This document shows, piece after piece, positions 1 to 64,000 of a DNA stretch of 64,000 nucleotides. Source of the stretch: Thermincola carboxydiphila. GTDB taxonomy: Bacteria; Bacillota; Thermincolia; Thermincolales; UBA2595. Each line of letters begins with the position of its first letter. Position 1 is the first letter of the stretch. Below the pieces are notes generated by a model that did no database searches, was not told where the DNA came from, and saw nothing but the letters and a program-made list of their open reading frames with translations. Location: NCBI GenBank assembly GCA_016841725.1, contig JAENYP010000017.1:42096-106095 (forward strand). Reading direction: 5' to 3'. A program made the translations under genes and the position numbers.

Positions 1-2
1 AG

Positions 3-814
3 CACTTAAAAGGCTATGTCGATGAGGTTCTCTCTGACAAGTATGCCTACAACTATCAGATTTCCTATGCCTTGGGCCTGCGAAGCATAGGCGAACTTTA
101 TTTTGGCCCCGAACCTTCTGTGATTTTCGGGCTAGACTCTATAACTACACGCTGGATCACCCCCAGGAAAGCGATACGATCTTTCAACAGTTTGAAAAAC
201 TCGTACAGCACTTTATTGAAGTAGCTCAGTTAAATACCGACGAACAGAGAATAGATTCATCTCAAATCATGTCCAATATCAAACGGGCCGGACGGCTTGC
301 TCTGGCTTATGATGTTTTACTTCAAGGGATTAAAGCCTGCCCTCCTGAAATCCTGAGTCCTGCCCTGAAGGAGTTTTGGGTTCCCAATTACAAAACCAAA
401 CTCCTTTACAAATTGAAAGATTCGGAAGCCTTTTCACGATTAGAAAAGCTTTTGAATTTGGGGGCTGATCTGATCGAGCTCGTGAAGGAGAATCCTGAAC
501 TCAGTATCCATCCGGATATTCAGTTGCTCCGACGATTTCTCAACGAACAAGCAATTTTTAATGATGAACGCAAGGTATGGTTAGCCAAAGATGACAAAGC
601 TATCGCGGCAAGTTCCCTGCAGTCGGCCTATGACACGGAGGCAACGTACCGGAAAAAGGCAGGCAAGAATCATGTTGGCTATGTGATTAACCTTGCAGAA
701 ACGTGCGCTGAAGACAACACGGTGCAAATCATTACCCATTATCAACTGGAACCCAATAGCACGAGTGATGTCGAGATGATCCAAAAGGTTCTTCCGGAAC
801 TTCGATATCCATAA
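3..814 (+). pseudogene. IS1182-type transposase remnant (5' cut by window, frameshifted, 3' truncated)
   Basis: The reading frame open from base 3 (SYALGLRSIGELYFG) stops matching near the C-run at 105-111. A second frame then continues with CDFRARLYNYTLDHPQESD and runs through RIDSSQIMSNIKR to the stop at 814. The later part, with TYRKKAGKNHVGYVINLAET, is typical of the central region of IS1182-family DDE transposases. A one-base frameshift lies between the halves, and the C-terminal catalytic part with the last acidic residue is missing. I infer a dead element remnant. The ATG at 269 is an internal methionine, not a real start. Confidence 0.7.
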
Positions 815-1001
815 GATGGTAAATGGCTGATTGAAAAAGCGGTCAGCAGAGAAGAAGGCTGTTGTTTTCTAAACTTTCTTCAGTAGAATCAAAGTATAAG
901 TAAAAAACATTAACCTCTCAGATGCTCAATGATAGAGTTTATTTTAACCTAATAAAAATTTAAAGATAATACAAGATTAACGGGAAGGGGATAAAATAAG
1001 G

Positions 1002-1442
1002 ATGCATAAACCAATAACACTTAAAATAATATCATTATTTTTATTAGTTATATCTGTTTATGGATTTGCCCATTTTATTTCAATAACACCAACTGTATCT
1101 GATGTAGCCTCATCTTCAAAACTGACACTTATCGTAAAATTTTATATTTCTTTTGCTTTCGTTTTCTTATCGATTATAAGCCTGAACCTTGAAAGAATAG
1201 TTAAAGGAAAATTTGTTTTGAATAAATTTTTTATTGCACTTTGGGTAATTCCCTTAACTGCCTTATTTTTAGTCCCGGTGTTTTGGATGTACAATGTTAT
1301 ACCTAATATTCCTGTTATTCTTATAGATAACAGCAAGGTCTTGACCACATTTATTAGCTCATTATTGGCTCAAGCTCTGATAAACTCATTATTTAATTTT
1401 CCTTTAAAACCCAACCTTTTAGAAAAAAGAACCTGTGATTGA
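1002..1442 (+). CDS. Small hypothetical multi-pass membrane protein
   Basis: A 146-residue protein I do not recognise. It has four hydrophobic stretches (about residues 8-26, 43-61, 75-96 and 103-128), so an inner-membrane protein is likely. The start ATG lies about 11 bases after a GGGAAGGGG ribosome binding site. Base composition is clearly more AT-rich than in the sporulation genes downstream, and the gene sits among decayed sequences, which suggests acquired DNA. No catalytic motif is visible. Confidence 0.5.
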   Translation: MHKPITLKIISLFLLVISVYGFAHFISITPTVSDVASSSKLTLIVKFYISFAFVFLSIISLNLERIVKGKFVLNKFFIALWVIPLTALFLVPVFWMYNVIPNIPVILIDNSKVLTTFISSLLAQALINSLFNFPLKPNLLEKRTCD

Positions 1443-1529
1443 AATTAGCCGTTACAATAGCTTCCCCAAAAAAACTTATTTGAAAGGGTTTTTCATATCA
1501 CCCCAACTCGGGGCAATTACAGCAGAGCT

Positions 1530-1775
1530 GTTACTGTCCTAAGACAAGCCATTTGACAGTGGTCATGACAGGCTAAACGTCAGTAGACGGCATAATTGAA
1601 TAAGACACCATAAATTTCAATAGGACAACATGTACATCAGTGGGACAGGCTGCTCGACAAATAGACAGAAAAGATAGCAGGACAAGATAAATCACAGTGA
1701 GATAAAGTATTTGCCATTGCCAGTGGGTCAAAAAATACTTCATAAAGACAGGAAAAGAGACAGGCCCGGAGAACC
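1530..1775. repeat. Non-coding stretch with clustered GACA/TGTC motifs
   Basis: This gene-free stretch between 1443 and 1883 contains roughly a dozen copies of GACA (often GACAG or GACAA), spaced about 10-25 bases and mostly in one orientation. It ends in a GC-rich hairpin (GGCCCGG-AGAA-CCGGGCC near 1764-1782). Arrays of short, same-strand TGTC/GACA motifs are seen at the ends of Mu/Tn7-like (TnsB/TniA) transposons as transposase-binding sites. No transposase of that type is nearby, so a remnant end is only an inference. Confidence 0.3.
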
Positions 1776-1883
1776 GGGCCATAATACTATGACAACTTCA
1801 TTTGAAAACCGTCCAGCATGAGCTTAACAAGCTCCAGTCTTTTCTTGCTGTGCTGTAAATTGTAACTGATAAAATAGAATTAA

Positions 1884-2227
1884 CAAAAATCGTTAATTAA
1901 GAATGATGTACAGTATTTACCATTAATTGAGGACCAGGATTCCATCGAAAAAATTATCTCAGATCTCAAATGGACTTGGGTTACCAATTTATTAGATCCC
2001 CCGCCGGATAAATTTAAACATTTAATAACTTTTGAGGATGAATCAGGCTACTGTATCCTCTGTACTTTTTCCCTGAATCCAGGAGGTTTGGAGTATCAGG
2101 ATATCAAAATGATGGTGTATGGATGGTAGGATTATCTTCAAGTTCTGCCTTATTAGAGTTAATTGATCAGTTTGAATCCAATAATAAGAATCTCGTTAGC
2201 TGGTTACCTCTGAAAGCTCAGGGGTAA
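1884..2227 (+). pseudogene. Frameshifted small gene of unknown function
   Basis: Frame one is open from 1884 to the TAG at 2127 and reads like real protein (SIEKIISDLKWTWVTNLL, then GYCILCTFSLNPGGLEYQD). The overlapping frame picks up at about 2126 and continues through LELIDQFESNNKNLVSWLP to the TAA at 2225. Joined by a one-base shift near 2126-2131 they give about 115 residues. No ATG/GTG/TTG start with a ribosome binding site is visible, so the 5' end is probably lost. Size and composition resemble small immunity-type proteins of toxin systems, but I could not assign a family. Confidence 0.5.
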
Positions 2228-2384
2228 TTCTAGCCCAGCCACCAAAGGTTCTGTTAGCAAATTCAGGTCCATGGGAGTTGGTTACAATTAGCCCGGTATG
2301 ATAAGCTGAAGCTTCCGGGATAATCGGTTCATTTATGGTTATAGAACAAAATCTTACTAGAGAGCAGCTTTTTCAAAGGTTATA

Positions 2385-2597
2385 ATGCCTGCACTATTTT
2401 ATTTGCTTTGGAATGTGGTAAACAAGAGTAAAATCGATCTCTTATTCTACGAACTTTCCGCTCTTTACTTAAAATATGTTATGTTAACAACGACTTTCTT
2501 AATATGGTGTATAGTATATTTTGTTCTATATAAACTGGGGTTAAATCTTGTAATGGATGTATACTTTACAACCGGAATGATTAAAGGAGTTGCATGA
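2385..2597 (+). CDS. Short hydrophobic hypothetical protein, possibly a fragment
   Basis: A 70-residue protein with two hydrophobic segments (about 3-13 and 32-52). Its stop overlaps the start of the following lipoprotein gene as ATGA, which suggests translational coupling. A 16-codon frame (2338-2388) overlaps its own start as TAATG. It may be the surviving end of a larger membrane protein, since the surroundings are decayed. I do not recognise a family. Confidence 0.35.
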   Translation: MPALFYLLWNVVNKSKIDLLFYELSALYLKYVMLTTTFLIWCIVYFVLYKLGLNLVMDVYFTTGMIKGVA

Positions 2598-3007
2598 ATT
2601 TGCGTAAAGCAGTGCTATTAATACTATGTCTAATAGTGTTTGCAGGTTGCAGTAAGGTTACGCCTACCGCCGATACGTTAAACTTTATTGGTGAAACTGA
2701 AAACTGGAAGGTAGAACTAATTCAAACCGTTCCGATTCCACAGAACCCGCCTGAAAAGATGTCTTCACATAAACTTATAGTACAATATAAAGGTATCCCT
2801 ACTAACCTTGGTTTGGTCAAATACGAATATAAAATTCGTGGTGAAAGCGGAAGTGGAGAGGCTCATGCTGACAATAACGGCTATGTAACTAAAGGAGGCG
2901 TTGCCGGGAATATTCATTTATTAGAGAAGGATGAAACAGTTACTGTAACTGTACAGTGGGATGATAAAAAGGAGGAAATAGAATTACGATATCCAAAGTC
3001 CAAATGA
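2594..3007 (+). CDS. Hypothetical lipoprotein
   Basis: A 137-residue protein with a clear lipoprotein signal peptide: MNLRK, a hydrophobic core, then the lipobox VFAGC with Cys19 as the expected lipidation site. The mature part is hydrophilic and beta-rich (ETVTVTVQWDD near the end) and should be anchored outside the membrane. It overlaps the upstream small membrane gene by four bases and is followed by a Rho-independent terminator. Function unknown. Confidence 0.6.
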   Translation: MNLRKAVLLILCLIVFAGCSKVTPTADTLNFIGETENWKVELIQTVPIPQNPPEKMSSHKLIVQYKGIPTNLGLVKYEYKIRGESGSGEAHADNNGYVTKGGVAGNIHLLEKDETVTVTVQWDDKKEEIELRYPKSK

Positions 3008-3075
3008 TATAAAGCAAACTTGCCTAGACCAAACCGTTCGCTTAAAACGAAATAAATTTCTAGAATAATCATCTC

Positions 3076-3114
3076 ACAGGCTTTGTGGATTTTGCCGTAA
3101 GGCCTGTTTTTTTT
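3076..3114 (+). terminator. Rho-independent terminator after the lipoprotein gene
   Basis: ACAGGC (3076) pairs with GCCTGT (3102), followed directly by eight T. The loop is long, so the stem is modest. It separates the accessory patch from the spoIIIA operon. Confidence 0.55.
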
Positions 3115-3127
3115 GCGCCCATTTTTA

Positions 3128-3158
3128 ATCATAAAACTTGTACATCAACCATAACTAT
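3128..3158 (+). promoter_or_regulatory. Candidate sigma-E promoter for spoIIIA
   Basis: ATCATAA (3128-3134) and CATAACTAT (3150-3158) are 15 bases apart. They resemble the sigma-E -35 (GHATATT) and -10 (CATACAHT) elements, and sigma-E is known to drive spoIIIA in Bacillus subtilis. The match is partial. Confidence 0.4.
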
Positions 3159-3178
3159 ATAGGGAAGGGGGACAAAGT

Positions 3179-4201
3179 ATGGCTGACGGCGCTGCTGTTC
3201 AAAGCAAGAACTGTATAAAAGACAGGGATACGATGGTATGTATGATTTCCCGTGATATACTGCCGGTCCTGCCCAACAGGATCAGGGAGATTATTGTGGA
3301 ACTGCCTGGCGATACCCTCAACCAGATTGAGGAAATCCGCCTGCGCCAGGGTAAACCCCTGATTGTTGGCCTCACCAGGGAAGATGCCTTGGTGACCCCC
3401 CTGGGACAGGTGACCACTGTCCCGGAGTTTGGCTATATGGTAACTGACCAGGACATGAAAAGGACTGTCCAGTTGATCAGTGGTTCCTCGATATATGCCT
3501 TTGAAGAAGAACTGAAAAACGGTTTTATTACCATCAGGGGCGGTCACCGGGTGGGGATAGCAGGCAAGGTGGTTGTGGACCGCGCTAAAGTTAAAACTGT
3601 TAAATATATTACGGGATTAAACATCCGGGTAGCCCGGGAAGTGACCGGGGCTGCAGACAGGGTCCTGCCCTACCTGATTGACCCTGTTTCCGGTGAGTTC
3701 TGCCATACACTGATTATATCACCGCCCCGGTGTGGGAAGACCACACTGCTTAGGGATATTATCCGACAGGTGAGTACCGGGATACCCAAACTGGAGTTCG
3801 GGGGCTGCCCTGTTGGAGTAGTTGATGAGCGTTCCGAGATTGCCGGGTGTTATCATGGGATACCGCAAAAAGACGTGGGGATAAGGACAGATGTCCTTGA
3901 TGGATGCCCCAAGGCAGAGGGAATGATGATGCTTATCAGGGCTATGGGCCCCCGGATTATTGCAGCTGATGAAATAGGCAGGCAGGAAGATGCTGCTGCC
4001 CTTGAAGAGGCATTGAATGCGGGGATTAAGGTATTGACTACTGCCCATGGGGCCGGTCGGGAGGAAATTTCCCAGAGGCCGGTACTCAGGTACATCATGG
4101 AACAGGGCATTTTTGAGAAGCTGATTATCCTGGGGCGGTCAAGGGGTGTTGGCACTATAGAGGATATTATAGACTGCAGAGCCGACAAATCCCTTTTATA
4201 A
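3179..4201 (+). CDS. spoIIIAA: Stage III sporulation protein AA (ATPase)
   Basis: A 340-residue ATPase related to secretion ATPases. It is thought to power the SpoIIIA-SpoIIQ channel between mother cell and forespore. A Walker A region PPRCGKTT lies at about residues 182-189, and an acidic Walker B-like AADEIG at about 262-267. The upstream AGGGAAGGGGG supports the ATG at 3179, although an in-frame ATG at 3233 would give a length closer to other family members. It is the first gene of the eight-gene spoIIIA operon. Confidence 0.93.
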   Translation: MADGAAVQSKNCIKDRDTMVCMISRDILPVLPNRIREIIVELPGDTLNQIEEIRLRQGKPLIVGLTREDALVTPLGQVTTVPEFGYMVTDQDMKRTVQLISGSSIYAFEEELKNGFITIRGGHRVGIAGKVVVDRAKVKTVKYITGLNIRVAREVTGAADRVLPYLIDPVSGEFCHTLIISPPRCGKTTLLRDIIRQVSTGIPKLEFGGCPVGVVDERSEIAGCYHGIPQKDVGIRTDVLDGCPKAEGMMMLIRAMGPRIIAADEIGRQEDAAALEEALNAGIKVLTTAHGAGREEISQRPVLRYIMEQGIFEKLIILGRSRGVGTIEDIIDCRADKSLL

Positions 4202-4242
4202 CAACAGAATGATTCCCTAAAAACAAATTGAGGTGAGGCCTG

Positions 4243-4761
4243 ATGATAAAAATCCTTGGCGCATGTGTAACCCTTGGCGCTTGTGCCACAATAGGATTTA
4301 CGTGGGCGGGGGTATATGAGAAGCGGCCCCGGCAGCTGATATATTTGGGACAAGGGCTGCAGCTCCTGGAAACCGAGATATTGTACGGGGCCACCCCTCT
4401 TCCGGAAGCGATGGAACAGGTTGCTGCCAACTGCAGTCCCGAGATTGCCGGACTTTTCAGCTGCACGGCAGCAGAACTGCGCAAGATGGAGGGGGTAACT
4501 GCAGGTGAAGCATGGGACAGGGCGCTGGCCAAGTTTTCTGTAAAAACGGCTTTAGCGCAGAAAGACCTGCAGATTCTGAGGAGGTTTGGGGTCTCCCTGG
4601 GGGCATCAGATCGGGAGGACCAGGCCAAACACCTCAAAGTTGCTCTCAGCCAGATAAAACTGGCGGCTGCCGAGGCTGAAGCTGCTGCAAAGAAAAACGC
4701 GACTGTTTATAAATACCTGGGTATTCTGGGTGGTTTACTGCTGGTCCTGATTCTGTATTAA
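4243..4761 (+). CDS. spoIIIAB: Stage III sporulation protein AB
   Basis: A 172-residue protein with an N-terminal membrane segment, a helical GspF-like cytoplasmic part (YLGQGLQLLETEILYG is characteristic) and a C-terminal membrane segment (GILGGLLLVLILY). It is a core component of the mother-cell side of the feeding-tube channel. A strong GAGGTGAGG precedes the ATG. Second gene of the operon, 41 bases after spoIIIAA. Confidence 0.93.
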   Translation: MIKILGACVTLGACATIGFTWAGVYEKRPRQLIYLGQGLQLLETEILYGATPLPEAMEQVAANCSPEIAGLFSCTAAELRKMEGVTAGEAWDRALAKFSVKTALAQKDLQILRRFGVSLGASDREDQAKHLKVALSQIKLAAAEAEAAAKKNATVYKYLGILGGLLLVLILY

Positions 4762-4816
4762 TTGTCTTGATTCCAGATTAGGGAGAAAGCAAAAGTTTGT
4801 TAAGGGAGGTCTGTAA

Positions 4817-5014
4817 ATGGATACCGACCTGATTTTTCAATTAGCCGGAATTAGTATTGTAATAACAGTAATATATACTGTTTTAAAGCAGGCGGGAAGG
4901 GATGAATTCGCCTTTTCCACTCTTCTGCTGGGTATCGTTATTGTCCTGGCAATGATTATTCCCAAGATTGCCGGGTTGTTTGAGACAGTGCGCTCTGTTT
5001 TTCAAATTTATTAA
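4817..5014 (+). CDS. spoIIIAC: Stage III sporulation protein AC
   Basis: A 65-residue, two-segment membrane protein of the SpoIIIAC/AD family (residues about 8-24 and 34-60). It is a small integral component of the SpoIIIA channel. The TTGSAGG-type site GGGAGG lies just before the ATG. The family is normally about 65-68 residues, so the length is complete. Confidence 0.92.
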   Translation: MDTDLIFQLAGISIVITVIYTVLKQAGRDEFAFSTLLLGIVIVLAMIIPKIAGLFETVRSVFQIY

Positions 5015-5028
5015 GAGGTGAATCTCTC

Positions 5029-5415
5029 TTGGAAATCATACAAATCGTCGGCCTGGGTATTGTGGTAACCATTCTTATAGTTATTATAAAACAACAGCGG
5101 CCGGAACTGGCCATTCAGTTAAGTATTATCACCGGAGTGGTTATCTTCTCCATGATGCTGGGAAAAATCAATTCAGTGGTGACCCTGATGAAGGATCTGG
5201 CCCAGAAGTCAAATGTCAGTGTCCTGTATATGGGGACAATCATGAAAATAATTGGGGTAGCCTATATAGCTGAATTCGGAGCCCAGATATGCAGGGATGC
5301 CGGAGAAGGGGCAGTAGCCTCCAAGATAGAGTTTGCGGCCAAGGTAATTGTGATCGTGCTGGCGATTCCGGTTATTGTGGCTGTGTTTGATTCACTTCTG
5401 AAACTGATACCTTAA
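5029..5415 (+). CDS. spoIIIAD: Stage III sporulation protein AD
   Basis: A 128-residue membrane protein of the SpoIIIAC/AD family with four hydrophobic segments. It begins with TTG at 5029, supported by AAGAGGTG, which overlaps the spoIIIAC stop and suggests coupled translation. It has the normal length for the family. Confidence 0.92.
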   Translation: MEIIQIVGLGIVVTILIVIIKQQRPELAIQLSIITGVVIFSMMLGKINSVVTLMKDLAQKSNVSVLYMGTIMKIIGVAYIAEFGAQICRDAGEGAVASKIEFAAKVIVIVLAIPVIVAVFDSLLKLIP

Positions 5416-5454
5416 GCGATTTTTACATAAAAGATTCTTAGGGAGTTGGACACA

Positions 5455-6684
5455 TTGATAAATAAATCCGCTTTCCGGGGATTTATACCACTGGTCATAT
5501 TAAGCCTGTCTGTTATCCTGTGTTTTGCTATGCCGGCGGCATTAGCGGCAGAGAATGAAAACACCTCTCCCGGTGACACGACTGATGTAAGTTCGGAAGC
5601 AGAACTGAAGGAACAAATGACCGGACTGGACATGGAAACAATTGAGAAACATCTTGCTGAACTAAACCGGGATATGAACACATATATGCCAAAGCTGGAC
5701 CTCAAGGAGATGTTGGCAAAGCTGGCGCATGGGGAACTGGGGGTCGGTTTGGGAGACATCTTTTCAGGACTGTTAAAATACCTATTTAAAGAAATGGTGG
5801 CAAATTCGAGACTGATGGGGCAGCTGCTGATACTTGCTGTGCTTTGTGCTATCCTGCAGAATGTACAGTCAGCCTTTGAAAAGGGAACCGTAGGGAAGCT
5901 GGCCTGGTCGGTGTGCTTTCTGGCCCTCCTGTCCCTGGCCCTGGGTTCATTTACGATAGCTATTCAGACCGGGCGGCAGGCCATAGAGGATATGGTATCA
6001 TTCATGCATGCAATGCTTCCGGTCTTGATCACACTGCTTACGGCAATGGGCAATATCACTACGGCGTCACTCTTTCACCCCCTGACCCTGATAGTGCTGA
6101 GTACTATCAGCACACTGATAAAGAACGTGATTTTCCCACTCATATTTTTTTCGGTAATACTGGGACTTGCCAATAAAATTACCACCCGGGTCGATGTCTC
6201 CAAACTGGCAGACCTGCTGAAAAACTGGAGCATGGGTTTGTTGGGACTGTTTTTCACGGTGTTTCTCGGCTTCATGATGGTTCAGGGCATAGCTGGTTCC
6301 GTTGCCGACGGTGTTGCCATGAGGACAGCAAAATTTGGTATCGGGGTATTTGTACCGGTGGTGGGCAAGCTCTTTTCCGATGCCCTGGAAGCTGTTGTGG
6401 GGACATCACTGCTGCTGAAAAATGCCGTCGGACTGGTGGGAATTCTGGCCGTTTTTTTTATTTGTGCCTTTCCGGTGTTAAAAATATTAGCACTGATGCT
6501 TATCTATAAAATTACGGCTGCTCTGATTCAGCCGATAGGAGATACACTGATTGCCGATTCCCTGAACATTATGGGTAACAGCCTTACAATCGTATTTGCC
6601 TCAGTGACAGCGGTAGGAATAATGTTCTTTTTTGTAATTGCCATAGTGGTAGGGGCAGGAGATTTCAGCCTCATGCTAAGGTAG
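5455..6684 (+). CDS. spoIIIAE: Stage III sporulation protein AE
   Basis: A polytopic membrane protein of 409 residues with a signal-like N-terminus (FIPLVILSLSVILCFAMPAALA) followed by a hydrophilic region and about eight membrane segments. It is the largest membrane component of the SpoIIIA channel. I place the start at TTG 5455 because AGGGAG (5440-5445) sits nine bases before it. The TTG at 5446 directly abuts that site and is less likely. The downstream gap to spoIIIAF is filled by a large inverted repeat. Confidence 0.92.
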   Translation: MINKSAFRGFIPLVILSLSVILCFAMPAALAAENENTSPGDTTDVSSEAELKEQMTGLDMETIEKHLAELNRDMNTYMPKLDLKEMLAKLAHGELGVGLGDIFSGLLKYLFKEMVANSRLMGQLLILAVLCAILQNVQSAFEKGTVGKLAWSVCFLALLSLALGSFTIAIQTGRQAIEDMVSFMHAMLPVLITLLTAMGNITTASLFHPLTLIVLSTISTLIKNVIFPLIFFSVILGLANKITTRVDVSKLADLLKNWSMGLLGLFFTVFLGFMMVQGIAGSVADGVAMRTAKFGIGVFVPVVGKLFSDALEAVVGTSLLLKNAVGLVGILAVFFICAFPVLKILALMLIYKITAALIQPIGDTLIADSLNIMGNSLTIVFASVTAVGIMFFFVIAIVVGAGDFSLMLR

Positions 6685-6850
6685 GTTCCGGGAAATGACC
6701 GCATTAATATAGTGAGGTATTGTACCTTTTCCGCACTGCCGCCTATGAGTCTAAGCTGCCACCACCGGCTGTAAGGCAGCGTCCCCGAATTCGTTGGCTC
6801 ACAGGACAGTACAACACCTCAACATATGGCACGGTCATTTCCGGAGCCAA
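6684..6850. repeat. Large inverted-repeat element inside the spoIIIA operon
   Basis: Two arms of about 40 bases, 6684-6726 and 6806-6850, are imperfectly complementary. TTCCGGGAAATGACCG matches CGGTCATTTCCGGA, and ATATAGTGAGGTATTGTAC matches GTACAACACCTCAACATAT. A GC-rich centre lies between them with a smaller CTGCC/GGCAG stem. There is no open reading frame. It resembles a palindromic MITE or structured RNA element, and three similar elements occur elsewhere in this window. Confidence 0.65.
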
Positions 6851-6941
6851 CCTAGGCAAAAAAAATAAGTAAGATGCGATGCCAGAATACGAAAGAAAAA
6901 GTGATAGTGAAAGAACAGAAACAATCCAGGGGGAAAGTTAC

Positions 6942-7604
6942 ATGGAAACATTACGATTAATGGTAAAAAGCATTCTGGTAATTATACTGATGACAGCCTT
7001 CCTGGAAATTGTTTTACCCAGAAGTGATATCAAAAGGTATATCAACCTGATTATAGGGATGTTCATCATAATTGCTGTTTTAAATCCGATTCTGGCGATA
7101 TTTAATACCGGTTTCGATTTTGAGGTACTCAGCGCTGTCCCGGACGGGATAACCGGGGATACCGAAACCCTGATAAACCAGGGCAAAGACATGGCCCGGG
7201 CGAGGGACAACAGGGTTGCCGGTGATTATAAGGAGAAATTGGAAAAGCAGGTGAAGTCTTTGTCGGGCCTCTATCAGAATACCAATGTGGCAGATGTGCA
7301 GGTTGATATGGTGGCCGACACAGCAGCGCCTGACTTCGGAAAAATCAACAAAATAGTACTCTGGATTGATGATTCGACAGCAGTAAACAGTGAAGGAGAA
7401 GACAGCGGGAACAGCCAGGGACAGGTCAATATAGATGAAGTAGAGGTGAAAATAGAGGTGGATCAGGGCGGACAGGAGAATTCGCAAGGCCTGGAGAATT
7501 CGGAAAATTCGGGCCCTGACAGGGGACTGAGGGAAATGGTTGCTGATTTTTATGGCCTGTCACCGGAACAAATTGAAATTAGAAATCAGGAGGTGTTACC
7601 ATGA
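6942..7604 (+). CDS. spoIIIAF: Stage III sporulation protein AF
   Basis: A 220-residue protein starting METLRLMVKSIL. It has two N-terminal membrane segments, the conserved IKRYINLIIGMFIIIAVLNP region, and a soluble ring-building-motif-like domain thought to form part of the channel. I choose ATG 6942 because AGGGGGAAAG lies just upstream. An in-frame ATG at 6879 would add 21 charged residues and lacks a good site. The stop overlaps the spoIIIAG start (ATGA). Confidence 0.9.
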   Translation: METLRLMVKSILVIILMTAFLEIVLPRSDIKRYINLIIGMFIIIAVLNPILAIFNTGFDFEVLSAVPDGITGDTETLINQGKDMARARDNRVAGDYKEKLEKQVKSLSGLYQNTNVADVQVDMVADTAAPDFGKINKIVLWIDDSTAVNSEGEDSGNSQGQVNIDEVEVKIEVDQGGQENSQGLENSENSGPDRGLREMVADFYGLSPEQIEIRNQEVLP

Positions 7605-8281
7605 GTAAGGTTACAGAATTTATCAGGAAATTACTGGGCAGTGGAAATGAAGCCGGAGAAAAACGTCCTACCGCCAGGAGAGTGAATACACTGATGCTTG
7701 TGGCAGCTGCAGGGGTTCTGCTGATAGTCCTGGCAAACACCTTTGGTACCGGGACTAATGCCCCGGGTGAGCCTTCAAACGAGCTGTCAGACCCGGGGAT
7801 AATGTCAGGTCAAAACGGTGATGACAGCCTGGGTGGAGACAGTAAGCAGACAGAAGGTCTTTCATCGGGGATTACCGACCTGGAAAATCTCCTGGCCCAG
7901 CGGCTGGAACAGGCATTGGTCCGGATCAGCGGTGCCGGTGAAACCAGGGTTACCGTAAACCTTGCCTCCACTACTGAAAAGGACTATGCCGTTAATACGA
8001 CTACAAATAAAAAAGACACCCTGGAACGTGATCAGAAGGGGGCAAACCGCACTATTACGGAGATAAATGAAGACGGCCAGATTGTTCTGGTACGGGAAAC
8101 CCAGGGCAATCGTGAGATGCCGGTGGTCGTAAAGGAACTCAAACCTGAGGTTAAAGGGGTTATTGTGGTATCAGAAGGAGCCGAAAACCCGGAGATAAAG
8201 GCCAGTCTGATGATGGCAGTACAGGTTTACCTGGATGTCCCTTTATACAAGGTAGTGGTCCTACCAATGGAAAGCAGGTGA
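7601..8281 (+). CDS. spoIIIAG: Stage III sporulation protein AG
   Basis: A 226-residue protein with one membrane segment (about residues 28-47), a low-complexity linker and a C-terminal ring-building-motif domain (ISGAGETRVTVNLAST, then VKGVIVVSEGA). It forms a large ring in the intermembrane space of the engulfed forespore. It overlaps spoIIIAF by four bases and has GGAGGTG as ribosome binding site. Confidence 0.93.
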   Translation: MSKVTEFIRKLLGSGNEAGEKRPTARRVNTLMLVAAAGVLLIVLANTFGTGTNAPGEPSNELSDPGIMSGQNGDDSLGGDSKQTEGLSSGITDLENLLAQRLEQALVRISGAGETRVTVNLASTTEKDYAVNTTTNKKDTLERDQKGANRTITEINEDGQIVLVRETQGNREMPVVVKELKPEVKGVIVVSEGAENPEIKASLMMAVQVYLDVPLYKVVVLPMESR

Positions 8282-8285
8282 TCAG

Positions 8286-8927
8286 ATGAGTATGTTATTT
8301 ATAAAGAAAAAAGGTTTGTGGACCGGGCTGTTTATATTAGGGGTATTCCTTATAGCAGCAGGCTTCTTCCAGATTGGCGGCATTCCATCGGGCGGTGATA
8401 CCGGAACTGTGGACAGCGCAACAGAGGACAATCCAATAGAGGACAATCCAACAGTGGACAATCCAACAGTGGACAATCCAACAGTGGATAGTGCAAAAGG
8501 GGACAGCACAACAGAGGATGCAGCAATTGTGGACACCGGAACTAAAAATAATGAAACTGGGAATGAGAGTACAGATAATGGCGCCTTTTTCGTGGAATAC
8601 AGGCTGGAACGTGACCGGACCAGGAGCCAGCAGATAGATTTGCTGCGGGAGATTGTAAATAACAGTAATTCTTCAGATGATATCAGGAAAGAGGCCCAGA
8701 CGAGGTTGTTGGCCATTTCACAAGCCATCGATACCGAAATGAAGCTGGAGAATCTGATTAGAGCAGAAGATTTTAAGGATGCAGTGGTTTTTGTTGAGGA
8801 AAAATCGGTTACAATAATAATACAGTCACCCGTGCTTACACAGCCTGACAGGGAGAAGCTGACTGCCATCACTGCAAGGGTTACCGGCATTAATGCCGAA
8901 AACATTGCAGTTTTTGCAAAATTATAA
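8286..8927 (+). CDS. spoIIIAH: Stage III sporulation protein AH
   Basis: A 213-residue protein with one N-terminal membrane segment (about 13-32) and a C-terminal YscJ/FliF-like ring-building domain that pairs with SpoIIQ across the septum. Between them is an acidic linker made of degenerate five-residue repeats (EDNPT/VDNPT type, about residues 42-80), encoded by near-identical 15-base units. Last gene of the operon. Confidence 0.92.
   Translation: MSMLFIKKKGLWTGLFILGVFLIAAGFFQIGGIPSGGDTGTVDSATEDNPIEDNPTVDNPTVDNPTVDSAKGDSTTEDAAIVDTGTKNNETGNESTDNGAFFVEYRLERDRTRSQQIDLLREIVNNSNSSDDIRKEAQTRLLAISQAIDTEMKLENLIRAEDFKDAVVFVEEKSVTIIIQSPVLTQPDREKLTAITARVTGINAENIAVFAKL
8405..8530 (+). repeat. Degenerate 15-base tandem repeat in spoIIIAH
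   Basis: Units of the type ACAGTGGACAATCCA occur head to tail, several identical and the outer ones degenerate. They encode the acidic linker of SpoIIIAH. The unit length keeps the frame, so copy-number change would alter linker length only. Confidence 0.75.
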
Positions 8928-9044
8928 GAAATTGTACGGTTTTGTAATATTCGTAATATTGTATACTTGTGTAAAACATATTGAAATATGGTATAGCACC
9001 GCATATAATTATAAAAAGCAGGCTTTAACATCAAAATCTATATT

Positions 9045-9078
9045 CTCAGGTTGTAAAAACACAACCTGAGTTTTATGT
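9045..9078 (+). terminator. Terminator after the spoIIIA operon
   Basis: CTCAGGTTGT (9045-9054) and ACAACCTGAG (9061-9070) form a perfect 10-base-pair stem with a six-base loop, followed by TTTTATGTTGTTT. Confidence 0.75.
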
Positions 9079-9156
9079 TGTTTATGATGGGAATTAATGT
9101 TGTTTATGAGGGGCAAGATTTGTGACAATTAGGACAAACGATGGAGGGGATTAATT

Positions 9157-11106
9157 ATGGTAAAACCCACTAAGGTGGAAATAACCGATACCACTTTAAG
9201 AGATGCACATCAAAGCCTGTGGGCTACCCGGATGAGAACTGAAGATATGCTGCCGATATGTGAAAAGCTGGACCAGGTGGGTTACCACTCCCTGGAGGTT
9301 TGGGGAGGGGCTACCTTTGATGTATGCCTGCGCTTTCTAAATGAAGACCCCTGGGAACGGCTGAGGCAGTTAAAAAAAGCAGTGAAAAATACCCCTTTGC
9401 AGATGCTGCTGCGGGGCCAGTCTCTGGTGGGGTTAAAACACTATCCCGATGATACGGTCGAGGCCTTTGTTGACAAGGCGGTGCAGAACGGGATTGATAT
9501 TATCCGTATTTTTGATGCCCTTAATGATATCAGAAATCTGGAAGTGCCCATTAAAATGTCGAAAAAAGCGGGAGCCCATGTACAGGCAGCCGTTGTATAT
9601 ACCATCAGCCCGGTACATACCCTGGACCACTATCTGGAAACTGCGCAGAAGCTTGCCGAGTTGGGTGCAGATTCTCTCTGTATCAAAGATATGGCCGGAC
9701 TGCTGTCACCACATGTGGCCTATGACCTGGTAAAAACAATTAAGAAGCGCCTGAATCTGCCTTTACAGCTGCACAGTCACTACATTGGCGGTTTGGCAGT
9801 TGGGGCCTACCTGAAAGCAGCAGATGCAGGTGTTGATATTGTCGATACTGCCGCACTGCCGCTGGCCTTCGGAGCATCCCAGCCGCCGGTGGAAACAGTT
9901 GTCAGGATTCTGCAGGAATCTCCCCATGATACCAGGCTGGATATCCATACCCTGTTTGAGGTATCCAAGTACTTTGAGGAGCTCAGGAAGAAGTATGGAT
10001 TTGAACGTGGAGTTACCAGACTTACTGATATGAGGGTATTTGAACACCAGGTGCCCGGAGGCATGATTTCCAACCTGGTATCTCAGCTTGAGGAACAAAA
10101 GGCCCTGCACCGGATTCATGAAGTGCTTGCAGAAATACCTCTGGTCAGGGAAGATATGGGTTTCCCGCCGCTGGTTACCCCGACCAGTCAGATAGTCGGT
10201 ACCCAGGCAGTACTTAATGTGCTGACAGGTAAGCGTTACAAGCTGGTGCCCGGTGAAGTGCGCGCCTATGTTCAGGGACAGTACGGAAAACCGCCTGCTC
10301 CCATAAAGGAGGAAATTATCCAACAAATCCTCGGAGACAGTGATGTAAAACTGATTAAAGGCCGGCCGGCTGACTTGCTTGTGCCGATAATGGATAAAAT
10401 GAAAAAGGAAATACAGGATCTGGCAGAGTCTGAAGAAGATATACTGTCATACGCGATGTATCCCCCGGTTGCCAGGAAGTTTTTTGAGTGGCGCCTGAAC
10501 AGGGGACTGGATACCGAAGATGCGGCCATTGAGCCTCCCGCTATAGAAAAGCCAAAAGATGAAGAGGCCGGTCTTCCGGAAAGCAGTATACAGGGTAAAC
10601 CAGACTCAGATGGTATAGTGACTAAGGAGGGAAAATCCATGAACTTATCAGAAATCAAAGAACTTATAAAAATGCTGGATGAAACAGATATCTGTGAACT
10701 CCAGTTGGAAAGCGCCGGTGTTAAGATTGCCATCAGAAAATCCGGGGCTGCGCCGGGAACAGGCTTTACAGCCTCTCCTGAAACCGCCGGCAATAATGTC
10801 AGAGCTGCAGCAGTTGAAGCTGCTGCCGAAGCGCCTGCAGAAGAAAAGGCAGCCAATAGAGAACATTTGATTCCAGTTGTGGCGCCAATGGTAGGGACCT
10901 TTTACCGCTCCCCGGCTCCTGAGGCCGCTCCTTTTGTAGAGGTAGGCCAGATGGTGACTGAAGGTCAGACGGTATGTATCATTGAGGCAATGAAGCTGAT
11001 GAATGAAATTGAGGCTGAGATTTCAGGCCGTATTGTTGAGATTCTCGTGGATAATAACCATCCCGTTGAGTACGGACAGACACTGTTCCTTATAGAAAAG
11101 GTTTAA
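9157..11106 (+). CDS. Pyruvate carboxylase subunit B / oxaloacetate decarboxylase alpha-type carboxyltransferase fused to biotin carrier protein
   Basis: A 649-residue fusion. Residues 1 to about 460 are the carboxyltransferase TIM barrel and PYC/OadA domain ([16 protein letters not shown] near the start, metal site HSHYIGG, later [12 protein letters not shown]). From residue 495 the sequence reads like a complete Acc[18 protein letters not shown], a variable linker, and a biotinyl domain with EAMKLMNEI, biotin lysine K613. With the biotin carboxylase downstream it should form a two-component pyruvate carboxylase; a decarboxylase or other acyl substrate cannot be excluded. No membrane subunits (OadB/G) are adjacent, which favours the carboxylase. 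Confidence 0.88.
10624..10641 (+). promoter_or_regulatory. Internal ribosome binding site and ATG for separate biotin carrier protein
   Basis: Inside the fused gene, AAGGAGGG (10624-10631) stands seven bases before the in-frame ATG at 10639, exactly where AccB homologues begin. Internal initiation would give a free 155-residue carrier protein (10639-11106) beside the 649-residue fusion. The signal is better than most real starts in this window. Confidence 0.6.
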
Positions 11107-11179
11107 GGGGCAGGATATTTCAGTTCAGCAATGTTCCCAAAAACGTATTTGATAACGTACCCGATAACGGAGGTGTAAG

Positions 11180-12523
11180 ATGTTTAATAAGATACTTATA
11201 GCAAACAGAGGGGAAATAGCTCTGCGAATTATCAGGGCCTGCAAGGAAATGGACATCGCTACCGTGGCTGTTTATTCCGAAGCTGACCGGGATTCGCTCC
11301 ATGTAAGGTTTGCCGATGAGGCATATTGCATAGGTCCTGCCCAGTCAGTTTCCAGCTATTTGAATAAGGCCAACATTATAAGCGCTGCCCAGGTTTCCGG
11401 GGCGGATGCGATACACCCGGGCTATGGTTTCCTGGCAGAGAATGCAGATTTTGCCGAGATTTGTGAACAAAGCGGTATCAGGTTTATCGGACCAGGCCCG
11501 GAGGCGCTGGAGAATATGGGGGCCAAGGCAGTGGCCAGGGAAACCATGATTAAAGCAGGAATTCCTGTTGTGCCTGGTACTGAAGGCATTATCTCAGACA
11601 TGGATGAGGCGGTTAAAATTACCAAGAAAATAGGCTATCCGGTCATGATAAAGGCATCTGCAGGCGGTGGCGGCAAAGGAATGCGGGTCGCCCAGTCCAA
11701 AAATGACCTTGTCCAGGCAATTCAGACAGCCCAGTCGGAGGCCCAAGCCGCATTCGGCAATGCTGAGGTATATATTGAGAAATATGTTGAAGAGCCCAGG
11801 CATATAGAGTTCCAGATTCTTGCCGACAATTACGGCAATACCGTCTACCTCGGAGAACGGGACTGCTCTATCCAGAGACGCAACCAGAAACTGCTGGAAG
11901 AAGCGCCTTCCTCGGCCATAACGCCTGAACTCCGGGAGGAGATGGGGGGACTTGCTGTCCGGGCTGCCAAGGCTGTTAATTATTCCAATGCCGGTACGGT
12001 GGAGTTTCTCCTCGATAAACACAATAAATTTTATTTTATTGAAATGAATACCCGGATACAGGTTGAACACCCGGTAACTGAACTGGTAACGGGAATAGAC
12101 CTGATAAAGGAACAGATAAGGATTGCGGCCGGTGAAAAGCTGGGGTATACTCAGGAAGATATCCGGATTAATGGATGGGCCATTGAATGTCGCATCAATG
12201 CCGAAGACCCCCACAGAAATTTCATGCCTTCACCGGGGCAGATTACAGAATACCTGGCACCCGGGGGTACGGGGGTCAGAATCGACAGCGCCGCTTATAC
12301 CGGATACCATATTCCGCCTTATTATGACTCCATGATTGCCAAACTGATTGTTTGGGGCAAGGATAGGGATGAGGCTATCGCCAGGATGAAAAGAGCCCTG
12401 GAGGAATATGTCATTGAAGGGGTGAAGACTACGATACCCTTCCAACTTCGTATCCTTGAGAATGCATTTTTCCAGCGCGGTGAATTTTATACAAACTTTA
12501 TCCAGAGACGGCTCGAGGATTAG
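11180..12523 (+). CDS. accC: Biotin carboxylase subunit (AccC/PycA type)
   Basis: A 447-residue biotin carboxylase of normal length. It carboxylates the biotin of the carrier domain using ATP and bicarbonate. It begins with [20 protein letters not shown], has the ATP-grasp glycine loop [11 protein letters not shown], and the catalytic region [23 protein letters not shown] precedes the ATG. It lies 73 bases after the carboxyltransferase-carrier fusion, probably in one operon. It may serve pyruvate carboxylase rather than acetyl-CoA carboxylase, because no accA or accD is present. Confidence 0.92.
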
Positions 12524-12528
12524 AGAAT

Positions 12529-12556
12529 TTGCAAATAACTGTGTATCTGGTATAAT
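12529..12556 (+). promoter_or_regulatory. Sigma-A promoter before the Asp23-family gene
   Basis: TTGCAA (12529-12534) and TATAAT (12551-12556) are separated by 16 bases, 43 bases before the start codon. Confidence 0.65.
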
Positions 12557-12598
12557 ATTCATATAATAGCAGTTACCACGGACAAAGGAGGTAACCTG

Positions 12599-13000
12599 AT
12601 GGAAAAAAAGGATTTTGTAGAACGCCATGACACTGAGCTTGGGAGTATCCGTATAGCTGATGAGGTTGTGGCCATTATCGCCGGACTGGCAGCTACCGAA
12701 GTTAATGGAGTTGCCGGAATGAGCGGTGGCCTGGCAGGCGGAATCGCCGAAATTCTTGGCCGGAAAAACCTGTCAAAAGGTGTTAAGGTGGAGGTTGGCG
12801 AAAAAGAAGCCGCAGTGGATATGTTTATCATCGTCGAATATGGAATCAGGATTCCCGATGTAGCTATTCAGATTCAGGAAAGTGTTAAGAGAGCAATTGA
12901 GAGTATGACAGGTCTCAATGTTGTTGAAGTAAATGTTCATATTCAGGGAGTGGTATTTACGACCCCTGACTCCAAAGAAGAAGACCATAGGGTAAAGTAA
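12599..13000 (+). CDS. Asp23/Gls24 family envelope stress protein
   Basis: A 133-residue Asp23-family protein (GSIRIADEVVAIIAGLAA, later VEVNVHIQGVVF). Members bind the membrane through AmaP and are linked to cell-envelope stress. It is followed by amaP and a DUF2273 gene, the usual partners. AAAGGAGGTAACC is a strong ribosome binding site. A terminator separates it from amaP, so it may be made in excess of the anchor proteins. Confidence 0.9.
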   Translation: MEKKDFVERHDTELGSIRIADEVVAIIAGLAATEVNGVAGMSGGLAGGIAEILGRKNLSKGVKVEVGEKEAAVDMFIIVEYGIRIPDVAIQIQESVKRAIESMTGLNVVEVNVHIQGVVFTTPDSKEEDHRVK

Positions 13001-13005
13001 AACAG

Positions 13006-13030
13006 ACCCCCTGATTATTCAGGGGGTTTA
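13006..13030 (+). terminator. Terminator after the Asp23-family gene
   Basis: ACCCCCTGA and TCAGGGGGT form a nine-base-pair stem with a TTAT loop, followed by TTTAAA. The T-run is short, so readthrough into amaP is likely. Confidence 0.65.
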
Positions 13031-13060
13031 AACGGTTTTGATGAAGGGAGTTGGGCCACT

Positions 13061-13612
13061 TTGAAGTTTTTTGACAGGGTCCTGTTGTCGTTATATTCAC
13101 TTGGAATAATCTTCATACTGCTTTTGGCAGGACTGTCAGCCGCAGGTTGGACAACCCCTGTGGAGTGGCTGCGCATAACATTGCTGCACACTAATTACCG
13201 CCTGGTGCTAGGCGCAATAGCTCTGGTGTATTTTGCACTCAGTGTCAGGTTCCTTTTCCTGGCGCTGTCCAGTGTAAAACCCCCTGCTCAGGCAGTGGTA
13301 CAGGAAACCGGGATGGGGCAGGTCAGGGTCTCTGTTGATGCTCTGGAAAACATGGTACGCAGGGTTACGGCACAGATAAAGGGTGTCAGGGAGGTCAACC
13401 CCCGGGTTGCCTGCATGCCTGAGGGGGTAAGCGTCTTTTTACATGTTTCCATGGCGCCTGAGACAAACATTCCCGGAACTTCTGACGAAATTCAGCAAAA
13501 GGTCGGGGCGTATATTGAGGAGATTGCCGGAATTAAGGTTCAGGCCGTCAAGATTCTGGTAAACAGTATATCTGCCTCAGAAAACAGCCAGAGCGCACGC
13601 AAGCTGAACTAG
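13061..13612 (+). CDS. amaP: Alkaline shock response membrane anchor protein AmaP
   Basis: A 183-residue protein with two N-terminal membrane segments (about 8-29 and 47-68) and a soluble C-terminal domain of Asp23-like fold. AmaP anchors Asp23 to the membrane. It starts with TTG at 13061, ten bases after GAAGGGAG. It lies between the Asp23 gene and the DUF2273 gene, as in other Firmicutes. Confidence 0.87.
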   Translation: MKFFDRVLLSLYSLGIIFILLLAGLSAAGWTTPVEWLRITLLHTNYRLVLGAIALVYFALSVRFLFLALSSVKPPAQAVVQETGMGQVRVSVDALENMVRRVTAQIKGVREVNPRVACMPEGVSVFLHVSMAPETNIPGTSDEIQQKVGAYIEEIAGIKVQAVKILVNSISASENSQSARKLN

Positions 13613-13627
13613 AAAGGAGTGGTTGCT

Positions 13628-13843
13628 TTGTCCGGGAAAACATTGCAGGAATTTATCGCCAACAATTTCGGAAAACTGCTGGGCGTGTTAAGTGGCCTGC
13701 TTTTAGGATGGATGATTATTGAGTATGGGGTGTTGCAAACCTTTTTTGTTATTATTCTGGTTGTCCTGGGATACATATTTGGCAAGCAGCTTGACGAAGG
13801 GGACAGCCTCAGCGCCTTTCTTGACAGGATATTTAAGCGATAA
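13628..13843 (+). CDS. DUF2273 small membrane protein
   Basis: A small membrane protein of 71 residues with two hydrophobic segments (LGVLSGLLLGWMII and TFFVIILVVLGYIFG). This family is regularly found with Asp23 and AmaP. I place the start at TTG 13628, since AAAGGAG (13613-13619) sits eight bases before it. The GTG at 13619 would lie inside the ribosome binding site. Confidence 0.82.
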   Translation: MSGKTLQEFIANNFGKLLGVLSGLLLGWMIIEYGVLQTFFVIILVVLGYIFGKQLDEGDSLSAFLDRIFKR

Positions 13844-13885
13844 CAGGGATACAATAATTATACCAAATGATTTCCGGAGGGTCAT

Positions 13886-14317
13886 ATGAGCAGAAGGGCA
13901 GCGCGCCAAGCGGCGTTACAGGTACTCTTCCAGATGGATATCGGGCAGATGAAATTTGATAATGCCCTTGATTTTGTTATCGTAGAGAACAAACTGGACC
14001 AGAAACAGGTGCAGTTTATTAGGGATATTATTTCCGGAGTTCTTGAGCATATGGATGAACTCAACCGGATTATTAATGAAATTGCCCTGGATTGGGATAT
14101 GGAGCGTTTGGCAGGGGTGGACCGCAGTATTCTCAGGATGGCTCTCTATGAACTTTGCTATTCCGAGATGCCGCCAAATGTTGCTGTCAATGAAGCCATC
14201 GAACTTGGAAAGACATTTAGTACTGCCGAATCCGGTAAGTTCATTAACGGAATTCTTGGCCGGGTTGTCAAGAACCTTGGCGATTACCGCCGGGTCACAA
14301 CTAATTCAGGATTATAG
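13886..14317 (+). CDS. nusB: Transcription antitermination factor NusB
   Basis: A 143-residue all-helical protein of normal NusB length. It begins SRRAARQAALQVLFQMDIG and contains the conserved ELCYSEMPPNVAVNEAIELGKTF-type segment in its C-terminal half. NusB binds boxA RNA with NusE (S10) in rRNA antitermination. CGGAGGG precedes the ATG. Confidence 0.95.
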   Translation: MSRRAARQAALQVLFQMDIGQMKFDNALDFVIVENKLDQKQVQFIRDIISGVLEHMDELNRIINEIALDWDMERLAGVDRSILRMALYELCYSEMPPNVAVNEAIELGKTFSTAESGKFINGILGRVVKNLGDYRRVTTNSGL

Positions 14318-14357
14318 GCGTGAGTATAGGCACGAGTATAAGTGCGAGGTGCATGGG

Positions 14358-15326
14358 ATGGAAATGTTCCTGGGAATAGATACGAGTTGTTATACAACTT
14401 CCCTTGCTGTTATTGACGGTGAGGGAAATTTACTTTCTGAGGCCAGAAAAATTTTGGATGTTCGTAGTGGCGCCAGAGGTCTTGCTCAGAGTGAGGCGGT
14501 ATTTCAGCACATCAATAATCTGCCTTCACTTTTTGAGCGCATTGCCATGAATTATTCCCAAGAGAGTTTTTCCGGAATTGCGGCAAGTGTCCGCCCCAGA
14601 CCGGTAAAAGGTTCTTATATGCCGGTATTCAGGGTTGCCGAAAGCTATGGACATATAATTGCCGCAATGCTGAACATCCCTTTTGCAGAAGTCTCGCACC
14701 AGGAAGGGCACCTAGCAGCAGGCATTATGTCGGCGGGCGGCCCGGGGACGGGAGAGTTTCTTGCCGTACATCTTTCAGGAGGAACCACTGAACTGCTGCG
14801 GGTCAGAAAAGGCCTCCGGCCTGATGAACCATACTTTTCAATTAGTATTATCGGAGGAACCAGTGATCTTCACGCCGGACAGTTTATTGACAGGGTGGGA
14901 GTAAGGCTGGGGCTTCCCTTTCCGGCAGGACCGCACCTGGAACAGCTAGCCGCACAGGCCATGGGAGATATATCTGTTCCTTCTTCCGTAAAGGGCTGTG
15001 AAATTAGCTTTTCAGGCCCTGAAGCGGCGGCGCTGCGCCTGATTGAGGGGGATACACCTCCAGCGGAAATTGCCAGGGCTGTAGAGAAATGTGTGGCTAA
15101 CACCCTGGAAAAAGTAATCAGGAAGGCTGTATTGGAGACCGGTTTAAGGGAAGTCTTGATTGTTGGCGGAGTTGCTGCAAACAGCTGTATCAGGGAGAGG
15201 CTGGGTGAGCGTTTACAGCACAAGGCAGTGGGAGCCAGGGTTTATTTTGCTTCCCGGGAACTTAGCGGTGATAATGCAGCCGGGGTGGCTCTCCTCGGAA
15301 TGAGCAGGTTTAGAAATAAATGGTAA
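14358..15326 (+). CDS. TsaD/Kae1-family (O-sialoglycoprotein endopeptidase-like) paralogue
   Basis: A 322-residue ASKHA-fold protein. It starts MEMFLGIDTSCYTTSLAVID, has the metal-binding motif HQEGH at about residue 114, and ends with GGVAANSCIRERL. TsaD proper makes tRNA threonylcarbamoyladenosine; this copy lacks the typical TGRDYLD-type insert region and is a bit shorter, so it is probably a paralogue. A larger upstream reading frame overlapping nusB is spurious; GCGAGGTG supports ATG 14358. It lies 40 bases after nusB. Confidence 0.75.
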   Translation: MEMFLGIDTSCYTTSLAVIDGEGNLLSEARKILDVRSGARGLAQSEAVFQHINNLPSLFERIAMNYSQESFSGIAASVRPRPVKGSYMPVFRVAESYGHIIAAMLNIPFAEVSHQEGHLAAGIMSAGGPGTGEFLAVHLSGGTTELLRVRKGLRPDEPYFSISIIGGTSDLHAGQFIDRVGVRLGLPFPAGPHLEQLAAQAMGDISVPSSVKGCEISFSGPEAAALRLIEGDTPPAEIARAVEKCVANTLEKVIRKAVLETGLREVLIVGGVAANSCIRERLGERLQHKAVGARVYFASRELSGDNAAGVALLGMSRFRNKW

Positions 15327-15335
15327 GCTTCTTAC

Positions 15336-15364
15336 GCGCATGCGGCTGCATGTGCTTTTTTTAT
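15336..15364 (+). terminator. Terminator after the TsaD-like gene
   Basis: GCGCATGC and GCATGTGC form an eight-base-pair stem (one G-T pair) followed by seven T. Confidence 0.7.
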
Positions 15365-15429
15365 TTCAGAAAAATATTAGATTAGGCAGGAATAGATGGA
15401 ATAAATGTCGAAATTTGTCGAAGATACTT

Positions 15430-15625
15430 TTGTACAGTGATATTGGAAGTGACGTACCCTGTCTTCCAATATATAAACCACGAACTCATGTTCGTATTTT
15501 ACCATAATTTGAGCAATCTATCAACAAATTTAGGGAGAAAAAGGAGGCAATTCATCACCCGCCTACGCTCTCACTAGCGTGAGCAAGGTAGCTTAGAGGC
15601 GGGAGACTTCTTGCTGCAGGCGGTT
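15430..15625 (+). mobile_element. IS200/IS605-like non-autonomous remnant with paired end hairpins
   Basis: The gap 15365-15696 holds no gene but two strong hairpins. One is at 15440-15472 (ATATTGGAAG / CTTCCAATAT). The other is at 15558-15603, where CCCGCCT pairs with AGGCGGG around a nested stem. The right part, AGGCAATTCATC before the stem and GGGAGACTTCTTGC after it, resembles right ends of IS605-type elements carrying tnpB. A perfect palindrome ACGAAC-TCAT-GTTCGT lies between (15480-15495). No TnpA or TnpB frame remains. Confidence 0.55.
15480..15495. promoter_or_regulatory. LexA-box-like palindrome
   Basis: ACGAAC-TCAT-GTTCGT is a perfect inverted repeat matching the arms of the Gram-positive SOS box (CGAAC-N4-GTTCG). 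No SOS gene lies next to it; it sits inside the IS605-like remnant. Confidence 0.45.
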
Positions 15626-15696
15626 AAATTAGGAGGTGAAAAGTAGGTTATCAGCTAAGCAGACCCACTAATAAGGTATAAAGGGGCGAAATAAGG

Positions 15697-17472
15697 ATGA
15701 GAAAATTGCAGCCGCTATTTTTAAGGGGGTTCCTGTTTCCGGTTATCATGTTATCTCTGTTTATTACTGTTACTTTTGCCGGTCCCGCATTTGCTGATAC
15801 CATAGGTCCTACATATTCGGGAATCAGTCCTGTAGAGGGGGCACAGTTAAGTACTGGAAAAGTTACAATATCAGTTACTGCCAAAGATAATGATAAGGTA
15901 AGTGATGCTTCAGTCATTATGAAGGTAGACGGGACAGCGGTTTCACCGATAAAAGAGTATGGCTGGCTTAGTGAATGGGAGGATGACTATACAATACTAA
16001 ATATTTATTACCCTGCTAACCTGTCACAGGGTGACCATACAATATATGTGGGAGTAAAAGACGTTAGGGGAAACTTCTCTGAATACACGTGGTCCTTAAC
16101 AGTGGCTGCGCCGCCGCAGATAACTTCAAAGACCCCCCTTGAGGGCGCTATAGTGACTTCTCTGAAACCCGAGATTTCGGCTGTAGTGAAAAACATTGAG
16201 GTAATTGATCCAGACTCTCTGCTAATGACTCTTGACGGAAAAAAGGTAAATGCTGAATACGATACGGCCACCGGCAGGGTTTCTTTTACACCGTCTGCAG
16301 ATATTGACAATGAATCTGTTCATACGGTGACTCTTGAAGTATCCGGTCAATCAGGGAGTACAGTTCAGGCCCAATGGACCTTTAAGACAAATACATATGA
16401 GGAAATGGCTTTTAATGTGAAGGATGAAACATGCCAATCCTGCCACCCGCGGTCAGAGCACTTGATGACTAACTGTGCCGGGTGTCACGGGACTAATCTG
16501 AATGCCAGCAGGCCGGTTTATCCCGTTGATGACTGTTATAAATGCCATTTTGAATCATCTAATTATCCTGTTTCATATCACAGCAGCGGATTACCCGTAT
16601 ATGTGGCACCGGAGCATCCTGTACAGGCAACTGACAGCTGCATCGCTTGTCACGATAAAACATGGCAGACAGATATCCCCCAGTATCATACCATTACAGA
16701 TACTGCTGACCGTCACCTGACATCATCAGCAGGCTGTGAGGAATGCCATGCCAAAAGCCTGACCAGGGAACACTACAGAAGGACTGACAGCGCCGGTAAC
16801 AGCCTGACCTGTAACACCTGTCACACCAGCGAAGCAGCCGAGGTTCAGGATGCTATCACCAATGAGGATTCATCATGTGCGGCATGTCACGATTTGGGAG
16901 AGTCAGGAGGCCATCCGGCACACGAGGGAGGGCTGGATGCAGCCTGTCAGACCTGCCACTCGAGCTCTATACTAAGTGAACCCCAGTTCCACAGCCAGAA
17001 CGGATGTCAGGTATGCCACAGTGAAAATGCCCCGGAAATAGTGCAGTATTCTATTGATACCCGCAACACAAGCTGTTTTTCCTGCCACAATGAGGGGCAC
17101 AATGTCAATATGATACCTAAGGTTCCTAAAGATATACCTTTGTACCCGGGATTTGAGTGGACTGTTCCCCAGGATGCCCGGATTTTTGCAGGAGAGCTCT
17201 GGTTTGACAAGCAGTATGAATCTGCCGGGGCTAAAATAATAATTTCAGACAGGCAGCAGTCAGTTGATGGGAACGATGTCGCCTCATGGTATGAGCTGGA
17301 ACTGGGTCAAAACGGTTGGACAAAATCAAAGGAAAACATTAATACTGCAGATAATTTCTCAGTAACCTATACTAAGGAAAACAGGATGGTTACTGTCAAT
17401 TTCTATGCAGGAGAAACCAATGATCCGGCAGCTCCATTTGTAGGCCATAAAATAGAAATGCTGTATAAATAG
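15697..17472 (+). CDS. Secreted decaheme cytochrome c with Ig-like N-terminal domains
   Basis: A 591-residue exported protein. A signal peptide (about 1-34) ends near AGPAFAD. Residues about 35-240 form two Ig-like/bacterial adhesion-type domains (GPTYSGISPVEGAQL and ITSKTPLEGAIVTSL mark their starts). Residues about 245-470 contain ten CxxCH heme motifs, from CQSCH and CAGCH to CQVCH and CFSCH. The C-terminal 120 residues carry no heme motif. It is probably a periplasm- or wall-located electron carrier. No cytochrome c maturation gene is nearby. GGGGCGAAATAAGG precedes the ATG. Confidence 0.85.
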   Translation: MRKLQPLFLRGFLFPVIMLSLFITVTFAGPAFADTIGPTYSGISPVEGAQLSTGKVTISVTAKDNDKVSDASVIMKVDGTAVSPIKEYGWLSEWEDDYTILNIYYPANLSQGDHTIYVGVKDVRGNFSEYTWSLTVAAPPQITSKTPLEGAIVTSLKPEISAVVKNIEVIDPDSLLMTLDGKKVNAEYDTATGRVSFTPSADIDNESVHTVTLEVSGQSGSTVQAQWTFKTNTYEEMAFNVKDETCQSCHPRSEHLMTNCAGCHGTNLNASRPVYPVDDCYKCHFESSNYPVSYHSSGLPVYVAPEHPVQATDSCIACHDKTWQTDIPQYHTITDTADRHLTSSAGCEECHAKSLTREHYRRTDSAGNSLTCNTCHTSEAAEVQDAITNEDSSCAACHDLGESGGHPAHEGGLDAACQTCHSSSILSEPQFHSQNGCQVCHSENAPEIVQYSIDTRNTSCFSCHNEGHNVNMIPKVPKDIPLYPGFEWTVPQDARIFAGELWFDKQYESAGAKIIISDRQQSVDGNDVASWYELELGQNGWTKSKENINTADNFSVTYTKENRMVTVNFYAGETNDPAAPFVGHKIEMLYK

Positions 17473-17528
17473 ACCTTTTTTATCAAAATTATTTGCATAA
17501 ATTTCAAGCCGTATGATATACTCTTAAT

Positions 17529-17598
17529 AAAGGATCAGGCAGCCGGACTGTCCGGTGAGCCGGGCTTCTACGCAGCAGGATAGCCTGTGGGACCTCAA
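17529..17598 (+). promoter_or_regulatory. NiCo (czcD-type) riboswitch aptamer
   Basis: Conserved blocks of the nickel/cobalt riboswitch occur in order: GGATCAGGCA, a GCCGGAC/GTCCGGT stem, GAGCCGGGC, CGCAGCAGG, then CCTGTGGGACC. I compared these from memory with the known NiCo aptamer (CAGGCA, GCAGCCGGGC, GCAACAG, CTGTGGGAC). The aptamer precedes a CDF metal exporter, the usual target, and its last helix shares bases with a terminator stem. Confidence 0.75.
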
Positions 17599-17620
17599 CG
17601 GAACCACAGGCTTTATTAAT
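17583..17620 (+). terminator. Riboswitch-controlled terminator
   Basis: GCCTGTGG (17583-17590) pairs with CCACAGGC (17604-17611), followed by TTTATTAATT. The 5' arm is also the 3' arm of the last aptamer helix, so metal binding should prevent the terminator and turn the gene on. Confidence 0.75.
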
Positions 17621-17634
17621 TGGAGGGATGTCTT

Positions 17635-18843
17635 ATGACGCTTGAACAGGAGAGCGCTGAAAAAAAAGCGGTGGCTTTGAGTTCGGTATTTGCCTCACTA
17701 TTGCTTACAGGAGGGAAAATGGCTGTTGGGTTGTACACCGGAAGCCTGGGTATACTCTCAGAAGCTGCCCACTCGGCCCTGGACCTTTTTGCTGCCCTGA
17801 TTACATATTTTGCTGTCAGGGTGTCAGACAGACCTGCCGATGAGGAGCATCATTACGGGCACGCCAAGGTGGAGAATTTTTCTGCCCTTATCGAGGCCTT
17901 GCTGCTGCTCCTTACCTGTGTGTGGATAATTAAGGAAGCTGTAAATAGGTTGTTTTTTGTACATGTGCCTATTGAGGTAAATGTATGGAGCTTTACTATC
18001 CTGGTGGTATCCATTCTGGTCGATTTTTCCCGGTCAAGGGCCCTTGCCGGAGCAGCAAAAAAATATAACAGCCAGGCCCTGGAAGCTGATGCCCTGCATT
18101 TTTCCAGTGATATTCTAAGTTCGGCTGTAGTGCTGGTTGGTCTGGTTTTTGCACGGTTTGGGATAAACTATGCTGACCCTGTGGCAGCATTGATAGTAGC
18201 AGTTATTGTCATTGTGGCCAGTGTACGCCTGACCGTGAAAACGGTTAATGCACTCCTCGATAAAGCTCCTCGCGGCCTGGACAGGGATATTGCCAATGAA
18301 GTAATGGAGACACCCGGGGTTGTCGGAGTTCATAAGGTACGCCTGCGTGTAGCCGGGGGCCGCATTCACGGTGACATGCATGTGGTTATCGACAGGAACA
18401 TATCATTTGTGGAAGGGCACCGGATTGCGTCCCTGGTGGAGGAAAAGCTGTCAAGGCATAGTAACGATATTTTGGTCCACTTTGAGCCTGAGGATGATTG
18501 GGAAGCCGTAAACAGCAGCATTCTTAAAACAGAACAGGCTGTCACCCGGTTAATGGTTGAGAAAAGCCCGGGAATAAAGGGATACCACAACCTTGTTGTC
18601 AGGAGGGGGCCGGGAGGCACTGATGTGATTATACATATTGTAATGCCCGGGGATATTTCTGTGTCCCGAGCCAGGGAGTACTGTGATGACATTGAAAGTG
18701 AGATTAAGAAGGAACTTGAAGATACTAATATGCATTTTCATATAGAGCCCTGTGAAGGTCTTTGTAATGACTGTCAGATTTGCCCGGACTGTGAAGAAAA
18801 GGATGAAATGACTCAAAAGGGTGAAAAGGATGAAAAGGGATAA
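17635..18843 (+). CDS. Cation diffusion facilitator metal exporter, riboswitch-linked
   Basis: A 402-residue CDF protein with six membrane segments. The metal site helix contains SEAAHSALDLFAALITYF, preceded by TGSLGIL, and the second half shows the matching LHFSSDILSSAVV. A long cytoplasmic domain follows, and the C-terminus has a cysteine cluster (CEGLCNDCQICPDC) that probably binds metal. The upstream NiCo-type riboswitch suggests Ni/Co export, though Zn or Fe remains possible. ATG 17635 follows GGAGGG by seven bases; an earlier TTG is excluded because it overlaps the site. Confidence 0.88.
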   Translation: MTLEQESAEKKAVALSSVFASLLLTGGKMAVGLYTGSLGILSEAAHSALDLFAALITYFAVRVSDRPADEEHHYGHAKVENFSALIEALLLLLTCVWIIKEAVNRLFFVHVPIEVNVWSFTILVVSILVDFSRSRALAGAAKKYNSQALEADALHFSSDILSSAVVLVGLVFARFGINYADPVAALIVAVIVIVASVRLTVKTVNALLDKAPRGLDRDIANEVMETPGVVGVHKVRLRVAGGRIHGDMHVVIDRNISFVEGHRIASLVEEKLSRHSNDILVHFEPEDDWEAVNSSILKTEQAVTRLMVEKSPGIKGYHNLVVRRGPGGTDVIIHIVMPGDISVSRAREYCDDIESEIKKELEDTNMHFHIEPCEGLCNDCQICPDCEEKDEMTQKGEKDEKG

Positions 18844-19002
18844 AAGAAACGAGAATCAGGTGTAGCATGTGACTTTATTGAGAGTAATATATAAAAACTA
18901 CTCAAACTGTTAAAGGTAAATAGGATATTTTGACGAATATCATCATATAGCTCTAAAATATTATTATTTAACTTTTAAATAGTATTACTTAGTGGAGGTT
19001 TA

Positions 19003-20613
19003 ATGGTGTACAGCGGTTGTAAAAAGAAAAATTACGGAACAGTTAGTTACAGACTTCTAAATAAAAAGGTAATTGAAGATAATCTTGATACACTGATGTC
19101 CATTAATAAAAGAGTCAGTGTAACAGATGCTTTCCCCGACTTGTTTGGGGTTGATGACAGACAGGTGCTGCTTTCCTCTGTTTCCCGGTTAAAGAAGACT
19201 GTTCTTAATGAAACAGACTCGTATAGGTTTATAAAGGTCAATAATTTACTGTCGGTAATCGGAGAGATTTTTTCCGGAGAACAGTTTGTATTAAATGAAA
19301 TAATGGCAGTTACCAGGTCCCGGCAGGTAAGCAAGGATATCAAAATTCTTTTTTTGTCTTTCCTTGTTGACATTGGGATGGAAGAAGAGGTTATTGCGAC
19401 ACTTTTTGATCTTGACGAACTGGCGGAAATGGCTGAGTTTGCGACTGATAACCTGATAGGCCTTATCAGGGGAGATCTTGGAGATAAGCTGCTCTTTTTA
19501 CAGGAGTTTGGCGGTTTTGATGACCAGGGGCAGGAGGAAATAATGAAACAGCTTGCTGAGGAAAATACCGATGCTGCTGCTGAAATGCTGGGTGTCCTGG
19601 CATATGCCTATGAAGCTGGTATTGCTGCTCCGGCTGTAAGTCTCCTGGGTAAGAATCTCAGGGCGCGAAAAGTGAGTATCCTGAATGAACTTGCATCCTG
19701 TAATGACAAGTTTATTATCGCTTTAGCCAGGCGCGTTCTTTCAGAGTGCAATAAGGACGGAAGGCGTAAGCCGTCACGCAGAAAATGGGAAAAACCCAAT
19801 GGAGAGCTATATGATGCGGTTGTAAGTTCAGTAGACGGACAGGGTAACAGGGCTGTTTGGCTTGCATGGAAACTGCCTAACCGAAAGAATAGGATAGTGG
19901 CCTTTAATTTGCTGTTGAATACGGCTACAGGAATCAAGGACTGTTTCGGTATCCCGGTTCTGACCAAAAAGGATTTTGAAAACATGATTCAAGAAATATC
20001 CCGCAGTGCGGTTGTTTTGAGAAATGACTATAAATACTGTATGTCACTGGTTAGAGGGGCTTTGAAAAAAAACCTTTCAGAAGGCTACCGTATACCCATG
20101 GAGTTTGCTTTTTGGCGCCGGTGTATGGATGATGATATTTATCCTGAAGAATATGTTCCCGTATATAATGAATTTGTTCCTGAGACAGAGAAACAGATAC
20201 AGGACTGCTATGACCGTCTGGAGATGCTTTTTGAGGAACGGGAATTTGCGGTTTGGTATGAAGAAACACCTGAAGTTTATGATACGGCTGAGGAGATTAT
20301 GGCATTGGCTGACAGAAACACCGGTCAGACCTATGCCAGAAAAGTTATGAAACTGGAGAACCGGATCATTAACAAAGTGATTAAGCCCATGCTGCCTGTA
20401 ATCAAAGACCGCCTAAAAATAACAATTGATTTTCTGCAAAGGGCAGGCAAGGAGACTCTTGCCAGGGAAGCAGTTGTTTGCCTGATTACACTTGATTCTG
20501 TGCCTGTTGAGCAGCACCCGTTTATTAGGAGAATGTGTTTTGAAAGCATTTCATCTGCGATAAATAACCTGAAAAACGGGGTCGATATCAGAGTAGACCC
20601 TGAATATATGTGA
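19003..20613 (+). CDS. Hypothetical helical-repeat protein
   Basis: A 536-residue soluble protein I do not recognise. It has no signal peptide or membrane segment. Residues about 60-240 look like helical (HEAT-like) repeats, for example DIKILFLSFLVDIGMEEEV. A basic stretch (GRRKPSRRKWEK) follows at about 253-264. The C-terminal half is mostly helical. GTGGAGG precedes the ATG. It stands alone between the CDF exporter and the ArsR/CadA pair and ends in a strong hairpin. A scaffold or protein-binding role is only a guess. Confidence 0.6.
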   Translation: MVYSGCKKKNYGTVSYRLLNKKVIEDNLDTLMSINKRVSVTDAFPDLFGVDDRQVLLSSVSRLKKTVLNETDSYRFIKVNNLLSVIGEIFSGEQFVLNEIMAVTRSRQVSKDIKILFLSFLVDIGMEEEVIATLFDLDELAEMAEFATDNLIGLIRGDLGDKLLFLQEFGGFDDQGQEEIMKQLAEENTDAAAEMLGVLAYAYEAGIAAPAVSLLGKNLRARKVSILNELASCNDKFIIALARRVLSECNKDGRRKPSRRKWEKPNGELYDAVVSSVDGQGNRAVWLAWKLPNRKNRIVAFNLLLNTATGIKDCFGIPVLTKKDFENMIQEISRSAVVLRNDYKYCMSLVRGALKKNLSEGYRIPMEFAFWRRCMDDDIYPEEYVPVYNEFVPETEKQIQDCYDRLEMLFEEREFAVWYEETPEVYDTAEEIMALADRNTGQTYARKVMKLENRIINKVIKPMLPVIKDRLKITIDFLQRAGKETLAREAVVCLITLDSVPVEQHPFIRRMCFESISSAINNLKNGVDIRVDPEYM

Positions 20614-20630
20614 AATATCCCCAAATTCCC

Positions 20631-20663
20631 TTGAGGCCGCAATGAAAAGGATTGCGGCCTCAA
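20631..20663. terminator. Perfect hairpin after the hypothetical gene
   Basis: TTGAGGCCGCAAT and ATTGCGGCCTCAA form a perfect 13-base-pair stem with a seven-base loop. No T-run follows, but a second hairpin with one lies just downstream. Confidence 0.6.
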
Positions 20664-20669
20664 ACATTA

Positions 20670-20709
20670 AACTTCCCTATGCCGTTTACCGCAAAGGGAG
20701 GTTTTTTTA
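20670..20709 (+). terminator. Rho-independent terminator
   Basis: CTTCCCT pairs with AAGGGAG, with a long loop, followed by GTTTTTTT. It acts with the preceding stem to isolate the ArsR operon. Confidence 0.55.
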
Positions 20710-20752
20710 GTATTTACAAAACTATGCGGTTAGTTTACAATAACATTAGAAC

Positions 20753-20785
20753 ACTTGAACAATTGTTCAAGTAATAAAGTATAAT
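20753..20785 (+). promoter_or_regulatory. ArsR/CadC operator and promoter
   Basis: ACTTGAACAA-TTGTTCAAGT (20753-20772) is a perfect 20-base palindrome of the type bound by ArsR/SmtB repressors. TTGAAC inside it can act as -35 and TATAAT (20780-20785) is a perfect -10 (19-base spacing). Repressor binding would block the -35 region of the promoter of the regulator and ATPase genes. Confidence 0.75.
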
Positions 20786-20803
20786 GGTTACCGGGAGGCA
20801 ATT

Positions 20804-21163
20804 ATGAAGAAAGTGCTCGACAGGTGTGAGGTAGTTTGTATTAACCATGAGGCAGTAAACCGTGTCAGGGAAAAAATGCTTGATGAAGAGGTGATCAGGA
20901 GTATTGCCGATATATTTAAGGCGCTGGGTGACCCTAATCGGGTAAAAATTATCAGGTATCTGGCCCAGGAGGAATTGTGTGTATGTGACCTGGCACAACT
21001 GCTGGGTATGAGTCTGTCGGCGGTTTCCCACCAACTTAGGGCGCTGCGCAGCCGCAGGCTGGTTAAATTCCGCCGGCAGGGGAAAATAGTATATTATTCA
21101 CTTGATGATGCCCATATTGTCGATTTGTTTAACCAGTGCCTGGACCACGTAACCCATGACTAA
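20804..21163 (+). CDS. ArsR/SmtB-family metal-sensing repressor, CadC-like
   Basis: A 119-residue winged-helix repressor. ALGDPNRVKIIRYLAQEELCVCDLA contains the alpha-3 metal site pair CVC; the recognition helix follows (SAVSHQLRALRSRRLV, then GKIVYYSLDD). The N-terminus has further cysteines (RCEVVC), as in CadC for Cd/Pb/Zn, and the last helix DDAHIVDLFNQCLDH has possible alpha-5 zinc ligands. CGGGAGG precedes the ATG. It most likely represses itself and the ATPase gene 69 bases downstream until metal binds. Confidence 0.9.
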   Translation: MKKVLDRCEVVCINHEAVNRVREKMLDEEVIRSIADIFKALGDPNRVKIIRYLAQEELCVCDLAQLLGMSLSAVSHQLRALRSRRLVKFRRQGKIVYYSLDDAHIVDLFNQCLDHVTHD

Positions 21164-21232
21164 TCAGGAGTCGCACGTATCCTGAAGGCGTAATAGTGTT
21201 GTGTTCGACTGACATAATCGGGAGGGGAAGTT

Positions 21233-23395
21233 ATGAAAAACGGCTATATTGCTGAAGGGAATGTAATTGAATCTGGAGTGGCCGGTTCCGGGGAAATTAA
21301 TTCTGTTATTGAAGTATCTGGAATAGACTGACTGGACTGTGCAGGGAAGCTGGTTAAAAAAATTGAACAACTTCCCGGTGTGGCTGAGGTTCAGCTAAAT
21401 TTTGGAGCAGGTTTGATAAAGGCGGTACACAAAAACATATCAGTTGAGGATGTTATCAGGCTTATCAAGTCCAATGGCTATGATGCCAGGGTTCAGGGTG
21501 GCCCGCAGGATGCTGCCAAGCCTGCGGGCAAACTAAAGACCAGGAAGGTTTTGGCTGTGGTCTCCGGGCTGATGCTGGGAGCAGGGTTGGTTTCCGAGTG
21601 GGCCTGGCCTTCCGGCGGTTTTCAGGTATATTTGTATGCCGCAGCTATGGCTGCGGGAGGGTATTATGTATATAAAACGGCATTAAACTCACTGAAGAGC
21701 CTCATTTTGGATATGAATGTCCTGATGAGTGTTTCATCTGTCGGAGCAGTCTTTCTGGGACAATGGTCAGAGGGAGCGACAGTCGTGTTCCTGTTCAGTG
21801 TGGGTAACCTGCTGCAGGCATATACCATTGATAAAACGAGAAGTTCAATTAAAAAAATGATGCAGCTGGCTCCCAAGGAAGCAAGAGTAATAACCGGTGA
21901 CGGCAGTGAATCCATGATTCCCGCAGAAACAGTTACTGTTGGGGATACGATTTTGGTGAAGCCGGGGGAGAGCATACCTGTGGACGGAACTGTAATAAAG
22001 GGCCTGTCCTGGGTGAACCAGTCCTCAATAACAGGTGAGTCCAAACCGGTTGAAAAAACTGATGGGGAAGAAGTTTTTGCGGGTTCTCTTAATAATGAGG
22101 GCAGTCTCTTTATTAAATGCACCCACCTGGCTGCAGACAGTACTCTGGCAAAAATGATCCAAATGGTTGAAGAGGCACAGGCTAAAAAAGCCCCTTCACA
22201 GCAGTTGGTTGATGTCTTTGCCAGGTATTATACCCCTGCGGTCATTATAGGTGCGGTTTTAGTTGTTGCAATACCTGTGCTGCTGCTGGGCCTGCCCTTT
22301 GCAGACTGGTTCTATAAGGCACTGGTACTCCTGGTTATTTCATGTCCCTGTGCACTGGTTATTTCCACTCCGGTATCTATAGTGTCGGCTATCGGCAATG
22401 CGGCGAGAAACGGTGTTTTAATCAAGGGCGGTGTATACCTGGAGGCTCTAGGAAAGGTAAAAAACATTGCTTTTGATAAAACCGGGACAGTAACAACAGG
22501 TATGATGAGTGTGACAGATATTTACCCTGTTAATGGCATTGACAGTGAGCAGCTTTTACAGGCTGCCGGCGCTGTGGAACGGTTTTCCGAACATCCCCTG
22601 GCCAGGTCGGTAATGGCTGAAGTGTCAAAAAGAAAAATTTCCCTGCCGGATTCAGATTCCTTCCGCTCATTTCCCGGGAAGGGTGCAGTATGCAAGGTGA
22701 ATGGCAAAGAAATTTATGCCGGGAACAAGCGGTTTCTAAATGACCTTGGCATTCCTATGGAGGAAATTGCACAGACGGAAGCAGATCTCGAGAATGCAGG
22801 GAAATCAATCATATTTGTCACAACTTCAAGAAGATTGCTGGGTATTTTGGGGATAGAGGATGTTCCCAGGGCTTTAGCGGGGGATGCCATGCAGCAGCTG
22901 CAGCTGCTCGGCATTGAGAAGATTGTTATGCTCAGCGGCGATAATGAGGCTACTGCGGCTAATATTGCCGGAAGACTGGGAATTAAAGAGTACCGTTCCA
23001 ATTTGCTTCCCGATGATAAGGTCAGGGAAGTCGAGGCCCTCACCCGGGAAGGGGAGACTGTTATGGTTGGGGACGGGGTGAATGATGCCCCAGCCCTGGC
23101 AGTTGCCACTGTGGGCATAGCCATGGGAGCGGCAGGCACCGATACGGCATTGGAAACAGCAGATGTTGCCCTGATGAATGACGAATTGCTGCATATTCCT
23201 GCTGTGATCAAACTCGGCAGAAAGACAAGGGCGATTATCGGACAGAATGTTGTCACAGCTGTTGCCCTGAAGCTGATTTTCCTGGTTCTGACACTTGCAG
23301 GGATATCTAATCTATGGATGGCAGTGTTTGCTGATACGGGGGCTTCGGTTTTGGTGACCCTAAATGGGATGAGGCTGGCCCGCCACCGTTTTTGA
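21233..23395 (+). CDS. cadA: CadA/ZntA-type heavy-metal P-type ATPase with UGA-encoded selenocysteine in its metal-binding motif
   Basis: Reading TGA 21329-21331 as selenocysteine gives a 720-residue protein from ATG 21233, which follows GGAGGGGAAG. The N-terminal HMA domain then reads GIDULDCAGKL (U33, C36) where homologues have GxDCxxCA. Downstream are A-domain TGESKPV, transmembrane metal site SCPCALVISTP (C371, C373; typical of Zn/Cd/Pb exporters), phosphorylation site DKTGT (D415), SEHPLA and GDGVNDAPAL. A gene caller ignoring recoding would start at GTG 21380 and lose half the HMA domain. A hairpin follows the TGA. The CadC-like gene upstream suggests metal induction. Confidence 0.85.
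21329..21376 (+). promoter_or_regulatory. Selenocysteine UGA codon and candidate bacterial SECIS hairpin in cadA
   Basis: Twelve bases after the TGA, GGGAAG (21344-21349) pairs perfectly with CTTCCC (21371-21376). An inner GTT/AAC pair closes an A-rich apical loop. Position and size suit a bacterial SECIS, which lies immediately 3' of the UGA within the coding sequence. Confidence 0.6.
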
Positions 23396-23432
23396 TTTGT
23401 GCATGCTGGTGAAAATGGCTCATGGCTGTGTT

Positions 23433-23565
23433 GCGCGAATGACCGTAATCCTCGACGTCGGGGGTCCCCCCATTTTGTCGGGACGGCGGCTCCGCGGGAG
23501 CCGGGGTTCCGGTAACAAAATGGGGGCTTCGTCCAGTACGCCTGCGGTTACGGTCATTCGTGCGC
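23433..23565. repeat. Large intergenic inverted-repeat element
   Basis: Outer arms GCGCGAATGACCGTAA (23433) and TTACGGTCATTCGTGCGC (23548) are complementary. Nested inside, CCCCCATTTTGT pairs with ACAAAATGGGGG, and a GC-rich centre (GGCTCCGCGGGAGCC) forms a third stem. The gap 23396-23687 holds no gene besides this. It resembles the elements at 6684, 28711 and 58508 in architecture. Confidence 0.7.
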
Positions 23566-23687
23566 TTTGTACCCGTGAAAAAAATGACAAGCCGCTTGTA
23601 ACCATTGGCTGTTGTCATACATAAGCTGATATTGACGGTGAATACAGGTAAAACTGCCGGCTGAACCCGGCGTATGGAGGTTGAAAG

Positions 23688-24443
23688 ATGAAGTATACTG
23701 TTAAAAAGGGTGACAGTATGTACAGCATTGCCAAACACTTTGGCATCCCCTTTGCGGAAATTGTTAAGGCAAACCCCGGTATCCAGGACCCTGATGTGAT
23801 TTACCCGGAACAAGTGATTGAAGTGCCATTTGTGGCAGGCAGCGAAGGCATGATTCCCGAATCCGGCCCGGACAATGGCGGCACCGGATATCTGGGAGGA
23901 ATGAGGTTTGGATATCCCGGGATAACGGAGTTTCCCGGAGCGCCAGGTTTACCCGGAGGGATGGCCCCCGGTTATTCCGGAGCACCCGGTTTCCCCGGAG
24001 CGCCCGGTTTCCCCGGAGCGGCAGGTTTTCCGGGAGGGATGGCCACCGGTTATTCCGGTGAACAGGTATGGGGTTATCCCGGAGGTATGCCTGGATTTTC
24101 TGAAGGGCCGGCCGGTGATTATCCCGGCAATGAGGGTTCGTTTTTTCCGGGACTTGGTCCCAGTGGGGATCTCGGAGAGGGCATACCCGGTATCCCGGGT
24201 GGTTTAGATTCCCAGCAGTCCGGATTTATGCCCGGACAAATCATAAGCCAGGGGGAAAAAGGAAAACATGTTCAAATACTGCAGCATCGGCTGAAAGAGC
24301 TGGGGTACTTCCGTGGCCGTGTTAATGGTCGCTACGGACGTGGAACAATGTCTGCAGTATCAAGGTTTCAACAGGAGTGCAGCATGCCGGTCAACGGTAT
24401 GGTAGATTATTATGTCTGGAGCAGTCTTGGTATAAGGGAATAG
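23688..24443 (+). CDS. LysM / collagen-like / peptidoglycan-binding protein
   Basis: A 251-residue protein with an unusual domain order. Residues 1-48 are a LysM domain (YTVKKGDSMYSIAKHFGI). About 60-180 is a Gly/Pro-rich stretch with GFPGAPG-type repeats, collagen-like but irregular. About 186-250 is a PG_binding_1 domain (GEKGKHVQILQHRLKELGYF). No signal peptide is seen, so it may be made in the mother cell and deposited on spore cortex or coat, as for SafA-like proteins; this is inference. GGAGG precedes the ATG, and a terminator follows. Confidence 0.8.
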   Translation: MKYTVKKGDSMYSIAKHFGIPFAEIVKANPGIQDPDVIYPEQVIEVPFVAGSEGMIPESGPDNGGTGYLGGMRFGYPGITEFPGAPGLPGGMAPGYSGAPGFPGAPGFPGAAGFPGGMATGYSGEQVWGYPGGMPGFSEGPAGDYPGNEGSFFPGLGPSGDLGEGIPGIPGGLDSQQSGFMPGQIISQGEKGKHVQILQHRLKELGYFRGRVNGRYGRGTMSAVSRFQQECSMPVNGMVDYYVWSSLGIRE

Positions 24444-24457
24444 GGGTCAGCTAACTT

Positions 24458-24488
24458 AAGTTGCCGGTAGGCGGCTTCTTTTTTTTAA
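24458..24488 (+). terminator. Terminator after the LysM protein gene
   Basis: AAGTTGCC and GGCGGCTT form an eight-base-pair stem with a GGTA loop, followed by a run of T (24478-24486, one C). Confidence 0.75.
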
Positions 24489-24621
24489 ATAAGTTTTTAT
24501 TAACTATCCGGTGTTTGTGAAAAAAAATATTATAAACATATTGTTATACAAGCCTGTCTGTAATAATATATATAGGTAGTGGCACCTGCTGTTTTTTTGG
24601 GAAAAACTTGACCTGAATAGC

Positions 24622-24654
24622 AGGAATCGACGACTTTTCGCCGAATATACTAAA
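24622..24654 (+). promoter_or_regulatory. Candidate sigma-H-type promoter before nfnA
   Basis: GCAGGAAT and CGAAT, separated by about 15 bases with CGACGACTTTTCGC between, resemble the sigma-H elements (AGGAWWT and GAAT). No good sigma-A promoter is seen in the 255-base gap. The resemblance is by eye only. Confidence 0.35.
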
Positions 24655-24698
24655 AATTACGAAAAGTTTCTTTCGAAAAAGGGAGGGAGTAAGTTTTC

Positions 24699-25544
24699 AT
24701 GTACAAGATACTAAAAAAAGAAGTTTTGTCACCAACTCTGAAACTGTTTGAAATCGATGCCCCAAAAGTTGCAAAGAAATGTCAAGCGGGACAGTTTATC
24801 ATTCTTCGGATTGATGAAAAGGGTGAGAGGATTCCGCTGACTATCGCTGATTTTGACAGGGAAAGAGGGACTATTACTCTTATCTTTGCAGAGGTAGGCA
24901 AAACAACCCAGCAGTTGGGCCAAATGGAAGCCGGGGATGCTCTTCTGGACTTTGTTGGACCACTTGGACGGCCGTCAGAGATAGAGAAGTACGGCCGTGT
25001 AGTATGTATTGGCGCCGGCGTGGGTATAGCACCGGTTTTTCCTATTACCAGAGCCCTTAAAGAAGCCGGTAATGAGGTTATCGGGATTGCCGGCGCAAGG
25101 AACGAGGAACTGCTTTTCTGGACAGATGAGTTCAGGGCGCAGTGTGATGAATTTCATATCTGTACAGATGACGGTTCTGCCGGGGAAAAAGGATTTGTGT
25201 CCAACATCCTGAAAAAGATTATTGAAGAAAAAGGACAGGTTGACTATGTTATAGCAATAGGTCCGATTCCGGCTATGAAGGTTTGTGCAGAATTGACCAA
25301 GCCATATGGAATCAAAACTTTTGTCAGCCTGAACTCCATTATGGTTGACGGAACCGGTATGTGTGGTGCCTGCAGGGTTACTGTAGGTGATGAAACCAAG
25401 TTTGCCTGTGTTGACGGTCCTGAGTTTGACGGTCACCTGGTTGATTTTAATGAACAAATGCGCCGTGCCCAAATCTTCAAGGATGAGGAGCAGCGTGCCT
25501 TAGCAGCAGGAAGTTGTGGAGGAGGTGGCTGTGGATGTCACTAA
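24699..25544 (+). CDS. nfnA: NADH-dependent ferredoxin:NADP+ oxidoreductase subunit A (NfnA; sulfide dehydrogenase beta-like)
   Basis: A 281-residue flavoprotein of the ferredoxin-NADP reductase family. An FAD domain (about 1-100) is followed by an NAD(H) domain (GAGVGIAPVFPITRALKEAGN). A C-terminal [2Fe-2S] site follows (DGTGMCGACRVTVG and FACVDGPEFDGH). The tail is Cys/Gly-rich (SCGGGGCGCH). With NfnB it would bifurcate or confurcate electrons between NADPH, NADH and ferredoxin. It overlaps nfnB by 10 bases. Confidence 0.88.
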   Translation: MYKILKKEVLSPTLKLFEIDAPKVAKKCQAGQFIILRIDEKGERIPLTIADFDRERGTITLIFAEVGKTTQQLGQMEAGDALLDFVGPLGRPSEIEKYGRVVCIGAGVGIAPVFPITRALKEAGNEVIGIAGARNEELLFWTDEFRAQCDEFHICTDDGSAGEKGFVSNILKKIIEEKGQVDYVIAIGPIPAMKVCAELTKPYGIKTFVSLNSIMVDGTGMCGACRVTVGDETKFACVDGPEFDGHLVDFNEQMRRAQIFKDEEQRALAAGSCGGGGCGCH

Positions 25545-26929
25545 ACAATAGCCCTATTAAGAATGATATGCCATGCCAGGACCCTAAGGTAAGAGCAAAG
25601 AACTTTGAAGAAGTAGCTTTAGGTTACACCGTGGAGCAGGCACTGGATGAAGCCAACCGCTGCCTGGGATGTAAGAAGGAACCATGCCGTCAGGGATGTC
25701 CGGTTCAGGTACCAATACCGCAATTTATCGCAAAAATCCAAGAGAGCGATTTTGCCGGAGCAATCGCCACCATAAAAGAAAAGAATGCCCTGCCGGCTGT
25801 CTGTGGACGGGTTTGCCCACAGGAAGCCCAGTGCGAAAAATACTGTGTCCGCGCTAAAAAAGGCGATCCCGTTGGAATTGGGCGCTTGGAGAGATTTGTT
25901 GCTGACTTGGAAAGGTCACAGGGGGTCAATCCTGTTGAGTGCGCTCCTCCGACCGGTAAAAAGGTTGCCGTTGTTGGCTCAGGGCCTGCCGGACTGACTG
26001 TTGCCGCTGACTGCGCTCAGGCGGGACATGATGTAACTATTTTTGAAGCCCTTCACGTGCCCGGTGGTGTTCTCATGTATGGTATTCCCGAATTCCGTCT
26101 CCCTAAAGCTATTGTTCAGGCCGAAATTGAAAACCTGAAGAAGATAGGCGTCAAAGTTGAAGTGGATGCAGTTATCGGTGCAATCGACACTGTTGATGAG
26201 CTTCTCGAAAACGAGGGTTTTGATGCCGTATTTATTGGAACGGGCGCCGGACTTCCGTACTTCCTGGGCATTCCCGGGGAAAACTTAAACGGTGTCTATT
26301 CAGCCAATGAATTCCTGACCAGGACTAATCTTATGAAGGCTTACCTGTTCCCCGAGTATGACACTCCTATCAAGGTAGGCAAGAAGGTTGCTGTTCTTGG
26401 CGGTGGTAATGTGGCCATGGACTGTGCCAGGACAGCTCTGCGTCTCGGCGCTGAAGAAGTTCACATTGTATACCGCCGTTCCATGGAAGAACTGCCGGCG
26501 AGGGTAGAGGAAGTGCATCATGCCGAGGAGGAAGGGGTTATCTTTGATATCCTGACCAATCCAACTGAGATTATAGGTAATGACCAAAACTGGGTAACTG
26601 GCATGACATGTCTCAAGTTTGAGCTTGGTGAACCTGATGAGTCAGGCCGTAGAAAGCCTGTTGCCATTGAAGGTTCAGACTTCCATATGCCAATGGACAC
26701 AGTTGTTGTGGCTATCGGGCAAGGACCTAACCCATTGGTTCCAAGAACTACTAAGGGTCTGGATACCAACAGGAAGGGGAACATTGTTGCCAGTGAAGAG
26801 ACTGGAGCTACTTCCAAACCGAGTGTATATGCAGGTGGAGACGTCGTAACAGGCGCCGCTACAGTTATCAAGGCAATGGGAGCAGGCCGGGTATCGGCAA
26901 CAAGTATCTGTGAGCTGCTCAAAAAATAA
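25535..26929 (+). CDS. nfnB: NfnB / glutamate synthase small-chain-like NADPH oxidoreductase
   Basis: A 464-residue flavoprotein with N-terminal 4Fe-4S cluster motifs (CLGCKKEPCRQGCPVQVPIP and CGRVCPQEAQCEKYCV). Two Rossmann domains follow: FAD (VAVVGSGPAGLTVAADCAQ) and NADP (VAVLGGGNVAMDCARTALR). It lies directly after nfnA, which favours the transhydrogenase NfnAB over glutamate synthase. ATG 25535 is chosen because GGAGGAGG lies inside the end of nfnA. The upstream ATG at 25514 gives a Trp-rich N-terminus atypical of the family. Confidence 0.9.
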   Translation: MSLNNSPIKNDMPCQDPKVRAKNFEEVALGYTVEQALDEANRCLGCKKEPCRQGCPVQVPIPQFIAKIQESDFAGAIATIKEKNALPAVCGRVCPQEAQCEKYCVRAKKGDPVGIGRLERFVADLERSQGVNPVECAPPTGKKVAVVGSGPAGLTVAADCAQAGHDVTIFEALHVPGGVLMYGIPEFRLPKAIVQAEIENLKKIGVKVEVDAVIGAIDTVDELLENEGFDAVFIGTGAGLPYFLGIPGENLNGVYSANEFLTRTNLMKAYLFPEYDTPIKVGKKVAVLGGGNVAMDCARTALRLGAEEVHIVYRRSMEELPARVEEVHHAEEEGVIFDILTNPTEIIGNDQNWVTGMTCLKFELGEPDESGRRKPVAIEGSDFHMPMDTVVVAIGQGPNPLVPRTTKGLDTNRKGNIVASEETGATSKPSVYAGGDVVTGAATVIKAMGAGRVSATSICELLKK

Positions 26930-27013
26930 AGGACCTGTTTCGGACAAGGGATATTAATATGTTTTTTAGTGAGAAACCTGTTAAATTAAAAATAATTATC
27001 ATGAAAAATTATA

Positions 27014-27052
27014 ATAGGACAGCCACTGGGATATTTGCCGGTGGCTAGTCCT
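27014..27052. terminator. Hairpin after nfnB
   Basis: AGGAC-A-GCCAC pairs with GTGGC-TA-GTCCT around a 14-base loop. No T-run follows. A 14-base palindrome (GTGAATTAATTCAC) lies 10 bases further on and could be an operator. Confidence 0.4.
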
Positions 27053-27179
27053 CCTACATAGTAGTGAATTAATTCACAACTGCCGTTTTTACGGTAACAA
27101 AATTCGATCCTGCTAGAGAATCAAGATTAAGTAAATAAATAATAATAAGTTATTAAGAGAACAGGGAGGTAATGTATTT

Positions 27180-27809
27180 ATGTCAATGTTAGACAAGTCA
27201 TGTAAAGAATTTATTGATGTCCTGGCATCAAAGGCTCCGGTTCCGGGTGGCGGCGGAGCGGCAGCGCTGGGTGGAGCTGTAGGAATGGCACTGTCCAACA
27301 TGGTTGGGAATCTTACAGTTGGCAAGAAGAAGTATGCTGATGTTGAAGGTGAAGTTAAAGAATTAATCGAGAAGGGTAATAAGGTAATAGCTGATCTGGA
27401 GTCTCTGGTAGACAAAGATGCTGAGGTGTTTGAGCCCCTGTCAAAGGCTTACGGACTGCCCAAGGATACTCCTGAACTGGCTCAGAAAAGGGAAGAAACC
27501 CTGGAAAACTGCTGCAAGGTAGCCTGCTCGGTTCCCATGGACATTATGAGGGCTGCTTTTGAAGGTATTAAGATTCATGCCAGAATGGGTGAAATCGGTA
27601 CAATGATTGCCATCTCCGATGTAGCCTGTGGCGTCGTTTTCATGAAGGCCGCTCTCATTGCTGCCAGCATGAATGTTATTATTAATGTTAACTCCATTAA
27701 GGATGCTGAGTTCAACAAGGCTACCCAAGAGGAAATGGACCGCTTACTTGCTGAAGGTACCAAGATTGCAGACGATACACTTGCACTTGTTACCAAAAAG
27801 CTTGCCTAA
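27180..27809 (+). CDS. fchA: Methenyltetrahydrofolate cyclohydrolase (FchA; formiminotransferase-cyclodeaminase family)
   Basis: A 209-residue all-helical protein of the FTCD_C family (KSCKEFIDVLASKAPVPGGGGAAAL is the conserved start). It would interconvert formyl- and methenyl-tetrahydrofolate, or act as cyclodeaminase. The neighbour folD and the nfnAB pair support a role in the methyl branch of one-carbon metabolism, as in acetogens carrying both fchA and folD. AGGGAGGT precedes the ATG. Confidence 0.88.
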   Translation: MSMLDKSCKEFIDVLASKAPVPGGGGAAALGGAVGMALSNMVGNLTVGKKKYADVEGEVKELIEKGNKVIADLESLVDKDAEVFEPLSKAYGLPKDTPELAQKREETLENCCKVACSVPMDIMRAAFEGIKIHARMGEIGTMIAISDVACGVVFMKAALIAASMNVIINVNSIKDAEFNKATQEEMDRLLAEGTKIADDTLALVTKKLA

Positions 27810-27837
27810 TCAAGAATTATAATAAGGAGGTAGAATA

Positions 27838-28701
27838 ATGGCTGAAAGATTAGCCGGAAAAGCTGTTGCTGATGCCATGAAGGAAGACCTCAGCAAAAAG
27901 GTTGAGGAACTGAAAGCAAAGGGTATTATGCCCAAACTGGGGATTGTCCGGGTCGGCGCCCGCCCCGATGACCTTTTTTATGAAGGCGGCGCTAAGAAAA
28001 CATGTGATACTATCGGTATGGCTTATGAAGTGTTTGAGTATCCTGCCGATGTTACTCAGGAAGCATTTGAAAAAGCCCTTTCTGATGTTGGGGCTAACAA
28101 GGAAATTAACGGTATCCTGATGTTTGCTCCATTGCCTAAGCATCTGGACGAGCGTAAGATCAGGTCTCTGATTCCGGTAGAAAAAGATGTTGACTGCATG
28201 ACTCTTGGAAGTGCAGCCAAGGTATTTGCTGATGACCTGACAGGCTTTCCACCCTGTACCCCGACTGCCTGTATGGATATCCTGAAATTCTATGATATTC
28301 CCTTAAAAGGCAAGAAAGCAGTTGTCCTGGGCCGCTCTCTGGTTGTAGGAAAACCTGTTGCCATGCTTCTACTGAGGGAACATGCCACAGTTACTATCTG
28401 CCATTCCCGCACTGAGAATCTTCCTGCAGTATGTGCAGATGCCGATGTCCTGATTGCAGCAGTTGGCCGTGCCAAGATGGTCAAGGCTGACTTTGTAAAG
28501 CCCGGTCAGGTTGTTATTGATGTCGGTATTAATGAAGATCCTGATAACCCCGGAAAATACTGTGGTGACGTAGATTATGCCGCAGTTGAGCCAATTGTTC
28601 AGAAGATTACCCCCGTACCCGGTGGGGTAGGCTCTGTTACTACTGTTGTTCTCTGCAAGCAGACCATAATGGCATGTGAGATGCAAAACGGACTGGCTTA
28701 A
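27838..28701 (+). CDS. folD: Methylenetetrahydrofolate dehydrogenase/cyclohydrolase FolD
   Basis: A 287-residue FolD. The sequence [14 protein letters not shown] holds the position of the family's YxxxK active site. The NADP-binding segment is [18 protein letters not shown], and the C-terminus has [12 protein letters not shown]. It oxidises methylene- to methenyl-tetrahydrofolate with NADP and may hydrolyse the latter. It lies 28 bases after fchA with AAGGAGG, in one operon. Usual length for the family. Confidence 0.93.
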
Positions 28702-28710
28702 GAGCCCTGG

Positions 28711-28829
28711 TTTTTGAGTATTAAATTGTAATATGGACAGGGGTAGATGAATTCCTGCGGCGGACGACAGACTCTGCCTTACGGAACACAACTACCCCTG
28801 TCTTAATATTTTAAGGCTCAAAAATAATT
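28711..28829. repeat. Large inverted-repeat element after folD
   Basis: Arms 28711-28746 and 28790-28829 are complementary. The core ACAGGGGTAG pairs perfectly with CTACCCCTGT, flanked by TTTTTGAG/CTCAAAAA and AT-rich pairs. The loop contains GGACGACAGACTC and TTACGGAACA, close to GGACGTCAGACTC and TTCCGGAACA in the element at 58508. It could also terminate the folD transcript. Confidence 0.65.
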
Positions 28830-28891
28830 TACTCCCGACATTAAGCGATCTTAATTAGATACAAAAAACTCTTTAAAATAGTTAAAACTTA

Positions 28892-29060
28892 TGGTATAAT
28901 ATAAAAAAAGAAATGGTAAAATATGTGAAAATGATAACAAGTTCATTTATCCTGTATTTGCGGTTCCTTTCCGGTTATTGAATTAGGGGGGAATGTAAAT
29001 GGTTAAATGAGTCTGGTCTAGCAGTAGCTTTAGTGTATATTCCGTCACTAAAGCTTTTTC
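28892..29060 (+). ncRNA. Possible small transcript between folD and the small membrane gene
   Basis: A perfect -10 (TATAAT, about 28895-28900) is followed about 130 bases later by a strong terminator: AGCTTTAGTG (29026) pairs with CACTAAAGCT (29046) and then TTTTTCGTTTT. In between only a three-codon frame (ATG at 28999) follows a strong AGGGGGGA site. This could be a small RNA or a leader; the rest of the 28702-29199 gap holds the inverted repeat and nothing else I can see. Confidence 0.35.
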
Positions 29061-29199
29061 GTTTTCGGTGACTTTTGGTGCTAAACAGGAATAACATACA
29101 TAAAAAGAACATGAGTCCGGCATAGATTGTGAAAGTGCACACAAAATGCCGCCCTGAAACCACAATTCTAACGTACTCTTAGGGGAAGGGGGGAGACTA

Positions 29200-29385
29200 A
29201 TGTCAGCTATTATATCTGCAGGAATAGGTTTGATATTGCTGATCAGCTTCACAATAAGTGCTTATATTACTTTTGGCAAATTCAGTATCAGGAGTTCGTT
29301 GACCAGAGTAGCAGTATTTTTGGCGTTGGCTGTAATTTTATCTGTAGTCACCTTTACAATTTCTTTAACTGTGTATTATACGTAA
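29200..29385 (+). CDS. Small two-segment membrane protein
   Basis: A 61-residue protein with two hydrophobic segments (about 3-24 and 39-58) and a short basic loop (KFSIRSSLTR). GGGGGGAG lies just before the ATG, and a terminator follows, so it looks like a real gene. I do not recognise a family. Confidence 0.5.
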   Translation: MSAIISAGIGLILLISFTISAYITFGKFSIRSSLTRVAVFLALAVILSVVTFTISLTVYYT

Positions 29386-29391
29386 TAGGAA

Positions 29392-29467
29392 AGGGATAAG
29401 GGATATCTCATCAGGACCGCCTGCAAGAAAGGCAAAACAGGTGCCTGCTGAGAGATCCCTTTTTTAT
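29392..29467 (+). terminator. Terminator between convergent genes
   Basis: AAGGGAT-N2-CTC pairs with GAG-AGATCCCTT, with further pairs inside (CAG/CTG, CCTG/CAGG), followed by TTTTTTA. It separates the small membrane gene from spo0M on the other strand. Confidence 0.6.
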
Positions 29468-29488
29468 TAAGCGGCCAACATTACCGGA

Positions 29489-30247
29489 TTATAATTTCCG
29501 GCACTCTTGTTCAAGAACTTCTTTTAAATAATCTGCAGTTTTTTGGATGTTTTCCATTTTGCTGAAAATGAGTGTAAATTGAATGACTGCCATATTGGGG
29601 TCAATATCATCAACTAAATTTTCAATTAGCCCACGGTTTTTCTTATTCATTTTAATTGTTAGATCCATTTCGGATTTTTTCACCTTTGCATATACCCTGA
29701 TTTCTTCAAGTTCCTGGGCAAAAAACGTAGTAGGGTCATAACTAAATTCCTGTAAAACCCCGTCAAAGTCCCCTGAATGCTTTTTTTCATGAAAACCAAG
29801 TGTTGCCATGGCATCAAAGAACATTTTTAGATAGGTGTTTGGAATTACCAATATATCATCATGGTCAACTGGGTCGATAGCCTTGCGAATATCGGCTTTT
29901 GTCTGGAGATAGTATCTTGTCCTGCCTCTGGAAATTGGCATATTCCTGGCAAAAGGAATTTCGAAACTAACAGGTATTACCTCTTCATAGCCAGGTGTAA
30001 TTACCATTTTTTCAGCAATGATTACTGATGAAACTTCCTTGTTTAAAATTCTTGACTGCTTCTTCTCGTAATAGGATGATTTTAGCATGAGGCTAATTTC
30101 AATTTTTTTAACCTCCTGTTCCACGCTGCCTCCTGAGATTTTAACGGTGCCTTTCAGGCTCTCACCAGGTTCTACCTGGGGGTTGGGTATTTCCAGGTCG
30201 ATAGTAGCCGCACCAATACCCATACTGGCCAACATCTTTTCTAGCAC
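29489..30247 (-). CDS. spo0M: Spo0M-family sporulation-control protein
   Basis: A 252-residue arrestin-fold protein. The N-terminal ATIDLEIPNPQVEPGESLKG and the segment VIPVSFEIPFARNMPIS are family signatures. Spo0M affects early sporulation and cell division; its mechanism is unclear. The GTG start at 30247 follows GGAGGTG by eight bases. It is one of only three genes on this strand and is not in an operon. Confidence 0.85.
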   Translation of the reverse strand: MLEKMLASMGIGAATIDLEIPNPQVEPGESLKGTVKISGGSVEQEVKKIEISLMLKSSYYEKKQSRILNKEVSSVIIAEKMVITPGYEEVIPVSFEIPFARNMPISRGRTRYYLQTKADIRKAIDPVDHDDILVIPNTYLKMFFDAMATLGFHEKKHSGDFDGVLQEFSYDPTTFFAQELEEIRVYAKVKKSEMDLTIKMNKKNRGLIENLVDDIDPNMAVIQFTLIFSKMENIQKTADYLKEVLEQECRKL

Positions 30248-30501
30248 AGAACTTACACCTCCGGATTATTTTATGGTCTTTCGGGTCAATCTGACGTAAA
30301 GAATTATGTTTTGATTATGATATTATAGCTTGACAATAATTAATTAGTTTTTATTCAACAATTAGCCAAAAATCTCCTTCCTTCTAATTGAATTTAATTA
30401 TATGCCAACCAAATAGAGGAGTTTTCTACACTTTAAGAGAATTATTTTCGCTTATATGTCAATTAAATGCAAAATATTACATAAACAAGGGGAGAGCAGC
30501 A

Positions 30502-31401
30502 TTGGAACAGGCTAAAGTGAATCCTTATCTCGCGGTTTTTTTCGGAGTAATTGCAGTCTCTTTTTCCTCCCTGTTTGTTAAACTTTCAGATGCGAATTCA
30601 TTTACAATAGCCTTTTACAGACTTTTTATCACTTTTATGATTCTCCTTCCCATAGCCTGGAAAGAAAAAATTACCGGAATGCGGGAGATCACCTTCAGGG
30701 ACGGCTTGCTGGCATGTCTGAGTGGCACATTTCTTGCTGTGCATTTTGTTGTTTGGTTTATTTCACTGGAATATACCAGTGTTGCCAGTTCGGTGGTCCT
30801 GGTGACCACACAGCCTATTTGGGTTGTGGTTGGTTCATATATTTTTTTCAGGGAGAAAATTGGACTTAAAGCCCTTGCTGGAGGAGCTATAGCATTGCTG
30901 GGCGGTATCATGATCGGTGTGGGCGATTTTGAAATAGGCGGAACGGCACTGCTAGGTGATATTCTGGCTCTTGCCGGGGCTGTTGCGGTGTCAGGATATC
31001 TCATTATTGGCAGGAGAATCAGGGGCAGGGTAGGGCTGCCGGTATATACCTTTCTTGCTTACGGGAGCAGCAGCATTATTCTGGGCATAACCACAGCAGT
31101 GGCTGAAATGCCATTTTATCCTTACCCGCTGCGCGAATGGGCGCTATTTTTTGGCCTGGCCTTTGTCTGTACTGTGCTCGGACATACTGTTTTCAATTGG
31201 ACTCTCAGGTATATCCAGGCCTCGGTAGTGGCTATTGCGATACTGGGAGAACCTTTAGGCGCCATTTTATGGGCCGCGGTTTTCCTGAGAGAAAACCCAA
31301 CTCCGCAGCAGCTGGTTTCCGGTGCCATCATAGTATTTGGGCTTTATATCTTCACCAAATACAGCAGGCAGGATATCCCGGCTGAGCCGATTAACCGGTA
31401 A
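30502..31401 (+). CDS. EamA/DMT-family transporter
   Basis: A 299-residue membrane protein with ten expected segments and two EamA repeats (first from about residue 8, second from about 150). It is likely a metabolite or amino-acid exporter; the substrate cannot be told. I place the start at TTG 30502 with AAGGGGAG seven bases upstream. The longer frame from 30388 includes 38 residues unlike the family. Confidence 0.85.
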   Translation: MEQAKVNPYLAVFFGVIAVSFSSLFVKLSDANSFTIAFYRLFITFMILLPIAWKEKITGMREITFRDGLLACLSGTFLAVHFVVWFISLEYTSVASSVVLVTTQPIWVVVGSYIFFREKIGLKALAGGAIALLGGIMIGVGDFEIGGTALLGDILALAGAVAVSGYLIIGRRIRGRVGLPVYTFLAYGSSSIILGITTAVAEMPFYPYPLREWALFFGLAFVCTVLGHTVFNWTLRYIQASVVAIAILGEPLGAILWAAVFLRENPTPQQLVSGAIIVFGLYIFTKYSRQDIPAEPINR

Positions 31402-32122
31402 AAGCACAGGGGCCGGTCACACACTTGCCACAGGCATCGGTTAGGTCAAGATCGGGATATAACCGGTCATTTTCCAAAAGCCTCTGGTAGCATTTGTGCC
31501 TGTCAAAATCTGCTTCCCTAAGGGCTTGGACCGGGCAGATTTTGACACAATAAAGGCAGCCGTTGTCTCTGTTGCAGGCATGAATTAATTTTGGCCTGGG
31601 GCTTGGTTCCAGATATGTGTCCAGTATAGCTGTGCCAAACCTTCCGGCACAGCCTTGCTTGGTAATAATCATATTATTGCGCCCGAAACTGCCCAGACCG
31701 CAGGCATATGCTGCGTGCCTGTGGGACCACTGGGCAATTAATTTTTCCCGGTCAAACTCATATGTAGGGAGCAGCCAGGCCATCTGAACTCCCAAAGGTG
31801 ACAGGGTTTTGCTTAAGTCCCGGCAAATAGAGTCAATAAGTTTGTTGGTGATAACATAAGTTTCAGCCCATTTTCGGGAAGCATACTCCCCTTCCCGGTT
31901 GCCAACGATAATTTCTTTGCTGAAGGGAATAAAAAAAGCGACCACAGACTTTGCCCCCGGAAGTATCTCGGCAGGAAGCAGGTGTTCGGGGCCGATTACG
32001 GATTTTAGCGTTTGGAATATCGGGTCACCCGCATCGGCATAACCTGTTAAAGCTTGGCGGAATATAGGTTCACTACTGGCGGACACTTTTTCATGAATCA
32101 GGTTTTCAATTATTTTTTTCAT
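31391..32122 (-). CDS. QueG-like 4Fe-4S protein (epoxyqueuosine reductase family)
   Basis: A 243-residue protein. The middle has CGLGSFGRNNMIITKQGCAGRFG-like QueG features. A cluster motif CLYCVKICPVQAL follows, and the C-terminus has CGKCVTGPCA. It is much shorter than epoxyqueuosine reductase (about 310-380 residues) and lacks its HEAT tail, so it may be a paralogue with another role. ATG 32122 follows AAAGGA; an upstream extension is not supported. Its 3' end overlaps that of the EamA gene by 11 bases. Confidence 0.75.
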   Translation of the reverse strand: MKKIIENLIHEKVSASSEPIFRQALTGYADAGDPIFQTLKSVIGPEHLLPAEILPGAKSVVAFFIPFSKEIIVGNREGEYASRKWAETYVITNKLIDSICRDLSKTLSPLGVQMAWLLPTYEFDREKLIAQWSHRHAAYACGLGSFGRNNMIITKQGCAGRFGTAILDTYLEPSPRPKLIHACNRDNGCLYCVKICPVQALREADFDRHKCYQRLLENDRLYPDLDLTDACGKCVTGPCAFTG

Positions 32123-32325
32123 GTAATTTTCCTTTCTGAAGGGATACAAACAGCTAATTAAGGTTATTGTAACATAAAACATGCCCGAAAGTGGACAAAC
32201 AACAAATTTCAGCAGGAATATGTCAGTTTGATGGATAATTAATACCAGATGAAACACAGATTCAAGACAGTGAGGGAGCAGGGCCGATTAACATACAGGG
32301 CTTGCCTTTCTGCCAATAGTTATAT

Positions 32326-32351
32326 ATAATACCCTCATAGGGTATTATAAT
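32326..32351. promoter_or_regulatory. CsoR/CstR-like palindromic operator over a promoter
   Basis: ATAATACCCT-CAT-AGGGTATTAT (32326-32348) is a perfect palindrome overlapping a TATAAT -10 (32346-32351). The core ATACCC-N5-GGGTAT resembles operators of the CsoR/CstR family (copper or persulfide sensors). It lies 41 bases before the HesB-like selenoprotein start. Confidence 0.5.
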
Positions 32352-32391
32352 GTTGTTTCATTAATTTTAAATAAAAAAGGAGCGATTCAAA

Positions 32392-32703
32392 TTGATTAGT
32401 TTTACAGATGCAGCACAGGAAGAAATGAAAAAAGTGCTGGATGCAAATGATTCGGAAATGATTAGAGTTGCCTTTGCCGGAATGGGTTGAGGCGGCCCAA
32501 GTTTTGGTCTGGCTTTGGAAAAGTCAGCTAAAGACAATGATGAAATCTTCGAATATGAAGGTTTTAAGGTTGTAATCAGCAAAGATTATAGTGACATGTA
32601 CAAAAACCTCGTTATTGACTGGGTTGATAATTACATGGGCAAGGGTTTTAGCGTATCCGAAAAAGATGCGGGCGGCTGCAGCAGTTGCTCCGGAAGTTGT
32701 TAG
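32392..32703 (+). CDS. HesB-like selenoprotein
   Basis: Reading TGA 32488-32490 as selenocysteine gives a 103-residue HesB/IscA-like protein starting at TTG 32392, nine bases after AAAGGAG. The UGA lies in AGMGUGGPSFGLALE at residue 33, where IscA-type proteins have a cysteine. The C-terminus has GGCSSCSGSC, like the CxC-type ending of IscA. HesB-like selenoproteins of this form are a known family. The role is probably iron-sulfur or selenium/sulfur handling. A gene caller ignoring recoding would report only a 62-residue fragment from 32515. Confidence 0.9.
32488..32512 (+). promoter_or_regulatory. Selenocysteine UGA and candidate SECIS in the HesB-like gene
   Basis: Directly after the TGA, GGCCCAA pairs with TTTGGTC (one mismatch, one G-U) around a two-to-four-base loop, a plausible bacterial SECIS in the expected place. 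Confidence 0.5.
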
Positions 32704-32758
32704 GATGCAGTAGGCTCATAGATTCGGTTTTGAAAATATTTGACAATTAGAAAATTTA

Positions 32759-32795
32759 CACACCAATCCTAAATGGGTTGGTGTCTTTGTTTTAA
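32759..32795 (+). terminator. Terminator after the HesB-like gene
   Basis: CACCAATCC and GGGTTGGTG form a nine-base-pair stem (one G-T), followed by TCTTTGTTTT. Confidence 0.75.
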
Positions 32796-32950
32796 TGGGG
32801 GTGGGATAGTTCCTTTTGCTACTGATAGCAAGGAGGTGGCTGAATAAAAAATATAGACTCCTTTTGCAGGAATTATTCTAATTATTGCAGTAATATACCA
32901 TATATTACCCTGATTCGACAAATGACGATATTGTGTAAGGGTGGAATATT

Positions 32951-35900
32951 ATGGACTGGATAATTCCTTCTGTTATTGCAACACTTTTGGGTACAGTATT
33001 GTTAACACACGTATATTGGTATTTATTTATCAGATACCGTGAGCATTTTATGAAGATATGGGCAATTAGCTGGACAGTTTATGCACTAAGATTTACTTTA
33101 GAACTGTTGGCGAAATCCGGAATGAATTGGACGTTGATTGTGGCCGGACAGCAGTTTGCGACCCTGGCAAGTGGTTTGCTGTTTATGTGGGGGACATATT
33201 CGTTTCTGGGGAAACAACTGTCAAGGTGGCCCCTGTACGCCGTTTTGGCTGACGGTATATGGGTCATTGTCGGATTAACTTTAGGTATACCGCTGCATAT
33301 TTTAAATTTGCCTACCTTTTTATTCCTCGGACTAGTCTATATCTGGACCGGCGTGACGCTTCTCCGGTCCAGGGATCTGGAAGGGCTGGGGAAGTTGTTC
33401 ACCGGATGGGGATTTGTGTTATGGGGGATACATAAGCTAAATTACCCTTTCATAGATTTTGCTCCAGGGTTTGAGCCATGGGGATATCTGATAGCGGCAG
33501 TTCTTGAGTTTGTCGTGGCCACCGGTATCCTGTTGGTATATCTTGAAAAAATGAGGGCTGTCTTATCTTCCGGTGAAGCGAGGTTCCGCAGACTGGCTGA
33601 AAATGCCCAGGACATTATTTATCGCTGCCGCCTGAAGCCCAACCGTGGTTTCGAATATGTCAGCCCTGCTGCTACTGATATTACGGGTTATACTCCGGAA
33701 GAGCATTATGCAGATCCGGACCTGTTATATAAAATCACCCATGCCGATGACCTGGATATACTGAAAGAGCTTCCGGTGCTGACAGTTGAGCAGAGGAAAC
33801 CAGTTATTATACGAACTTTCAGAAAAGACGGGAATATGGTTTGGACTGAGCACCATACGGTGCCTTTTTATGACGAGACAGGTTGTCTGGTGGGGTTCGA
33901 AGGGATAGCCAGAGACATTACGAGACGAAGGCAGGCAGAAGAAGAGTTAAGGAAATCGGAACGGCGTTTTCGGGTGATTCTGGAAAATGTCAGGTTGTTA
34001 ACTGTTACGCTGGACCTAAAGGGAAAGGTCACCTTCTGTAATGATTATCTGCTTGAACTTACCGGATGGCGGCGCGATGAAATTCTCGGGAACTGTTGGT
34101 TTGATACCTTTATGCCCGAAACTACCAGAAATCAGCTCAGAGACGGTTTTTTTAGCCTGTTTACAGAGAATGCGGGCCCTGATGACCTGCATAAGGTTAC
34201 TGTAATCCAAACAAAACAGGGGGAACTGAGGACGGTTTCATGGAACACAACACTACTAAGGGATATTACCGAGGAGATTATCGGGCTGACCTGTTTTGGT
34301 GAAGATATTACCGAACGAATACAGGCTGACGAAGTATTAAAAAGATACCAGCTGTTGTTTGAACACGCCAGTGATATTATACTTTTTTTCCGCCGTGACG
34401 GCACAATACTCGAGGCCAACACTGCTGCGGTAAATACCTACGGTTATTCCAGGGAGCAGCTGCTGACAATGAATGTTTGCGACCTGCGGGCCCATCATAC
34501 AAAAGCGCTGCTTGCGGGACAGATTGACCAGGCAGAAGAGAATGGCCTGCTTTACGAGACAATGCACCAGCTCAGGGATGGGAAAATCATGCCTGTTGAG
34601 GTGAGCCTGCAGGGAACGGTATTGGAGAATGAAAAGGTACTCCTTGGGATCGTACGTGACATAACGGACCGGAAAAAGGCAGCAGAGACAATAAATTACC
34701 TGGCATATCACGACCCACTGACAGACCTCCCCAATAGAGTACTGTTTTTTGACCGCCTTACTGTTGCTATAGCAAATGCTCAAAGAAATAAGCAGATGCT
34801 TGCTGTGATGTTTCTTGATTTGGACCGCTTTAAACTGGTTAATGATATCATGGGTCATGCAATGGGGGACCAGTTCCTGAAAAAGGTTGGTAAACAGTTG
34901 AAGGCCTGTGTCAGGTCAAATGACACTGTAGCCCGTATCGGTGGTGACGAATTTACTATTCTGCTGCCTGACATAAGCAGGGAGGAAGATGCAGGGAAGG
35001 TTGCCAAAAAGATTATTGACAGCCTCAAAAAACCATGGATTATTAACAGTTATGAGTTCCAGATAACAGTAAGTGTCGGGATAGTGCTATACCCGAATGA
35101 CGGCGAAGATGCAGAAACACTCACCAAGAATGCGGATACAGCCATGTACCGGGCCAAGGAACAGGGTGACAATTACCAGTTTTATACCCCGTCAATGAAT
35201 CTAAAGAATGTGCAGCGCATGGAAATTGAGGTGGCTTTGCGGAGAGCTTTGGAAAATGAGGAATTCCAGATATATTATCAGCCGCAGGTTAATATTGAAA
35301 AAGGTCTGATTGTCGGATTTGAGGCACTCCTCAGGTGGAACCACCCGCTAAGAGGTGTTATCCTGCCAATGGAATTCATCGGTGTGGCGGAAGACACGGG
35401 ATTAATCCTTCCGATTGGTGAATGGGTATTGAAAACAGCCTGTGCCCAGAACAAGGCATGGCAGGATGCCGGTTATCCACCGGCAAGGATTTCAGTAAAC
35501 CTGTCAGCACACCAGTTCAGACAGAGAAATCTGGTGGATATGATAGCATCTATATTGGTGGAAACGGGTCTGGAACCCATGTGGCTGGAACTTGAATTAA
35601 CAGAAAGTACGGCAATGCAGGATGTAGAGTTCAGTCTGGTTATGATGAAGAAACTAAGGGAAATGGGAATCAGGATTGCTATGGATGATTTTGGGACAGG
35701 TTATTCGTCTCTGGGCTACCTGCGGAAGTTCCCACTTACCACTCTTAAGATTGACAGGTCGTTTGTGCATGATGTGCTGACAGACCTTGAGGATGCGGCT
35801 ATTGTAGCCACAATTATAGTTATGGCCCAGAACCTTAAGCTTAATGTGATTATAGAAGGGGTTGAAAGTGAAGAACAGCTAGCCTTTTTTGAACAACAGG

Positions 35901-36001
35901 AGTGTTATGAAATGCAGGGATACCTGTTCAGTAAACCGGAACCTGCCGGTGAAACAGAAAAAATGCTGCAAAAGCTGTCAGCTCTTCAGGTGAACATTTA
36001 A
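32951..36001 (+). CDS. Membrane PAS-GGDEF-EAL cyclic-di-GMP protein
   Basis: A 1016-residue protein. About 1-200 has six or seven membrane segments. Three PAS domains follow (about 205-325, 335-450, 455-575). A diguanylate cyclase domain comes next with an intact RIGGDEF (about residue 664), then a phosphodiesterase domain with intact EALLRW (E791) and DDFGTGYSSLGYL. Both catalytic motifs look complete, so it could make or degrade c-di-GMP; in many hybrids one domain is regulatory. It stands alone. No c-di-GMP riboswitch is seen upstream. Confidence 0.92.
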   Translation: MDWIIPSVIATLLGTVLLTHVYWYLFIRYREHFMKIWAISWTVYALRFTLELLAKSGMNWTLIVAGQQFATLASGLLFMWGTYSFLGKQLSRWPLYAVLADGIWVIVGLTLGIPLHILNLPTFLFLGLVYIWTGVTLLRSRDLEGLGKLFTGWGFVLWGIHKLNYPFIDFAPGFEPWGYLIAAVLEFVVATGILLVYLEKMRAVLSSGEARFRRLAENAQDIIYRCRLKPNRGFEYVSPAATDITGYTPEEHYADPDLLYKITHADDLDILKELPVLTVEQRKPVIIRTFRKDGNMVWTEHHTVPFYDETGCLVGFEGIARDITRRRQAEEELRKSERRFRVILENVRLLTVTLDLKGKVTFCNDYLLELTGWRRDEILGNCWFDTFMPETTRNQLRDGFFSLFTENAGPDDLHKVTVIQTKQGELRTVSWNTTLLRDITEEIIGLTCFGEDITERIQADEVLKRYQLLFEHASDIILFFRRDGTILEANTAAVNTYGYSREQLLTMNVCDLRAHHTKALLAGQIDQAEENGLLYETMHQLRDGKIMPVEVSLQGTVLENEKVLLGIVRDITDRKKAAETINYLAYHDPLTDLPNRVLFFDRLTVAIANAQRNKQMLAVMFLDLDRFKLVNDIMGHAMGDQFLKKVGKQLKACVRSNDTVARIGGDEFTILLPDISREEDAGKVAKKIIDSLKKPWIINSYEFQITVSVGIVLYPNDGEDAETLTKNADTAMYRAKEQGDNYQFYTPSMNLKNVQRMEIEVALRRALENEEFQIYYQPQVNIEKGLIVGFEALLRWNHPLRGVILPMEFIGVAEDTGLILPIGEWVLKTACAQNKAWQDAGYPPARISVNLSAHQFRQRNLVDMIASILVETGLEPMWLELELTESTAMQDVEFSLVMMKKLREMGIRIAMDDFGTGYSSLGYLRKFPLTTLKIDRSFVHDVLTDLEDAAIVATIIVMAQNLKLNVIIEGVESEEQLAFFEQQECYEMQGYLFSKPEPAGETEKMLQKLSALQVNI

Positions 36002-36116
36002 GCTTTTGTTTTTCCCCGGTGGTCTTCGGGTGAGGGTATCATTATACATCACTGGAACCTCCGGGTTTTGTTATGGTATAATAAGTGATAATCATACAGA
36101 AAGGCGCTGAATCACC

Positions 36117-37331
36117 GTGAAAATCATTTCTGTCAGTAATCTAAACGGTTACATCAAGGAAAAACTTGATTCTGACGTTTTATTGAGCAATGTCTGGGTC
36201 AGAGGGGAAATATCCAATTTCAAACACCATTCCTCAGGGCATATGTATTTTACCCTTAAAGATAAAAAGGGGGCTGTTAAAGCCGTGATGTTCCGAAGCA
36301 GGAACAACAGCCTTTTTTTTGAACCCAAAGAAGGCATGGCAGTTATAGCAAAGGGTTATGTTTCGGTATACGAGAGGGATGGGGCGTACCAGCTCTATGT
36401 TGAGGAAATGCATCAGCAGGGAGTTGGCACTCTGTATGTGGCCTACCTGCAGTTAAAAGAAAAGCTGGAAAAAGAAGGGCTGTTTGACCCCAAAAGGAAA
36501 CGCCCCCTGCCCAGATTTCCACAGCGGATAGGTGTGGTTACCTCACAGACCGGGGCAGCTGTTAGGGATATCGTTACTGTTATTCACCGGAGATACCCCC
36601 AGGCCCATATTATTTTGTTCCCGGTTGCGGTACAGGGTGATGAGGCTCCTGGCCAGATTTGTGAGGGAATCCGCCTTGCAAATGAGATGAAAAACCTGGA
36701 TGTCCTTATCGTCGGCAGGGGTGGCGGGTCTATTGAGGAGTTATGGGCTTTTAATACAGAGGTGGTGGCCCGCAGCATATTTGCCAGCAATATCCCTGTA
36801 GTATCTGCAGTAGGACATGAAACTGACTTTACAATTGCCGATTTTGTTGCCGATATGCGTGCACCTACTCCTTCGGCGGCAGCAGAGATTGTGGTCCCTG
36901 ATTTCAGGGAAATCCAAAAGAATATAGATATGCTGGAACAGAGGATGATACTTGGGCTGAAAAATATGATATACACATCCGGGGAAAAGGTAAATTCCCT
37001 GACCGGAAGCCCGGTGATGAAAAGGCCCCAGGACAAATTGTACAGGATGATGCAGGACCTGGACCATGTGACCAGAAGGATGGCACAGGCAGCAAAATTG
37101 AATTTAACTGAAAAGAAATCGTGTCTGGCCCTCCAGGTTTCCAGGCTTGATGACTTAAGTCCTCTGGCCACAATGAAAAGGGGCTACAGTATCTGCCGTG
37201 AGGCAGGAGGAAGAGTGGTTAACAGTGTTAAGGGTTTCAGAACGGGAGACACGGTAGAGGTTATTGTGGCCGATGGCTCGGCTGACTGTGTCGTAAAAAA
37301 CATAAAGGAGGGCGCTTATGGCCGCAGATAA
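36117..37331 (+). CDS. xseA: Exodeoxyribonuclease VII large subunit
   Basis: A 404-residue XseA with the N-terminal OB-fold (VWVRGEISNFKHHSSGHMYF) and the nuclease region (RIGVVTSQTGAAVRDI, GRGGGSIEELWAFN, SAVGHETDFTIADF). It degrades single-stranded DNA with XseB. The GTG at 36117 follows AAAGGCG; a TATAAT lies about 40 bases upstream. Overlaps xseB by 14 bases. Confidence 0.95.
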   Translation: MKIISVSNLNGYIKEKLDSDVLLSNVWVRGEISNFKHHSSGHMYFTLKDKKGAVKAVMFRSRNNSLFFEPKEGMAVIAKGYVSVYERDGAYQLYVEEMHQQGVGTLYVAYLQLKEKLEKEGLFDPKRKRPLPRFPQRIGVVTSQTGAAVRDIVTVIHRRYPQAHIILFPVAVQGDEAPGQICEGIRLANEMKNLDVLIVGRGGGSIEELWAFNTEVVARSIFASNIPVVSAVGHETDFTIADFVADMRAPTPSAAAEIVVPDFREIQKNIDMLEQRMILGLKNMIYTSGEKVNSLTGSPVMKRPQDKLYRMMQDLDHVTRRMAQAAKLNLTEKKSCLALQVSRLDDLSPLATMKRGYSICREAGGRVVNSVKGFRTGDTVEVIVADGSADCVVKNIKEGAYGRR

Positions 37332-37575
37332 GAAAAATGCTGAACCTACCTTTGAAGAGGCATTAAATGAGCTGGAAACCATAGTCAGGCTTATGGAGGG
37401 GGGGAACCTGGATCTGGAAGATGCATTGGCCAGGTTTGAAAAAGGGATTGCTCTGTCCAGGATTTGCAGCAAAAAACTGGAACAGGCAGAAAAACGAATT
37501 GAAATGCTGCTGTGCCAGGAGAATGGGGAAATAATCCTGAAACCTGCCGGAGTAATGGAGCAAAAGGATGAATAA
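37318..37575 (+). CDS. xseB: Exodeoxyribonuclease VII small subunit
   Basis: An 85-residue helical protein (FEEALNELETIVRLMEGGNL is the family signature). It binds XseA. AAAGGAGGGCG lies within the xseA end, and it overlaps both xseA and ispA, so the three are translationally coupled. Confidence 0.95.
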   Translation: MAADKKNAEPTFEEALNELETIVRLMEGGNLDLEDALARFEKGIALSRICSKKLEQAEKRIEMLLCQENGEIILKPAGVMEQKDE

Positions 37576-38467
37576 AGATACCTTTAAGAGGGAAATAAAT
37601 GATAAAGTCAGGTTAATCGACCAGGCTTTGGATAATTACCTGTTCAATAGTGCCGCAATACCGGAAACACTTCATCATGCAATGAGATACAGTGTGTTTG
37701 CCGGAGGGAAGAGGCTAAGGCCGGTACTGCTGCTGGCATCTGCAGAGGCTGTAGGGGGGGATGCCGTCCTGCTGCTGCCTGCTGCGTCTGCCTTTGAAAT
37801 GGTGCATACTTATTCCCTGATTCATGATGACCTGCCTGCTATGGATAATGATGATTTTAGGCGTGGTCAGCCCACCAATCACAAGGTTTTTGGTGAAGCT
37901 ATGGCCATATTGGCCGGTGATGGGCTGCTCACAGAGGCATTTGGGTTAATAACTGAGTGCTGCGTTTCAGGGAACATTTCGCCGGAAACGGTTGTCACTG
38001 TAATTAAAGAATTATCACAGGCAGCAGGTCCCTTCGGGATGATTGGCGGACAGGTTGTTGACATTCATTCAGAAAACCAATCTATAGATAAAGATGTTTT
38101 GGAGTACATTCATTCTCATAAAACGGGTGCCCTGTTTAAGGCCTGTGTCCGTGCCGGGGCTATTATGGGAAGGGGCAGTGCAGAACAATTGGCGGCTTTG
38201 ACCAGGTATGCTGAAAATCTCGGTCTGGCCTTTCAGATAACGGATGATGTTTTGGATGTTGAGGGTGATTCGGGAAAACTAGGGAAAACAGTTGGTAGTG
38301 ATGAAAGACTGAAGAAAGCAACTTACCCTTCACTTTACGGGCTTGAGGAGTCCAAAAAGCTGGCCGCAGATGCGGTGGACAGGGCTCTAAAGGCTCTGGA
38401 TATGTTTGACAGGGAAGCAGATTTGCTCAGATGCATTGCAAGATACCTTTTGGAACGGGAAAACTGA
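37568..38467 (+). CDS. ispA: Polyprenyl (farnesyl) diphosphate synthase
   Basis: A 299-residue trans-isoprenyl diphosphate synthase with both aspartate motifs: LIHDDLPAMDNDDFRRG and ITDDVLDVEGD. The residues and length fit farnesyl diphosphate synthase; a geranylgeranyl product is possible. It works in the isoprenoid pathway with dxs downstream. It overlaps xseB by eight bases. Confidence 0.94.
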   Translation: MNKDTFKREINDKVRLIDQALDNYLFNSAAIPETLHHAMRYSVFAGGKRLRPVLLLASAEAVGGDAVLLLPAASAFEMVHTYSLIHDDLPAMDNDDFRRGQPTNHKVFGEAMAILAGDGLLTEAFGLITECCVSGNISPETVVTVIKELSQAAGPFGMIGGQVVDIHSENQSIDKDVLEYIHSHKTGALFKACVRAGAIMGRGSAEQLAALTRYAENLGLAFQITDDVLDVEGDSGKLGKTVGSDERLKKATYPSLYGLEESKKLAADAVDRALKALDMFDREADLLRCIARYLLEREN

Positions 38468-38489
38468 CTGCATCAAATGGAGGAACCCG

Positions 38490-38933
38490 GTGGATACAGC
38501 ATTTCAAGAAATAGCAAAAAATACGGCTTTATTGGCTGCAATGATGTCATGGCTGTTAGCCCAGGCTTTGAAATTTGTCATTGGACTTGTGACTGACGGT
38601 GAAATAAATCTTGTCAGATTGGTGAAAAGCGGCGGTATGCCCAGCAGTCATGCAGCTTTTGTCACTTCTGTTGCTGTCGGTGTCGGCAAACAGCATGGCT
38701 TTGACTCCGGAGTGTTCGCTTTGGCTGCTGTTGTAGCCTTGGTTATAATGTATGATGCCGCAGGTGTAAGACAGGCTGTGGGTATTCAGGCACAAACTCT
38801 TAATGAACTGCTGCACGATTTGTACAGCGGAAGCGCTATTACTCCGGTGAAGATCAGAGAAATACTTGGGCATACTCCTGTTGAGGTTATCGCAGGTGCC
38901 GTACTCGGACTAATTGTTGCCCTGATTCTCTAA
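38490..38933 (+). CDS. DUF212 / divergent PAP2-family membrane protein
   Basis: A 147-residue membrane protein. KSGGMPSSHAAFVTSVAVGVG carries the SSH motif of PAP2-type phosphatases, followed by MYDAAGVRQAVGIQA. A lipid or isoprenyl-phosphate phosphatase role is plausible from the neighbours but unproven. I place the start at GTG 38490 with GGAGG six bases upstream; the longer frame overlapping ispA is not supported. Confidence 0.85.
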   Translation: MDTAFQEIAKNTALLAAMMSWLLAQALKFVIGLVTDGEINLVRLVKSGGMPSSHAAFVTSVAVGVGKQHGFDSGVFALAAVVALVIMYDAAGVRQAVGIQAQTLNELLHDLYSGSAITPVKIREILGHTPVEVIAGAVLGLIVALIL

Positions 38934-38959
38934 ATTATTGTCCTTTATTCTATAATGTA

Positions 38960-38988
38960 TTGAATAATGAATTGTTTCATGATATAAT
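38960..38988 (+). promoter_or_regulatory. Sigma-A promoter for OLE RNA
   Basis: TTGAAT (38960-38965) and TATAAT (38983-38988) are separated by an ideal 17 bases. Transcription would start near 38995, just before the OLE closing stem. Confidence 0.75.
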
Positions 38989-39010
38989 TGCTCTTTGATG
39001 AAAACACAAT

Positions 39011-39612
39011 GTAGGTGGCGCAGTATTCTAGTCAGGACTGCCACTTTGAAGGCGGGCCTAAAAATCCGTCAAAGGGCATATCGATGAAGTTCCTGGTTCC
39101 GGCTGCTGACGCCCAGTTGGGGGTCGGTTCTGGGAGTAAGGGGGAAGGGCGATCTACAACGGCATGTAGGCGTTGACCCAGCCTCCGTGGAGGCCCGGGA
39201 AGCATACCGGCTTTTAGCAAGGGTAACTTCCCGGGAGAAACCTGCGTATATGATGCTGTGCTACGGTACAGTGTTTAAAGCAGTGTAGCCTGCCTTGAGT
39301 GGTGCTGGTGGATTATGGGTTATCGGACCTGTTGAATGCGGGCCCGCTTTCGACAGAACCGCTGTTTGAAACCACCACTGCAAAAGAGGCTAAAAGTGTT
39401 CCAGTCCTGTTGAGGAAAACTCCTAGACTGTTTAGTTTTACTAAGGCATGATAGGGATTAAAGTGTGGACTAAGTGGTAATTCAGCCCCGTAAGCGGCGA
39501 CGCTACGGATTCATCATAAAGGGAAACCGCCGGAGCGGTAACGCGACGGAGATGAATGGGAAAACCAGCTGGACCTTAAGCCACAATATTTACTTATCGT
39601 GCTGCCACCTAC
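39011..39612 (+). ncRNA. ole: OLE RNA (ornate, large, extremophilic RNA)
   Basis: A non-coding stretch of about 600 bases with many GC-rich stems. GTAGGTGGC (39011) at the start and GCCACCTAC (39604) at the end would close the whole structure. Length, position between ispA and dxs, a dedicated promoter, and the oapA gene immediately downstream are the established hallmarks of OLE RNA. OLE forms a membrane-bound ribonucleoprotein with OapA and is linked to resistance to ethanol, cold and magnesium stress and to energy metabolism. Confidence 0.92.
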
Positions 39613-39664
39613 CATATACTTAAAACACAACCAAGCTGCCGATGCTTGTATGAGGTGAAATTAT

Positions 39665-40252
39665 TTGGGTAATAATAAGCCTAGTTCCCTCAAATTTGCA
39701 ATACTTACGGGAACCGGGGCGTTTATTGCGGCCGTTTTTTTTAGCTTTTTTTCTGAAATAGTTTTACCAAAATTGCAGTTAATTATGCTGTCTTTTTTGT
39801 CATTGTTAATCGTTATCTTTGTTGGCATAATTTTTGATATGATCGGAATTGCGGTGGCGGTTGCCGATGAGAAATGGTTTCATGCCAAGGCATCTAAGAA
39901 ATTGCGGGGCGCCGGCCAGTCCATCCTGATGATTCGGCATGCAGCAAAGGTTGCTACCATTTGCAATGACGTTGTGGGCGACATCTGTGGGACGGTCAGC
40001 GGTGTTTTCGGAGTAACTATAGTATTCCAGTTGGCTTCAGGAAGACCGTCATGGGATGAATCCATTCTGACAATGATCATGACAGGAATGGTGGCCTCAC
40101 TTACAGTTGGCGGAAAAGCTCTCGCCAAAAGCAAGGCAATGGTTGATTCCCAGAAAATTGTGGGTACGGTTGGACGTATTCTGGCCTGGTTTGAAACATC
40201 GACAGGTCTGAACCTATTTGCCCTTAACCGGCGCAGGGACAGGAGAAGGTGA
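39665..40252 (+). CDS. oapA: OLE-associated protein A
   Basis: A 195-residue membrane protein with about four segments. The region FDMIGIAVAVADEKWFHAKA holds the conserved acidic motif, and KWFHAKASKKLRGAG is basic and likely contacts RNA. OapA binds OLE RNA and places it at the membrane. TTG 39665 follows GAGGTGAAA. It lies 52 bases after the OLE closing stem and two bases before the dxs ribosome region, in the usual order ole-oapA-dxs. Confidence 0.92.
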   Translation: MGNNKPSSLKFAILTGTGAFIAAVFFSFFSEIVLPKLQLIMLSFLSLLIVIFVGIIFDMIGIAVAVADEKWFHAKASKKLRGAGQSILMIRHAAKVATICNDVVGDICGTVSGVFGVTIVFQLASGRPSWDESILTMIMTGMVASLTVGGKALAKSKAMVDSQKIVGTVGRILAWFETSTGLNLFALNRRRDRRR

Positions 40253-40257
40253 AATGA

Positions 40258-42195
40258 ATGGATACCCCTTTATTGAATAAGATAATTTCCCCTGCTGACC
40301 TGAAAAATCTTTCCATAGAACAGTTGTACAAGCTTGCAGGTGAAATCAGGGGACTGCTTATCGAAACAGTTGCTGAGACCGGGGGGCATATAGGGCCTAA
40401 CCTTGGTGTCGTTGAATTGACGATTGCCCTGCACAGTATTTTTGATTGTCCCGTGGACAAAATTATATGGGATGTCGGTCACCAGTCCTATATACATAAG
40501 ATACTTACAGGCAGGCGTGAAGGTATTGCCACTTTGAGACAGTACAGCGGGATCAGCGGTTTCCCCAAAAGGGCGGAGTCGCACTGTGATCCATTTGATA
40601 CAGGTCACAGCAGTACTTCAATTTCTGCCGCTCTGGGGATGGCAATTGCCAGGGACCTCCGGGGCGAAAAGAATAACATAATTGCTGTAATCGGAGACGG
40701 GGCCATGACAGGCGGTATGGCCTTTGAGGCCTTGAACCATGCCGGACACATCGGCAGCAGCCTGATTGTAATCCTAAATGACAATGAGATGTCAATTTCA
40801 GAGAATGTCGGCGCTCTGGCAGGATACCTGAGCCGGATGAGAACTGACCCCAAATACTACAAACACAAAGAAGAAATGGAACTCCTCATGAAAAAGATTC
40901 CTTCGATAGGGTCTACTGTTGTTAAGGCTATGGAGAGAATAAAAGACAGCTTCAAGTACCTGGTTGTTCCCGGGATGCTTTTTGAAGAGCTTGGTTTCAC
41001 ATACCTCGGACCCATTAACGGACACGACATCTCTCTTATCAGAACAGTCCTGGAACGTGCCCGGAAAAGCCATGGACCTGTTTTGGTACATGTTATCACA
41101 AAAAAAGGCAAGGGGTATAAACCTGCCGAGGAAAACCCGGATAAATTCCACGGCATCGGTCCCTTTGATGTTGAAACAGGGAATAAAAGGGGAAAATCAA
41201 AAGTAACGTATACTCAAATATTTGGTGAAACCCTCTGCCATCTTGCAGCTGCAAATGATAAAGTGCTTGCGATTACTGCAGCCATGCCGACGGGAACAGG
41301 CCTGACTGAGTTTCGGGAACGTTTTCCGGCACGTTTCTATGATGTAGGGATTGCAGAGCAGCATGCTGTGACCCTTGCAGCGGGGCTAGCGGTTTCGGGG
41401 TATATACCTGTTGTGGCCATATATTCAACATTTCTGCAGCGGGCCTATGACCAGGTGCTGCATGATGTTTCCCTGCAGGGCCTGCACGTGGTTTTTGCCA
41501 TAGACCGGGCCGGCCTGGTGGGAGAAGACGGGGAAACCCATCAGGGTGTATTCGATATTTCTTTTCTGAGACATATCCCGGGATTGGCTGTTATGGCTCC
41601 GAAAGACGAGGGTGAACTCAGACAGATGCTGAGGGCTTCAATTGAACAATATGATGGCCCGGCAGTAGTAAGGTATCCACGTGGAGCAGGGGTCGGAGTT
41701 AAGCTGGATGATTTCCCGGATATCGCCGGTGTTCCTTTTGGAAAGGCAGAACTGATGCGTGAAGGAAGCCAAATCACTATTGTGGCTTTGGGCCCAATGG
41801 TTTATGAGGCGATGCAGGCTGCAGATTTACTGGCAGAACGGGGAATCAGTGCAGAGGTAATTAATGCGCGTTTCGTGAAACCCCTTGACGAGGAATGTAT
41901 CCTTAAAAGCATCAACAATACCGGCAGGCTTCTGACTGTTGAGGAAAACGTATTACAGGGAGGATTTGGCAGCGCTGTTCTTGAGCTCATGGAAAATCAT
42001 GGAACTATGGTTCCGGTAAAGAGGATAGGGGTTCCCGATAAGTTTGTCAGTCACGGTGCCCGGGACATTTTAAGGGAACAGTGTGGTTTAACTGCATCCA
42101 ATATATTCAAAGAGGCCCAAAGCATGGTGGACGGGACTCTGAAAACTAAAAGCCGGCGCGGCAAAACCAATATAAAGCTGCTGCCGAAATTATAA
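40258..42195 (+). CDS. dxs: 1-deoxy-D-xylulose-5-phosphate synthase
   Basis: A 645-residue thiamine diphosphate enzyme of normal length. It joins pyruvate and glyceraldehyde 3-phosphate at the start of the MEP isoprenoid pathway. The thiamine-binding motif [18 protein letters not shown], the transketolase-like [14 protein letters not shown] and [18 protein letters not shown] are intact. It follows oapA by five bases. Confidence 0.96.
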
Positions 42196-42236
42196 ACGTG
42201 ATTTTGAACTCTTAATAGGAAAACCGAGGTGTTACC

Positions 42237-43052
42237 ATGTCCGTAAAAAAGAGACTTGATATTTTGCTGTTAGAAAAAGGCCTTTTCCCTTCACGGGAGA
42301 AGGCCAAATCATCAATTATGGCAGGATTAATAAGGGTTGACGGTCAACGTGTCGATAAAGCCGGGACCGAAATCCCTGTCAGCGCTGTTATTGAAGTTGC
42401 CGGACCTGCCAATCCCTATGTCAGCAGGGGAGGGCTAAAACTCGAAAAGGCCATAAGTTATTTCGGGATTACATTTGACGGCAAGACAGTGGCAGATATC
42501 GGGGCTTCAACAGGAGGTTTTACAGACTGTGCCCTGAAGCATGGGGCGGCTAAAGTATATGCAATTGATGTGGGCTATGGGCAGCTTGACTGGAAACTCA
42601 GACAGGACCCCAGGGTCGTTAATTTTGAGCGCAGTAATATCAGGTATTTTGATACCGCCCTCCTTGCCGAAACTCCGGACATCGTAACAGTAGATGTAGC
42701 TTTTATCTCCCTTGTGCTGGTACTGCCCAAAATAACAGAAATGCTGCAGACCGGCGGTGAATCTGTTGTACTGATAAAGCCCCAGTTTGAAGCAGGCCGC
42801 GATAAGGTAGGCAAAAAGGGAGTCGTCAGGGATCCGGAAGTTCATAAAGAGGTTATCATGAAGGTGCTGGAAAAGGCTGGGGGATTTGGTTTCAGGCTTA
42901 ATGGCCTGACTTATTCCCCCATCAAAGGGCCTGAGGGAAACATTGAATACCTGGCATACCTGTTAAAGGATGACGTGCAGAATAATCAAGCCGCGGAGGA
43001 ATTGGCTGTTTTGGCATTAAGGACAGTTGGCGAAGCATATACCGGACTATAA
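42237..43052 (+). CDS. tlyA: TlyA-family rRNA 2'-O-methyltransferase
   Basis: A 271-residue protein with an N-terminal S4 RNA-binding domain (RLDILLLEKGLFPSREKAKS) and an FtsJ/RrmJ methyltransferase domain (VADIGASTGGFTDCALKHGA). Annotated elsewhere as hemolysin A; the methyltransferase role on rRNA is better founded. GAGGTG precedes the ATG. It follows dxs, as in many Clostridia. Confidence 0.93.
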   Translation: MSVKKRLDILLLEKGLFPSREKAKSSIMAGLIRVDGQRVDKAGTEIPVSAVIEVAGPANPYVSRGGLKLEKAISYFGITFDGKTVADIGASTGGFTDCALKHGAAKVYAIDVGYGQLDWKLRQDPRVVNFERSNIRYFDTALLAETPDIVTVDVAFISLVLVLPKITEMLQTGGESVVLIKPQFEAGRDKVGKKGVVRDPEVHKEVIMKVLEKAGGFGFRLNGLTYSPIKGPEGNIEYLAYLLKDDVQNNQAAEELAVLALRTVGEAYTGL

Positions 43053-43182
43053 ATCTTATCTGGGATTAAGGCAGAATATACAGGTAACGCGTTTTTCTAA
43101 CATATTTCTATTAATTGTTTCAAAACATAACAGGAAATTGAAAAATATTGGCGAATATCTATAAATGTTCCTCAAAAAGCAG

Positions 43183-43222
43183 ACCTTTTCCATAACAGAA
43201 TACAGGGGAAAAGGTTTTTTTG
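43183..43222 (+). terminator. Terminator after tlyA
   Basis: ACCTTTTCC and GGAAAAGGT form a nine-base-pair stem with a 15-base loop, followed by seven T (one further base). It separates the housekeeping run from the chemoreceptor gene. Confidence 0.75.
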
Positions 43223-43269
43223 TTATAGGGTGAAACTATTTGTTGGTACGCACACAGGGGGTGGGCGAC

Positions 43270-45006
43270 TTGGGTTATTCCAAATTTAAAATAAGTGATG
43301 TCACACTTAAGATACTGATGGGGTATCTGGGTGTAGTCATAATGCTTACACTGGTTATGATTGTTGCTGACACCAATATGGCCAGAATTCAGCAGGCTAT
43401 TGATGACAGTACATATAAGTTTCTGCCTCAGATTAATATTGCCGGAAGCATCCAGTCTATTGTTCAGGAACAGCAAATGCTGACTCGGGATTTTACTGTA
43501 GGCAATAAAAACATCAAAGAGAAATACCGGGAACTGGACAGGCAGTTTAAAGCAAAGATAACCGAGTTTGAAGCTATGGTAGGCAATGACCCTCAGGATG
43601 AAGAAACCCTGAAAAGCCTCAATAGAGTGGATAGGGAACACGACAACTTTAATCTGGTGGCTAATCATATCTTCAAATATGAGGAGGCCGGACGTGATAA
43701 TTTGGTTGATACCCTATGGGGCAATTACCGGTTGGCGGGAAACAAAATGATTGAAACAGCCAACCAACTGGTTGAAGGAACCCAGCAACAGGCCACTGAA
43801 GCCCAGGAGAAAAGCCGGGCTATCCTGCTGACCTCGCGCAGTATTATGTATTCAATTGCAGTAGTTGCCATTATCGGGTGTTTTACCCTTACTTTCATAA
43901 CCTCAAAGAATATTACCACACCCTTGATGAATCTGGTCCGTGTTTCCAGAAATATTGCGGAAGGTGACCTGACCCAGAAAATCAAGGACAACTCCATTGG
44001 AGAGTTCAGTGAACTGGCCAAGTCATTCAATATTATGGTAGACAACCTCAGGGCAATAATTGAACGAATAGTGGACTGGAGCAGAGAAATTGCTTCTGCA
44101 AGCGAAGCCTTTGCATCACATACCCAACAGAGTGCAGCAGCTTATACAAAAATCGACCGTTCCATTAATGACGTATCAGAGGGAGCCAAACAACAGGCTA
44201 ATGGCATTGCAGAGCTGCAGGCATCCGCAGAAACAGCCATGGAAGCAATTAACAACATTAACCTGAGCATCCAGATGATTGACCGGACTACAACATCGGC
44301 AGCCGATATGGCCCAAAAAGGCGGGGGCTCAGTCAGGGCGGCCATTGAACAGATGAACCTTATTGAACAGAAGGTAGACCACCTGTCCCTGGATGTTAAA
44401 ACACTTGTAAGTGATGTAAATAAAATTTCTGAGATTATTGATATGATCTCAGGGTTTGCCAAGCAGACAAATCTTCTGGCTCTTAATGCGGCGATTGAGG
44501 CAGCCAGGGCAGGTGAACAGGGAAAAGGCTTTGCGGTTGTTGCCGAAGAAGTGCGTAAGCTGGCTTCCGGTTCAGGACAATTGGTGGAAAAGATACGCCA
44601 GATAATAGCCCAGATACAGAAACGATCACAGGATGCTGTTTTATCAATGGATGAAGGCCGGGAGGTAGTTGCAGCCGGGACAGTTGTTATCAATGATGCC
44701 GGAGAAATACTTACAGAAATAATTGAGGCTGTTCATACAGCATCTGAACAAACCAGGGAAGTAGTGCATAACACCCAGCAGATAACAGTCAGCAGTCAGT
44801 ATATCGTCCAGGAAGTTACTGAAAACAGTAAGATATCAAAGAAAACCGTGATGACATCCCAGGAAATGTCCGAACTGGTTATTGCTCAATCTAAAGCTGT
44901 TATTGAATTCTTTGATGCGGCTAACAGTTTGGCCGGTATGGTACATCAACTACAGGAAGCAGTTTCCAAATTTAATGTTGACAGCGAAGATACCTTTGAT
45001 TCTTGA
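43270..45006 (+). CDS. Methyl-accepting chemotaxis protein
   Basis: A 578-residue receptor. One membrane segment near residues 14-35, an extracellular four-helix-type sensor domain (about 36-195), a second segment (about 196-218), HAMP, and a signalling domain with the hairpin tip EIIDMISGFAKQTNLLALNAAIEAARAGE. The ligand is unknown. TTG 43270 is placed after AGGGGGTG; an earlier TTG at 43240 is weaker. It lies 12 bases before a cytochrome lipoprotein gene, so the two are probably cotranscribed. Confidence 0.87.
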   Translation: MGYSKFKISDVTLKILMGYLGVVIMLTLVMIVADTNMARIQQAIDDSTYKFLPQINIAGSIQSIVQEQQMLTRDFTVGNKNIKEKYRELDRQFKAKITEFEAMVGNDPQDEETLKSLNRVDREHDNFNLVANHIFKYEEAGRDNLVDTLWGNYRLAGNKMIETANQLVEGTQQQATEAQEKSRAILLTSRSIMYSIAVVAIIGCFTLTFITSKNITTPLMNLVRVSRNIAEGDLTQKIKDNSIGEFSELAKSFNIMVDNLRAIIERIVDWSREIASASEAFASHTQQSAAAYTKIDRSINDVSEGAKQQANGIAELQASAETAMEAINNINLSIQMIDRTTTSAADMAQKGGGSVRAAIEQMNLIEQKVDHLSLDVKTLVSDVNKISEIIDMISGFAKQTNLLALNAAIEAARAGEQGKGFAVVAEEVRKLASGSGQLVEKIRQIIAQIQKRSQDAVLSMDEGREVVAAGTVVINDAGEILTEIIEAVHTASEQTREVVHNTQQITVSSQYIVQEVTENSKISKKTVMTSQEMSELVIAQSKAVIEFFDAANSLAGMVHQLQEAVSKFNVDSEDTFDS

Positions 45007-45018
45007 GGGGGGAACAGT

Positions 45019-45957
45019 GTGAAATCTAAATTGGTGGTATTATTGTTAATTGTCCTATTTACAATTGTTTTGGCCGGTTGCTTACAGAGGGAAGGAAGCC
45101 CAGATGATAAAGCGCCGGAGAGAGCCAAGGTTACAGATGCACAGGTAAAAGAGTTCCAACAGAACAAGCAAAAGAACCGGGTGGATATATATATACCCAT
45201 TAAAGAGCAGTATGCTACCAGCAGCCATGTAGAATCACTTTCCAATCTGCTGGAGAGTGATCATGCGACTGCCGAATGTTACCAGTGCCATTCTGCCGAA
45301 TATTTTCTGGCCCCTCCTGACCAGAAACCTGATATTGCGGGTGTGAAGCTTTCAATCACCTGTGCTGTCTGTCATGTTTTGACCCAGAGTGAGTTTAAGC
45401 TCAGGTTAGAGCCTCTGGAAACATGCACTTCCTGCCATAATGCCACAAAAGAAATTGTGGCAGGGGAAGTAGTCCACCATCCCCAGAAAGAAATGTTCCT
45501 GGGTTATGGCGCTATCGGCGTGCCGGTGATTCCGGATTCAAAATACAAAGCAGGGCTTACATGCATAGAATGTCATATGCCCAATGAGGCCCATAGCTTT
45601 GAAGGCAAAACTCCGGAGGAAGCTTTAAAGGAACATACTGAGAGTATTTGTGTCATGTGTCATGCTGATCAGTCTGAAGAGGAATTTGCCAAAGAGGTTG
45701 CTAAAATGCAGCTGCAGATTGAGAAGAATTGTGAAGACCTGGAGAAAAAACTGGCAGAGTCAAAGAAGAAGCTGGACATCCGTAGAAACCAGGGTATTCA
45801 GGTGGATCCGGCCCAGGAAGTGTACAACGTGGTATATACCAACCTTTCATTTGTTATAGCTGACGGAAGCAAGGGAATTCACAACTTCGATTACTCCACC
45901 AGAATCCTTGACTATACACAAAAAAGATACCAGGAGTTGGCAAACCTTTTGCAATAA
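45019..45957 (+). CDS. Pentaheme cytochrome c lipoprotein
   Basis: A 312-residue lipoprotein (signal ends in VLAGC, Cys21). Five CxxCH motifs follow: CYQCH, CAVCH, CTSCH, CIECH and CVMCH. The C-terminal 100 residues are a coiled-coil-like, heme-free region (NCEDLEKKLAESKKKLDI). The fold resembles NapC/NrfA-related multihemes only loosely. It is likely an extracytoplasmic electron carrier or sensor. Its tight coupling to the chemoreceptor is odd. Confidence 0.83.
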   Translation: MKSKLVVLLLIVLFTIVLAGCLQREGSPDDKAPERAKVTDAQVKEFQQNKQKNRVDIYIPIKEQYATSSHVESLSNLLESDHATAECYQCHSAEYFLAPPDQKPDIAGVKLSITCAVCHVLTQSEFKLRLEPLETCTSCHNATKEIVAGEVVHHPQKEMFLGYGAIGVPVIPDSKYKAGLTCIECHMPNEAHSFEGKTPEEALKEHTESICVMCHADQSEEEFAKEVAKMQLQIEKNCEDLEKKLAESKKKLDIRRNQGIQVDPAQEVYNVVYTNLSFVIADGSKGIHNFDYSTRILDYTQKRYQELANLLQ

Positions 45958-45996
45958 AAAACGGGACTGCTTTTGGGCAGTCCCGTTTTTTTTTAC
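45957..45996 (+). terminator. Terminator between convergent genes
   Basis: ACGGGACTGC and GCAGTCCCGT form a perfect 10-base-pair stem followed by eight T. Confidence 0.9.
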
Positions 45997-46019
45997 TACA
46001 GAAGCATATCTTTTACTGG

Positions 46020-46535
46020 TTATACGCTTGTTTTCGTTTTGGAAGGAAATTGTACTGTCATTTCGTGATTAGAGTCGTCCTTATAAGTTAGCGTCTCCGG
46101 TATCGAATCTTTTTTAAGTTCAAATAACAGCAGTCCGCCTCCCCGGTAATCCGGAGGAAGGACGACTTCCTTGAAGGCCGATTTACTGGTTATTTTCCGG
46201 GTAAGTTCCTGTGAATATTTATACTCGGTGCCATCTGATGTTTTTAAGGTCACAAAATCCGGTGAAATGGGTACATTATCTTTAGAAACATTTTCAATGG
46301 CTACCAGGATACTTACAACGTCATAACCATCTTTAGTACTGATATTCATGGCAGTGAGGGAACGAATTTCCTTACTCACTGACATTTTAAACTCCTTATC
46401 TGCGGCGGTAAGGTGTGCTGTATCGGCCTTTTTTTCTGTATCAGATGCGGGCGGGGGATTTTTTGTCTCGGTTTTCCCACAGCCTGCAGAGATCAGAATT
46501 AAAGAGCATAACAATAAAGTAAACAGTTTTTTCAT
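46020..46535 (-). CDS. Hypothetical lipoprotein (DUF4352-like)
   Basis: A 171-residue lipoprotein with signal MKKLFTLLLCSLILISAGC. The mature part looks like the Ig-like DUF4352 fold (VVSILVAIENVSKDNVPISPDFV). Function unknown; such proteins are often surface-exposed. GGAGATG precedes the ATG on this strand. It is convergent with the cytochrome gene and divergent from nadK. Confidence 0.75.
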   Translation of the reverse strand: MKKLFTLLLCSLILISAGCGKTETKNPPPASDTEKKADTAHLTAADKEFKMSVSKEIRSLTAMNISTKDGYDVVSILVAIENVSKDNVPISPDFVTLKTSDGTEYKYSQELTRKITSKSAFKEVVLPPDYRGGGLLLFELKKDSIPETLTYKDDSNHEMTVQFPSKTKTSV

Positions 46536-46703
46536 AGGACATCTCCTTATCTGTATATTATTCTGTTCAGTCGGGAGTTATAATACCGCAGTACGAATAT
46601 TTATATTCGACAGACGTTTCCATAATCCTTGAAGAAACAATAATTTTTTTGTGACAGGACTTCAATTATTTCTGTAGAATTATTAATCCCGAGGGGGAAA
46701 ACA

Positions 46704-47570
46704 ATGGACTGTATCGGAATTATCTTAAACTTGGAAAAACCTGAAGCAGAAACAATTACCAAAAATATAATCAGATGGCTGGAACAGCATGGCAAAAAAG
46801 TAATTGTTGCCGGAACCGGGTCATTTGATGCCGGGTTGTGTTATTCAGCCTGCGATGAGGAGGCTCTCGCCGGAAAAGCAGAATGTATAATTGTCCTGGG
46901 CGGTGACGGCACTCTGTTGAACACAGCCAGAAATATTTCCGTAAAAGGGATTCCACTTTTTGGGGTCAATCTGGGCCAGTTGGGTTTCCTCACTGAAATT
47001 GAACTTCCTGACCTTACCCCTGCATTGGATAAATTGATTTCCGGAAACTACCTTGTTGAGGAAAGAATGATGATTCAGGCCACAGTTGTAAGGCAGGGTA
47101 AAGAAATCAGTAAGTTTTACGGCCTGAATGATGCTGTGATAACCAAAGGGGCTTTTGCCAGGATTATTCGGCTGAAGACCTTTGTTAACGATGAATATGT
47201 TGATATATTTCCTGCGGATGGACTTATAGTCTCTACACCGACCGGTTCAACCGCATATTCCTTGTCTGCGGGAGGCCCGCTGGTAGCCCCGGACCTGGAA
47301 TTGATGATAGTTACACCTATTTGCCCCCACACCCTTTATTCCAGGCCAATGGTGATTGATAAGAACAGTATTGTCAGGGTTGAACTGCAGGATACCCAGG
47401 CAGAAGTAATGCTTACAATGGACGGGCAGAGTGGTTTGCGGCTGGAACCTTTTGATGATGTGATAATTCAGAGAGCGCCTTTTAATGCAAAATTTATGAA
47501 ATTAAACCAGCGGGGTTTTTACGAGATTTTGCGGACCAAGCTGAAAGAGGGCGGGAACACGGATGTTTAA
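46704..47570 (+). CDS. nadK: NAD kinase
   Basis: A 288-residue NAD kinase of normal length with IVLGGDGTLLNTARN, GVNLGQLGFLTE and the conserved TPTGSTAYSLSAGGP. It phosphorylates NAD to NADP. GAGGGGG precedes the ATG. It begins the nadK-mnmM-argR-recN run and overlaps mnmM by eight bases. Confidence 0.95.
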   Translation: MDCIGIILNLEKPEAETITKNIIRWLEQHGKKVIVAGTGSFDAGLCYSACDEEALAGKAECIIVLGGDGTLLNTARNISVKGIPLFGVNLGQLGFLTEIELPDLTPALDKLISGNYLVEERMMIQATVVRQGKEISKFYGLNDAVITKGAFARIIRLKTFVNDEYVDIFPADGLIVSTPTGSTAYSLSAGGPLVAPDLELMIVTPICPHTLYSRPMVIDKNSIVRVELQDTQAEVMLTMDGQSGLRLEPFDDVIIQRAPFNAKFMKLNQRGFYEILRTKLKEGGNTDV

Positions 47571-48153
47571 CCTTTTTAAGAGTACGGTGGACCTTACTCA
47601 CGGTTATCTGAAAACTGTCGTTAAGCCGGGAGGGGCGGCAGTTGATGCAACAGTGGGTAATGGCAATGATACCCTGTTCCTGGCCGGACTGGTGGGTGTA
47701 CATGGCCGGGTGTACGGGTTTGATATCCAGCCTGAAGCAATCAGGAGAACTACCGAGGCGGTAGTTGAGAATGGGTATTCAGATATAGTGAAACTTTTTG
47801 AGCAGGGTCATGAAAGCATGGGCATTTTTGTTACTGAACCTGTCGATGCTGTGGTTTTTAACCTGGGTTACCTTCCGGGAGGTGACCACAACATTGTTAC
47901 GGGTCCGGAAACTACACTCAGAGCAGTTACAGATGGCCTTAACCTGCTGAAACCGGGTGGGGTTATGTGTATTGTTATGTATACCGGGCATTCCGGCGGT
48001 CCGGAAGAGCAGGAACAGTTGGAGTCCTATCTGCGGCAGTTGGATAAGAACAGTTATTATGTCTGCAAAATAGATTTTCTTAACCGGAACAAAGCCCCAT
48101 TCCTGTTAGTTGTGGAAAAGGCTTGTGAGGTTTCCCCGGGAGGATTGGTATGA
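47563..48153 (+). CDS. mnmM: MnmM (YtqB)-type tRNA methyltransferase
   Basis: A 196-residue Rossmann methyltransferase with the SAM loop DATVGNGNDTLFLAGLVG and the family motif FNLGYLPGGDHN. The YtqB/MnmM family methylates the 5-aminomethyl-2-thiouridine of tRNA wobble positions. It lies between nadK and argR, overlapping both. Confidence 0.85.
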   Translation: MFNLFKSTVDLTHGYLKTVVKPGGAAVDATVGNGNDTLFLAGLVGVHGRVYGFDIQPEAIRRTTEAVVENGYSDIVKLFEQGHESMGIFVTEPVDAVVFNLGYLPGGDHNIVTGPETTLRAVTDGLNLLKPGGVMCIVMYTGHSGGPEEQEQLESYLRQLDKNSYYVCKIDFLNRNKAPFLLVVEKACEVSPGGLV

Positions 48154-48602
48154 AAACACAACGGCACCGAAAAATATTGGAGATAATTCAAAAAGATGTT
48201 ATTGAAACCCAGGAGGAGTTAGCTGCTGAGTTGAAACGGCAGGGTTTTCAGGTAACCCAGGCTACGGTCTCCAGGGATATAAAGGAACTTCGGCTGGTAA
48301 AGGCTGCATCCGGGGCTGACCGTTATCGGTATGCATTACCGGGTGAAGGGATATTTAGCGGGACTCCCCGAAAAATCCACTGGGTTTTCAGAGATTCTGT
48401 CACCCACATTGATTACAGTGAAAATATAGTTGTGGTCAAAACTACGCCAGGTGCAGCCCAGCCTGTAGCGCTGGCTGTTGATAATGAGGGCTGGGATGAG
48501 GTTATCGGCACCGTTGCCGGTGATGATACTGTAATGGTAATTGTAAAACCAAAGTCAGCTGTGAATGTTGTTTTGGACAGGTTTTCTTCCTATCTGAAAT
48601 AG
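48150..48602 (+). CDS. argR: Arginine repressor ArgR
   Basis: A 150-residue ArgR with N-terminal winged helix (TQEELAAELKRQGFQVTQAT, then VSRDIKELRLVK) and C-terminal arginine-binding, hexamer-forming domain (TVAGDDTVMVIV). It overlaps mnmM by four bases (ATGA) and precedes recN, the usual Firmicute order. No arginine genes are nearby, so its targets are elsewhere. Confidence 0.95.
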   Translation: MKTQRHRKILEIIQKDVIETQEELAAELKRQGFQVTQATVSRDIKELRLVKAASGADRYRYALPGEGIFSGTPRKIHWVFRDSVTHIDYSENIVVVKTTPGAAQPVALAVDNEGWDEVIGTVAGDDTVMVIVKPKSAVNVVLDRFSSYLK

Positions 48603-48624
48603 TACATAATGTGAGGTGTACCAA

Positions 48625-50316
48625 TTGCTGGTAAAGCTTTTTGTTCAGAATTTCGCTCTTATCGATAAACTGGAGCTGGACTTTCACCGGGGATTTAATG
48701 TCCTCACCGGAGAGACAGGGGCAGGCAAATCAATAATTATTGATGCCGTAGGCACTGTAACGGGCAGTCAGGGGCTTACCGAATTTATCAGGAGCGGTGA
48801 AAAAAAAGCCGTAGTGGAAGCTGTGTTTGAAATTGAAGATAATTCGAGAATCATGGGACTGTTGGAGCAGTTTGGTTTCCTGCCGGAACAGGGTGAGTCG
48901 CTTATATTGACGCGTGAATTGGTGAAGTCGGGAAAGAACACCTGTAGGATTAATGGCAGGATTGTTAATCTTTCATTATACAAGGAAATAGCCGGAAACC
49001 TCATAGATATTTACGGACAGCATCACCAGCAGTCCCTGCTGGACCAGCAGAAGCATATTGATTTCCTGGATGAATATGGAGAAAACAATTTGTCTCTACC
49101 GGGTTTTCATGAGATAAAGGAAAAATTGGCTGCCTGCTATGCCCAACTCCTGACTCTGCGGGCAAAGCTCAGGCAAATGGAGGATAGTGAGAAGGAAAAG
49201 GCACGCATGGCAGATATGTACAGATACCAGCTTGAGGAGATCGATAGCTGCAGCCCTGTGATAGGTGAGGACAGGGAGCTTGGTGAGGAAAAAAACATTT
49301 TGGCTAATGCAGAAAGGTTAATGTCACTGGCTTCAGAGGCATATACCCTGCTTTATGAAGGTAACTCCACGAGACCGGCAGCTGAGCTTCTTCATGCGGC
49401 TTTGAATTCTTTAAAGGAATTAGCTCTTGTAGACAGTTCACTAAACGGTGTTTATGAAATGCTGGAATCGGCAGTTTACCAGGTAGAAGAGGCAGCAAGG
49501 GACGTAAAAACATATTCCGCGAAGCTGGAACCGGACCCGGTACGGCTGGATGAAATAGAAAACAGGTTAAATCGCATTAAAGGCCTGAAAAAGAAGTATG
49601 GAGACTCCATTAAGGAAATTCTTGAATATAGAGATCAGGTAACATCCTCTCTGACCGTAATAAATAACTATGATGATGAGGTAAGCAGTCTCAGGGCGGA
49701 AATTGAGCACACCGGTTCAATATATCAGGGACTTGCAGAGAGGCTGACAGCAGCAAGGAAGAAGGCAGCCAAAGATTTAAAGAGCTCTATCACTGCAGAA
49801 CTAAAAGACCTTAATATGCCTCATGTCAGCTTTGATGTTAAGATTGTCCTGAAAGAACCTTTATCAAATGGACAGGATAATGTTGAATTTCTCATTTCAC
49901 CCAATAAGGGTGAACCCCTCAAACCTCTTGCTAAAATCGTATCAGGTGGTGAGGTTTCCAGGATAATGCTGGCATTCCGGTCAATTCTGGCCAAAACCGG
50001 ACCGGTGGGCACCCTCATTTTTGATGAGATTGATGCCGGTATCGGTGGGAATGCGCTGCATGCGGTAGCTGCCAAACTCTCAACTGTCGGACAGGACAGA
50101 CAGGTTATCTGTGTAACGCATTCACCCCAGATAGCAGGTATTGCAAATCACCATTTTAATATCAAAAAAATCACTGACAAAACACGGACTTTTACCCGGG
50201 TCAGCAAACTGGATAGTCAAGGCCGGGTCGAGGAGCTTGCCAGAATGCTTTCCGGGGGCAAAATAACCTCTGTATCCAGGGAGCACGCAGAAGAAATACT
50301 TAAAACATTTTTATAA
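48625..50316 (+). CDS. recN: DNA repair protein RecN
   Basis: A 563-residue SMC-like ATPase. Walker A GETGAGKSIIIDAV lies at about residue 31, the middle is a long coiled coil, and the C-terminus has the signature VSGGEVSRIMLAFRSIL and Walker B LIFDEIDAGIGG. It acts in double-strand break repair. TTG 48625 is chosen because GAGGTG (48613-48618) precedes it; the GTG at 48616 lies inside that site. Confidence 0.94.
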   Translation: MLVKLFVQNFALIDKLELDFHRGFNVLTGETGAGKSIIIDAVGTVTGSQGLTEFIRSGEKKAVVEAVFEIEDNSRIMGLLEQFGFLPEQGESLILTRELVKSGKNTCRINGRIVNLSLYKEIAGNLIDIYGQHHQQSLLDQQKHIDFLDEYGENNLSLPGFHEIKEKLAACYAQLLTLRAKLRQMEDSEKEKARMADMYRYQLEEIDSCSPVIGEDRELGEEKNILANAERLMSLASEAYTLLYEGNSTRPAAELLHAALNSLKELALVDSSLNGVYEMLESAVYQVEEAARDVKTYSAKLEPDPVRLDEIENRLNRIKGLKKKYGDSIKEILEYRDQVTSSLTVINNYDDEVSSLRAEIEHTGSIYQGLAERLTAARKKAAKDLKSSITAELKDLNMPHVSFDVKIVLKEPLSNGQDNVEFLISPNKGEPLKPLAKIVSGGEVSRIMLAFRSILAKTGPVGTLIFDEIDAGIGGNALHAVAAKLSTVGQDRQVICVTHSPQIAGIANHHFNIKKITDKTRTFTRVSKLDSQGRVEELARMLSGGKITSVSREHAEEILKTFL

Positions 50317-50349
50317 TAAATATTATTTCTCAGTATTTAAAAAATATGC

Positions 50350-50390
50350 AAAACGGTTTTCAACTGACTAATGTTGAAACCGTTTTTTTA
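50350..50390 (+). terminator. Terminator after recN
   Basis: AAACGGTTTTCAAC and GTTGAAACCGTTT form a 13-base-pair stem with an eight-base loop, ending in seven T. Confidence 0.88.
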
Positions 50391-50640
50391 ATTGTCCCCT
50401 TTTGATTGGCAAAATAGTTTAAATTTCGTTAAAAAAACGAATTGCTGCAGATTTTTATGAGCATACTGACTTAATGGAAATTTTCCGTGATATTTCATGT
50501 TATAAAAGATCGTCAATTAGGTTAATTTAAATTCAGAACCAAAAATACATCATGATGTAATTCAGCGCTGTAATAGAAACCATCTGCAGGCAGAATATGG
50601 AGGTGACAAAAATAAAACAGGAGAGTGATGGTGATAATAG

Positions 50641-52017
50641 TTGTCGTATCAAGGGTATCGTAAAGCGCTCGGACTGCTTATTGCAGCACTGATAGTTGCA
50701 GCTACCTTTAACCCGCATGCCAAGAGTTTTTTTTCACTCCCTACTCAACAGCGGGTAACGGTTGGAGATCATATAAGGTTTAACCTGGAGTTTCCGCAAA
50801 ATTTGCTCAAACAATTCAGTCTCTATGTTGAACCAAATAAACAGAACGTACTCTTGTTGAATGGCACAGATTTAAGCGGGAAGGTCTTCAGCTTTATTGA
50901 CGGTTGGCCTGTGGCGACATCGCCGGGCAAAGCCATTATCCAAATCAGGCTGTTTGGTATCGTTCCGGTAAAGAATGTGAAGGTTGAAGTGGTACCACAG
51001 ACTAAACTTGTGCCAGGAGGCCATTCAGTTGGAGTACTCCTTCACTCCGAAGGGGTAATAGTAGTAGGCCAGTCAATTGTGGAGGATAAAAAAGGAACAA
51101 AGTTCAATCCTGCAAGGGAGGCCGGAATTGAGGTTGGTGACGTTATCATAAGCATTAATGGTCAGAAAGTTACCAGTGATGAGCAGGTTGCCAAAATAAT
51201 TGATACTGCGGGGAAATCAGATAATAGGCTGGAATTACTGGTAAAGCGCGGCGACAAAAAATTTTCTGCCAATATCAAACCAGTTCGCTGCCGGGAGACA
51301 GACAGGTTTCGTATTGGCCTCTATATCAGGGACAGTGCGGCAGGAGTTGGCACGCTGTCCTTCTACGACCCGGGCACCGGGAAATATGGGGCTCTGGGAC
51401 ATGTCATCACAGATGCCGATACTAATCAGCCGATAGATGTAAGTGATGGCCGGATAGTCAAAGCCACTATACAGGGTATTCAGGCCGGAAAAAGCGGTAT
51501 TCCGGGAGAAAAAATCGGCATGTTTATTAATGAAAAGGACTTTTCAGGGACAATTGAAAAAAACACCAAATATGGTATTTATGGCACCCTTAATGGAAAA
51601 CTTAAGAACCCCCTTTATAGCAAGATGCTGCCAATTGCCCTGGCGGATCAGGTAAAAACCGGACCGGCTGAAATGCTGACAGTCCTGGATGGTGAGAAAA
51701 TTGAAAGATTTAAGGTCGAAATAAAGAGAGTATTACCGCAAAATGTTCCTGACAGTAAAGGTTTGATAGTTGAAGTAACAGACCAGAGACTGCTTAAAAG
51801 AACAGGTGGCATTATTCAGGGAATGAGCGGCAGCCCATTGATTCAAGAAGGAAAAATAATTGGAGCAGTCACACATGTATTTATAAATGACCCGGCTCGT
51901 GGGTATGGGTGCCTAATAGAGTGGATGTTAAAAGAAACCGGGACAAAAATCGGTCGACAATCGGAATCAGGGGGGACCAAAAACCCCCTGATTTCCTCTA
52001 TAAGTTTAACAATATAA
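50641..52017 (+). CDS. spoIVB: SpoIVB peptidase
   Basis: A 458-residue serine peptidase (S55) made in the forespore that triggers pro-sigma-K processing. An N-terminal membrane segment (LGLLIAALIVAAT) is followed by a PDZ domain (GIEVGDVIISINGQKVTSD) and the catalytic region with GMSGSPLIQEGKIIGAVTHV. TTG 50641 is the only reasonable start, since a stop lies just upstream; the ribosome site GGTGAT is weak. It precedes spo0A, the conserved order. Confidence 0.93.
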   Translation: MSYQGYRKALGLLIAALIVAATFNPHAKSFFSLPTQQRVTVGDHIRFNLEFPQNLLKQFSLYVEPNKQNVLLLNGTDLSGKVFSFIDGWPVATSPGKAIIQIRLFGIVPVKNVKVEVVPQTKLVPGGHSVGVLLHSEGVIVVGQSIVEDKKGTKFNPAREAGIEVGDVIISINGQKVTSDEQVAKIIDTAGKSDNRLELLVKRGDKKFSANIKPVRCRETDRFRIGLYIRDSAAGVGTLSFYDPGTGKYGALGHVITDADTNQPIDVSDGRIVKATIQGIQAGKSGIPGEKIGMFINEKDFSGTIEKNTKYGIYGTLNGKLKNPLYSKMLPIALADQVKTGPAEMLTVLDGEKIERFKVEIKRVLPQNVPDSKGLIVEVTDQRLLKRTGGIIQGMSGSPLIQEGKIIGAVTHVFINDPARGYGCLIEWMLKETGTKIGRQSESGGTKNPLISSISLTI

Positions 52018-52156
52018 CATAACTGTCAATTCCCATTCATGCCATGATTACCTCCTCAATCAGAGTATAACTGGCAGCATCTTACATAAAAATACATATA
52101 GTTGCTTGACAAATACCATAGATAAACAGAAAAAAACACATAAAATGACATTTGAA

Positions 52157-52261
52157 TTCGACAAGTACTACGCGTTATAAAGGGGTTTTTGTCCTGATTT
52201 GTTTTAAAATTATTCCCAAATTTTTTAATGTTTAGGGAGGAATTCTCTCTTATCCGTCGAA
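52157..52261 (+). promoter_or_regulatory. Candidate Spo0A boxes in the spo0A upstream region
   Basis: TTCGACA (52157-52163) is the exact reverse complement of the core 0A box TGTCGAA; CGTCGAA (52255-52261) is a one-mismatch copy. They fit autoregulation of spo0A. No other feature is seen in the gap 52018-52309. Confidence 0.5.
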
Positions 52262-52309
52262 AATCTTTGATATCAAAGCAGTTAGAAAATTTTATCAGGA
52301 GGGAATTTC

Positions 52310-53080
52310 ATGAGTGTAAGGAGTACCAAAATTCTAATAGCCGATGACAATAGAGAATTCTGCGAATTATTAAAAGAATTCATTTCCCAGGAGGACGATT
52401 TTGTGCTTGTGGGAATTGCCAATAATGGCGTGGAAGCAATGGAAATTATTGATCGGGAGAAACCGGATGTCGTAGTCCTTGATATCATAATGCCTCATCT
52501 GGATGGAATCGGCGTTCTCGAAAAACTGGTTACATCAGGGACTCAGCCAAGACCGAAGGTGATTATGTTAACGGCATTTGGCCAGCAGAGTGTCACTCAA
52601 AGGGCTATTGAGCTGGGTGCAGATTATTATATCCTGAAGCCGTTTGATTTTTCAGTACTTGCCACCAGAATCAGACAGCTTGTTGAAGGGGAAAGTATTC
52701 CCCAGTATACTCCACCGGTAAAAACACGCAATCTTGACGTTGCCGTAACAAATATTATCCATGAAATGGGAGTACCGGCACATATTAAGGGTTATCAGTA
52801 CTTAAGAGATGCCATAAAAATGGTTGTCGATGAAGTCAACTTATTGGGCGGAGTAACCAAGGAGCTATATCCACTGATAGCTCAGAAGTATTCGACAACC
52901 CCCAGCAGGGTTGAAAGGGCAATCAGACATGCCATAGAACTTGCCTGGGACCGGGGAAATACGGAGATGATGAACAAGTTCTTCGGATATACCATAAACC
53001 TGGAACGAGGTAAGCCGACCAATTCCGAATTTATTGCAATGGTTGCTGACAAGCTTCGGATAAGCACAAAAGTCAGCTAA
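52310..53080 (+). CDS. spo0A: Sporulation master regulator Spo0A
   Basis: A 256-residue response regulator. Receiver domain: acidic pocket near residues 12-13, phosphoacceptor D58 in VVLDIIMP, K110 in LKPF. The C-terminal DNA-binding domain contains [26 protein letters not shown] precedes the ATG. Lengths and motifs are complete, so the organism should be able to sporulate. Confidence 0.97.
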
Positions 53081-53116
53081 CAAAAGAAACCTGACCTTTG
53101 TCAGGTTTCTTTTGTT
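53081..53116 (+). terminator. Terminator after spo0A
   Basis: CAAAAGAAACCTGAC and GTCAGGTTTCTTTTG form a perfect 15-base-pair stem with a CTTT loop; symmetric, so it may work both ways. Confidence 0.88.
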
Positions 53117-53205
53117 ATAAATAAAATTTACCTTTTGCAGGGCTGGAGAAAAATTGACATCAGAATAAATTTAATAAGTCAAATTTCTTGTTGTGGATAG
53201 TTTAC

Positions 53206-53234
53206 TTGCTTATACATAGTAAATATTGTACAAT
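53206..53234 (+). promoter_or_regulatory. Sigma-A promoter for steA
   Basis: TTGCTT (53206-53211) and TACAAT (53229-53234) have a 17-base spacing, 62 bases before the chosen steA start. Confidence 0.5.
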
Positions 53235-53296
53235 TGTAAATTAGGAATGCACTTATATATACTTAGGTTATATTTTTCTGGAAAAAGGTGAATACA

Positions 53297-54421
53297 ATGG
53301 GTGTCATCCGAGGTACGGCACGGGTTGACCGGAAAACCAAACACCTTGTAAAAAGGTTGCAGCCTGGTGAAATTGCGGTTATAAACCATCAAGATCTTGA
53401 CGAGGTAAGCGCTCAAGCTTTGATTGATGCTAAAGTAAAGGCTGTCGTTAATGCATCCTCCTCAATTAGTGAAAACTATCCCAATCTTGGTCCGCTGGCG
53501 GTTGTGAAGGCGGGGATTTACCTGTTGGATAATGTGGGCCTGGATATTATGGAAATGGTCCATGAAGGAGAGGTTGTAGAGATTTCCAATGACCGGATAT
53601 CGGTTCAGGATGTGTGGCAGGCAGCAGGGGAAGTCCTGACTGTTGATATAGTAGAAAAAGAAATGGAATATACCAAGAAAAATATTGGTATGGTTTTGGA
53701 AAAATTTGTCCAGAATACTATTGAATATGCTCAACAGGAACAAGAGTTTATACTTGGTGATATAAAAATGCCGGATACAAAGATTTCGTTTAGCGGCAGG
53801 CACACTTTGATAGTGGTCAGAGGCCAGACCTACAAAGACGACCTGTCCGCCTTAAGGTCTTATATCCACGAAGTCAAGCCGGTGCTGATAGGTGTCGACG
53901 GAGGGGCTGATGCTCTGCGTGAGTTTGGGCATAAACCTGATATTATTATTGGAGACATGGACAGTATTAGTGATGAAACACTCCGGTGCGGGGCTGAAAT
54001 AATAGTCCATGCGTATTCCGATGGAAGGGCGCCCGGCCTGGCAAGGGTTACGGACCTTGGCCTGAAAGCGGTTACTTTCCCTGCTCCGGGCACCAGTGAA
54101 GATATAGCTATGTTACTGGCATATCACAAGGGGACAGATTTAATTGTAGCTTTGGGAACCCATTCGAATATGATTGATTTTTTGGAAAAGGGCAGGAAAG
54201 GTATGGCAAGTACATTTCTGGTCCGATTGAAAGTTGGTTCCGTATTGGTTGATGCCAAAGGTGTGAATAAGCTATATAAGAGTAAGGTCAAATTCAGGTA
54301 CCTGGCAGAACTTGTAGCGGCAGCATCGGTTACGTTCGCTATTGTAGCTTACCAGTTCCCGGTTACCAGGCAGTTTCTCCAAGTTGTCTGGCTAAAATTA
54401 AAGATTGTGTTTGGGGTATAA
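53297..54421 (+). CDS. steA: SteA-like cytokinetic-ring protein
   Basis: A 374-residue protein with a thiamin-pyrophosphokinase-like catalytic fold (GVDGGADALREFGHKPDIIIGDMDSIS) and a C-terminal membrane segment. SteA in Corynebacterium localises to the division ring with SteB. Substrate unknown. ATG 53297 follows AAAGGTG; the GTG at 53288 overlaps it. First gene of a four-gene envelope cluster. Confidence 0.85.
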   Translation: MGVIRGTARVDRKTKHLVKRLQPGEIAVINHQDLDEVSAQALIDAKVKAVVNASSSISENYPNLGPLAVVKAGIYLLDNVGLDIMEMVHEGEVVEISNDRISVQDVWQAAGEVLTVDIVEKEMEYTKKNIGMVLEKFVQNTIEYAQQEQEFILGDIKMPDTKISFSGRHTLIVVRGQTYKDDLSALRSYIHEVKPVLIGVDGGADALREFGHKPDIIIGDMDSISDETLRCGAEIIVHAYSDGRAPGLARVTDLGLKAVTFPAPGTSEDIAMLLAYHKGTDLIVALGTHSNMIDFLEKGRKGMASTFLVRLKVGSVLVDAKGVNKLYKSKVKFRYLAELVAAASVTFAIVAYQFPVTRQFLQVVWLKLKIVFGV

Positions 54422-54447
54422 TTTGTCGCAGATAGGGAGGCATTGAT

Positions 54448-55332
54448 ATGATTATTGACTTCAAGTACCATGTTGCCTCACTTGTTGCAGTATTTCTGGC
54501 TCTGGGTATTGGTATTCTGGTAGGGTCATCTTTTTTAGGGGAAAATGTCAATGAAGCCATAATACAGCAGCAAAAACAGATTGTCAGCAATCTGAACCGT
54601 GATTTTGAACAAATGAGACAGGACCATAAAGTGGCTCAGGAGGAAATCGAATCTTACAAGTCAGCTTTGAATATTAGCAAACAGTTTGAAGATCAGGTTC
54701 TTCCGGCGCTGTTTTCCGGTAAACTGGCCGGGAAAAATATAGCAGTTATCGAAACAAACAATTATGATTTTCATAATGACTGGATTGACACTATGGGGAT
54801 GACAGGGGCAAATGTGGTTTCAATTACTACCGTGCTCGAAGGTTTTGACCTGAGCCAGGAAGAAACAAGAAACAGTATTAAAACCAAGCTGATGCTAAAG
54901 GATGCTTCGGAGGGGGCTGTTTCCCAGGAATTGGCCCGGGAGATTGCCGAAGGAGTTATCAGCGCCCAGAACTTAGAAAACCTGCATTACTTTGAACAAC
55001 TGGGATTAATTAAAAATTCGGGTGAATATGGGGTCCCCATAGATGCCGTGATTTTTGTGGGAGGCAGTCAGGAGGAAGTTGGGGAACGCTGCGCTAATCT
55101 TGATTTACCGATGATGAAATATTTTCTGGAACGGAACGTTCCTGTTTTCGGCGTGGAAACCAGTGATATCGCATATTCTTATATGAAGGAATACCAAAAG
55201 CTCAAAGTCAGCACTGTTGACAATATTGATATGATACCGGGACAGCTATCACTGGTAATGTCAGTTTATGGAAAACCCGGAAATTATGGCATCAAGACTA
55301 CCGCCAGGCAGCTTATGCCAGATGTCCAATAG
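54448..55332 (+). CDS. MctB/SteB-like membrane protein (copper transporter family)
   Basis: A 294-residue protein with one N-terminal membrane segment (LVAVFLALGIGILVGSSFL), a coiled coil (about 40-75) and an extracytoplasmic domain. The MctB/DUF3186 family is called a copper transporter in mycobacteria, but next to steA a SteB-like division role is equally likely. GGGAGG precedes the ATG. Confidence 0.8.
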   Translation: MIIDFKYHVASLVAVFLALGIGILVGSSFLGENVNEAIIQQQKQIVSNLNRDFEQMRQDHKVAQEEIESYKSALNISKQFEDQVLPALFSGKLAGKNIAVIETNNYDFHNDWIDTMGMTGANVVSITTVLEGFDLSQEETRNSIKTKLMLKDASEGAVSQELAREIAEGVISAQNLENLHYFEQLGLIKNSGEYGVPIDAVIFVGGSQEEVGERCANLDLPMMKYFLERNVPVFGVETSDIAYSYMKEYQKLKVSTVDNIDMIPGQLSLVMSVYGKPGNYGIKTTARQLMPDVQ

Positions 55333-55343
55333 GAGTGAAACAA

Positions 55344-56021
55344 GTGGCTCAAAGTAAGGTTTCTGTTTTAATTCCGGCTCATAATGAAGAAAAGTATATT
55401 TTCGAGACCGTATCAGCTGTAAGCAGTATCCCGGAAGTCAGTGAAATAGTTGTTGTGAATGACGCCTCCGCCGATAATACCGCCAAACTTGCGGTTGAGG
55501 CGGGGGCTGTGGTCATTTCAACGACTAAAAACCTGGGGAAAGGCGGGGCCTTGAATAGGGGAATGGAACAGGTAAGTGGTGATATCATCGCATTGGTTGA
55601 CGGAGACCTGGGAGCTTCCGCTGCCGAAGTGAAGAAATTGATTTTACCTGTGTTGGAAGGCCAGGCAGACATGACGGTAGCCAAGTTTCCACGGGCCCGG
55701 AAGAAAGGTGGTTTTGGCCTGGTCAAAGGACTGGCTCGCGGCGGAATCAAGTTTTTTACCGGTTTGGAGGTGCTGGCCCCTTTGTCCGGGCAGCGGGTTA
55801 TGAAGAGAGAGGTTATTACTGCTTTGGGCGGGTTTGAATCAGGTTACGGTGTTGAAGTCGGAATGACAATTGATGCTTCACGCAAAGGGTTTTCCATAAC
55901 GGAAGTTGAGGTAAACATGACCCATGCCGAAACAGGCAGGGATTTAAGCGGTTTTCTGCACCGCGGCAAACAGTTTGTGCATGTATTCAGGGTATTGACC
56001 CGACGCGCTGTTAAGAGGTGA
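55344..56021 (+). CDS. Family 2 glycosyltransferase
   Basis: A 225-residue GT2 enzyme: VSVLIPAHNEEKYI at the start, VVNDASADNTAKLA, and the metal-binding ALVDGDLGAS. It has no obvious membrane segments. The acceptor and sugar are unknown; the MraY-like neighbour suggests a lipid-linked glycan. GTG 55344 is preferred because AGGAG (55331-55335) stands eight bases before it. Confidence 0.83.
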   Translation: MAQSKVSVLIPAHNEEKYIFETVSAVSSIPEVSEIVVVNDASADNTAKLAVEAGAVVISTTKNLGKGGALNRGMEQVSGDIIALVDGDLGASAAEVKKLILPVLEGQADMTVAKFPRARKKGGFGLVKGLARGGIKFFTGLEVLAPLSGQRVMKREVITALGGFESGYGVEVGMTIDASRKGFSITEVEVNMTHAETGRDLSGFLHRGKQFVHVFRVLTRRAVKR

Positions 56022-56028
56022 CCGATTT

Positions 56029-56883
56029 ATGGCTTGGGTTTATATTGCAGGGCTGATGGCTGTTTCTTTTGCCGTTACCCGGCCGATGCTTCCTCAGATA
56101 ATGGGGATGCTGACAGAGGCAGGTTTTGTAAAACCGAATTATCGTAAGGAAGAAATTCCCCTGGGAGTGGGTATGGTTTTCTTTTTTTCCGCTGTTTTAG
56201 TCCTGACCGGCGCTGCAGTGGTGGGTTGGGCTAACCGCGGAGTCTATGCCTTTCTTTTTGCTGTGGGGGGGATGTGTTTTTTTGGTCTGATTGATGATGT
56301 TTTTGGTACCAGGCATGCTACAGGGTTAAAGGGGCACTTCAAAAAACTGCTGCTGGAGAAGGAATTGACTACCGGAGCCCTGAAAGCGCTGGCCGGGGGG
56401 GTTATTGCCATTCTGGTAAGCCTGCAGGCGGGTGATGGTACAGGCTTTGACAGATGGATATTTCTTTTGCTGAATTCCTTAATTATTGCATTTTCTGCAA
56501 ATGCCGTCAATCTTCTTGACCTGAGACCGGGCAGGGCGGCTAAGGGTTTTCTGTTAATTGGTGTATTTATAACTGTGGCCGGATATTTCTGCAGCCCCGA
56601 ATTATCCGGGGAATATATTGCTTATTTGGCTGTGATTGCAGGAAGCCTGCTGGCATATCTGCCGGCTGACCTAAAAGCAAGGGCTATGATGGGAGATACC
56701 GGCTCCAATGTGCTGGGTGCGGCCCTGGGCTTTACGGCGGTTTTTATACTGAGTATCCCGTTTAAGGCTGGATTTCTGCTGCTTTTACTGGGATTTCACC
56801 TGCTGACTGAAAAGTATTCACTGACAAAAATCATTGAAAAAAATAAAGTCCTAACTTATATTGATATGATGGGGCGTAGATGA
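56029..56883 (+). CDS. MraY/WecA-like sugar-phosphate transferase (glycosyltransferase family 4)
   Basis: A 284-residue polytopic membrane protein with the family motifs FFGLIDDVFGTRHATGLKGH, NAVNLLDLRPGRAAKG and MMGDTGSNVLGAALG. It would transfer a sugar phosphate to undecaprenyl phosphate. It is shorter than MraY and lies outside a division/cell-wall cluster, so it probably serves a secondary cell-wall glycan. GAGGTG precedes the ATG. Confidence 0.82.
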   Translation: MAWVYIAGLMAVSFAVTRPMLPQIMGMLTEAGFVKPNYRKEEIPLGVGMVFFFSAVLVLTGAAVVGWANRGVYAFLFAVGGMCFFGLIDDVFGTRHATGLKGHFKKLLLEKELTTGALKALAGGVIAILVSLQAGDGTGFDRWIFLLLNSLIIAFSANAVNLLDLRPGRAAKGFLLIGVFITVAGYFCSPELSGEYIAYLAVIAGSLLAYLPADLKARAMMGDTGSNVLGAALGFTAVFILSIPFKAGFLLLLLGFHLLTEKYSLTKIIEKNKVLTYIDMMGRR

Positions 56884-57018
56884 AATCTGCAAAATAATAC
56901 ATAGAATTAAGTAATACCATGCAGGAATCTGCAAACACGAAAAAGAAATATTTATAAGTGTTGTTGTATTGCCAGTCGTTATACTGGCTGTCGGCCGATG
57001 GCCATGGGGGGAAGGAAA

Positions 57019-58479
57019 ATGAAAAATAATAACAGTGAAGCGTCGTTGGATGTTATCCTTAATGAAATGAAGAACATGGCTCATCAGATAGATGAGTTGA
57101 AGGAAGTCAGGAGTCTTCTGGAAGCAATTCTTCATTCCACTGATGATGCGATTTCCGTTGTAGATGAGAAGGGCTGCGGGATTTTGATTAATCCGGCCTA
57201 TACCAGAATAACCGGGCTCAGTGAAGAGGATGTCATTAATAAACCCTGTACTGTCGATATCGCCGAAGGCGAAAGTATGCATATGAAGGTTCTGGAGACG
57301 AAAAAGCCTGTCCGGGGAGCATTAATGAAGGTCGGGAAAAACAAGAAAGCGGTTGTGGTAAATGTGGCCCCGGTAATCATTGATGGAAAAATAAAGGGCA
57401 GTGTTGGTATTATTCATGATATATCTGAAATCCGCAAACTTACTGAAGAACTTGAACACGCCAAAAGCCTGATCAGGCGTATGACTGCCAAGTACACTTT
57501 TGAAGACATTATCGGTGAAAGTGATCTTGTTCAATCTGCAATATCACAGGCCAGACATGCTGCCGATACACCGGTTACCGTTCTCCTGAGAGGTGAGAGC
57601 GGGACCGGAAAAGAGTTGTTTGCCCATGCCATTCACAACCACAGCTCCAGGTCCCGCGGACCTTTTGTCAGGGTTAACTGTGCTGCTATTGCAGAATCCC
57701 TCCTGGAAAGTGAACTCTTCGGATATGAGGAAGGGGCATTCACAGGAGCTGTGAAAGGCGGTCGGAAAGGGTATTTTGAAGAGGCTTGCGGGGGGACAAT
57801 CTTTCTGGATGAAATTGGCGAAATAAATTTGTCTGTCCAGGCTAAACTGCTTAGAGTGCTGCAGGAACGGGAGCTTATCAGGGTGGGAGGCAGCAAGTCG
57901 GTACAGATTGATGTCAGGCTGATAACAGCTACCAATGCAAACCTCGAGCAGAGAATTAATGAGGGCACATTCAGAGAGGATTTATATTACAGGCTCAACG
58001 TTGTCCCGATTTTCGTCCCTCCTCTTAGGGGGCGCAAGGAAGATATTCCTCTATTGACGGCTCATTTCAGGAAAAAACTGGGTCAGGAATATGGACGCAG
58101 AGTTGCCAAGATAGCGCCCCGGGTGATAGAAATCCTTACTGCCTATGAGTGGCCGGGAAACGTCAGGGAGTTGGAAAATGTGGTGGGGAGAACCATTATA
58201 AATATGAATTATAACGAAGAAACCATAATGCCGCATCATGTGCCGGTACTTGGGAAAGGTGAGAGGCCTCAGTGGAAGACACGGGATCACAGCATGATAG
58301 AAGATGTTGGTTTAGTGGATTTTGAAGGGACACTTACAGAAATCATGGATGCTGCGGAGAAGCAGGTTCTGGAAAAGGCCCTGCAGAAGACAGGCGGAAA
58401 TAAAACGATGGCTGCCAGGGAGCTTGGCATTGCTATCAGGAGTCTTTACTATAAATTGGAGAAACACGGGATTGGGTGA
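57019..58479 (+). CDS. Sigma-54-dependent transcriptional activator (PAS-AAA-Fis)
   Basis: A 486-residue activator. A coiled coil (about 10-30) leads to a PAS domain (about 30-140), then the AAA+ domain with Walker A GESGTGKE (about 192-199) and the sigma-54 contact loop GAFTGA (about 239-244), and a C-terminal Fis-type helix-turn-helix ([19 protein letters not shown]). Both sigma-54 motifs are intact. ATG 57019 follows GGGGGGAAGG. It lies next to a sigma-54 promoter for ptb-buk-vor and probably controls it, as BkdR does in Bacillus. Confidence 0.9.
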
Positions 58480-58507
58480 TTGTATATGAATTTTTGCTAT
58501 TAGTCCT

Positions 58508-58627
58508 GGGAGAGTCAGATAAATTCCTTCACGACGGCTACAACTCAGTTTGTTACCGTTTCCCGCTAATCGCGGGAAACGACAAACGGACGTCAGACTC
58601 GTCGTTCCGGAACATATCTGACTCTCC
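58508..58627. repeat. Large nested inverted-repeat element before ptb
   Basis: GGGAGAGTCAGAT (58508-58520) pairs perfectly with ATCTGACTCTCCC (58615-58627). Inside, GTTTCCCGC and GCGGGAAAC form a second stem. The loop holds GGACGTCAGACTC and TTCCGGAACA, close to sequences in the element at 28711. It fills much of the gene-free gap 58480-58937. Confidence 0.7.
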
Positions 58628-58756
58628 CTTAACCTACAGTTAAAAATTGAGACAAAACTAACCTCATGGTTTCAACTTATAGTAACTCGGATGTTTAGTT
58701 AAGCAGTAAGTCAAGTTTTATGTGAGAACTGCAAAAGATTGCATGCAGGGAGAGTT

Positions 58757-58796
58757 TGTGCATGTGAAAACTTGCACACATACTACGAGTGTAGTA
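58757..58796. promoter_or_regulatory. Candidate enhancer sites for the sigma-54 activator
   Basis: TGTGCA-N10-TGCACA (58757-58778) and TACTAC-GAGT-GTAGTA (58781-58796) are perfect palindromes 56-110 bases upstream of the sigma-54 promoter, the usual range for activator binding. CTGCA-N10-TGCAG lies just before. Which one is bound cannot be told. Confidence 0.45.
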
Positions 58797-58851
58797 GAAG
58801 AAAATTGATGAAAATATATGGTTTAAGGGGGTGTAGGATAAATATTGAAAA

Positions 58852-58868
58852 TTGGCATGATGTTTGCA
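58852..58868 (+). promoter_or_regulatory. Sigma-54 (-24/-12) promoter for ptb-buk-vor
   Basis: TTGGCATGATGTTTGCA has GG (58854-58855) and GC (58866-58867) with the invariant 10-base spacing and a near-consensus TGGCA...TTGCA. It is 70 bases before the ptb start. Confidence 0.85.
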
Positions 58869-58937
58869 TGAGAAAGATGTGAAATACTTGAGCGCTGGAT
58901 ATTCAGCACACTTCATGTAAAAGAGAGGTGCAAAATC

Positions 58938-59888
58938 ATGCGGACATTTACGGAAATACTTGATGAGGCTAAAAAGTGTCCCCGGAAAAAAGTTGCTATT
59001 GCTGTAGCCCAGGATGGGTCAGTTTTGGAAGCAGCCAGGGAATGCCAGTGCAGCGGTATAGCTGATGCCGTTCTGGTGGGTGATACGATAGAGATGGCCA
59101 GGATTGCTATTGAACGGAAAGTTGACATAAATAAATTTGAGCTTATTCACGAACCTGATGCTGAAGAGGCAGTAAGAAGAGCTGTACTCATGGTACATGC
59201 CGGGAAAGCCGACATGTTAATGAAGGGAGCTGTGCAGTCACCCGTTGTCCTGAAGGCCGTACTGGATAAGAACATCGGACTGCGCACCGGTAGTGTGCTG
59301 ACACATGTTGCCGTATTTGAGTCCCCGGGTTATGACAGGCTGATGTTGATGACTGATGCCGGGATGAATATTATGCCTACTTTTGATCAGAAAGTGGATA
59401 TGGTTAAGCATGCCGTCCATGTGGCAAAAGCCCTAAAAATAGAGCAGCCGAAGGTTGCTGTCATTGCAGGTGTGGAACTGGTTAACCCGGACATGCCGAG
59501 CACTGTTGATGCTGCACTCCTCTCCAAAATGGCTGAGAGGGGTCAGATCGGGGATTGTATCATTGACGGACCCTTAGCCTTGGACTTAGCCCTGTCCAAG
59601 GAATCTGCCCGTGCCAAAGGTGTGACCAGTCCGGTGGCTGGTCAAGCCGATATTCTTGTGCTGGCCAATATTGATGCGGCCAACGTTTTATATAAAGCCC
59701 TGGTTTTTCTTGGCGGGGCCAAAATAACGGGATTGGTCATGGGAGCACAGGCGCCTGTTATCCTGACCTCACGAGCTGATTCCCATGAGGCAAAACTGGT
59801 TTCCGTGGCGCTGGGTGTGTTGATGACCAGCAAAGAGGAATCCGGTGGAAACAGTAAACGCGACGATAAAAGCCTTAAAGCTGTTTAA
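58938..59888 (+). CDS. ptb: Phosphate butyryltransferase (phosphotransacylase)
   Basis: A 316-residue enzyme of the Pta/Ptb family. It would convert an acyl-CoA plus phosphate to acyl phosphate and CoA. It has the family features GADMLMKGAVQSPVVLKAVL-type segment, MTDAGMNIMP and VAGQADILVLANIDAAN. Because the adjacent oxidoreductase and kinase act on branched acids, isobutyryl/isovaleryl-CoA is a likely substrate. GAGAGGTG precedes the ATG. A partial terminator separates it from buk. Confidence 0.88.
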   Translation: MRTFTEILDEAKKCPRKKVAIAVAQDGSVLEAARECQCSGIADAVLVGDTIEMARIAIERKVDINKFELIHEPDAEEAVRRAVLMVHAGKADMLMKGAVQSPVVLKAVLDKNIGLRTGSVLTHVAVFESPGYDRLMLMTDAGMNIMPTFDQKVDMVKHAVHVAKALKIEQPKVAVIAGVELVNPDMPSTVDAALLSKMAERGQIGDCIIDGPLALDLALSKESARAKGVTSPVAGQADILVLANIDAANVLYKALVFLGGAKITGLVMGAQAPVILTSRADSHEAKLVSVALGVLMTSKEESGGNSKRDDKSLKAV

Positions 59889-59917
59889 GTTGTGTGTGAA
59901 CACAACTTATTTTTTTA
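59887..59917 (+). terminator. Terminator between ptb and buk
   Basis: AAGTTGTG and CACAACTT form an eight-base-pair stem followed by ATTTTTTT, immediately after the ptb stop. It may give more ptb than buk transcript. Confidence 0.75.
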
Positions 59918-60020
59918 GGGAAGATTAATGGACGTATAAAACGCGTTTTTAATCAGGAGAATAATCTTCGAAAAGATTTACCAGGAAGAGCATTAAATAG
60001 AGAAGGGTTGTGTTTCGGGA

Positions 60021-61091
60021 GTGATAAACTATCTGCAGCTTATTATAAATCCTGGCTCCACATCTACCAAAATCGCTGTATTTAAAGATGCTGAGCCTGT
60101 TCATACGGAAACAATCAGGCACAGCGTTAGGGACCTGGAACGGTATGCTAAAATAATTGATCAGTTTGAATACAGGCTGGAAATTGTAAAAGATAATATC
60201 AAAAATTCGGGGATTGATGCCAGTGAGCTGAATGCAGTTGTGGGCAGAGGCGGTCCTCTGAGACCGGTACCGGGGGGAACCTATCTGGTTAATGAAAAAA
60301 TGCTCCGGGATATGAGAGAGGAACGGCGCGGCTCTCATGCTTCCAACCTGGGGGGGCTGATAGCACATGCAATTGCTGCAGAACTTAATATTCCGGCCTT
60401 TATAGTGGATCCGGTCTCTGTTGACGAAATGGAGCCCATAGCCAGGGTCTCCGGGATGCCGGACAACCCCAGGGAAAGCCTGTTCCATGCGCTGAATCAG
60501 AAGGCTGTGGCCAGAAGAGCTGCAGAAGAGTTGGCCAGAGACTATATGGATGTCAACTTTATTGTGGCACACCTTGGAGGAGGCATATCTGTCGGCGCTC
60601 ACCAGAGAGGACGTGTTATTGACGTAAATAATGCCCTTCCGGGTGATGGGCCGTTTTCCCCGGAACGAAGCGGGGGTGTGCCGGCAGGGAAACTGGTGGA
60701 AATGTGCTACAGTGGATGCCTGTCCAGAGAGGAAATGGGGAAAAAACTTGTGGGTAATGCGGGATTGGCGGCTTACCTGGGTACCAATGATGCCATAGAA
60801 GTGGAAAAACGGATTAATAATGGAGACGAGGAAGCAAAGCTGGTATACCGGGCAATGGCTTACCAGGTCTCAAAAGAAATCGGAGCCTGTGCCGCAGTGC
60901 TCAAGGGCAATATTGATGCCATCATCATTACCGGAGGTATCGCCCACAGCAGCATGCTGGTTAAATGGATAGAAGAACAGGTCGGATTTATGGCCCCTGT
61001 CAGTGTATTTCCGGGTGAGGATGAAATGCAGGCTCTTGCCTGTGGTGGGATTAGGGTACTTTCAGGCGCTGAATCTGCAAAAACTTATTAA
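60021..61091 (+). CDS. buk: Butyrate kinase (acyl kinase)
   Basis: A 356-residue acetate/butyrate kinase family enzyme. It begins [15 protein letters not shown], with [17 protein letters not shown], the phosphate loop [13 protein letters not shown] and [10 protein letters not shown]. It makes ATP from acyl phosphate. GTG 60021 follows TCGGGAG. The pair ptb-buk after the 2-oxoacid oxidoreductase points to ATP formation from amino-acid-derived acids. Confidence 0.92.
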
Positions 61092-61133
61092 CAAATGTGT
61101 TCTTATGCTTTATAATAGAAAGGGTGGTCAAAT

Positions 61134-61274
61134 ATGTCCATCCTTATTTCATTTATCGGGAAACCGGGGGGAGCTTCGCGAAAAGGAGATAAGAGTCCGG
61201 TTAGTGTCGTCTGTTTATCAATGGGAAAACACTGCAAACCCTCCGTTACACAATGCGAGGGTTATTTTATTTAA
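61134..61274 (+). CDS. Possible 46-residue leader or small ORF before vor
   Basis: AGGGTGG stands six bases before ATG 61134, and a 46-codon frame runs to TAA 61272-61274. It contains three cysteines (near KHCK, TQCE and VVCL) and no membrane segment. Its last third overlaps a terminator hairpin, the arrangement of a leader peptide, but no run of regulatory codons is seen. Low confidence that it is translated. Confidence 0.3.
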   Translation: MSILISFIGKPGGASRKGDKSPVSVVCLSMGKHCKPSVTQCEGYFI

Positions 61275-61275
61275 A
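61237..61275 (+). terminator. Terminator or attenuator before the oxidoreductase genes
   Basis: AACCCTC and GAGGGTT form a seven-base-pair stem with a 13-base loop, followed by ATTTTATTTAAA. It lies between buk and the vor genes. Confidence 0.55.
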
Positions 61276-61310
61276 GGGCAACTAAAATGACATCGAAGGG
61301 AGGACTATAA

Positions 61311-61529
61311 ATGGCAAAGGGAAGAGCTATTATTTGTGAACACCGGTGCAAGGGCTGTGGACTCTGTATTACCGCATGTCCCCAGGGACTGATAGAAATA
61401 TCCAATAAGCTGAATGCTTCCGGGTTTCACCCTGCAGTGGTAAGTGAGTTGGAAAAATGTAAAGGATGTGCCCTGTGTGCGTTAATGTGTCCTGATGTTG
61501 CAATTGAAGTGGAAAGGGAGGAGAAATAG
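61311..61529 (+). CDS. vorD: 2-oxoacid:ferredoxin oxidoreductase, delta (ferredoxin) subunit
   Basis: A 72-residue two-cluster ferredoxin: CKGCGLCITACPQGL and CKGCALCALMCPDVA. It is the electron-accepting subunit of a four-subunit 2-oxoacid:ferredoxin oxidoreductase. GGAGG precedes the ATG. The order delta-alpha-beta-gamma also occurs in 2-oxoglutarate (Kor) enzymes, so the substrate rests on the ptb-buk context. Confidence 0.85.
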   Translation: MAKGRAIICEHRCKGCGLCITACPQGLIEISNKLNASGFHPAVVSELEKCKGCALCALMCPDVAIEVEREEK

Positions 61530-61530
61530 A

Positions 61531-62592
61531 TTGGGTAAAGTGCTGATGAAGGGGAATGAAGCAGTTGCAGAAGCAGCTGTCCTGGGCGGATGCAGGTACT
61601 TCTTTGGATACCCGATTACACCACAAAACGAGATTCCCGAATACCTGGCAAAGAGGCTGCCTGAAGTTGGCGGGACTTTTTTGCAGGCAGAAAGTGAAAT
61701 ATCGGCAATAAATATGGTATTTGGCGCCGCGGGTTCCGGTGCCCGGGTCATGACTTCATCTTCGGGGCCCGGGATCAGCCTAAAGCAGGAAGGTATCTCC
61801 TATATTGCAGGAGCTGAACTTCCCTGTGTAATTGTGAATATGGTCAGAGGCGGACCCGGCCTGGGAAATATCGGTCCTGCCCAGTCTGACTATTTCCAGG
61901 CTACCAAAGGAGGCGGTCATGGCGATTACAGGCTGATTGTACTTGGGCCGGCTTCGGTTCAGGAGCTTGTTGACCTGACCATTGAAGCCTTTGAAATGGC
62001 AGACCGCTACCGGAATCCGGTGATGATACTGGGGGATGGTATTTTGGGCCAAATGATGGAACCTGTTGAATTTAAGGTTAAGGAGATTATGAGCGGTCCT
62101 GAAAAACCATGGGCGACCACAGGCGCTAAAGGCAGGACAAGAAATCTGATAACATCTCTGTACATTGTTCCTGAAGATCTTGAAGAACACTGCAGGAAGC
62201 TGAAGGAAAAGTATGACGGTATTGCAGCTGTGGAAAAAAGGCATGAATCATATTTTGCGGAAGATGCCGAAATAGTGCTGGCCGCATATGGGACAACGGC
62301 CAGAATATGCAAGGCTGTTGTTGATCAGGCCAGGGAAGAAGGTATCAGGGCAGGACTCATCAGGCCGGTGAGCCTGTGGCCTTTCCCTGACGAGCCGTAT
62401 TTCAAGGCTGCCGACTATGCCGACGCCTTCCTGGCTGTTGAAATGAGTAACGGCCAGATGGTGGAAGATGTACGTCTTTCTGTAAATGGTAAGAAACCGG
62501 TCCATTTCCTGGGCAGAACAGGCGGAATAGTGCCAACAAAGGCTGAAATTTATGCTGATGTAAAGAAAATAGCTGCAGGAGGTGTCCGGTAA
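61531..62592 (+). CDS. vorB: 2-oxoacid:ferredoxin oxidoreductase, alpha subunit
   Basis: A 353-residue alpha subunit with the pyrimidine-domain features GNEAVAEAAVLGGCRYFFGY, PITPQNEIPEYL, and VMTSSSGPGISLKQEGISY. It binds the thiamine diphosphate and 2-oxoacid with the beta subunit. TTG 61531 is placed after GGGAGGAG; the earlier in-frame start at 61495 would overlap the delta subunit by 35 bases with no site. It is followed without a gap by the beta gene. Confidence 0.88.
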   Translation: MGKVLMKGNEAVAEAAVLGGCRYFFGYPITPQNEIPEYLAKRLPEVGGTFLQAESEISAINMVFGAAGSGARVMTSSSGPGISLKQEGISYIAGAELPCVIVNMVRGGPGLGNIGPAQSDYFQATKGGGHGDYRLIVLGPASVQELVDLTIEAFEMADRYRNPVMILGDGILGQMMEPVEFKVKEIMSGPEKPWATTGAKGRTRNLITSLYIVPEDLEEHCRKLKEKYDGIAAVEKRHESYFAEDAEIVLAAYGTTARICKAVVDQAREEGIRAGLIRPVSLWPFPDEPYFKAADYADAFLAVEMSNGQMVEDVRLSVNGKKPVHFLGRTGGIVPTKAEIYADVKKIAAGGVR

Positions 62593-63347
62593 TGGCAGTT
62601 AAAAAAGTGTTTACCAAACCGGCCTCTATGACTGATAAGACAATGCATTTTTGCCCGGGATGCACCCATGGCATTATCCAGCGCCTGGTAGCCGAGGTGA
62701 TTGATGAATTAGGTATCAGGGAAGATACAATTGCCGTAGGTCCTGTAGGGTGTGCCGTCTTCTGCTATGATTACTGGGATGTTGATTTTCAACAGGCCTC
62801 ACACGGACGGGCGCCGGCTGTGGCCACCGGGGTCAAAAGAGTACATCCCGATAAGGTTGTCTTTTCCCTGCAGGGCGATGGTGATATCGCGGCTATTGGC
62901 ACAACAGAAATCGTGCACGCTGCAGCCAGGGGAGAACAAATCAGCTGTCTCTTTGTAAATAACAGCATTTACGGGATGACAGGAGGCCAGATGGCTCCGA
63001 CAACAATAGTCGGGCAAAAAACCACAACTACACCTGACGGCAGAGACAGCAGCCGGGCCGGATATCCGGTGAAACTCACAGAAATGCTGGCAGTGCTTGA
63101 CGGGGTGACTTATTCCGCAAGGGTCTCAGTACACAGCCCGGCCAATGTTGTCAAGGCTAAAAAGGTAATTAAAAAGGCCTTTGAGATCCAGATGAAGGGA
63201 GAGGGTTTTGCCATTGTGGAAATTCTCTCGACCTGTCCGACCAACTGGGGGCTCTCACCTGTTGATTCCATAAAGTGGCTGGAAGATAATGTTCTGCCGT
63301 ATTTTCCCATCGGAGAATTTAAGACACCCGGGGAGGTGAGCAGCTAA
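62592..63347 (+). CDS. vorA: 2-oxoacid:ferredoxin oxidoreductase, beta subunit
   Basis: A 251-residue thiamine diphosphate subunit. HFCPGCTHGIIQRLVAEV and VGCAVFCYDYW carry cluster-type cysteines, and LQGDGDIAAIGTTEIVHAA is the GDGD thiamine motif. It forms the catalytic pair with the alpha subunit. It overlaps both neighbours by one base (TAATG-type junctions). Confidence 0.88.
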   Translation: MAVKKVFTKPASMTDKTMHFCPGCTHGIIQRLVAEVIDELGIREDTIAVGPVGCAVFCYDYWDVDFQQASHGRAPAVATGVKRVHPDKVVFSLQGDGDIAAIGTTEIVHAAARGEQISCLFVNNSIYGMTGGQMAPTTIVGQKTTTTPDGRDSSRAGYPVKLTEMLAVLDGVTYSARVSVHSPANVVKAKKVIKKAFEIQMKGEGFAIVEILSTCPTNWGLSPVDSIKWLEDNVLPYFPIGEFKTPGEVSS

Positions 63348-63898
63348 TGCTTGAAGAACTTATAATCGCCGGTTTCGGGGGTCAGGGTGTCATGTCAATG
63401 GGTCAGCTTATTACTTATGCAGGCATGATAGAAAACAAAAATGTAGCCTGGATACCCTCTTATGGCCCTGAAATGCGCGGGGGAACAGCAAATTGTGCTG
63501 TCACCGTATCTGATCGGGAAATCAGTTCACCGGTAGTTACTGAACCTACAACAGTCATTATAATGAATCAGCCTTCCCTGAAAAAGTTCCTGCCGATTTT
63601 GAAACCAGGAGGTCTTCTGCTGATAAACAGTTCTCTGGTTACTGCAGATATCTCCCGTGATGACCTGAGAGTATTGGAAATACCGTCAAATGAGCTGGCC
63701 AATGAAAAGCTTGATAACACCAGGGTTGCCAATATAATTATTCTTGGGGCCTATATCGAGATTACTAAAGTGGTTACAATTGACTCCATAATTGAGTCTC
63801 TGAAAAAAGTCCTGCCGGAACGCAGGCATAACCTGATTCCGTTAAACAGACAGGCCCTGGAACTGGGGGCCGAATTCGCCAAACAGGCAAAGATGTAA
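63347..63898 (+). CDS. vorC: 2-oxoacid:ferredoxin oxidoreductase, gamma subunit
   Basis: A 183-residue gamma subunit: IIAGFGGQGVMSMGQLITYAG at the start and YGPEMRGGTANCAVTVSD. It completes the four-subunit enzyme. GGGGAGGTG lies in the end of the beta gene. It is the last gene in the unit and is followed by a terminator and the intron. Confidence 0.9.
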   Translation: MLEELIIAGFGGQGVMSMGQLITYAGMIENKNVAWIPSYGPEMRGGTANCAVTVSDREISSPVVTEPTTVIIMNQPSLKKFLPILKPGGLLLINSSLVTADISRDDLRVLEIPSNELANEKLDNTRVANIIILGAYIEITKVVTIDSIIESLKKVLPERRHNLIPLNRQALELGAEFAKQAKM

Positions 63899-63918
63899 GC
63901 AATAGATGAATTATTCCA

Positions 63919-63952
63919 AAACTGTCTGCATAATCTAGCAGGCAGTTTTTTT
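63919..63952 (+). terminator. Terminator after the vor genes
   Basis: AAACTGTCTGC and GCAGGCAGTTT form an 11-base-pair stem (one G-T), followed by a T-run. The group II intron begins directly at its end. Confidence 0.88.
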
Positions 63953-64000
63953 GTGTGCGCCCAGCATGGGCGCAGTCTAACGGGTGCAAGTCCCGAGTGC
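63953..64000 (+). mobile_element. 5' end of a group II intron (continues beyond window)
   Basis: The sequence GTGTGCGCCCAGCATGGG, then CGCAGTCTAACGGGTGCAAG and TCCCGAGTGC matches the conserved 5' end (GUGYG) and first domain I elements of bacterial group II introns. GCGCCCA/TGGGCGC is the first stem. The exact boundary is 63953 or 63955, because both give GUGYG. The maturase and 3' end lie outside. Insertion right behind a Rho-independent terminator is typical of class IIC introns. Confidence 0.8.

Follow-up and report, generated by a model that had tools for sequence, protein, structure and literature searches.

An in-frame UGA at the first metal-binding cysteine of a ZntA/CadA-type ATPase gene, and its predicted decoding as selenocysteine

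Most selenoproteins of known function are oxidoreductases, as stated in the accessible part of PMC2398784, and selenocysteine (Sec) at the position where a pump binds its metal would stand in contrast to that norm. A family of Sec-containing metal ATPases (COG2217 ZntA/TIGR01525, with a UxxC motif) is listed in the accessible parts of PMC2398784, PMC9312934 and PMC13188914, and likewise in those of a 2020 review (PMC7435645). The available portion of a 2016 survey (PMC5029168) gives counts of 25 and 32 for the family, in two columns with headings outside that portion, and the 2026 review PMC13188914, in the part available, credits the family to a 2007 paper. The same part of the 2026 review states that the roles of such selenoproteins in metal detoxification need further investigation. 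The word ATPase is absent from PMC12013277 and PMC1794560, and a search by title and start of abstract, with subscription journals mostly outside its scope, found no study devoted to the family. The Sec-type pump family is already described in print, and the gene reported here is a further member; what we did not see described, in the parts of the literature covered, are a recurrent exchange of its first HMA cysteine, a subgroup without the neighboring Asp, and a functional test.

The window, that is, the whole 64,000-nucleotide stretch of a Thermincola carboxydiphila contig that was analyzed, carries at positions 21233..23395 of the forward strand the gene of a metal-exporting P1B-2 ATPase of the ZntA/CadA type, 720 residues long if its one in-frame UGA is read through. 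This codon, TGA at 21329..21331 (+), belongs to the frame that runs from ATG 21233 to the terminal TGA at 23393-23395, is the only internal stop of the frame, and stands at the first cysteine (Cys1) of the HMA CxxC motif, where the translation reads GIDULDCAGKL, or U33-x-x-C36, with residue 33 a predicted Sec. The first-pass annotation had put the UGA at exactly this cysteine, in a frame open back to ATG 21233 and served by a GGAGGGG site of its own, and the translation bears out the frame, the codon position and the motif; the Shine-Dalgarno-like GGAGGGG is found at 21221..21227 (+), 5 bases 5' of the ATG. The sole conventional frame of the gene begins at a GTG (21380..23395, +) and is without the first half of the HMA domain. 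A plasmid search with positions 21000-21450 of the window gave no match.

The assignment to the ZntA/CadA type follows from matches along the whole protein. The translation scores 616.5 bits against TIGR01525 (cut-off 346.25) and 518.9 bits against TIGR01512 (cut-off 313.5), and is not called ZntA proper because two ZntA-specific models, NF033775 (549 vs 1240) and NF008262 (612.3 vs 1005), score it under their cut-offs. With Cys substituted for Sec, the Pfam HMA model matches residues 25-83 at 23.9 bits, just below its cut-off of 24.8, and the HMA domains of 16 PDB sequences are matched, including ZntA (1mwy) and a cadmium ATPase (2aj0). An alignment with ZntA 4umv spans residues 27-719 at 470 bits and places U33 on ZntA residue 59, a cysteine that, together with its CxxC partner and the preceding Asp, we take to bind metal in ZntA. 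P1B-2 ATPases are marked by DKTGT, TGES, GDGVNDAP, CPC and the D-x-G of the last membrane helix, and the translation contains FDKTGTVT, ITGESKP, GDGVNDAP, SCPCAL and ADTGAS. To judge from these motifs and the adjoining SmtB-like repressor, the pump probably exports Zn, Cd, Pb or Hg.

The same codon recurs at the same position in relatives. At 1e-140, 8 of the 10 genomes of the window's own class give a match, and all seven matches that reach residue 33 contain one TGA, at Cys1. A wider phylum sample of 398 genomes, searched at a threshold of 1e-150 with at most two candidates scored per genome, yielded matches in 78 genomes (80 matches, 68 covering residue 33), of which 21 contain one TGA and three one TAA or TAG. 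All 21 TGA matches were inspected, and in 20 of the 68 covering matches the TGA falls at Cys1; in this sample no covering match (0/68) has TGA at Cys2, and none has TAA or TAG at Cys1. Two of the three TAA/TAG matches cover the site and have Cys there, and the third begins after it. The remaining TGA match, L141 (G264:C1:272500-282500), has Cys at Cys1 and its in-frame TGA where relatives have Trp, which we regard as a broken gene or a sequencing error. Public contigs, for which the best 80 of 296 loci were kept, add Sec loci of Natronincola and Alkaliphilus (L031, L051, L052), among them the cultivable Natronincola peptidivorans (L031) and Alkaliphilus transvaalensis (L052), and show the same TGA at Cys1 in at least 13 actinobacterial loci. 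The listed Sec loci retain Cys36, and no ATPase frame with a CxxU site turned up when 82 loci were scanned by pattern. Across 105 loci the codon at Cys1 is TGA in 35, TGC in 40 and TGT in 30, in a set that was chosen by similarity, with some loci fetched for having TGA. This set leaves out duplicate or truncated loci (L021-L025, L063, L064, L105, L154-L158), loci lacking a CxxC/UxxC-like HMA motif by pattern, and the Sec locus L076, whose best match starts late. Both comparisons proposed in the first-pass annotation thus came out in its favor: the Cys homologues have Cys at position 33, and related genomes, including those of Actinobacteria, have the UGA. We reject a nonsense mutation or sequencing error in the window, since 20 genomes sampled from the phylum share the codon.

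The source genome (3.88 Mb in 40 contigs, 99.99% complete) possesses the genes needed to decode UGA as Sec, selA, selB, selC and selD, all of which the first-pass annotation had named as a check. These are selB (357.7 bits, over its cut-off), a tRNA-Sec gene (selC) with anticodon tca, selA (631.5 bits) and two selD genes (G000:C37 and G000:C25; L115 and L116), each of which has one in-frame TGA itself, with the translation of one reading LSCKAGU around it. Adjoining selB is a frame for formate dehydrogenase alpha with a UGA at residue 198 (LEHQARIUHSS), whose best family is TIGR01553 (496.9 bits over the 366 residues at hand). A second UGA selenoprotein, which had been claimed for the window and left unnamed, is present as a HesB-like frame at about 32383..32700 (+), with TGA 32488-32490 in GMGUGGP; it matches Pfam Fe-S_biosyn at 46.8 bits and passes TIGR00049, and lies below the cut-offs of NF038090 IscA_HesB_Se (66.7 bits, cut-off 85) and TIGR01911 (58.4). 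The HesB-like family is named in the accessible parts of published selenoprotein tables. Another candidate, a TGA at 45004, was rejected as a selenoprotein codon, as 43240-45006 and 45019-45957 look like two genes in one frame. The window also holds a complete OLE RNA at 38999-39624 (+; RF01071, 495 bits). Reassignment of UGA throughout the genome was rejected in view of the single internal TGA of the pump gene, at a Cys position, together with the Sec system.

It is extremely improbable that the UGA in the pump gene is a true stop, closing a short upstream peptide and leaving an ATPase without half of its HMA domain to be translated from a start further along, for instance GTG 21380. Gene callers do read it so, and cut the metal-binding domain off such pumps: of the 12 database proteins nearest to the window's pump (61-97% identical), 11 begin after the UGA, and the only one that covers the site, P0005 (64% identical), has Cys. 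The weak fold of the window's own hairpin, discussed below, also counts in favor of a stop. Against these points stand the 20 genomes that keep TGA, with none showing TAA or TAG, the Sec machinery, and the GTG at 21380, 5' of which inspection of the sequence revealed no Shine-Dalgarno-like stretch. A further point against a stop is the conservation of the stretch, including Cys36, that separates the UGA from the first start codon of a usual kind. In pairwise comparisons among the window and two genus mates, dN/dS over the 58 codons after the UGA is 0.14, 0.14 and 0.17 (core 0.09-0.11), and over the 31 codons before it a noisy 1.33, 0.30 and 0.50; comparison with L023, a more distant relative, gives 0.38 after the UGA and 0.49 before it, with the core saturated. 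Codons 34-49 lie ahead of every ATG, GTG or TTG of the ATPase frame downstream of the UGA, and their conservation therefore speaks for read-through, which we infer to insert Sec.

A hairpin predicted to be SECIS-like lies at 21344..21376 (+), starting 12 bases after the UGA. The first-pass annotation had claimed a GGGAAG/CTTCCC hairpin at SECIS distance; the arms are present (21344-21349 and 21371-21376) and a hairpin is kept in relatives, but in the window copy, which contains a mismatch, folding does not exceed that of shuffled sequence (z -0.84) or synonymous recodings (z +0.04). Support for the hairpin comes from relatives, not from the window copy alone. Across six relatives of the window's clade, 92.6% of cells are paired in a nine-pair stem that shows two compensatory changes, both in L025, and in the GxT-U subgroup an 11-pair structure is 95.5% paired, also with two compensatory changes. 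The best hairpins of both clades share a lower stem, then a one-by-one mismatch, an upper stem of four pairs and a loop of five bases, and sliding the partners abolishes pairing of the stems. The controls are not striking for either: 27-161 of 500 shuffles reach the observed value for the nine-pair stem (75-97 of 500 on three of five measures), and 53-88 of 500 for the 11-pair structure. Set against synonymous recoding, the 35 Sec loci fold with a mean z of -1.34 vs -0.17 for the 70 Cys loci (p 1.2e-5, with kinship ignored), and 11 of the 12 scored actinobacterial Sec loci have z above -1, with no folding excess. The hairpin may serve as the SECIS of these genes.

The pump gene is preceded, 69 bases upstream, by the gene of an ArsR/SmtB-family metal-responsive repressor at 20804..21163 (+), which matches NF033788 at 103.3 bits, over its cut-off, and among solved relatives SmtB 1r1t (106.7 bits) and 1u2w, a cadmium-efflux accessory protein (84.3 bits); it is predicted to control the pump. 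Immediately upstream and in the same orientation, 31 of 44 Sec loci (nine of the 44 repeat a genome) and 51 of 70 Cys loci carry a relative of this repressor, and the regulator is therefore common to the Sec and Cys forms. Further upstream lies a cation diffusion facilitator (CDF) metal transporter gene at 17620..18843 (+; TIGR01297 242.5 bits, over cut-off), which is kept upstream in six related loci (L021, L022, L023, L025, L104, L106 and L158, where L023/L104 and L025/L106 are the same genomes). The CDF gene, conserved in the window's clade, shares the pump neighborhood and is at most a candidate member of the operon. Between the CDF gene and the repressor, at 19003-20613 (+), is encoded a protein of 536 residues that matches nothing in Pfam or NCBIfam at 0.001; it precedes the repressor also in L101, L021/L102 (about 88-94% identical) and L022/L103 (about 50%), and was not found in the other loci of the neighborhood comparison. 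L021, L022 and L158 also keep a gene that lies upstream of the CDF gene, at 15697-17472 (+) in the window, and encodes a multihaem cytochrome-like protein with Ig-like domains.

The reading that we favor, and consider probable, is that the gene encodes a ZntA/CadA-type ATPase whose UGA is read as Sec, likely as a softer and more reactive first-contact ligand that captures ions of the Cd/Pb/Zn/Hg type for export. A rise in metal would release the SmtB-like repressor and induce the pump gene, and full-length pump would be made only when selenium permits decoding of the UGA. Small thiols would give up Cd, Pb, Zn or Hg to the selenolate exposed at residue 33, which is softer than a thiol and also more acidic, with Cys36 then closing the metal site. 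From there the ion would move on to the membrane site at CPC; alternatively, metal loading of the HMA domain would relieve an N-terminal brake. These proposed steps of metal capture draw on knowledge of the family. Sec at the first cysteine likely grips toxic metals faster, and Sec33 may alter metal affinity and redox behavior, as the first-pass annotation had suggested. The main rival to Sec33 as a capturing ligand is that Sec is inserted as a redox switch, such that a U33-C36 selenenylsulfide formed under oxidation closes the metal site and throttles the pump. UxxC motifs act in this manner in thioredoxin-like proteins, the listed Sec loci retain the partner Cys36, and many redox selenoproteins in the accessible parts of published tables have a UxxC motif. 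The site, however, is the metal site of an HMA fold, and no redox partner gene was seen among the seven neighbors scanned, so that a switch of this kind appears unlikely.

Cys and Sec have been exchanged repeatedly at this position. The trees were built from the part of the protein that follows the HMA domain, and the Cys/Sec trait thus cannot shape them. On a tree of 113 rows (without L062, L063 and L105, and with a group bearing a MDCPTEE-like motif included under the Cys label) the Cys/Sec label needs 8 changes, 5 of them forced by well-supported branches; on a tree of 98 rows (without L059, L061, L071, L074, L079, L083, L094, L098, L107 and L112) it needs 10, of which 8 are forced. A more careful tree of 50 rows, hand-chosen from the 98 so as to keep all Sec groups and the near Cys rows, needs 9 changes, 8 forced, with a bootstrap range of 9-10, and a single Sec group occurs in 0% of its 200 bootstrap trees. 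The counts come from unrooted trees and give exchanges in either direction, gains and losses of Sec together. In the 50-row tree L141 groups with three Sec rows (support 100/100, inner order unresolved); it has TGC where its sister loci have TGA, and its genome G264 (96% complete) is without detected selA. Detection of selA in 34 of 36 Sec genomes (L085 and L100 being the two without) compares with one of four genomes whose Cys members lie in or beside Sec clades (L050 yes; L067, L069 and G264 no), giving a Fisher p of 0.004 for four genomes that were picked after seeing the tree, in a comparison where completeness is not given for most genomes and two actinobacterial Cys rows may be sisters of Sec rows. 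Within the phylum sample alone, selA does not separate carriers, being present in 20/20 Sec genomes vs 51/58 others.

These counts bear on the view that Sec33 is inserted without benefit, Cys and Sec interchanging by drift wherever a Sec system exists. Sisters with Cys and with Sec do both occur in genomes with selA (L050, L031), and those 51 genomes have selA with no detected TGA at Cys1, as drift would allow. Drift would, however, predict TGA at Cys2 as well, which is found in none of the covering matches, and whole clades retain Sec (13 of 15 rows in the 113-row tree, 6 of 7 in the 98-row tree). Decoding UGA as Sec is moreover costly, and we judge drift to be very unlikely.

A broader interpretation, which goes beyond Sec33 as a ligand in the window's own pump, takes in the residue that precedes the site. 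All 35 Sec ATPases of the 105-locus set have CPC and either D-T-G or D-M-G in the last membrane helix. Thr or Ser replaces the Asp before the site in 11 of the 35 Sec loci vs 2 of 70 Cys loci; L114 and L142 are examples of the Sec subgroup, and one of the two Cys loci is L141, which groups with the Thr/Ser Sec loci. Thr at the residue before CxxC is usual in copper HMA domains. Ten of the 11 Thr/Ser Sec loci also have DMG for DTG, but a link of Sec with DMG was rejected, as DMG occurs in 12 of 70 Cys loci as well (11 of those with Asp) and marks a wider clade. It is quite possible, though somewhat less likely than not, that Sec is a repeatedly evolved metal ligand: at least two phyla would have exchanged the first-contact HMA cysteine, and only that one, many times, one subgroup would also have lost the Asp (GxT/S-U-x-x-C) in a selenium-dependent change of metal preference, and Cys would return when the selenium machinery is lost. 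The presence of DMG in Cys loci slightly lowers the odds of this interpretation. Several natural Cys/Sec exchanges in one transporter family, with close Cys relatives to serve as controls, open the question of selenium's part in metal handling to direct test.

Among described systems, the closest is the listed Sec ATPase family, exemplified by ABB15669.1; by the table entries, in their accessible parts, protein family and UxxC motif are the same. Two other Sec-containing metal transporters in the accessible parts of the published listings likewise have Sec in a Cys-pair site and belong to other families: the putative mercuric transport protein (MerT-type, C/SxxU), where Sec is the second residue of the pair, and the SO_0444 Cu/Zn efflux transporter (UxC). 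The Cys-type P1B-2 Zn/Cd/Pb ATPases ZntA and CadA are alike to the window's pump in the TIGR01525 and TIGR01512 matches, the alignment with ZntA, and the CPC and DTG motifs. In contrast to them, the pump has a Sec codon for the first HMA cysteine and scores below the NF033775 and NF008262 cut-offs.
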